Assembly: GCA_945873585.1 (NCBI GenBank)
Contig: CAMCDO010000005.1
Span: forward strand, 1-34,146
From: Verrucomicrobia subdivision 6 bacterium
GTDB lineage: Bacteria; Verrucomicrobiota; Verrucomicrobiia; Methylacidiphilales; Verrucolacustridaceae
DNA length: 34,146 nt
Reading direction: 5' to 3'
Positions within the stretch are counted from its first letter, which is position 1; each line of letters opens with the position of its first letter. This document shows positions 1 to 34,146 of this stretch, one piece after another. The position numbers were made by a program, and so were the translations under genes. Under the pieces are notes generated by a model, which worked only from the letters and a program-made list of their open reading frames with translations, had not been told where the DNA came from and searched no databases.

Positions 1-2
1 CA

Positions 3-1994
3 GAAAAAGGTCAAACCGGAGCGGAGGCGATCTGGCCTGCTCTGAAAGTGCGTCCTGGGTATGAAGCTGCGGTGGCCTTGGCATTAGGACCGATGCTCGA
101 TGGGGTTTTGGTAGATGATCTTGATCGAATGGGGGAGGCTCTTGAGTCATCAGGTGTTTCGGCTTCGGGTATCCTGATTTCCCGCGCGACTACTGAAGCT
201 GCAGTCGCGGATTGGCCTGAGGGTGCATGGAATTTTGTTGAGGGTGGGGCTGGATGGGAGGCTCTTCTACCGAAATTGCTCGCAGGGATTTGCATTGTTG
301 AGACATGGGAGGAGGCCAAAGCGCTGAGCCTTACCCGCCCCGAGGCATCGATCATTTGTCGCGACGGAAGAATGATGAGTCGACTGGGTTGGCAACGACG
401 TGGACATGCGAAGACTACTCGCCCTGCTCGCCTTGAGTTAGAAACGGCCCATGTTCACACGCAAGAGGCGGAAGATGCTGTACAGAAAACCACTCTCCGG
501 GTGGGTTCATTGCGAGATCAGTTACAGCAGGCACGCGGAGAGTACGAGGCGGCGCGGATCGAAGAGCAGACAGCCCAAAAAGCCCTTGAAGAAGTGCGAA
601 GAGAGCATGACAGGAAAGAGTCGCTTTGTCGGAGCTTGAGTGGAGATATTGCGCGGCGAACTACGGAAAAAGTGCACCTTGAACAAGAAATTACGGTGCA
701 TCAAAGAATGGCGACGGAAAAGAGTGTTGAAGCGGAAAAGCACCTCGTAGTGGAGACAAGTCTAGCAGGGGAAGCAGATGAAACAGGGAAAGCTCGCCAG
801 GAAGCGGAATTGGAGGAGGTACGTTGCAATGATCTTTTGACGGAACGAAGGGTGGAGCGTGCGGCTCAACAGCAGAAGAAGGATCTCTGTGGGTCTCAGT
901 TGCAGCCCGCGGAAAGTCGCCGCAGGGAGTTATCGGATCTTGTCGTCAAACGCCGCGATGAAATCGCCGCAGATACGGCTCGAATGGAGAGTGCACGTGG
1001 TGAAGCGCAAAGTTCGACCGAGGCAAAGTTAGCCGCGGGCAAGCGGGCACAAGAGGTTGAGGCGGCTACCTCGGGGCTGAAGTTAAATCGCGAGACGGAA
1101 GGTAATCTCTTAGGTCAAAAAGAGGAGGAGGTTGTTCGGTGGAGACAGGACGGTGAAAAAGCGAAAGATCAGCTGGGCGCGTTGGCCTTAAAGAGTTCAC
1201 AATTCGATCACCAGCGGCAAATCTTGGCAGATCGCCTACAACGAGATTACGCCACGCCGTTGATGGAGGCAAAAGCTGAAGGGGAGGGCTTGCCCGTATC
1301 GGATGAAGATTGGGCAAAGCTAGAAGAGGAGGCTAAAGAGCTCCGAGAGAAGATGGACGAAATGGGCCCAGTGAACACGGAGGCCATTTCTGAGTATGAT
1401 GAGTTGGAGGGGCGGCTTAAGTTTCTCGAGACTGAGGAGAAAGACTTAACCACAGCAAAAGCTCAGCTGGAAGAGGCAATCCGAAAGATTAATCAGACCA
1501 CTCAGCTTTTGTTTCAAGAAACTTTCGATAAGGTCCGCGTAAGCTTTGGGACTCTCTTTTCTGAGCTTTTTGGCGGGGGGCGAGCCACGGTTAAGATGAC
1601 AGAGGGCGAGGATGCGGTAGATAGCGGAATCGATATTGAGGCTCAACCTCCTGGGAAACAGCCTAAGAACATTAGTCAGCTTTCGGGTGGTGAAAAGGCG
1701 ATGACAGCTTTGGCTCTTCTCTTGGCGATCTACTCTGTGAAGCCGAGTCCTTTCTGTGTGCTCGACGAAATGGATGCACCTCTCGATGAATCGAATACGG
1801 TGCGTTTTGTTCAGATCATTGAGAGGTTTGTGGAGAAATCCCAATTTCTGGTTATCACCCACAACAAGAGGACGATGTCCTCAGCGGATCTGCTTTACGG
1901 AGTTACCGCAACCGAGCCAGGAGTTTCACGTATGATGTCGGTTAAGCTGACGCGGGGTGATGAATCACCCCTTTTCGCACAGGCCGAGGCCTGA
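3..1994 (+). CDS. smc: Chromosome segregation protein SMC, hinge to C-terminal ATPase half (5' end outside window)
   Basis: Frame is open from base 3 with no stop upstream of the track's GTG at 48. Hinge-like RPGYEAAVALALGPMLDGVLVDD, long coiled coil, signature LSGGEKAMTALALLLAI and Walker B/D-loop FCVLDEMDAPLDESN. Confidence 0.95.
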   Translation, partial: EKGQTGAEAIWPALKVRPGYEAAVALALGPMLDGVLVDDLDRMGEALESSGVSASGILISRATTEAAVADWPEGAWNFVEGGAGWEALLPKLLAGICIVETWEEAKALSLTRPEASIICRDGRMMSRLGWQRRGHAKTTRPARLELETAHVHTQEAEDAVQKTTLRVGSLRDQLQQARGEYEAARIEEQTAQKALEEVRREHDRKESLCRSLSGDIARRTTEKVHLEQEITVHQRMATEKSVEAEKHLVVETSLAGEADETGKARQEAELEEVRCNDLLTERRVERAAQQQKKDLCGSQLQPAESRRRELSDLVVKRRDEIAADTARMESARGEAQSSTEAKLAAGKRAQEVEAATSGLKLNRETEGNLLGQKEEEVVRWRQDGEKAKDQLGALALKSSQFDHQRQILADRLQRDYATPLMEAKAEGEGLPVSDEDWAKLEEEAKELREKMDEMGPVNTEAISEYDELEGRLKFLETEEKDLTTAKAQLEEAIRKINQTTQLLFQETFDKVRVSFGTLFSELFGGGRATVKMTEGEDAVDSGIDIEAQPPGKQPKNISQLSGGEKAMTALALLLAIYSVKPSPFCVLDEMDAPLDESNTVRFVQIIERFVEKSQFLVITHNKRTMSSADLLYGVTATEPGVSRMMSVKLTRGDESPLFAQAEA

Positions 1995-1997
1995 TTC

Positions 1998-2759
1998 GTG
2001 GGTCAGCCTAATCTGGCATCCCTGCGTGTGCTCGCAGAGCAGGTGGCGCGTAATGCTGGGCAGGCCATTCGGAAGGCGAAAGATGAGTCCTTAGAGGTCG
2101 ACTCCGCGGAGCAGCACGACATCAAACTAGAATTGGATCGCAGAATTCAAGAGCAGATTCGGCGCGAGATTATCGCGGCTTATCCTGAACACGGATTTCT
2201 TGGGGAGGAGGGGGGTGCGGCAGCAAATCCGGGCCAGCACGAATGGGTGGTCGACCCGATTGATGGAACGGTGAATCTTTTTTATGGGATTCCGCATTAT
2301 GCGGTTTCGGTGGCCTGCCGGCTAGACGGGCGGTCTCTGGCTGGGTCGATTTATGATCCGAACCGAGACGAAATGTTTTCAACTCATGCGGGGGGTGGCT
2401 CGACCTGTAATGGAAAAAAGATTCAAGTCGCTAAGCGGATCAAGCTTGAAGAGGCCGTAATTGCTTTGGGCTTTTCAAAAGGAAAAGCCACGATCGATAA
2501 ATGTCTGGAGCTCTATCAGTTTTATGGCGGCAGAGTACGCAAAATGCGTGCGATGGGTTCTGCAGCTTTGGATTTGGCCTATGTAGCCGCAGGGCGACTG
2601 GATGCCTATATTGAACAAGGGGTGAGCATCTGGGATGTAGCTGCAGGAGCCTTGCTGGTCGAAGAGGCGGGAGGACAGGTGCGGATTTCGGCTGGGGAGC
2701 CCTCTGATAAACTCCATCTAGTAGCAAGTAATGGGAGGATTCCTTTGGAACGGGTCTAA
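1998..2759 (+). CDS. Inositol monophosphatase family protein
   Basis: GTG start; family motifs GEEGG, WVVDPIDGTVNLFYGIPHYAVSVA and IWDVAAGALLVEEAGG. Confidence 0.9.
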   Translation: MGQPNLASLRVLAEQVARNAGQAIRKAKDESLEVDSAEQHDIKLELDRRIQEQIRREIIAAYPEHGFLGEEGGAAANPGQHEWVVDPIDGTVNLFYGIPHYAVSVACRLDGRSLAGSIYDPNRDEMFSTHAGGGSTCNGKKIQVAKRIKLEEAVIALGFSKGKATIDKCLELYQFYGGRVRKMRAMGSAALDLAYVAAGRLDAYIEQGVSIWDVAAGALLVEEAGGQVRISAGEPSDKLHLVASNGRIPLERV

Positions 2760-2809
2760 AGAGACAAGCATCCGCGATTGAAGAGCGGGTCAGACTTGGG
2801 CAGGATCAA

Positions 2810-4171
2810 ATGATGAGTAGTGTACGTGTACGATTTGCTCCTTCACCAACAGGCCTTCTTCATATTGGAGGTGCGAGAACAGCTCTCTTTAACTGGTTGT
2901 ACGCTCGCCACATGGGCGGGGCATTTGTCTTACGGGTTGAAGACACGGATCAATCCCGTAACACGGAAGAGGCGGTGGAGGTTATTTTCCGGGGAATGCG
3001 TTGGCTGGGATTAGATTGGGATGAAGGTCCCGACGGGAAAGGGGGAGTAAAGGGAGACCGTGGGCCTTACTTTCAAAGTCAGCGGGGTTCCATTTATGCG
3101 AAGTATCTAGAGAAGCTCCAAGCTACTGGGAGGACTTATGAGGATGGTGGTGCGCTCAAGTTTAAGATGCCGAAGACCCCAGGAGTGGTGAAGGATCTGG
3201 TTTGCGGAGACGTAACCTTTGATCGAACCAATGAACCTGATCTCGTCATTCGCCGAAAAGATGGGACTCCCGTTTTTCACTTCGTCAACGTGGTGGATGA
3301 CTTGGAGATGGGGATCACCCATGTAATTCGCGGGGAAGATCACTTAACCAACACTCAGAAGCATCTTGCGCTTTACGAGGCACTTGGAGCGGAGCCGCCC
3401 CAGTTCGCCCACATTCCTCTTATTCTAAATCAGAGTGGCTCGAAAATGAGTAAGCGTGATGATGGGGCTGCACTGGAGTTTTACGAGAAAGCAGGATATC
3501 TCCCCGCAGGAGTCCGTAATTATCTTTGCTTGCTTGGTTGGTCACCTGGGGAAAACGAAGAGATCGTACCTCTCGACCAGCTGATTCAGCGTTTTGAGTT
3601 AAAGAACTTAAATCGAAGCAATGCCCGCTTTGATGCCGTAAAGCTTTTCTGGGTGAACGGAGAGTACTGGCGCGCCCTGCCTGATGCGGAATTTGAGAAG
3701 TTTACGTCCGAGTGCCTTGCCCGTGCTTGTCCCCAGTCTTCTTCCATGGAGCCCGCTTTGCGGGATGGACTGCGAAAGATCATGAGGGAGAAAGTACGCA
3801 CGGGGCAGGAGCTGGCAGACTGGTTTGAGCCCTATTTAACCGAAGATTTTGCTTACTCTGATGATGCTCGAAAAAAGCAGTTCTCCAATCCTGACGCCAT
3901 CAAGCTTCTCTCGGCGCTCCTCGCAGGTTTTACTGAGATCAGTGGATCGCTGGATGATGCCAAGGCGGAGGCAGTTTGCCAAAAAGTTGCGCTCGAGGCC
4001 TCTCTTAAGCCAGCCAAGGTCATTCATCTGGTTCGGGCGTCCGTCTCTGGTCGAACGGTTGGACCTTCATTATTTGCGCTGTTAACAGTTTTAGGGCTGG
4101 ATCGGGTGAAAGTTCGATTAGGGCGGACACTCGCTTTATTGAAAGAAGGGCAACTTGGGGTAGCAGCGTGA
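2810..4171 (+). CDS. gltX: Glutamyl-tRNA synthetase (class I)
   Basis: RFAPSPTGLLHIGGARTALFNWLYAR (HIGH-like motif), VIRGEDHLTNTQKH, SGSKMSKRDDGA (KMSKS-like). AGGA upstream of ATG. Confidence 0.96.
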   Translation: MMSSVRVRFAPSPTGLLHIGGARTALFNWLYARHMGGAFVLRVEDTDQSRNTEEAVEVIFRGMRWLGLDWDEGPDGKGGVKGDRGPYFQSQRGSIYAKYLEKLQATGRTYEDGGALKFKMPKTPGVVKDLVCGDVTFDRTNEPDLVIRRKDGTPVFHFVNVVDDLEMGITHVIRGEDHLTNTQKHLALYEALGAEPPQFAHIPLILNQSGSKMSKRDDGAALEFYEKAGYLPAGVRNYLCLLGWSPGENEEIVPLDQLIQRFELKNLNRSNARFDAVKLFWVNGEYWRALPDAEFEKFTSECLARACPQSSSMEPALRDGLRKIMREKVRTGQELADWFEPYLTEDFAYSDDARKKQFSNPDAIKLLSALLAGFTEISGSLDDAKAEAVCQKVALEASLKPAKVIHLVRASVSGRTVGPSLFALLTVLGLDRVKVRLGRTLALLKEGQLGVAA

Positions 4172-4761
4172 CCCTGGCCAATCGCATCACGCTTCTACGA
4201 ATACTCTTGGTGCCACTTTTCGCAGGCGCCCTCCTTTACCATAGCGAGTCCCACGCAGAGGGGTATCGAGGGAATGGCTGGTACTATGCGGCGGTTGGAC
4301 TTTTTGCCTTGGCGGCTTTTTCAGACGGGATTGATGGATATGTGGCTCGCCACTTTGGACAGAGAAGTCAGCTTGGCCAGATCCTAGATCCCATCGCGGA
4401 TAAGCTACTCTTAGTTACGGCAATCGTTCTTTTGGGAACGATTGGAGTGGCGGGCAAAGGAAGATTGCCTCTCTGGTTCCCTATTTTGGTGGTTAGTCGA
4501 GATTTGATCATCGTAACTGGGACAATTCTGGTGGGCACTCGAATGTCCACGTATCAGTTTGTTCGTCCCCACTGGATCGGAAAGGTATCTACGTTTCTGC
4601 AGATTGCAGTCGTGCTCCTTGGTTTGCTTCTTCCAGGAAATCCCTCAACCAAGCCGGTTCTTTGGCTGGCTGGGATGGTGACCTTGGCCTCCTTGGGGGT
4701 TTACGTCGCACGGGGTTGGCATCTTTTACATACGAGCTACGGAGAGTCGCATGGAACCTGA
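4168..4761 (+). CDS. pgsA: CDP-diacylglycerol--glycerol-3-phosphate 3-phosphatidyltransferase
   Basis: LANRITLLRILLVPLFAG start and CDP-alcohol phosphotransferase motif FSDGIDGYVARHFGQRSQLGQILDPIADK; multiple TM segments; start overlaps gltX stop. Confidence 0.93.
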   Translation: MTLANRITLLRILLVPLFAGALLYHSESHAEGYRGNGWYYAAVGLFALAAFSDGIDGYVARHFGQRSQLGQILDPIADKLLLVTAIVLLGTIGVAGKGRLPLWFPILVVSRDLIIVTGTILVGTRMSTYQFVRPHWIGKVSTFLQIAVVLLGLLLPGNPSTKPVLWLAGMVTLASLGVYVARGWHLLHTSYGESHGT

Positions 4762-6097
4762 ATCTGTAAGGCCAACGGTAGCAATCGTGGGTCGCCCCAA
4801 CGTCGGTAAAAGTGCGCTCTTCAACCGCATTTGTCGGAGGAAAATTGCTCTGGTCTTTGATCGTCCTGGGGTCACGCGAGATCGTTTAGTGGCCGATGCG
4901 GATTGGGAGGGAAAGCCTTTTGTTTTAATCGATACGGGTGGACTAGGACTGGAGGACGGCACTGGCTTGCAGGAGGCAGTTGAGCGGGAAGCGGATTTGG
5001 CCATCGCGTCCGCCCAGCGAGTTCTTTTGGTAGTCGATGGCAAAGAAGGACTGCATGTGCTGGATACGGACGTAGCCAAACGACTGCGTAGGGCAGGGCA
5101 GAAGGTGACTCTGGTTATCAATAAAATGGATCCAGGTTACGCCGGAGGTAAAACAAAGGAATTCGCCAAGCTAGGATTTGGGCCGGGACATCTTGTTTCA
5201 GCCGAGCATGGCCTGGGTTTTGGAGACTTAATGGAAGAGGTGGGTAAAGCTTGGGAAGAAGGTGCTAGGGTAAAGGACGAGCGAACTCGTCTTGCGGTTG
5301 TAGGCCGACCGAATGCGGGAAAGTCTTCCTTGATTAACGCTTGGGTCGGAATTGATCGCACTATGGTCAATGCCATGGCGGGTACGACGAGAGATGCGGT
5401 TGATGTTCCTGCTGAGCTTGGCGGATTTCCGGTTTTGTTCATCGATACAGCTGGATTGAGGCAAAAGAGGAGAGTGGAGGATCCACTTGAGAGAATTATG
5501 GGCGGGCGAACGGCGCACGCTATCGATCGTTGTCATTTAGCGATTTTAGCGGTCGATGCGGTCCTCGGGGTAGGGCTCGTAGAAAAGAAGGTAGCAGGAT
5601 TAATCCAACGCGCTCAGAGACCCTGCATTGTGGCGGTGACGAAATGGGACCTGACAGGAGAAGGGGATGAGAAGACGAGGGGTGATGAGTTTAAAAAGAA
5701 GTATGAAGAAGCATTGCGTCGTGCCCTTTTCTTTCTTCCGGATGTACCTGTGATCTTCTTGAGCTCTGTCAAAAAGACAGGGCTGAAAGAGCTCGAGGCT
5801 GCAGTCACTATGATGCTCAAGGCACGAGCCACAAAAATAAGCACGGGGGAGCTCAATCGCGTGCTTTTGAGGGCAACAGATGCACGCAGTACTCCAGTGA
5901 AGGGGAATAAGAAACTACGAATCTATTATGCCACGCAAGTGGAAGGCCCGCTGCCCACCTTAATGGGTTTTGTCAATCATCCTGCTGTCATGTCCGATGC
6001 ATATGAGCGGTATTTAAGTAATCGGGTGAGAGAACATTTTAATTTGGGGGGGTGTCCACTGCGCTGGCGCTGGCGCGGGAGAGAGAAGAAGGCCTGA
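4751..6097 (+). CDS. der: Ribosome biogenesis GTPase Der (EngA), tandem G domains
   Basis: Two G-domain sets: GRPNVGKSALFNR/DTGG/NKMD and GRPNAGKSSLINA/DTAGLRQKRRVE/TKWD; C-terminal KH-like domain. Overlaps pgsA by 11 bp. Confidence 0.95.
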   Translation: MEPESVRPTVAIVGRPNVGKSALFNRICRRKIALVFDRPGVTRDRLVADADWEGKPFVLIDTGGLGLEDGTGLQEAVEREADLAIASAQRVLLVVDGKEGLHVLDTDVAKRLRRAGQKVTLVINKMDPGYAGGKTKEFAKLGFGPGHLVSAEHGLGFGDLMEEVGKAWEEGARVKDERTRLAVVGRPNAGKSSLINAWVGIDRTMVNAMAGTTRDAVDVPAELGGFPVLFIDTAGLRQKRRVEDPLERIMGGRTAHAIDRCHLAILAVDAVLGVGLVEKKVAGLIQRAQRPCIVAVTKWDLTGEGDEKTRGDEFKKKYEEALRRALFFLPDVPVIFLSSVKKTGLKELEAAVTMMLKARATKISTGELNRVLLRATDARSTPVKGNKKLRIYYATQVEGPLPTLMGFVNHPAVMSDAYERYLSNRVREHFNLGGCPLRWRWRGREKKA

Positions 6098-6120
6098 CGT
6101 TAACCGAAGCAGAGGGAACT

Positions 6121-8166
6121 CTATTTCACGATGGCTGCGGATATTCGATCGATCCCGTCTCGGGCGATTTCACTATTGGGATAATCCTGTAGAGCACGCA
6201 AGTACCAGGCCAAACTTGAGCCAATCTGTTGTTTCCGTTCCATTTCCTGCGCTGTCCGAACTGACCGAACAAACTCGGCGGCTTGAGTGGTGAAGTCGGC
6301 CCGTGCTTGGTTGAGCTTAGGATCATCAGGGTAATCGGAAAATCCATGTTCGACACTTTCCCATGCCCCAGCGGGATCTCCCCGCTTTGCCAGCTCCATA
6401 GCCCGCATTAAGGCGGTTTCGGCCCCTTGAACACGGTCGAGAATTGTTTTTAGCTTTTCCTGTCGCTCTGGATACATAGCGGTTGCGGCGATATAGCGAA
6501 CCTTGTCATCGAAAATTTGCCGATAATTTTTCTGGGCAAAAAGACGATCGAAGTCATTCAGAGCCTGCTGCTGAACATCGGTCTGGCTGAAAATAGATCC
6601 AGAGACCGTGGCCAGGGCTGGATTTCGCGGCCAGATTTCTGTGGCCGCTCGAAGTTCGGTTTCGAGAGTAGTACGGTCCCCCGAGCTTGCGGCTGCCTTT
6701 GCCTTTGCGAGATGCATTGCACTGACTGTTTTGGCTGTTTCCACTACGGCTAAGGGTTTCGAGGTGTCGAAGTCCCTCGCGGTTTGGCTTAGTTCCTTAA
6801 TAAGATCTTCCGCACGAGTAAGATCATTAACTTCGAGGGCCGCGAGAAGTTCGTTGGTTTTGCGAGTAAACTCAAGAGCACGGCGTTTATCATCCCGCGA
6901 AAGCTTACGGACGGAGGGCATGTATTCGCCCATCATAAAAGTTTCAAAAAGGCGTTCGGTTGCACTTTTAAGCTCATTTTTTTCAAGAAGGAACTTGTAG
7001 GACTCGATGCCTTCATCGACATCTCGAATCGCTTCATTGGCTAGAGCGTCGATTTGACCGAGGGAGTTGATCATTTTCCCTAGAGCCTTTAAGCCACTGG
7101 CCCCCGCACTAATCAGGCTCTCCACTCCAAGATTCTCCACTCCAAGCTGCACTCCTTCTGCGTTAAATCCACCACCAGAGGACGATGTTTCTCCACCTGC
7201 GCTGGCATACTTCCCATTGGTACCTGTGCCGGCACCTGCATAACCACCCGAACCCCCTTTCGCGGCAATTTTGGGGTCTAGTTTGGCTTTGATTTTGACT
7301 TGGCCTGCATCTTTATCCACTGGAAGGGATGAAGCGATCTGGTCCATTGCATTAAGTCGACTATCCCCGTCTCCGAAGAGGGATCGATAAAAACGTGTGC
7401 CGATGAGTACGTGGCGAAATCTGCGCTGGGCGAAGTACTGAATGATTAAGCTCTGAAAATCGATTTTCGCCTGAACAACCGATGCTTCTTTCTTTAGCTT
7501 ATTATTTACCATAGTGGCACGGACATCCGAGAGAGCTTCCTTAATCGGTTCCACTCGAGCCTCGTCTTGGGGCGTGAGGGTGGTTGTGCTTGCAGGAGAA
7601 TTTGTGCCGGAGGGTGCAACCGAAGCAATGGTGCTCGGTCCTAAGTTCATTCGGTAGTTCCACTCTAGAGCGGATTTTTCTCGTTGCAGGCCTCGGTTGG
7701 CTATTTCTAATCTGGCTGATTCGTTTTTTGCTAACCAAACACTATAGATAACGTCGGCTAAAGAGTTGCAGAGGTTCGCATCGCTACGATATTCGGATGC
7801 TTTCGGCAGTAATTTCCATGCTGTATCGATATTTGCGGAGGTGACTTTGCCTGGGCTGAGTAAGGTAAGGATTTGATTGATGGTGTTCTCGTACTGCTGA
7901 TCCGCTTCTGAAGTCTCGGCAGGAGCGTTGAGGTACTTCTCGAAACGAGAACGAAAAAGACGATTATTGTTCATATTCCAAAGTTTTCCGTCGAAGGTGG
8001 AGGTATCCGAACCAGGATCCATCACCGGAACGTCGCGCCCGAGAAAACCTTGATTCATCTGCGGGGGACGAGCTCCGCCGGTTGCGGCTTTGGAATTGCC
8101 TTCCTGAGCAGTGAGGGCCTCCCCCAGTCCGATAAAAAGAAGCAGAAAACAGCTAAGAATCCTCAT
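6121..8166 (-). CDS. Predicted secreted protein of unknown function (681 aa) with Gly-rich central linker
   Basis: Complete ORF with N-terminal signal peptide MRILSCFLLLFIGLGEALTAQ; Gly/Ser-rich GGSGGYAGAGTGTNGKYASAGGETSSSGGG; alpha-helical C-terminal half. No domain recognised by eye. Confidence 0.8.
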   Translation of the reverse strand: MRILSCFLLLFIGLGEALTAQEGNSKAATGGARPPQMNQGFLGRDVPVMDPGSDTSTFDGKLWNMNNNRLFRSRFEKYLNAPAETSEADQQYENTINQILTLLSPGKVTSANIDTAWKLLPKASEYRSDANLCNSLADVIYSVWLAKNESARLEIANRGLQREKSALEWNYRMNLGPSTIASVAPSGTNSPASTTTLTPQDEARVEPIKEALSDVRATMVNNKLKKEASVVQAKIDFQSLIIQYFAQRRFRHVLIGTRFYRSLFGDGDSRLNAMDQIASSLPVDKDAGQVKIKAKLDPKIAAKGGSGGYAGAGTGTNGKYASAGGETSSSGGGFNAEGVQLGVENLGVESLISAGASGLKALGKMINSLGQIDALANEAIRDVDEGIESYKFLLEKNELKSATERLFETFMMGEYMPSVRKLSRDDKRRALEFTRKTNELLAALEVNDLTRAEDLIKELSQTARDFDTSKPLAVVETAKTVSAMHLAKAKAAASSGDRTTLETELRAATEIWPRNPALATVSGSIFSQTDVQQQALNDFDRLFAQKNYRQIFDDKVRYIAATAMYPERQEKLKTILDRVQGAETALMRAMELAKRGDPAGAWESVEHGFSDYPDDPKLNQARADFTTQAAEFVRSVRTAQEMERKQQIGSSLAWYLRALQDYPNSEIARDGIDRISAAIVK

Positions 8167-8570
8167 GATTTCTGAACCTCTTCCACCAAAAGAATGCCTG
8201 AATCGTTAATCCGAATTTTGGCTCGATACGATTGATTCTTTTGAATGTTGATTTGGCGAAGGCTGGATGGAATCAAAATAGGAAGGGGCCAGTTCTTGGA
8301 GTCCCCTGTGGTTACACGAATACTAAAGAGACGGCCTTTTTCCGGATTCCAGGCCAAAGAATTAAGGATGGTTCCTTCGATTTGGTAGACATTACCCCGA
8401 AGGCTGTTGGCGTTTTCATAATAATCGGATGGGATAAGTTTCTCGACTGTTCGGTAGGGATTAGCATCTTTCTGGAAATAATAAGCTCCAATTCCGGCGA
8501 GAGCGAGGAAAGCAAGGACCACGAAAAAAATCGATTTGGAGGGCGTTGTGGGATGAGCGCGGCGAGACAT
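8163..8570 (-). CDS. Small membrane-anchored protein of unknown function (135 aa)
   Basis: One N-terminal TM segment (SIFFVVLAFLALAGIGAYYF) and soluble domain; stop overlaps the start of the 681-aa gene by 4 bp, suggesting coupling. Confidence 0.78.
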   Translation of the reverse strand: MSRRAHPTTPSKSIFFVVLAFLALAGIGAYYFQKDANPYRTVEKLIPSDYYENANSLRGNVYQIEGTILNSLAWNPEKGRLFSIRVTTGDSKNWPLPILIPSSLRQINIQKNQSYRAKIRINDSGILLVEEVQKS

Positions 8571-8606
8571 AATTCGAGCCTAGAACCAAGGGCTAGGGGG
8601 AAGCAA

Positions 8607-10304
8607 CTATCGCCACTGACTCCGACGGATTCCGAAGTAGGCAAAAACCAGTCCAAGTCCAAGGTGAATCAAAAGGATCCAGAGGGCCATGGAGTAACTT
8701 GATAAGGGTGTCTCTGAGATCGCTCGCACGAGATCGTAAAAGCGAGTGTCACGAAGAGTTTGCAGGTAGCCCGACCACGCCCAGTAGGCACTAATGAAGG
8801 GGCGTGTGAGTGTGCCGAGAAAATCTGGCAGTGCTAGAATCGCCCCGGAAAGGGGAAGTTGAAATCCGACCAAATAGAGACTGCCAAGGGAGGCCTGCTC
8901 TGAGGAAGAGGTCCAACTGGAGATAGCTAAGCAGAGGGCTGTGATGGCGGCGGTAACGATGAAAAAGGGTAAGAACTGGGCCAAAATATTCCCAGGAAAC
9001 TGGCAGACCGCCCGAACGAAAAGCGTCATCCACGCTGACTGAAGTAAGACGAGAATGGATAAGAATAGAGACATTCCAAGGAGTGTGGCTCCAGGGCGAA
9101 GTCCAGCCAGTTTCTCCTTCTCGAGGATAGGCCGATCTCCAATTACCTCCCGCGCAGAATTATTCGAGCCCATCAGTGCGAGAAGAATAACCTGAAACAT
9201 GGCGAGACCACTGACCAGAGTTCCAATCCGACTGGACTGAAGGGTGAAGGCGAGAGTTTCGCGAAGTTGATCCAGAACACCGCTATCCGCGGACATGGTC
9301 ATGTTCCTAACCGAGGGTAATCCTCGATAAGCAAATAAGGTGACGATTGCTGGAAAAACGAGCAAGAGTGAGAGTTGTAAGAAAACCTGAGTAGGGTCTC
9401 GCATAAATAACTTGAGGCGCCGGAAGAACCAGGTGCCTGATTGTGAGAGAAAAGATGGCAGCCCGAAGGAGCTCTCCTTTTCGGCTCGGCTTATTTCTGA
9501 CTCGATTTCACCGAGAACAGTGGAAGGAGTTATCTCGGGAGGATGTGGAACTTGGACCCACTCCTCCGCCCACGTTTCGGCATCCCGTTTGGCTAATGCT
9601 GGATAAATATCTTCGGGCGTACGGACGTTAAAATATGAGGTAATGTCTCGGGGGTCTGCTGAGTAGGCAAGGCGCCCCGCAGAAAGAATCGTAACGGAAT
9701 CGTAGAAATCCAAAAAACGCAAACTATGAGTCACTAAGAGAACTAATCGGCCTTTTTCTTTGGCGAGAGAGGAGAGTAGTAGGGTAATTTCCTCTTCTGA
9801 TTTAGGGTCTAATCCGCTGGTAACCTCGTCAGCTAAGAGCAGGCTTGGCTGAGTAGTTAGTTCCATCGCCAGTCCTAATCTCCGAAGTTGACCTCCCGAA
9901 AGAACCCCCGCCCGCCGATCTTGTAGTTCCGTTAGGCCGGTTTCCTCAACAACTTGATCCACGATAGTTTCGATTTCATTCACTGAAGCACTTCTCCGTA
10001 AGCGGGCGGTATAAATCAGGTTTTCTCGAACGGTGAGGAGAGGTTGGGTGCAGCTAAACTGGGGTACATAGCCAAGTTCTCCTGGAGGAAGATCTGTCTC
10101 ATCTAGGTTGCGGCCGCGCCAAAAAATCGATCCATCGGTGTGGGGAAGAATCCCTGCAATCACTTTCAGGAGAGTACTCTTTCCACAACCGGAGGGCCCT
10201 AGAATGGCGCCGAAGTGTGCGGCTGGGTACCAAGCAGAAATTTTCGAAAGCAGGGGAGCGCTGGCGTCGGGTAGGCTTACCTCCATAGAATCAAGAACCA
10301 ACAT
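8607..10304 (-). CDS. ABCG-type half transporter (ATPase N-terminal, permease C-terminal)
   Basis: Walker A GPSGCGKSTLLKVIAG, signature LSGGQLRRLGLAMEL, Walker B LLLADEVTSGLDP, followed by about six hydrophobic segments. Confidence 0.92.
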   Translation of the reverse strand: MLVLDSMEVSLPDASAPLLSKISAWYPAAHFGAILGPSGCGKSTLLKVIAGILPHTDGSIFWRGRNLDETDLPPGELGYVPQFSCTQPLLTVRENLIYTARLRRSASVNEIETIVDQVVEETGLTELQDRRAGVLSGGQLRRLGLAMELTTQPSLLLADEVTSGLDPKSEEEITLLLSSLAKEKGRLVLLVTHSLRFLDFYDSVTILSAGRLAYSADPRDITSYFNVRTPEDIYPALAKRDAETWAEEWVQVPHPPEITPSTVLGEIESEISRAEKESSFGLPSFLSQSGTWFFRRLKLFMRDPTQVFLQLSLLLVFPAIVTLFAYRGLPSVRNMTMSADSGVLDQLRETLAFTLQSSRIGTLVSGLAMFQVILLALMGSNNSAREVIGDRPILEKEKLAGLRPGATLLGMSLFLSILVLLQSAWMTLFVRAVCQFPGNILAQFLPFFIVTAAITALCLAISSWTSSSEQASLGSLYLVGFQLPLSGAILALPDFLGTLTRPFISAYWAWSGYLQTLRDTRFYDLVRAISETPLSSYSMALWILLIHLGLGLVFAYFGIRRSQWR

Positions 10305-10384
10305 CCTTCTAGAGAATCCTCTTATGAGGGCAAAGGCAACGTGGAAAAGTTTCCCAAACCACTTTCTTGAGGTTAAACAAGTCT

Positions 10385-11812
10385 ATGAACGCTTCTGTAA
10401 AACATGGGTCTGGAAAAAAGAAATGGTACATCTTTGGTGGTTTGCTCATTGCTGGAGTTGTTCTGCTTGTGCTGCTCGGAGCTCTGCTTCCCATCTTCAT
10501 CACGAATTGGCTCGGAGGAAAGGACTTCCAGAAGATTGCCTCTCAGCAAGCCTCCTCTTTTTTAAAGACCGAGGGGGATTTCGAATCTTTTGACTGGTCC
10601 TCGTTTTCCGTTTATTCGGCAGGTTTCGCGACACGATCTGGGGCTAAGGGGGAGTGGAACTGGGACATTCGGGATATACGCACAGAGATATCACCGCGAC
10701 TACTTTTGGATCGAATTCTTCGCTTTTCAGAGATCAGTGTCGGGAGCATTAAGATGAAATCAGGTACTGGGCTCGTTGTTGTCCCTGAATCTTTATCCGC
10801 AAGACCTGCCTCGGCATCCTCGGGAGGCGACCTTTTTCGAGATGTGCAAGTGGGCAAGGTTGTGATTAAAAGTTTTGCTTTGCAGCCCGGTCCTGCCACC
10901 TCGGGTTGGGGAGTGGAAAACGTTGGAATCGAGGTTCATCCCAATCCCCAGAACACAACCTTTTCAATTCAAGGGGGGGAGATTCTGTCCCCCTTAGCAT
11001 GGTTAGGAGCGCTCTCCTTGCAACAAGCGAAAGGTTCCTACGTATCGCCTCAGATCTATCTTACTCAGCTCGAACTTAAGTCTGCGCAAGGGGGGACCTT
11101 GGAATTATCTGGGGAAGGCCGAACCGACTCGATTGCAGGTAGAAAAGGTCGCCTGACTTGGGATCGCTGGCCCCTGCCTGAAGGTAAAATCGGAGTGGGA
11201 CTCTTTGATATCCCCGCAAAAATGTCCGGCTCGTTTGAGTTATCGGATTGGAAATTGGAGGGGCCTGTGGGCACAGGCCAGGTAAAGCTCATCGATGCCC
11301 GGCTCGAACCGGGAAAGGGATCGGAAACTATTCTTGGTCTTCTGGCTGTACTGACGGGGGAACCACGTCTTCGCGGATGCACGCTAAGCACGGCGCAAGC
11401 TTCTTGGACACTCGAACCTGGAATTTATAATGTTCGCTCAATTACAGCTGAGGCTCCTGGGCTCTTAAGAGTGAACGGACAAGTTAAAGTGATGGGTCAA
11501 AATCTGAGCGGTGTTATCAATCTGGCTTTGGAAAGGAATCTTGGATCGAAGGTTTCAAGCTTAACCGGGGGTGAACTCTTTCGACAAGAGACCGATGGTT
11601 ATCTCAATCAACCGATCCAGATTTCAGGGACACTGGACCGTCCAGAAAATGATCTCCAATCGAAGCTCACTGGAGCCTTGGCTCGGACTGCAATTCGAAC
11701 AGGGGCCCAGATTCTGGAAAAGGCCGCGGGGGCACAGGGAGGTTCTGGGGGCGATGCGGCGGGCCAAGCTGTCAATGTGCTGAAGAGCTTATTCGGGCCT
11801 GCCCCCAAATAA
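10385..11812 (+). CDS. AsmA-like single-pass envelope protein (hypothetical)
   Basis: The track starts at TTG 10367; ATG 10385 (MNASVKHGSGKKKWYIFGGLLIAGVVLLVLLGALLPIFI) is preferred, followed by one TM and a beta-rich body. C-terminal GYLNQPIQISGTLDRPENDLQSKL is AsmA/DUF-like. Confidence 0.7.
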   Translation: MNASVKHGSGKKKWYIFGGLLIAGVVLLVLLGALLPIFITNWLGGKDFQKIASQQASSFLKTEGDFESFDWSSFSVYSAGFATRSGAKGEWNWDIRDIRTEISPRLLLDRILRFSEISVGSIKMKSGTGLVVVPESLSARPASASSGGDLFRDVQVGKVVIKSFALQPGPATSGWGVENVGIEVHPNPQNTTFSIQGGEILSPLAWLGALSLQQAKGSYVSPQIYLTQLELKSAQGGTLELSGEGRTDSIAGRKGRLTWDRWPLPEGKIGVGLFDIPAKMSGSFELSDWKLEGPVGTGQVKLIDARLEPGKGSETILGLLAVLTGEPRLRGCTLSTAQASWTLEPGIYNVRSITAEAPGLLRVNGQVKVMGQNLSGVINLALERNLGSKVSSLTGGELFRQETDGYLNQPIQISGTLDRPENDLQSKLTGALARTAIRTGAQILEKAAGAQGGSGGDAAGQAVNVLKSLFGPAPK

Positions 11813-11820
11813 GTTAAAAT

Positions 11821-12282
11821 CTACCCGTAGCTCTTGTAGTACTTCTTCTTTTCTTCGTCGGAAGGGGAGCCGGCATTCAGGGGGTTGGCAGCGGGTGATG
11901 CGGGTGGTGGGGGCGTAGAGGATTCTTCTCCTATTTCTTCGTCGAGCACCGACATATCCACTTGGGGGCTTCGATCGGGCATCATTCCGGCAGGGGTCCC
12001 CCCGCTAGCTTCGACAAAGGCCAACTGAACCTGCTGGAGAGCCTCGCTGATAATTTTCGTCTCTTGCGCGCTCAGATTGCCCTGCGTCTTTATCTGAATG
12101 AGATCGAGGTGGTCGATCATCATCTTGGCAGCTTGCAGATTGGGGGGCAGACGATCGCCTTCTGGCGTAGGAATCTTTCCAAGAACATAGAGAATGTTTT
12201 GCGCTTGGATCATGACAAACTGAACAAACTTACGAGCTAGTTCAGGATTGGTGACTGGATTCGCTTTTTGAATTTCAGCCAT
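11821..12282 (-). CDS. DUF1844-like protein
   Basis: FVQFVMIQAQNILYVLGKIPTPEGDRLPPNLQAAKMMIDHLDLIQIKTQGNLSAQE resembles the DUF1844 core. Confidence 0.75.
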   Translation of the reverse strand: MAEIQKANPVTNPELARKFVQFVMIQAQNILYVLGKIPTPEGDRLPPNLQAAKMMIDHLDLIQIKTQGNLSAQETKIISEALQQVQLAFVEASGGTPAGMMPDRSPQVDMSVLDEEIGEESSTPPPPASPAANPLNAGSPSDEEKKKYYKSYG

Positions 12283-12290
12283 AAAAATAC

Positions 12291-12806
12291 CTAGTCCGAG
12301 AGCTTGCTTGAGCCCGTCTGCGAGCCCGACTTCCGATTGCGACGGCGAGGGGATTGTTTTGCTGAGGCTGAACGCCTGAAAGGGGGTGTGCTCTTTGTTG
12401 GGACAGCCTTAGGGAGAAAGGGGATTTCGAAAGCTTCTTGGAAAGTATAGAGCTCTTGAAAGTCATCGATTTTATCCGTCTCACTCTTTCCCAGAATGCC
12501 ATGTTGAACGAGCTGGAAGACAACTTCTCCAACTTCCGTGCAGGTAGAAATTCCCCAATCATTCAACACGGTTTTCGCCATGGGACCAAATTCTCGCAGA
12601 GCGAGCGCGCGAAAACTCTCCAGCAGTTCTTCGCCGCGAACGTGAGCAGGCTTTTTCTGGTCGGTGCGACCCAGGCGCTGAAGGGCGTGATCTAAAGAGC
12701 GGCGGACAAATTCATAGGCGGGCAGGGAGAAGCGGGTCTCTGTTAGGCGGATCTTTTTCACCGCAGCGTCAAAAGAAAGTTGGCTCACGTGGTAAGAATG
12801 AGCCAA
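12291..12806 (-). CDS. Minf_1886-type conserved protein (Planctomycetes/Verrucomicrobia family)
   Basis: FDAAVKKIRLTETRFSLPAYEFVRRSLDHAL, HVRGEELLESFRALALREFGPMAKTVLNDWGI, GEVVFQLVQHGILGKSETDKIDDF match my recollection of this family; basic Ser/Arg-rich C-terminal tail. Confidence 0.72.
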   Translation of the reverse strand: MAHSYHVSQLSFDAAVKKIRLTETRFSLPAYEFVRRSLDHALQRLGRTDQKKPAHVRGEELLESFRALALREFGPMAKTVLNDWGISTCTEVGEVVFQLVQHGILGKSETDKIDDFQELYTFQEAFEIPFLPKAVPTKSTPPFRRSASAKQSPRRRNRKSGSQTGSSKLSD

Positions 12807-12827
12807 AGGGCTCTTCTTGTCTATGGG

Positions 12828-12932
12828 TTACGCGCTGTGCCGAAACCACATCCAGCCAGAGGCAAGAGCCAAGCCAAGACCTACGATCAAAAGGAAGAGT
12901 CGTTCGCGGCGACGCAACTGTCCGTAATTCAT
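12828..12932 (-). CDS. 34-aa predicted single-TM microprotein, overlapping the leuS stop codon (not in ORF track)
   Basis: Reverse-strand read: MNYGQLRRRERLFLLIVGLGLALASGWMWFRHSA*. The ATG overlaps the leuS TGA (ATGA). Basic N-terminus, then one hydrophobic stretch. Confidence 0.6.
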   Translation of the reverse strand: MNYGQLRRRERLFLLIVGLGLALASGWMWFRHSA

Positions 12933-15391
12933 GTGCAGATAAGATTCACGATTCGCCCAGGGACAACGATAATCTTCTGGATTTGTTTAGCATCGATCCA
13001 AGTCGGAAGGTCGGTATGGGCGCGAACCATCTTTTCGATTTCTTCTCGAGTGGCCGTAGGTGAGATATGAATCTTCCCTTTCACCTTGCTGTTCACTTGG
13101 ACGGGTAACTCCACGCTATCCTCCAAAATGTCGTCGGGATGGTAAGTGGGCCATAGGGCGACACTGAGATTATTCTTCCCGCCAAGGTGCTGGTGAATCT
13201 CTTCAGCAAGGTGAGGGGCAAAGGGTGCGAGTAATAGGCAGAGATGTCGCAGGGCGGATTGAGGTCGTTTGGGCAAGCTGGTTAGGTGATTCACTAAAAT
13301 CATCAAAGCTGAGATAGCGGTATTGAACTGCAATCTCTCGATGTCGGCCGCCACTTTGGCGGTTGTTTTTGCGAGGGCACGCGTAGTTTCCCGATCCGCT
13401 GGTTCGTCCGTAACCAAAGGGGAGGGGATCCACTGACCTTCTTCAGTTTCCTCAAAGACTAAACGCCAGATACGTGCCAAGAACCGAACAGAGCCTTCCA
13501 TGCCTTTTGCACTCCATGGCTTCATTTGTTCAAGAGGACCCATGAACATCTCGAAAACTCTTAAGGCATCCGCGCCGTGTAAAGCAATGACGTCATCAGG
13601 ATTGACTACGTTGCCCACCGACTTCGACATCTTGGAGCCGTCCTCCCCCAAGATAATCCCTTGGTTAACCAGACGGCGGAAAGGTTCCGGATAAGAAACC
13701 AAGCCCAGATCGAAAAGAACTTTATGCCAAAACCGAGCGTAGAGTAGATGAAGGACGGCGTGCTCTGCGCCGCCGACGTAGAGATCCACCCCACCACCGC
13801 TCATCCAATATTTTTCTGCGACCGAGCTCCAAGCGACCTGATCGTTGTGGGGGTCGCAAAATCGCAAATAGTACCAGCAGGAACCCGCCCACTGCGGCAT
13901 GGTATTGACTTCGCGGGTAAATCCATTCGGCAGATTTCCCCATGACTTCGCTTTAGTTAAGGGTGGCTCGCCAGTTGGACTGGGTTGGTAGTCATCGAGC
14001 TCTGGCAAGGTGAGAGGAAGATCAGTCGGAGCTAAGGGCGAATGTTTTCCCTCGTGCCAAAGAATGGGGAATGGCTCTCCCCAGTATCGCTGTCGAGAGA
14101 AGAGCCAGTCGCGAAGTTTATATCGCGTTTGTTTTCGTCCCTGCTGATTTGTTTCCAGCCAAGCCACTATTCGTGAGTAAGCCTCCTCCGTCTTTAATCC
14201 GTCGAGGAAACCGGAATTCAACTGAATTCCTGGTTTCGTAAAGCAACCCTCCGGGCTCTTTCCACTTTCTGGTTGAATGACTTGGCGAATGGGGAGTTTG
14301 AAAGTTAAGGCGAATTGGTGATCTCGCTCGTCGTGCGCTGGAACTGCCATGACCGCTCCTGTGCCGTAGGAGGCGAGTACGTAGTCCGCGATCCAAAGCG
14401 GAATAGCTTGGCCGTTGACGGGATTAATAACACTGACTCCTAATGGGACGCCCGTTTTCGTTTTGGCGAGTTCTACCCTTTCCAGATCAGACTTCGCTGA
14501 GCTTTCCCGCTGGTATCGCTCCACTGCCTCTTTCTGCGCGGGAGAGGTAAGGGTAGGGACAAGGGGATGTTCCGGAGCGAGTACAGCATAGGTGGCCCCA
14601 AAAAGGGTGTCGGGGCGCGTGGTGTAGACCGTTATTTTGATCTCCGTTCCTTCCACGATAAAGTCGACTTCCGCGCCTTCGCTCTTGCCGATCCAGTTTC
14701 TCTGCATTTCTTTAAGGGAATCAGGCCATTCGAGCAGGTCGAGATCCTGAAGGAGTCTTTCCGCATAAGCGGTAATCTTGAGCATCCATTGGCGCATCGG
14801 GCGTCTTTCCACAGGATGGCTACCTCGCTCAGACCGCGGTCCCTCTGAGGTATTGAGAATTTCTTCGTTCGCCAGAACTGTTCCGAGGGCTGGGCAGTAC
14901 CAGACTGGGGCCTCGGCAACATACGCTAACCCTTTTTCATAGAGTTTGAGAAAGATCCATTGGGTCCAGCGAAAGTATTTTGGATCGGTCGTGTCGATCT
15001 CTCGAGACCAGTCGTAGCTAAAGCCCATGGCTTTGATTTGGCGTCGAAAATTACTAATATTTTTCGCCGTGGTAACACGCGGATGAGTGCCGGTTTGAAC
15101 CGCGTGCTGCTCCGCTGGCAAGCCAAAGGCATCCCAGCCCATCGGATGAAGCACATTATCTCCAAGCATACGGCGGTACCGACAAAGTATGTCGGTTGCA
15201 GTGTATCCCTCAAGATGACCGACGTGGAGCCCTGCTCCCGAAGGGTAGGGGAACATATCGAGAATATATTTCTTAGGCTTTTCTGATCCTGGCTCGCCAG
15301 GTTGTGCCGCACGGAAACAGTCTGCCTCAGCCCAAATTTTCTGCCATTTAGGCTCAATGGTTGCGAAAGGATAGGGCGGGTGGGTTGGCAT
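12929..15391 (-). CDS. leuS: Leucyl-tRNA synthetase
   Basis: MFPYPSGAGLHVGHLEGYTATDI (HIGH), NQGIILGEDGSKMSKSVGNVVNPDD (KMSKS), CP1 editing region TTRPDTLFGATYAVLAPEHPLV, WAGSCWYYLRF. Confidence 0.97.
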   Translation of the reverse strand: MPTHPPYPFATIEPKWQKIWAEADCFRAAQPGEPGSEKPKKYILDMFPYPSGAGLHVGHLEGYTATDILCRYRRMLGDNVLHPMGWDAFGLPAEQHAVQTGTHPRVTTAKNISNFRRQIKAMGFSYDWSREIDTTDPKYFRWTQWIFLKLYEKGLAYVAEAPVWYCPALGTVLANEEILNTSEGPRSERGSHPVERRPMRQWMLKITAYAERLLQDLDLLEWPDSLKEMQRNWIGKSEGAEVDFIVEGTEIKITVYTTRPDTLFGATYAVLAPEHPLVPTLTSPAQKEAVERYQRESSAKSDLERVELAKTKTGVPLGVSVINPVNGQAIPLWIADYVLASYGTGAVMAVPAHDERDHQFALTFKLPIRQVIQPESGKSPEGCFTKPGIQLNSGFLDGLKTEEAYSRIVAWLETNQQGRKQTRYKLRDWLFSRQRYWGEPFPILWHEGKHSPLAPTDLPLTLPELDDYQPSPTGEPPLTKAKSWGNLPNGFTREVNTMPQWAGSCWYYLRFCDPHNDQVAWSSVAEKYWMSGGGVDLYVGGAEHAVLHLLYARFWHKVLFDLGLVSYPEPFRRLVNQGIILGEDGSKMSKSVGNVVNPDDVIALHGADALRVFEMFMGPLEQMKPWSAKGMEGSVRFLARIWRLVFEETEEGQWIPSPLVTDEPADRETTRALAKTTAKVAADIERLQFNTAISALMILVNHLTSLPKRPQSALRHLCLLLAPFAPHLAEEIHQHLGGKNNLSVALWPTYHPDDILEDSVELPVQVNSKVKGKIHISPTATREEIEKMVRAHTDLPTWIDAKQIQKIIVVPGRIVNLICT

Positions 15392-15425
15392 AAAGCGGTT
15401 AAGGGGTTATTAAACGCAAAGCCGT

Positions 15426-16070
15426 ATGCCAAGTCGAACCCCACCTCATCGCCCTGTTTTATGGATTGCTACAGCCAATCCAGGCAAAACTCGTGAATTT
15501 AAAGGACTTTTTGGCTCCCAGTTCCTTGTGCGGGATTTGCATTCCTTTAAGAATCTTCCTGTTATCCGTGAAACTGGAAAGACATTCGAGGCAAACGCTA
15601 AAATTAAGGCCTTGGCTCTATGTCGGATTTTGCCAGGCCAACTGATCCTGGCGGATGATAGTGGTCTCGTTGTGCCTGCGTTGGGGGGTCGACCTGGGGT
15701 TCGATCGGCCCGGTTTTCGGGCCCGAATGCCACCAATGAAAGTAATCGGCTTAAGCTTCTTCGGGTTATGATGAAGTTACAGAACACAGCCCGGAAAGCC
15801 TACTTTGAGGCCACTCTAGTTTTGGCTAAAGACGGGATCGTTTTCGGGGTCGAGCGTGGTCGCGTTTGGGGTCGAATTACCCATCGAGAATACGGTTCCG
15901 GTGGGTTCGGGTACGATCCGATCTTTATTCCGAAAAGCTTTTCTAGGACCTTCGGCCAACTATCGCCAAGGACCAAAGCACGGATCAGCCATCGAGCTCA
16001 AGCAGTCAGGGGAGTTATGAGGCTACTCAGCAGTAAAATGCATAAGATAGCTGTGAATAATCATAATTGA
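15426..16070 (+). CDS. rdgB: RdgB/HAM1 family non-canonical purine NTP pyrophosphatase
   Basis: WIATANPGKTREFKGLF, ILADDSGLVVPALGGRPGVRSARFSG, GFGYDPIFIP. Confidence 0.88.
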   Translation: MPSRTPPHRPVLWIATANPGKTREFKGLFGSQFLVRDLHSFKNLPVIRETGKTFEANAKIKALALCRILPGQLILADDSGLVVPALGGRPGVRSARFSGPNATNESNRLKLLRVMMKLQNTARKAYFEATLVLAKDGIVFGVERGRVWGRITHREYGSGGFGYDPIFIPKSFSRTFGQLSPRTKARISHRAQAVRGVMRLLSSKMHKIAVNNHN

Positions 16071-16120
16071 TACAATATTTATTGTGCGACAAATAGTCCA
16101 CCATGGGAAAGATTCTGTAG

Positions 16121-17257
16121 CTACTGGATCAGTCCCCACCGCTTAGTAAACGGCCAGTAGACAAAGGCTCCTTTACCAACAAGATTGGCGGCTGGAACAG
16201 GACCCCAACCCCGACTGTCGAAGCTGTTTGGGCTGTTATCTCCCATTGCCCAGTAATCGTTGCCAGGAATGCGGTACTGATCCCCAGTTTTAGCAAGGTA
16301 ACTCGGACCAAAAGTATATCCAGGATAGCCATCAGTTTTCGAAGCAACTTTTGCGCAAATCGCCGCTTTCGCAGGAGATCCATTAATCCATAGCTCTGGC
16401 GGTCTAACCTCGACGACGTCTCCACCAATGGCCACACAGCGCTTAATGTAGTATTGGGAACCCTCGATCCCGCGAAGTCGTAACCCCGATTCAATGCCTT
16501 CAATTCGATCTGTGGTGAAGACAAAGGTCTCCGCCCTTCTCGGTTTCCGAAACTGGTAAATCATCTTGTTCACGAAAAGATGGTCGCCTGTAGCCGAACT
16601 AAAATTCGCCAAGACATCACCCAGTTTGATCTGATCACCAGAACGCAATCTCAAACCACCTTCCCTAGCCTCTTGCAACGTTGTCCAAAGGGTTTGCGAC
16701 CAGCCATCCGCAATAATCTCGGTGGTCGTCCAAGGAATGAAACCGCCCAACCGACCCTCGCGAACAGAAAGAATAGCGCCATCTTTTGGAGCAACCGCGC
16801 GGTGGTAGCTTTTACCTAGCCAAATAAAATCAAATACTCGCGGAAAGAAATGGGGCGGAGAATTAAGTTCAGGCTGATTCAATATCCCGAGCAAGGTAGG
16901 TCGCATGGAATGAGTGGGTATTTTGAAGGGCTGAAAGAAATAAGCGCGCACCCCAAGTGCTAAAGCAATCGCCACTAGAGCCACCTCGGCATTTTCGCGT
17001 CGGCCATGATGTCGATCGGTCCGGAGTAAATCTCCATAGGAACCTTCTAATTGAACTAGAATTTCTTGCCTTTGTCCCGCCACCATCCTCCAGTCTAGTG
17101 CCTTAGCGCAAAGGCCCCTCGCCTCCTGAAGCCTAGAAAGAAGTGCCGTCGGCAAAAGGTCCCTTCCGTAACGCACTCGTTTGGCTAGGAAATGGGAGAT
17201 AGCACGGAGTTGGGCCCGCTCTTCTTTCGCTTTTCCAAAAAAGAAGTAATCAATCAT
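16121..17257 (-). CDS. lepB: Signal peptidase I, with N-terminal extension and a long insertion
   Basis: Catalytic Ser motif PTHSMRPTLLG, GDHLFVNKMIYQFRKP, catalytic Lys region QYYIKRCVAIGGDVVEV, and C-terminal YWAMGDNSPNSFDSRGWGPV. Confidence 0.92.
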   Translation of the reverse strand: MIDYFFFGKAKEERAQLRAISHFLAKRVRYGRDLLPTALLSRLQEARGLCAKALDWRMVAGQRQEILVQLEGSYGDLLRTDRHHGRRENAEVALVAIALALGVRAYFFQPFKIPTHSMRPTLLGILNQPELNSPPHFFPRVFDFIWLGKSYHRAVAPKDGAILSVREGRLGGFIPWTTTEIIADGWSQTLWTTLQEAREGGLRLRSGDQIKLGDVLANFSSATGDHLFVNKMIYQFRKPRRAETFVFTTDRIEGIESGLRLRGIEGSQYYIKRCVAIGGDVVEVRPPELWINGSPAKAAICAKVASKTDGYPGYTFGPSYLAKTGDQYRIPGNDYWAMGDNSPNSFDSRGWGPVPAANLVGKGAFVYWPFTKRWGLIQ

Positions 17258-17260
17258 GAT

Positions 17261-19063
17261 TTAATCTCCAAAAGCCTTCAGGACCTGAAGGAAGGCCTCC
17301 TGCGGAATATTCACCTTGCCGAACTGCTTCATTCGCTTCTTCCCTTCCTTCTGTTTCTCTAAAAGTTTTCGTTTCCGAGAAATATCACCACCGTAACACT
17401 TGGCGGTTACATTTTTGCCAACACTTTTAACATCTTCTCGAGCCACAATCTTTCCTCCAATGGCCGCTTGCAAGGAAACCTTAAAGAGCTGAGGAGGAAT
17501 CACCTCCTTGAGCTTGGCGGTCAGGGCGCGTCCGCGCGAAGGAGCCTTCTCACGGTGGACAATGCAACTGAAGGCGTCCATCGGCTCCCCATTGACCAGA
17601 ATCTCGAGTTTCACTAAATCATCGGCTCGATAAGCACCGTGTTCGTAATCCATCGAACCATATCCGCGGGTAATGCTTTTAATTCGATCACTGAAATCAA
17701 CCAGAATCTCACTCAGAGGAATCTCGGTGGTCAGCATGACCCGCTTGGCATCCAGTGAATCAGTTTTTCGTACATCCCCTCTTTTTTCTCGAACCATGGA
17801 AACTAGATCTCCGATATTCTCATTAGGACAAAGGAGAAACACGGTCACCATCGGTTCACGAATCTCCTCGATCACGCTGGGATCAGGAAGTTGCACCGGA
17901 TTCTCAACTGAAAGTATCTTGCCGCTAGTCAAACGGACCTCGTAAATAACGCTGGGATAGGTGGACAAGACTTCCATGGAAAACTCACGCGAAAGCCTTT
18001 CTTGCACGATTTCCATATGCAAGAGGCCAAGGAAGCCGCATCGAAACCCAAACCCAAGTGCAGGCGAGCTCTCGGGAATAAAAACTAAGGAGGAGTCATT
18101 GACCTGAAGCTTGCCTAAAGCCGTCTTAAGCTTTTCGAAATCCTCTGTATTGATCGGATAGAGGCCCGAAAAAACCATCGGCTGAACCTTGCGAAAACCA
18201 GTCAACGGCTCCTTAGCGGGGTGGATTGAACTAGTGATCGTGTCGCCGATATCAATCTCCGCGGTGGTTTTTAGATTAGCCACTAAATATCCTGAGTCTC
18301 CTGGGCCTAGTTTCTTTCCCACTGTCATTTTAGGAGTGAATGTCCCCACCTCTTTGGTCTCGTATTTCCGCCCACTCTGCATGAGTTGAATGGGGGTGCC
18401 CGCCGTGATTTCTCCACTGATCACCCGCACATAAGCGATCACACCGCGAAACGTATCAAAAACGCTGTCAAACACGAGGGCCTTGAGCTCTTTTCCGTCT
18501 GCATTCTTGGGCGGTGGCAGACGAGCGATAATCGCCTCCAAGACGTCGCTGATCCCTTGTCCCGTTTTTGCGCTGACGAGAATCGCCTCGTCCCCAGGGA
18601 TGGCCAGAATCTCCTCCAACTGTTTTTTGACTCCGGGAATATCTGAGCTTGGCAGATCGATCTTATTAATAATCGGAATAAGAGTCAGGCCCTCGCGATT
18701 AGCTAAGTGCACATTCGCCACGGTCTGGGCTTCCACGCCTTGTGCCGCATCGACCACGAGGAGAGCTCCTTCACAGGCAGCAAGAGATCGGGAAACTTCG
18801 TACGAAAAATCTACATGACCCGGAGTATCAATGAGGTTGAGGAGGTAAGTTTTCCCATCTTTGGCCTTATAACTCAAACTGACAGGATGGGCTTTGATGG
18901 TGATTCCGCGTTCCCTTTCCAAGTCCATCGAGTCAAGCAGTTGAGCCTGCATATCTCGTTCGGCGATTAGACCCGTAGCCTGAAGCAGACGGTCGGATAG
19001 AGTGGTCTTGCCGTGGTCGACGTGAGCAATGATACAAAAGTTTCGAGTAAGGATAGGGTCCAT
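17261..19063 (-). CDS. lepA: Elongation factor 4 (LepA)
   Basis: NFCIIAHVDHGKTTLSDRLL, DTPGHVDFSYEVSRSLAACEGALLVVDAAQGVEAQT, NKIDLPSSD, and LepA C-terminal KAKCYGGDISRKRKLLEKQKEGKKRMK-type motif. Confidence 0.97.
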   Translation of the reverse strand: MDPILTRNFCIIAHVDHGKTTLSDRLLQATGLIAERDMQAQLLDSMDLERERGITIKAHPVSLSYKAKDGKTYLLNLIDTPGHVDFSYEVSRSLAACEGALLVVDAAQGVEAQTVANVHLANREGLTLIPIINKIDLPSSDIPGVKKQLEEILAIPGDEAILVSAKTGQGISDVLEAIIARLPPPKNADGKELKALVFDSVFDTFRGVIAYVRVISGEITAGTPIQLMQSGRKYETKEVGTFTPKMTVGKKLGPGDSGYLVANLKTTAEIDIGDTITSSIHPAKEPLTGFRKVQPMVFSGLYPINTEDFEKLKTALGKLQVNDSSLVFIPESSPALGFGFRCGFLGLLHMEIVQERLSREFSMEVLSTYPSVIYEVRLTSGKILSVENPVQLPDPSVIEEIREPMVTVFLLCPNENIGDLVSMVREKRGDVRKTDSLDAKRVMLTTEIPLSEILVDFSDRIKSITRGYGSMDYEHGAYRADDLVKLEILVNGEPMDAFSCIVHREKAPSRGRALTAKLKEVIPPQLFKVSLQAAIGGKIVAREDVKSVGKNVTAKCYGGDISRKRKLLEKQKEGKKRMKQFGKVNIPQEAFLQVLKAFGD

Positions 19064-19084
19064 AGAAAAAGGAAGAAACTAACT

Positions 19085-19771
19085 CTACCCTGAAACATTC
19101 GCCGAACCAGCAGCCGCGCGGAGATTGGCAACCGCTTGAGTTAGGTCGGATTGACTAAAAAGATGAGAGCCCGCCACCATGATGTTGGCTCCGGCAGCCG
19201 AGCAACTCGCTGCCGTTGCATCACTGACTCCGCCATCGACTGTAATATCCACATTATAGTTTTGTAGAACAATCACATCCCTTGCTTCTCGAATCTTTGG
19301 CAGAACTTCCGGAAGGAACGCCTGCCCCCCAAAACCTGGGTTAACCGTCATGCAGATAAGTTGGTCACAAAGGGGTAAAAGCGGGATCGCATGCTTTAAA
19401 AGGGTAGCAGGATTAATTGCCAAGCCCGCGCGGCAACCCCTTTCTCGAATACTCGCCAAGGTTCGCGCCACTTGATGCCTAGCCTCTAGATGAACATTTA
19501 CGCAATCGGCCCCAGCTTCAATAAATTCGCCGGCATAGCGATCGGGCTGCTCGATCATCAGATGCACATCGAGAGTAGCCTCCCCCATCACGCGCCGCAA
19601 AACGCGAACCATATTTGCCCCAAATGAAATATTAGGAACAAAGTGACCGTCCATAATATCGATGTGCACCCACTCTGCTCCGCTGGCACGGATTCGTTCT
19701 GCCTCCTCCTCAATTCGACCTAGATTGGCGCCCAATATCGAGGGAGCAATCACGATGGGACGATTCGTCAT
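19085..19771 (-). CDS. rpe: Ribulose-phosphate 3-epimerase
   Basis: APSILGANLGRIEEE, WVHIDIMDGHFVPNISFG, MTVNPGFGGQAFLPEVLPKI, DGGVSDATA. Confidence 0.94.
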   Translation of the reverse strand: MTNRPIVIAPSILGANLGRIEEEAERIRASGAEWVHIDIMDGHFVPNISFGANMVRVLRRVMGEATLDVHLMIEQPDRYAGEFIEAGADCVNVHLEARHQVARTLASIRERGCRAGLAINPATLLKHAIPLLPLCDQLICMTVNPGFGGQAFLPEVLPKIREARDVIVLQNYNVDITVDGGVSDATAASCSAAGANIMVAGSHLFSQSDLTQAVANLRAAAGSANVSG

Positions 19772-20172
19772 TTGCTCTTGGCTTTCTGCATGATTTCAAT
19801 CTCGTACCCCTCAGGCGCATCAAGAAAGGCAAAATGTTCTCCGTTTTGAGTTTGAGTTGGACCGTCGGACCACGGGTAACCCTTGGCCGTGGCATAACGC
19901 CCAAAAGCCTCTAGATCCTCCACCTCGAAGGCGAGGTGCATCAGATCCGCAGGTACTTTTACCGGACCTGCTTTCGGATAGTGGCAAAGCTCTAAACATT
20001 CGCCCCCTGCCTCTGATTGCAGGAAAACTAGGGTACTTCCGCGAGGAGAAGTGCTTCTGGATATTTGCTTCAGCCCAAGGACATTCCCGTAAAAATCAAC
20101 AGCCCTCTCAAGATTTTCAACGCGTAAGCGAGTGTGGAGCCATCGGCCAACTTTCATCAGGGGAGCTATCAT
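19768..20172 (-). CDS. VOC (glyoxalase/lactoylglutathione lyase-like) protein
   Basis: HTRLRVENLERAVDFYGNVLGLKQI, HLAFEVEDLEAFGRYA, HFAFLDAPEGYEIEIMQ; overlaps rpe by 4 bp. Confidence 0.87.
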   Translation of the reverse strand: MIAPLMKVGRWLHTRLRVENLERAVDFYGNVLGLKQISRSTSPRGSTLVFLQSEAGGECLELCHYPKAGPVKVPADLMHLAFEVEDLEAFGRYATAKGYPWSDGPTQTQNGEHFAFLDAPEGYEIEIMQKAKSK

Positions 20173-20210
20173 TCCTCCCCTACCCCTTTTCGTCGAACAT
20201 GTAATCTCGA

Positions 20211-21116
20211 CTATTCCGCCTCCGCTTTCGAATCACGATCGAGCAGAGAAGTTAAACCCTCTTTGGGCGGCTTCCCCTCAAAGAGAACTTGGTAAAGTTG
20301 CCGAGCTACCGGAGCCTCCACATGTTTCCGCGCTAGCATTTTATGGAGGGCCTGTGTTGTCCAAACTCCCTCACAAACTCCTTCAACTGAGGCGATAGCT
20401 TTCTCAAGAGAATCCCCTTTTCCGATCCGTTGACCGACCCTGCGATTCCGACTCGCCTGGCTGTAGGAGGTTAAGAGTAGGTCTCCAATTCCACTCAGGC
20501 CCTGAAGGGTCTCCTCCCGCGCCCCGAACTGCACCGCGACCCGCGTCATCTCTCGCAGACTCCTTGTCGTCAGTCCTGCTAAACTATTTTCACCGAGACC
20601 GAGGCCTACACACATTCCCGCCGCCAAGGCGTAAACATTCTTTAAGGCGCCACCCCACTCCACCCCAGCAAGGTCGGTACTGCGATAGACCCGTAGACCC
20701 GTGCCGTGCAGCGCCGCCTGCACGCTGGTGGCGAGAGTTTCATCTTGAGCAGCCGCCACTAGGGCGGTCGGTACCCTTTGTACCAGCTCGGCAGCTAAAC
20801 TCGGCCCCGAGACCACCGCAACGGGAGTTCCAGGCCAAACGTGACCCACAATTTCACTTACCCGTTGGCCTGTAGAAATCTCAATCCCTTTGGATAAATT
20901 AACCACTGGGCACATACCTGCAAATGAGTGCAAGTTTTGCAGAACTTCACGAACCACTTGAGTGGGCAAGGCAATCCAGATTAAGTCGGTTCCCTTAGGA
21001 ATTTCTCGCCCGCCTTTTTCCACCCAGTGAACGTCATGCCCACGGGTTTGTAGGATTTCTCCAAGAGCTTTTCCCCAGGCTCCTTTGCCCAGAACGGTGA
21101 TCTTCATGCCTTTCAC
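20211..21116 (-). CDS. gpsA: NAD(P)H-dependent glycerol-3-phosphate dehydrogenase
   Basis: ITVLGKGAWGKALGEIL, NLSKGIEISTGQRVSEI, VSGPSLAAELVQRVPTALVAA, GALKNVYALAAGMCVGLGLGENSLAGL. Confidence 0.94.
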   Translation of the reverse strand: MKGMKITVLGKGAWGKALGEILQTRGHDVHWVEKGGREIPKGTDLIWIALPTQVVREVLQNLHSFAGMCPVVNLSKGIEISTGQRVSEIVGHVWPGTPVAVVSGPSLAAELVQRVPTALVAAAQDETLATSVQAALHGTGLRVYRSTDLAGVEWGGALKNVYALAAGMCVGLGLGENSLAGLTTRSLREMTRVAVQFGAREETLQGLSGIGDLLLTSYSQASRNRRVGQRIGKGDSLEKAIASVEGVCEGVWTTQALHKMLARKHVEAPVARQLYQVLFEGKPPKEGLTSLLDRDSKAEAE

Positions 21117-21742
21117 TTCTTTACCAGCTTGCTCTCCCGCCCTTCAAAGAGTCGAACGAGATTATCCCGATGGCGAATCCAGACTAATCCAGCCATACCC
21201 ACTGCGGCCCACTGCAAAAGAGGTCGCCCCGGATCGAGGCCAAAAACCAAAAAGGGAAAGGCCGAGGCCGCCACCAACGAAGCGACCGAAACAATTCGGC
21301 TAATGAGAAAAACCACACCCCAAACTCCAATAACCGATATTCCCACCCAAGGGGTCAGGGCTAGCAGGGCCCCCGCGGAGGTAGCCACCCCTTTTCCGCC
21401 CCGAAATCCAAGCCATGGAGAGAAAACGTGGCCAAGAACAGCCATCACTGCCGCCCCCACCGCGGTTGAATCCCCTGCATGACCCACTTTTGTGGCTAAG
21501 GCCACCGCGAGCCATCCTTTGCCAAGATCCAAGGCCAAAACTAGGAATCCCCACTTTTTCCCCAAAACCCTGCCCACATTGGTGGCGCCAGTGTTTTTAC
21601 TCCCCTGCCCGCGAACATCGATCCCCCGAAAACGTCCCAGCCAGTAGCCAAAAGGTAGAGATCCTAGAGAAAACGCCAAAATGATATAGAGACAATCGAA
21701 ATACACCCCTTGCGAGATGAACCAAGCAGCCGACGAGAGCAA
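21113..21742 (-). CDS. plsY: Glycerol-3-phosphate acyltransferase PlsY
   Basis: SLPFGYWLGRFRGIDVRGQGSKNTGATNVGRVLGKK and GHVFSPWLGFRGGKGVATSAG are PlsY motifs; multiple TM; overlaps gpsA by 4 bp. Confidence 0.94.
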   Translation of the reverse strand: MLSSAAWFISQGVYFDCLYIILAFSLGSLPFGYWLGRFRGIDVRGQGSKNTGATNVGRVLGKKWGFLVLALDLGKGWLAVALATKVGHAGDSTAVGAAVMAVLGHVFSPWLGFRGGKGVATSAGALLALTPWVGISVIGVWGVVFLISRIVSVASLVAASAFPFLVFGLDPGRPLLQWAAVGMAGLVWIRHRDNLVRLFEGRESKLVKK

Positions 21743-21803
21743 GTAAAACCTATGGTTATTTTTGCTTTGGGGTACCTACACTTTTAGGGTAGGTTTCTCC
21801 ATT

Positions 21804-23180
21804 GTGCCTGAGATTTCTGCCACGCAATTAACAGGGTCCCATGTCGACACCTTCCGCAAGGCGAAAGATGCTGTGGCCCGCCAAAATCATGACTACGTCC
21901 TGATGCTCATGCCGCCCGTTCTTGAGGCTCAGCCAGGTTTTCTCGAAGGCCGTAAACTTCTTCGCGCCAGCCAATTGGCCAAGGCCAAAGGCGCTTCCAA
22001 GATGGATAAAAACATGGCCGCAGTTCGAATCACCCCAATCATCATGCAGGCGAAGATGGCTGCGGGAAAGTCCTTGGGCTCGGGCATGGCTAAACTCGAG
22101 GAAGCATTGGCCCTGGACCCTCATAGCCCCCAAGCCAACAGCGCCCTTGCCGAGATGGCCCTCGCCAACGATTTATCTGGAACCGCAATTTTTGCTTATG
22201 AAACCATTCGAGCAGGAAAACCCCAAGACACCGCCAATCTTCACGGACTTGCTAAAGCGCTCATCGCGGCCAAGGAAATGGGAAAAGCTCGCGATGTTTA
22301 TCAATCGATCCTTGAGCTTGTGCCCAATGACGGAGCCGCTCTCAAAGGAATGAAAGACGCCAGCGCGCTGGTTGCCACCCAAGACGGGGGTTGGGAAAAG
22401 TCTGAAGACTTCCGAGATTCCTTAAAAAATAAGGAAGAGAGCCTGGCCCTAGAAGCCTCCTCAAAGGTTGTGAAGACGGCTGAAGCCATGGCCGAGCAGC
22501 TGACTCGACTTCATGCCCAATTTGAAAAAGAACCACAGAACGTAACCTTAGCCCGCCAAATTGCAGAGTTATGCGAACAGCAGGGCTCTCTCGAATACGC
22601 CCTTCAGTGGTTTCAGTTCGCCTATGACATGACGCAAAAGACAGATCCCAATCTAGAAAAATCCGTCTTTCGTATTCGCCTTGCCCTGCTCGACGCCGAG
22701 ATGGATCAAGCCCGTACCGATCAGGTAGACCCTTCCCTCCTCACCGGAATTGAGGCCCGCGCCAAGACGTTAGTCCTAGAGGGAGCGCGAGAACGTGTCG
22801 CCCGCTACCCGAACGACCTGCAATACCGCTACGATTTAGGTGAAGCTCTCATCGAAAATGAGCTCTATAAAGAAGCGGTTCCAGAACTACAGCAAGCCTT
22901 GCGGCAACCTTCGGTGCGTCACCGTGCTCTCAACCTGCTTGGAGTCTCCTACCAAAAACGAAAAATGCTCGATCTTGCGGCCAAACAGTTCGCCCTAGCG
23001 GCTTCCGAGATTGTCGCGATGGACGCAGTGAAAAAGGATGCCATCTATAACCTCGGCATAATTCTAGAAGAAATGGGCAAGAAGGATGAATCTCTCGAAG
23101 AATTTAAAAAGATTTACGAAGTGGATAGCCAATTTCGAGATATCGCCGATCGAGTCGAAGCAGCCTACCAACAGTCCTAG
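21804..23180 (+). CDS. TPR-repeat protein of unknown function
   Basis: Long TPR-like helical ORF (LQYRYDLGEALIENELYKEAVPELQQALRQPSVRHRALNLLGVSYQKRKMLDLAAKQF). Track starts at TTG 21762; I prefer in-frame GTG 21804 (VPEISATQL...). Confidence 0.78.
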   Translation: MPEISATQLTGSHVDTFRKAKDAVARQNHDYVLMLMPPVLEAQPGFLEGRKLLRASQLAKAKGASKMDKNMAAVRITPIIMQAKMAAGKSLGSGMAKLEEALALDPHSPQANSALAEMALANDLSGTAIFAYETIRAGKPQDTANLHGLAKALIAAKEMGKARDVYQSILELVPNDGAALKGMKDASALVATQDGGWEKSEDFRDSLKNKEESLALEASSKVVKTAEAMAEQLTRLHAQFEKEPQNVTLARQIAELCEQQGSLEYALQWFQFAYDMTQKTDPNLEKSVFRIRLALLDAEMDQARTDQVDPSLLTGIEARAKTLVLEGARERVARYPNDLQYRYDLGEALIENELYKEAVPELQQALRQPSVRHRALNLLGVSYQKRKMLDLAAKQFALAASEIVAMDAVKKDAIYNLGIILEEMGKKDESLEEFKKIYEVDSQFRDIADRVEAAYQQS

Positions 23181-23189
23181 AAAGGCGAA

Positions 23190-23217
23190 AGCCGGACGGC
23201 CTTTACGCCGCCCGGCT
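23190..23217 (-). terminator. Rho-independent terminator, best oriented for rnpB
   Basis: Minus strand AGCCGGGCGGC-GTAAAG-GCCGTCCGGCT: 11-bp stem with one G-U, followed by TTTCGCCTTTCT. The plus-strand RNA would carry an A-C mismatch and lacks a following T-run. Confidence 0.7.
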
Positions 23218-23221
23218 CTCC

Positions 23222-23641
<420 letters not shown>

Positions 23642-23647
23642 TTTGAA

Positions 23648-23675
23648 AGCATAAAGCCAAAATCCCAGCTGACAA
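23648..23675 (-). promoter_or_regulatory. Predicted sigma70-type promoter of rnpB
   Basis: Minus strand TTGTCA (23675-23670), 16-nt spacer, TATGCT (23653-23648), about 7 nt upstream of the predicted RNA 5' end. Confidence 0.6.
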
Positions 23676-23748
23676 TCCCCAGGCTTGAGTGCCAGAACCA
23701 AGCCCGACACCTAGATTACCCCACCACCTCCCCGAACCCCAACCAGTC

Positions 23749-23949
23749 TTACTCCATCCAGATCAATGGATTCCAAGTGCACAGAACAATCAACTCCAAA
23801 ACCAAGACAATCAGAAATGTCGGAACCAGAATGGTTAAACCGAGGCCGATGGCGATGGGGAAGTGGCGGTTATCGGTACGGTGCTTCGCCAGTTGAGCCC
23901 CAGCCACCAAAACTACCGCAGCACCTAAAGTCATTGAAGTAATGATCAT
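23749..23949 (-). CDS. Small two-TM membrane protein (66 aa), hypothetical
   Basis: MIITSMTLGAAVVLVAGAQLAKHRTDNRHFPIAIGLGLTILVPTFLIVLVLELIVLCTWNPLIWME: two hydrophobic segments with a basic loop; upstream of rnpB and not overlapped by a better ORF. Confidence 0.6.
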   Translation of the reverse strand: MIITSMTLGAAVVLVAGAQLAKHRTDNRHFPIAIGLGLTILVPTFLIVLVLELIVLCTWNPLIWME

Positions 23950-24012
23950 GAAATTGTTCTACGGAAACCAAGACTGAAGGCAAGTCGCCCCTCATTGAAT
24001 GCTAGGAGGAGG

Positions 24013-24843
24013 CTAGTCGCTGGACTTGCCCTGACCATTGATCATCTTTGTTTGAGTACCGACCCTGACCTGAGCTCGCCCCCCGCGAAAGTCGGAGGCC
24101 TCGTCATAAATCGCTGGAATAACCAGTTCCCCTTTCGGGTTGATATAGCCGAACTTACCCGTGATTCGATCATCAGTCTGTACTCGAGCCATTCCCTCGT
24201 AAAAAGAGCCAGCCCATGCAAACTTTTTCTCAAAAGCTTTTTCTCCATCAGGTTTAATATAAAACCATGTTTCTTTATCACCAGGAGGCCCACCTTTCTG
24301 CACCGCGGCTAGTTTTCCAGAAAAGGACTGCACCTGATCGTAGTCTGGCTCCACAACAAGCTTTCCCTTTGAATTTACGAAACCCCATTTTCCGCCATCT
24401 TTGACTGCGCCCAGTCCTTCCTGAAAAGGTCTTGCCCAAATATAGTCACCCTCAATCGCCCACCTTCCTTGCCGATCGATATAACCAAACTTCCCCGTGA
24501 GTCGGTCCCCCTCACAAGCGGGCGCAAGGTTCTCCGAGAAATCGCCCGCCCACGAAAACCGTGGAGGAATCTTCCAGTTGCCGGTTTTATCAAGGTAGCC
24601 CCATGCGGTATTTTCCCTGGCTGCCGCCAACTCCTCCTGAAACGGCTTCACTTCGACAAACTTCGGCTCAACCCCCCACGAGCCATCTGACGAGCGGAAT
24701 CCCCATTTCCCATTATCCCCTTTGGCGGGTGCGGGACCCTGTGCGAAGAGACGCTTCTCATCCTCAGCAGTCCCCTGAGCATAAGCAGGCGCAAGACATG
24801 AGAGACTCCCTAAAAAAAATAGAAGTAGAGACCAATAAACCAT
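24013..24843 (-). CDS. Secreted WG-repeat (KWG-type) protein
   Basis: Signal peptide MVYWSLLLFFLGSLSCLAPAYA and repeated KWGFRSSDGSWGVEPKF, AWGYLDKTGNWKIPPRF, KFGYIDRQGRWAIEGDY, KWGFVNSKGKLVVEPDY, KFGYINPKGELVIPAIYD. Confidence 0.88.
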   Translation of the reverse strand: MVYWSLLLFFLGSLSCLAPAYAQGTAEDEKRLFAQGPAPAKGDNGKWGFRSSDGSWGVEPKFVEVKPFQEELAAARENTAWGYLDKTGNWKIPPRFSWAGDFSENLAPACEGDRLTGKFGYIDRQGRWAIEGDYIWARPFQEGLGAVKDGGKWGFVNSKGKLVVEPDYDQVQSFSGKLAAVQKGGPPGDKETWFYIKPDGEKAFEKKFAWAGSFYEGMARVQTDDRITGKFGYINPKGELVIPAIYDEASDFRGGRAQVRVGTQTKMINGQGKSSD

Positions 24844-24919
24844 CCCTATCCCTAGGAATGATAAAGCTATGGGTCAAGGCAGGGCTGGCACTTTATCAAG
24901 AACCTAGGATAATAAGCCG

Positions 24920-25237
24920 ATGCGCTTTCGTTCCTCTATCCCTGCTCTTCTCTTTACCTGCATGGTTTTATTGCAAAGCCTCCACGCTCAGGACAGCGGT
25001 TTTCAAGGGGGAGCCTCTCCTTACACTCCCCAGCAACTGCACGAGCTCCTCGTCGGGCAACGAAGGGAATCAGTTCTGCAATTCTTCGGTCGTATGCCCA
25101 ATCACATTCAGGGGGTGGACTGGATTTACAATCAGATGCTCATCTATGTCGCCGAATCCGATCGGTACTACACCACCGCAATTGTCTGCTTCTCTCACGG
25201 AGATCACCTCGTTTGGCAGGTTGTCTGTTATCCCTAG
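24920..25237 (+). CDS. Small secreted protein of unknown function (105 aa)
   Basis: Signal peptide MRFRSSIPALLFTCMVLLQSLHAQ and compact mature domain; AGGA upstream of ATG. Confidence 0.68.
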   Translation: MRFRSSIPALLFTCMVLLQSLHAQDSGFQGGASPYTPQQLHELLVGQRRESVLQFFGRMPNHIQGVDWIYNQMLIYVAESDRYYTTAIVCFSHGDHLVWQVVCYP

Positions 25238-25277
25238 TACTTTCTCTTGAAGATGGCTTATTATTTGACTGGTCTTC

Positions 25278-25349
25278 GCGCGCTTAGCTCAGGGGTAGAG
25301 CGGCTGCTTTACACGCAGTTGGTCGGGGGTTCAAATCCCTCAGCGCGCA
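25278..25349 (+). tRNA. tRNA-Val(TAC)
   Basis: Cloverleaf: acceptor GCGCGCT/AGCGCGC, D-arm GCTCAGGGGTAGAGC, anticodon arm GCTGC-TTTACAC-GCAGT, T-arm GGGGG-TTCAAAT-CCCTC, discriminator A. CCA not encoded. Confidence 0.95.
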
Positions 25350-25357
25350 TTCTCTTA

Positions 25358-26731
25358 ATGGCGGTTCTTCTCGCTGGACCAACCACCTCTTTCTCTGCGC
25401 CCACCTCCCCGATCGGCCCTGTCTATGTCCTGCCCATTCAAGGTGAGATTCAAAAGGGAACCGTTTATGTCGTGCGCCGCGGAGTCAAAGCAGCTCTAGC
25501 AGCAAACGCCTCGGCTCTCGTCCTCGACATGAATACGCCTGGGGGTGAAGGCGAAGCAATGAAGGAGGTCATGGCGACGATCGCTAAGTTTAAGCCAACC
25601 GATAAAACTTACACCTACATCAACAAAGAAGCTTTCTCCGCTGGCGCCTTTATTTCCGCCTCCACCCGTCATATCTGGATGGCGCCAGGATCTATTATTG
25701 GCGCCGCCTCACCCGTGACCCTTGGCCAAGAGGGGCCTAAAGAACTTCCCCCCAAATTTGTCTCAGGCTATGCCGCCCTGATTCGCGCAGCCGCCGAGCA
25801 GAACGGTCACAACCCCGCTATTTTCGATGCCATGGTCAATAAGCAGATTGGCCTTAAAATCGACGGCCGAGAAGTTGTCGCCAAGGGAGATATTCTTACC
25901 CTAACCACCCAAGAAGCTACTCGACCGACAGGTAATCCTCCTCGTCCGCTCCTTGCTGCAGGAGTTGCCCCCGATCTTCAAACACTAATCGAAAAAACCG
26001 TACAGCCGGGAGCTATCATTGTTCGGATTGAGCCCACCGGCTTTGAAAATATTAGTCGCTGGATTATTACCATCTCCCCCCTGCTCCTCAGTGCTGCTTT
26101 CCTTTTTGGATATCTTGAGTTCAAGACCCCCGGTTTCGGTCTCTTTGGGGTAGTTTGTGGAGTTTGTGCCTTCCTCTTTCTTTTTGGTCACTACATTGCG
26201 GGTCTATCCGGCTATGAAAACGCTCTGCTTCTGCTTCTCGGTCTCGCCCTTCTTATCACCGAGTTTTTTCTTTTTCCTGGAACTTTTATTCCTGGTCTGC
26301 TTGGTCTTGCCCTCATCCTTTTTGCTGCTCTCAATACCATGATTGATCGATACCCCACGGATCCCGCACTTCCCACCCTCCCTCAACTCCACTTTCCCGC
26401 GATCAACTTGGCCTTAGGATTCTTTGGCGGGCTCACTGCGATTCTCCTCGCCGCCCGTTATCTGCCTGAAACCATTCTCTTTCGACCTTTCCGCTTGAGT
26501 GCCGTATCTCCCTCCTCCTCTCTGCCGATCGACTCCTCACTCCGTCTTGGACTCAAAGGCAAAGCTTTGACTGATCTTCGCCCTAGCGGTTCGGCTGAAT
26601 TCCATGGTCAAAGCTTTGATGTTTTGGCGGAAGGCCAATTTATTGCTCAGGGCACCGCTATTAATATCCACCAAGTCGAAGGGGCAACCATTTTTGTTCG
26701 CCCAAGTGCAACCCCCAAGAAAAAATCATAG
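25358..26731 (+). CDS. NfeD-family membrane protein with ClpP/SppA-like serine protease domain
   Basis: YVLPIQGEIQKGTVYVVRRGVKAAL, LVLDMNTPGGEGEAMKEVM, YINKEAFSAGAFISASTRHIWMAPGSIIGAASPV, TM bundle and C-terminal OB-like LGLKGKALTDLRPSGSAEFHG. ATG 25358 is the first ATG after the tRNA; the track start (25247) runs through it. Confidence 0.9.
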   Translation: MAVLLAGPTTSFSAPTSPIGPVYVLPIQGEIQKGTVYVVRRGVKAALAANASALVLDMNTPGGEGEAMKEVMATIAKFKPTDKTYTYINKEAFSAGAFISASTRHIWMAPGSIIGAASPVTLGQEGPKELPPKFVSGYAALIRAAAEQNGHNPAIFDAMVNKQIGLKIDGREVVAKGDILTLTTQEATRPTGNPPRPLLAAGVAPDLQTLIEKTVQPGAIIVRIEPTGFENISRWIITISPLLLSAAFLFGYLEFKTPGFGLFGVVCGVCAFLFLFGHYIAGLSGYENALLLLLGLALLITEFFLFPGTFIPGLLGLALILFAALNTMIDRYPTDPALPTLPQLHFPAINLALGFFGGLTAILLAARYLPETILFRPFRLSAVSPSSSLPIDSSLRLGLKGKALTDLRPSGSAEFHGQSFDVLAEGQFIAQGTAINIHQVEGATIFVRPSATPKKKS

Positions 26732-26811
26732 AAAAACACCACCTTTTTATTGTTTTCTACAATCGGAACTTTTTATTTCCCTCTCTGCCCTTTGCCCCCT
26801 AAGCATTACTT

Positions 26812-27795
26812 ATGCCTATTATCCTCCTTATCGCAGTCTCTGTCGTAGGTTTGGTCTTTGCGGTTGTCCTCATTAATTTCTTTGGACTCTGGTTGCGTGC
26901 CCTGACCTCAGGCGCTCCCGTCGGCATTCCCACATTAATCGCCATGCGACTCCGCGGTATTCCTAACTCTCTCATTGTTAACGCTAGGATTACCGCGGTA
27001 CGTGCTGGTATCGAGGTCACCACTGCCCAACTCGAAACCCACTATCTAGCTGGAGGGAGCGTTGATCAGGTCATCCGTGCCCTCATCGCCGCAGATAAGG
27101 CAGGCATCAAACTCGATTTCAACCGATGCTGCGCCATCGATCTCGCCACATCAGGATCGGGAAAAACCGTTTTCGATGCGGTCCGCACCAGTGTTAATCC
27201 GCGCGTCATCGACTGCCCAGGAACCGATTCCGGTAAAGGCACCATCGACGGAGTGGCTAAAGACGGTATCACCGTCCGCGCCCGTGCCCGGGTCACAGTT
27301 CGCTCCAATCTGGATCGATTCGTTGGGGGTGCTACCGAAGAAACTATCATCGCTCGCGTCGGAGAAGGCATCGTTCGAGCTATCGGCTCAAAGGAAACCT
27401 ACAAAGGAGTTCTTGAGAACCCCCAAGATATTTCGAAAGACGTTCTCAATCGAGGCCTCGATGCTGGAACTGCTTACGAAATTCTTTCTATCGATATCGC
27501 CGACGTCGGAGTGGGCGCGAATATCGGAGCAAAGCTTCAGGCCGAGCAAGCCGATGCCGACAAGCAGGTCGCTCAAGCCAAGGCTGAAATGCGTCGAGCC
27601 GCCGCTGTTGCCGTGGAACAAGAAATGCGCGCCAAGGTGGTCGAAGCCGAAGCCCAAGTTCCCTTGGCCATGGCAGAAGCTTTCCGTAAAGGAAACTTAG
27701 GGATCATGGATTATCAGAAGATCCGTAATGTCTCGGCCGACACCGACATGCGTGCATCCATTGCCAAGGATTCTGCCAAGCCGAACTCGAAGTAA
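26812..27795 (+). CDS. floA: Flotillin-like protein FloA
   Basis: N-terminal membrane hairpin; [89 protein letters not shown]; follows nfeD. Confidence 0.93.
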
Positions 27796-27809
27796 GAAAG
27801 TTATCTCTT

Positions 27810-28328
27810 GTGGAGTGGCTTGTCCCAGTTCTCTTCGTCGTCGTCAGTCTTGCCCAGTGGTGGCTGAAAAGGCAAAAGCAGTCGACTGAGCCAGTGCTCA
27901 CACCCACCGCTCCTCAAGAATCGAAAGCAGATCCTGAACGGAAGGCTGAGCCCTTTGAAGAATTCGGTGACCTACTCGAGGCTCTCGGTCGTCGACGCCA
28001 CGAATCCCCCCCATCTCCTGCTGCGACTCCTCCGAGAGCAGTTCCTCCTCCCAAACCATTCATCGACTTTCCTCCGCCCATCACTGTCCATAAGGATTCA
28101 CCTCGTCGCCCCCACATTCCTGCACTGCCTCAAGTATTAACTGATTCCTTTTCAGGAGAAAGTGCAACGCCACTTCCAGTCTTCGTCCATGACAAACCCG
28201 CCTTTTCTTATGCTCAACCCGAGGGAGCGCGCCGACATTCGTTTCAGAAAAGACTGAGTGACCCTTCCTCTCTGCGCCATGCAATAATTCTATCCGAAAT
28301 CCTCGCTCCGCCACTCGCTTTACGCTGA
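27810..28328 (+). CDS. N-terminally anchored proline-rich protein (172 aa), third gene of the nfeD-floA cluster
   Basis: GTG start 14 bp after floA; MEWLVPVLFVVVSLAQWWLKRQ anchor, Pro-rich linker, C-terminal SSLRHAIILSEILAPPLALR. Confidence 0.7.
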   Translation: MEWLVPVLFVVVSLAQWWLKRQKQSTEPVLTPTAPQESKADPERKAEPFEEFGDLLEALGRRRHESPPSPAATPPRAVPPPKPFIDFPPPITVHKDSPRRPHIPALPQVLTDSFSGESATPLPVFVHDKPAFSYAQPEGARRHSFQKRLSDPSSLRHAIILSEILAPPLALR

Positions 28329-28336
28329 AATCATTT

Positions 28337-29218
28337 ATGGCCACCTCAAAATCTTCTCCAGTCCGCGTCGCCTTGATTCAAATGAGCTGCTCGCCAGATC
28401 CTGCCAAGAATCTGCGCGTAGCCCTTCAGCGAATCGCCACCGCCGCTAAGTCAGGAGCTAAGCTAGTTTGTCTTCCCGAACTTTTTCGCTCTCTCTATTT
28501 CTGTCAAAAAGAGGATTACGCCTGCTTTAAGCTCGCAGAACCCATCCCCGGGGCCACCACTCAGGCACTTACCCTAGCTGCCAAGAAAAATAAGGTAACT
28601 CTTGTTGCTAGTCTTTTTGAAAAAAGAGCTGAAGGTCTTTACCATAATACTACGGTTGTCTTCGGCCCAAACGGAAAGATCTTGGGAAAGTATCGTAAAA
28701 TGCATATCCCCGATGATCCGGGGTTCAGTGAGAAGTTTTACTTTTCTCCTGGGGATACCGGATTTCATCCTATCGACACTCCTGTGGGCAAGTTAGGAAT
28801 TCTTGTCTGTTGGGATCAGTGGTATCCCGAGGCTGCCCGCTTGATGGCCCTGCGAGGTGCAGAAATTCTCATCTACCCTACCGCGATCGGTTGGGCCGCT
28901 GGGGAAAAACAGGCGGTATGCCATGCGCAACAGAGCGCTTGGCAGACGATTCAACGTAGTCACGCCATCGCCAATGGCCTCTACGTTCTTTCGATTAATC
29001 GGACTGGTCGTGAAAATAATCTTACTTTCTGGGGGTCTAGTTTTGCCGTCGCCCCTTTCGGTGAAGTGCTTATTCAAGGCTCTTCCAACAAAGAAGAGAT
29101 TCTTCAGGCTCAGCTCGATCTGTCTAAAATTGCCACGACTCGCCAGCACTGGCCTTTTCTTCGGGATCGCCGCATCGACGCTTACGCTGGGCTGGATCAA
29201 CGATTTCTTAAGTCTTGA
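28337..29218 (+). CDS. aguB: Carbon-nitrogen hydrolase, likely N-carbamoylputrescine amidase
   Basis: Nitrilase catalytic motifs: LVCLPELF (Glu), KYRKMHIPDDPGFSEKFYFSPGD (Lys), GILVCWDQWYPEAARLMALRGAEI (Cys). Neighbour of agmatine deiminase. Confidence 0.9.
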   Translation: MATSKSSPVRVALIQMSCSPDPAKNLRVALQRIATAAKSGAKLVCLPELFRSLYFCQKEDYACFKLAEPIPGATTQALTLAAKKNKVTLVASLFEKRAEGLYHNTTVVFGPNGKILGKYRKMHIPDDPGFSEKFYFSPGDTGFHPIDTPVGKLGILVCWDQWYPEAARLMALRGAEILIYPTAIGWAAGEKQAVCHAQQSAWQTIQRSHAIANGLYVLSINRTGRENNLTFWGSSFAVAPFGEVLIQGSSNKEEILQAQLDLSKIATTRQHWPFLRDRRIDAYAGLDQRFLKS

Positions 29219-30291
29219 AAAGTCCTCTACCCCCCTCCCTTGGGATTGATTGGTCGGCTTACCGTTTTCCCGCGGAGTGGGAAGCTCATGAAGCCACCTG
29301 GCTCGCTTGGCCTCATAACGCCGAGACCTGGCCCGGCCTTCTAGAGGCTGTCCAAGAAACCTACTTAGAGATGATTCGCGCACTCATCCCAGGCGAGAGG
29401 GTTTATCTAATTGCCAAAGACTGTGCGGCCGCGGATGAAATCCATCAGCGTCTCCGTCGGTCTAACCTTATCTCCCCAAATCTTAAAGTCGTGACCATCC
29501 CCAATGATGACGCCTGGCTTCGCGATAGCGGACCGATATTTATGCTTCGTCGATCCACAGGGACTCCGGCTCGTGTCGCCCATGACTTCACCTTCAATAG
29601 TTGGGGTAAGAAATATGGTCCTTGGGATAAAGATGATGTCATTCCTGAGGCCGCCTGTCGTCTTACCGATACACCATTCGAAACTCACGATTTTGTCCTT
29701 GAGGGAGGCTCTCTCGATACCGACGGACAGGACACCCTTCTTACCACTGAACAATGTCTTCTACATCCCAACCGTAATGCCTCCTTGTCTCGACCTGAAA
29801 TTGAAGCACGACTTTCTCAGTGGTTGGGTATCCGAAAGATTATCTGGTTGGGCGAGGGTCTCGAGGGTGACGATACCGACGGGCATGTCGATGATCTGAC
29901 CCGCTTTCTTTCCCCGGGGGTGGTCGCGACGGTTGTTGAATCCGACTCCCGAGACCCCAATCATGCCCCCCTCGCAGACAACCTCCACCGGCTTTCTCTG
30001 GCCAAAGACTCTCGCGGAAGAGCCCTCCAAGTGATTCAGCTCCCCATGCCCCCGCGCGCGGATGGTCCGCATCACCGCAACCCAGCCAGCCACGCTAACT
30101 TTTACATTGGAAACTCCGCCGTTCTCGTCCCCATCTTTGCTTCCCCCACCGACAAACTAGTTCTGAATCTCCTTCGACCCCACTTTCCAGGTCGCCAAAT
30201 CCACGGTATCGACTGCCGGGCCCTGGTCGGTGGCTTAGGGGCGATTCACTGCATCACTCAACAGCAACCCGCAATCGTTCCGCTGGGTTGA
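29215..30291 (+). CDS. aguA: Agmatine deiminase
   Basis: FPAEWEAHEATWLAWPHNAETWPG, NDDAWLRDSGPIFM, VLEGGSLDTDGQDTLLTTEQCLL, GDDTDGHVDDLTRFL, ASHANFYIGNSAVLVPIF. Overlaps aguB by 4 bp. Confidence 0.93.
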   Translation: MKSPLPPSLGIDWSAYRFPAEWEAHEATWLAWPHNAETWPGLLEAVQETYLEMIRALIPGERVYLIAKDCAAADEIHQRLRRSNLISPNLKVVTIPNDDAWLRDSGPIFMLRRSTGTPARVAHDFTFNSWGKKYGPWDKDDVIPEAACRLTDTPFETHDFVLEGGSLDTDGQDTLLTTEQCLLHPNRNASLSRPEIEARLSQWLGIRKIIWLGEGLEGDDTDGHVDDLTRFLSPGVVATVVESDSRDPNHAPLADNLHRLSLAKDSRGRALQVIQLPMPPRADGPHHRNPASHANFYIGNSAVLVPIFASPTDKLVLNLLRPHFPGRQIHGIDCRALVGGLGAIHCITQQQPAIVPLG

Positions 30292-30323
30292 ACTGCACCC
30301 CCTCTTGCGTCTAGGGTTTTCAT

Positions 30324-31199
30324 ATGGCCAAGCCACTCCGAATCGGTCTCCCCTCAGGAAGCCTTCAAGAAGCCACCCTCGATCTATTTAGAAAGGCAGG
30401 CTACTCGATCGCCCGCGGCTCGCGTACCTACCGTCCGTCTATCGATGATCCAAATTTTGAAGTTCGTCTCCTTCGCGCTCAAGAAATTGCCCCCTACGTC
30501 CAAGACGGCTTTCTCGATCTTGGCCTAACCGGAAGCGACTGGATTCAGGAAACCAAGGCCAAGATTCATGTTGTTTCCACCCTCCAATTTAGCAAAGCCA
30601 CCGCCCAGCCCGCGCGATGGGTCGTCGCCGTTCCGAATCGTTCGCCCATCCGTCGTCCCTCCCAACTTCGCGGTAAAAGAATCGCCACCGAGGCCGTCGG
30701 TCTTGTCGGCCAGTACCTCGCGAAAAATAAGATTAAGGCGAAAGTCGAGTTTTCCTGGGGTGCTACCGAAGTCAAAGTGCCCGAACTTGCCGATGCGGTC
30801 GTTGATATCACCGAGACTGGCTCCTCTCTTGCAGCCAACGGCCTTCGCATTCTCGATACCATTCTCGAATCTTATCCCCAGCTCATCGCGAATCGCAAAG
30901 TTTGGACTCGTCCAACCCAGCGAACACTCATTACAAACTTAGCCATGCTGCTCGAGGGGGCCTTACGGGCTCGAGACCTTGTCGGACTTAAGATGAATGT
31001 CTCTCGTCGTTTTCTAGGTTCTATCAACGCCGTCCTTTCTTCCCTCCGCGATCCCACTATATCTCCCCTTGCCCGTGATGGCTGGGTGGCGGTGGAAACG
31101 GTTATGGAAGAGAAAATTGTTCGATCCCTTATTCCTCGTCTTAAGAAGCTCGGCGCCGAAGGTATTATTGAGTACCCGCTAAATAAGGTTGTCACCTAA
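30324..31199 (+). CDS. hisG: ATP phosphoribosyltransferase (long form)
   Basis: [95 protein letters not shown]; 291 aa with C-terminal regulatory-like domain. Confidence 0.93.
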
Positions 31200-31215
31200 G
31201 CCTTCTAGCCCCACG

Positions 31216-32841
31216 ATGTCTCTATGGGTTCAGTTAAGAAGAAGCGGAAATCGAAAATCGCGAAGCACAAGCGCCGCAAGCGCAGTCGCGCGAACCGCCA
31301 TAAGAAGCGTCTCCGCTACAAGACGTAACGTTGGGGCGCTCGGCGCTTCCTTACTTCTTGCCGCCTCCCTTCTCGCAAAAGGCGCACCTCAGCGTGCTGA
31401 ACGGGTCGATTCCGCTCTATTCTTTACCGAAGGACGGCGAGCCGACTCACTAGGATTGAGTCAACAGGCCTTTGAGGCCTACAGCAAAGCTCTCGATGCT
31501 GATCCCACTTCTCGCGCCGCAACCTTAGCCAAGGCTGGCACCCTGCTCGACCTCAACCGCTCGGCAGAATCTTTAGAGCTTCTTCAAGCGCTCCCCGCTT
31601 CGTCGGTCGATGAACCCGAACGATCCACCCTCCTCTGCCTGGCTCTCATCGGTCAAAAAAGGGGCGAAGCAGCCACTATCGCCCAACGCGATGCCCTTAC
31701 CGCTTTGGCTGGGTGGGGCAACCAAGATCCCACTCGCTTGGCACGGGTGGCGGAAGGCCTTCTTCGATCTGGCACCGCGCTCTCGCGGAAATCTCAGCGG
31801 GAAATCGCCGCCGCTGTTCTCCCTGCTTTTATCCGCGCAGCCGATCTCAATACAGGCCTAGGAGGGCTCACCTTGCGGGCAGCCGAGATTGCGCTGGTGG
31901 CAGACGATTTACCCACCGCCATCCGATATTTTCGCGAATTCGTTGAAAAGCGTCCCGAGGAGGTCTCCTTTTTAGAACAACTCGCGGCCGTGCTAATCCT
32001 CAATGAGCAATCAGCTGAAGCCGACGCTCTTCTCCGCACTGTCGAGATCGAAAAGCCCAGCCGTTCGAATCTTTACCCCGTGATGGCCAATCTCTACGAG
32101 GAGCTTAACGTTCCTGCTCGCGGCGAAATCTATCGTGTTCTCGCCCTACACACATCCGAAAAGCCCGTCCTAGCCGATTTCCTTCGCCTGGCATTGCTTC
32201 AACTTAAATTGAATCAGCCTCGGCGCGCTGGACTCACCCTAGTATCTGCTTCTCGGATTTACTCCGATTCAGTTCAATTGCTTCTGATTCGTGGTCTCAC
32301 CGAGAAAGCCCAGGATCTTATGGCAGAGGCCGCCTCGACTTTTGCTCAAGTCGAGCGCCTATCCCAAAAACGCCCGGAGATGCTTGATGCTAGCTTTTAC
32401 TATGAGTACGGATCGGCCTGCGAGCAGTCTGGCCAATCGACCCGTTCAGAAGTTGCCTTACGCAGAGCTCTCCAACTAAACCCATCTCATCACCAGTCCC
32501 TCAACTATCTCGGCTATATGTGGGCCGAACGGGGTCGAAATCTCGACGAAGCCCTCATCATGATTGAAAAGGCAGTACAACTCAGTCCTGGAAACCCTGC
32601 TTATCTTGATAGCCAAGGATGGGCCCTTTACCGACTCGGAAACCCTGCAGCGGCCAAACCCCTCGTGGAGGAGGCTCTGCGCATGGTTCCGGATGATCCC
32701 ACCCTCTTAGAACACTATGGGGATATTAATTTCCGACTCGGCCAGAAAAGCGAAGCTAAAAGTGCTTACGAGAAAGCCTTGCTCGCGGGTGGTCCCGCCA
32801 TCACCTTGCGCGACAAGATTCGGCTCAAACAGAATAAGTAA
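31216..32841 (+). CDS. TPR-repeat protein; N-terminus uncertain (ATG 31216 proposed; track uses TTG 31189)
   Basis: Strong TPR segments (AFEAYSKALDADP, EVALRRALQLNPSHHQSLNYLGYMWAERGRNLDEALIMIEKAVQLSPGNPAYLDSQGWALYRLG). Signal-peptide-like LGASLLLAASLLAKGA lies just after the nested sORF. Confidence 0.8.
   Translation: MSLWVQLRRSGNRKSRSTSAASAVARTAIRSVSATRRNVGALGASLLLAASLLAKGAPQRAERVDSALFFTEGRRADSLGLSQQAFEAYSKALDADPTSRAATLAKAGTLLDLNRSAESLELLQALPASSVDEPERSTLLCLALIGQKRGEAATIAQRDALTALAGWGNQDPTRLARVAEGLLRSGTALSRKSQREIAAAVLPAFIRAADLNTGLGGLTLRAAEIALVADDLPTAIRYFREFVEKRPEEVSFLEQLAAVLILNEQSAEADALLRTVEIEKPSRSNLYPVMANLYEELNVPARGEIYRVLALHTSEKPVLADFLRLALLQLKLNQPRRAGLTLVSASRIYSDSVQLLLIRGLTEKAQDLMAEAASTFAQVERLSQKRPEMLDASFYYEYGSACEQSGQSTRSEVALRRALQLNPSHHQSLNYLGYMWAERGRNLDEALIMIEKAVQLSPGNPAYLDSQGWALYRLGNPAAAKPLVEEALRMVPDDPTLLEHYGDINFRLGQKSEAKSAYEKALLAGGPAITLRDKIRLKQNK
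31224..31328 (+). CDS. Small basic bS22/mS38-like (AURKAIP1/COX24 domain) protein, 34 aa (not in ORF track)
   Basis: Translation MGSVKKKRKSKIAKHKRRKRSRANRHKKRLRYKT*, matching the MGSVxKKRxxK...KH+RKKRxRxNRHKK pattern of bacterial COX24-domain proteins. Confidence 0.85.
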   Translation: MGSVKKKRKSKIAKHKRRKRSRANRHKKRLRYKT

Positions 32842-32848
32842 AGACTAG

Positions 32849-33232
32849 CTACGCTGGATTACCGATTTTCCCTGGGTCACCACCCCAGGCTGCTACCTTG
32901 GCTTTCGCCGCCATTTCCTCAGCCTCCGAAATCTTTCCCGCTCGACCAAGAGCCAGTGATAGACTGGTGTAAGCCAACTGATCCCTCGGCTTCAACTGCA
33001 CCAACTTCTCCAGCGCAACGATCGCCTCATCCAACTTTTCTAACTTCACCAACGCCATTCCTAAACACTGCCACGCGTCCGCATGCCCAGAATCAAGGGT
33101 AGTCGCCTTTTGATAATGGATGGCCGCCTCAGCCATTTCCCCCATAGCTAAAGCCATATGCCCTTCCTCCATCGAATCATCTGCAGGGCTCATTTCCTCA
33201 TCCTGAGCGTTCAAAGCATCGTACGCAAACAC
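32849..33232 (-). CDS. Small TPR protein (127 aa)
   Basis: TPR units: EGHMALAMGEMAEAAIHYQKATTLDSGHADAWQCLGMALVKLEKLDEAIVALEKLVQLKPRDQLAYTSLSLALGRAGKISEAEEMAAKAK. Start 33232, or ATG at M14 with a nearby GAGG. Confidence 0.8.
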   Translation of the reverse strand: MFAYDALNAQDEEMSPADDSMEEGHMALAMGEMAEAAIHYQKATTLDSGHADAWQCLGMALVKLEKLDEAIVALEKLVQLKPRDQLAYTSLSLALGRAGKISEAEEMAAKAKVAAWGGDPGKIGNPA

Positions 33233-34146
33233 CCTTCTACCGACGCTTCACTAGATTGCACAATTCTCTTCCAACCTGAACCACGAGCTGCTTTTGCGGT
33301 AGCCGGGCCAATCACCACAACTCGCGGTTCACCTTTACGCCACACTGGAAATAATTGCCGAAACCGCACCGCCGCCGAGCCACTAGCAAAGACCACCCAG
33401 TCTGCCCCTTCCTGTTTAAGAGCTCTACCCACAGGATCTGGAACCGAGAAAGCCTCCGAGTTCTTATAGATAACAATCTTCCGAACAACCCGTCCGCTGG
33501 CCCTTAAAAGTGAAGCAAACTTTCCGTCGCCTATAGATCCAGTGAAATGAAGGATGGACCCGGAGGCTTTTTTCGGCCAGCTGCGAGCTAGAGCTTCTCC
33601 CCCTGGTCCAGGACCAACCCAATCAGGTTTGAACCCAATCGACTTAAGAACATTAGCCGTTGCTTGACCCACTACGGCAAACTTAGCCCGAGCGACCTTT
33701 CGCAGATCCCCAACCGCGCTTGGAAAAGCACGTACCGCTGCAGAACTTGTAAAAACAAGCCAGTCCGAACGCTGGATGATGGGAATCCAACTTCTTTTAG
33801 GCTGAATCAAGTCGATCTTAGACATCGGCAATTCCCAAACCTCTGCCCCCAAGCCCTCCAACCTCTCGCGCCATCCACTTCCAAGAGATCGACTCATAGT
33901 CAGAATAATTCGTTTCCCCGCCAAGGGGCGTTTCTCCCACCACGCGAGTTCCCTTCTCAGGTCAACCACTGGACCCACAACCACGATTGCAGGCGCAGCT
34001 ACCCCTGACTTCTTTGCTTTTTCAGCGAGATCATTGATCGTGCCGAAGACTGTCTTCTGGTTGTGGCAGGATCCGCTTCCAATCAATCCTGCAGGGGTTG
34101 TCCGAGAAAAGCCTAGGTTTTGCGCTCGTAAAAGAAACTCCCCCAG
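33211..34146 (-). CDS. Uroporphyrinogen-III synthase fused to the C-terminal end of a uroporphyrin-III C-methyltransferase-like domain (5' end outside window)
   Basis: Frame open to the window edge (LGEFLLRAQNLGFSRTTPAGLIGSGSCHNQKTVFGTINDLAEKAKKSGVAAPAIVVVGPVV, SUMT C-terminus), then HemD-like LAGKRIILTMSRS...WLVFTSSAAVRAF...DWVVFASGSAAVRFRQLF...VVVIGPATAKAA. Confidence 0.85.
   Translation of the reverse strand: MGEFLLRAQNLGFSRTTPAGLIGSGSCHNQKTVFGTINDLAEKAKKSGVAAPAIVVVGPVVDLRRELAWWEKRPLAGKRIILTMSRSLGSGWRERLEGLGAEVWELPMSKIDLIQPKRSWIPIIQRSDWLVFTSSAAVRAFPSAVGDLRKVARAKFAVVGQATANVLKSIGFKPDWVGPGPGGEALARSWPKKASGSILHFTGSIGDGKFASLLRASGRVVRKIVIYKNSEAFSVPDPVGRALKQEGADWVVFASGSAAVRFRQLFPVWRKGEPRVVVIGPATAKAARGSGWKRIVQSSEASVEGCLRTML

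Follow-up and report, generated by a model that had tools for sequence, protein, structure and literature searches.

Long genes nested in another gene on the same strand are rare in bacteria. The closest described system is that of Thermus, in which rpmH, the gene for ribosomal protein bL34, lies nested in rnpA and the two starts are joined in the sequence AUGGAUG (Feltens et al. 2003, as described in PMC9841429), and a 2022 article calls this pair the only described bacterial case (PMC9841429). Ambiguous starts of the form AUGUG or GUGUG are found in Escherichia coli at pqiA and tamA, and the second product of pqiA is a 15-aa peptide that had not yet been seen in proteomes (PMC9841429).

The locus described here belongs to a window of 34,146 nucleotides, the whole stretch that was analyzed, taken from contig CAMCDO010000005.1 of a 1.4-Mb draft metagenome-assembled genome (MAG; 113 contigs) whose nearest relatives with a name are MAGs of Verrucomicrobia subdivision 6, among them one labelled BACL9. 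An open frame on the forward strand, 31216..32841, matches Pfam TPR models and would encode a TPR-repeat protein of 541 aa from the start codon that we propose, ATG 31216..31218. Eight nucleotides downstream of this codon, in the arrangement ATG-N5-ATG, begins a small ORF (sORF) on the same strand, 31224..31328, which lies wholly inside the TPR gene at a frame offset of +1, so that residues 4-37 of the TPR protein are coded over it. The sORF is preceded on the same strand by a gene at 30324..31199, conserved in the order, which we take to be hisG (ATP phosphoribosyltransferase) and which ends at 31199. Judging from sequence comparison, it is very probable that the interval is dual-coding, with a bS22-like ribosomal protein read from ATG 31224 and the TPR protein from ATG 31216 as a twin-start nested pair.

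The product read from ATG 31224 to TAA 31328, MGSVKKKRKSKIAKHKRRKRSRANRHKKRLRYKT, is a 34-aa R/K-rich protein, and both the limits and the translation given in a first-pass annotation of this DNA proved exact on re-check. Of the 21 genomes of the genus, 20 carry the sORF, with 91-100% identity, and almost every genome of the order has it with 76-85% identity; this conservation argues that it is not a product of chance. Its likeness to the bS22 proteins of Flavobacterium johnsoniae and Borrelia and to mitochondrial mS38 (PF08213, COX24_C) extends to length (28-34 aa), R/K-rich composition, and the common core HKRxKRxRANRHKK, while the sORF protein has an additional C-terminal LRYKT. The best relative of solved structure is F. 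johnsoniae bS22 as bound to the ribosome (chain 7jil_5), which was matched at E = 3.6e-4 with the single sequence and at E = 3.1e-5 with a profile; this homology to a ribosome-bound bS22 supports the bS22/mS38 assignment that the annotation had made from sequence pattern. The comparison with PF08213 that it had proposed gave E = 3.6e-4 over positions 1-29 of 33, at 20.8 bits, below the Pfam cut-off of 23 bits; all 14 verrucomicrobial members matched the same model at E <= 0.01, the best at 4.8e-6. The NCBIfam equivalog cut-off of NF047430 (34 bits) was not reached by the sORF protein, which scored 14.4 bits, nor by F. johnsoniae bS22 and another ribosome-bound relative. Because F. johnsoniae bS22 (residues 2-29) likewise gives no Pfam match, and a protein of solved structure thus passes neither cut-off, the missed cut-offs do not exclude homology, and we file the product as bS22-like rather than as an NF047430 equivalog because it scores below the cut-off of the latter. 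In Borrelia, bS22, an analog of mitochondrial mS38, occupies the 16S pocket of h2, h27, h44, and h45 (PMC10618245), and the sORF product would likewise be expected to bind the ribosome.

The family in which the overlap is found corresponds to one genus, represented by 21 genomes that are all draft MAGs, and the overlap was compared in the 20 that carry the sORF; the other, an incomplete draft with 6% contamination (G012), gave neither an sORF nor a TPR match. Two records titled Paceibacterota (L066) and Akkermansia muciniphila (L068) also carry the locus of the genus, and their titles look wrong. Conservation of the sequence, of the frame, and of the start codons is directly visible in this comparison. 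The arrangement ATG-N5-ATG, with five variable bases between the codons, is present in all 20 genomes, each of which keeps the TPR frame at +1 and free of stops as far as the contigs reach, and the only indels in the TPR frame past the sORF are of 3 nt, or one codon. On a tree built from hisG and the TPR body (5.67 substitutions/site), with changes counted by parsimony, the upstream ATG underwent no change at any of its three bases, and neither did the start ATG of the sORF, while 4, 4, 9, 10, and 5 changes were counted at spacer bases -5 to -1 and 4-7 at each of bases -24 to -16. About 16 changes would be expected at the upstream ATG from the 5-6 per neutral site, and their absence has a Poisson probability of ~1e-7, assuming equal rates. 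The bases CACG (31212..31215, forward strand) directly 5' of the TPR start are also unchanged in the 20 genomes. The invariant block is therefore CACGATG, seven contiguous sites and not the ATG alone, and part of the constraint may have a cause other than the start codon. CACG is not a Shine-Dalgarno motif and was not found before bL20, and no GGAG-like motif was seen 5' of either ATG; 14 of the 21 gene starts listed in the window, both twin starts included, are without a Shine-Dalgarno motif. In one genome (G004; L039/L069) the 3' end of hisG looks deleted before CACGATG, which may be an assembly error.

An open TPR frame is by itself weak evidence, because a +1 frame over the sORF stays open in 61% of simulations in which random synonymous codons are drawn for the sORF amino acids at local usage. 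What rises above chance is the invariant upstream ATG together with the fixed frame in 20/20 genomes. Acidic residues in the overlap are also rarer than simulated (0-1 versus a mean of 1.8).

Outside the genus, the TPR gene of other families of the order commonly starts at a GTG or ATG 15-18 nt past the sORF stop, with no constant frame, and one related genus has both +17 and +18 starts, a spacing that varies by 1 nt. A scan of 384 genomes of the class, confined to an ATG at the -8 spacing, found the sORF motif in 282 and ATG-N5-sORF in 20, all within the genus; the remaining 262 class genomes that carry the motif all lack an ATG at -8. Stops are absent from the +1 frame across the sORF in 20/20 genomes of the genus versus 8/30 order-level relatives. 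Since the relatives start past the sORF and none has the -8 ATG, the TPR start appears to have moved upstream over the ribosomal gene in the genus. Homologous TPR genes starting cleanly downstream of the sORF, which the first-pass annotation had regarded as decisive against dual coding, thus do exist in other families; they represent the ancestral state, however, and do not refute the overlap in the genus. An sORF was found near 72 of the 79 TPR loci examined, and by this measure the neighborhood of the two genes is old. Class-wide (L061-L139), a bS22-like gene adjoins a TPR gene across much of Verrucomicrobia, the TPR start again commonly standing 15-18 nt past the sORF stop, and this closeness hints at translational coupling. 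One locus (L079) has a TPR frame that stays open back into the sORF and contains a GTG at -38 relative to the sORF end; it may be a partial overlap of independent origin.

If both frames are translated, each should constrain the other. Each third base of an sORF codon serves as the second base of a TPR codon, which leaves the majority of TPR changes within the overlap silent in the sORF, and the earlier suggestion that the sORF shapes the odd R/S/A-rich N terminus of the TPR protein is right by virtue of this offset. At silent sites of the sORF, 40 changes were counted against 63.7 expected from amino-acid-matched bL20 codons (P = 0.002, 14 genomes), and nine relatives lacking the overlap had no deficit (35 versus 36.5, P = 0.43), although a six-genome subset of this control leans in the same direction (18 versus 24.4, P = 0.09). 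A test with hisG only was confounded by expression level and was replaced by these comparisons with bL20 and the non-overlapping relatives; in a pairwise silent-site comparison with hisG the groups were not clearly separated. The synonymous constraint for which the annotation had proposed a test was thus seen relative to bL20, but with the control subset leaning likewise it lends moderate support to dual coding.

The TPR frame, from 31189 or 31216 to 32841, is open throughout, and there is no canonical start directly 3' of the sORF, both as the annotation had read them; the first in-frame ATG, GTG, or TTG past the sORF is TTG 31456, +127 from the sORF end. For 17 relatives of the genus, the alignment with the TPR protein begins at residue 1 or 2. 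Directly 3' of the overlap, the TPR frame encodes the hydrophobic segment of a putative secretion-type signal (31336..31377, forward strand), where hydropathy is highest at residues 42-54 and a basic n-region with a net charge of +9 precedes them, and a hydrophobic peak behind a basic n-region recurs in 20/20 genomes of the genus at net charges of +5 to +10. The 27 codons past the sORF have 3.9/2.6/5.8 changes at positions 1/2/3, which is a coding pattern, compared with 2.0/1.1/6.1 in the TPR body. TTG 31189 was rejected as a start common to the genus, since five genomes (G007, G015, G018, G019, and G020) have the frame closed 5' of -128, with the TTG lying outside it.

It could be argued that translation of the TPR protein begins past the sORF, at a late or non-canonical codon, and that the upstream frame is open simply because the sORF is R/K-rich, a reading to which the cheapness of an open frame (P = 0.61) and the position of the TPR start just past the sORF in relatives both lend themselves. 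We regard it as very unlikely, since no start-like codon position 3' of the sORF is common to all 20 genomes. The first downstream canonical starts lie at +28, +40, +49, +61, +73, or beyond, differing by genome, and two genomes (G002 and G003) offer none until +409 nt past the sORF, a site within the conserved TPR region. This reading would also give no reason for a -8 ATG that never changes or for the constant frame.

A possible RNA hairpin is located at the end of the sORF (31325..31355, forward strand), with an inner stem of 31334-31339/31343-31348 and an outer stem of 31325-31330/31350-31355 that takes in the sORF stop codon. The inner five pairs are kept in 19-20 of the 20 genomes, mostly through G-C to G-U changes, the outer stem has several double changes, and the pair counts exceed those of shuffled and slid controls. 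The folding energy has a mean z of -1.8 across the genus but a z of +1.0 in the window itself, where the hairpin is not more stable than shuffles, and Rfam gave no match in 30900-31600. Hairpins near the same place occur in some other families, where a GTG start can lie in the loop. By eye, a terminator was rejected for want of a T run 3' of the stem, as was a mimic of 16S h45, which is not kept in TGA genomes. The hairpin may tune termination or TPR translation. It might also aid a +1 ribosomal frameshift near the sORF end through which the TPR protein is made, a route compatible with the inclusion of the sORF stop in a conserved hairpin and with the +1 relation in 20/20 genomes; it seems highly improbable, however, because there is no common slippery site, the codons before the stop vary (ACG TAA, ACC TGA, ACT TGA, GCT TGA), the -8 ATG would not be needed, and hairpins also stand at the same place in some relatives with separate genes. 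That CACGATG serves the sORF mRNA as a regulatory element or as initiation context, and that its ATG is no start codon, would account for seven contiguous invariant sites rather than three but is scarcely credible, given that this ATG invariably lies in frame with a 540-codon ORF that otherwise lacks a shared start, that the codons past the sORF evolve as coding sequence, and that the ATG is absent at the same place in relatives. Of the four routes to a TPR start that had been listed, ATG 31216 with dual coding stands, its alternative TTG 31189 falls with the closed frame of the five genomes, and the non-canonical, late-TTG, and +1 frameshift routes leave the -8 ATG and the fixed frame without a reason.

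Under dual coding, the bS22-like ribosomal protein would be read from ATG 31224 and the TPR protein, with its export signal, from ATG 31216 in the +1 frame through the whole ribosomal gene. Most likely, ribosomes would enter at one site and settle on either of the two AUGs, 8 nt apart. Because both AUGs cannot be occupied at once, the two products would be made from one mRNA in competition. In the ancestor of the genus, the TPR gene probably gave up the start that relatives have 15-18 nt past the sORF stop and acquired another ahead of the sORF, whereby the ribosomal gene became part of the TPR N-terminal coding region. The resulting 37-residue basic extension could serve as an extended n-region of the signal peptide, through which the TPR protein would be exported.

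The likeness to Thermus rpmH/rnpA is that a short basic ribosomal gene is nested out of frame, that its neighbor is N-terminally extended, and that two AUGs are closely spaced; in the genus, too, the small gene lies in another frame with the larger one starting just upstream, and both starts are conserved in 20/20 genomes. In the E. coli cases, two overlapping frames are similarly opened from neighboring starts, but the second product of pqiA is a peptide, whereas both frames of the genus encode conserved proteins. The Thermus starts are 1 nt apart behind one Shine-Dalgarno motif, while in the genus 5 nt lie between them and such a motif was seen at neither ATG; the gene pair and the phylum are others, and the outer gene of the genus, unlike that of Thermus, has a secretion-type signal past the overlap. 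Without a shared Shine-Dalgarno motif the locus is a variant of the Thermus kind and not the same case, and the absence of that motif, the 8-nt spacing, and the secretion-type signal are what is new in it. A fuller account, in which this is a second, independent bacterial case of a ribosomal gene overprinted by its neighbor, works without a Shine-Dalgarno motif, and makes the amounts of exported TPR protein and ribosomal protein depend on each other through competition of two AUGs, with the hairpin tuning the ratio, is offered tentatively and is somewhat doubtful as a whole. Gene callers that bar nested genes would lose either the ribosomal protein or the true N terminus of the TPR protein. 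The pair would provide a system for testing how ribosomes are partitioned between AUGs 8 nt apart without a Shine-Dalgarno motif. As the non-overlapping state is visible in relatives, the origin of the overlap by gain of an upstream start can be traced. Next to the Thermus pair, it would be the second case of a nested ribosomal gene, in another phylum and another gene pair, kept over 20 species of freshwater Verrucomicrobia.
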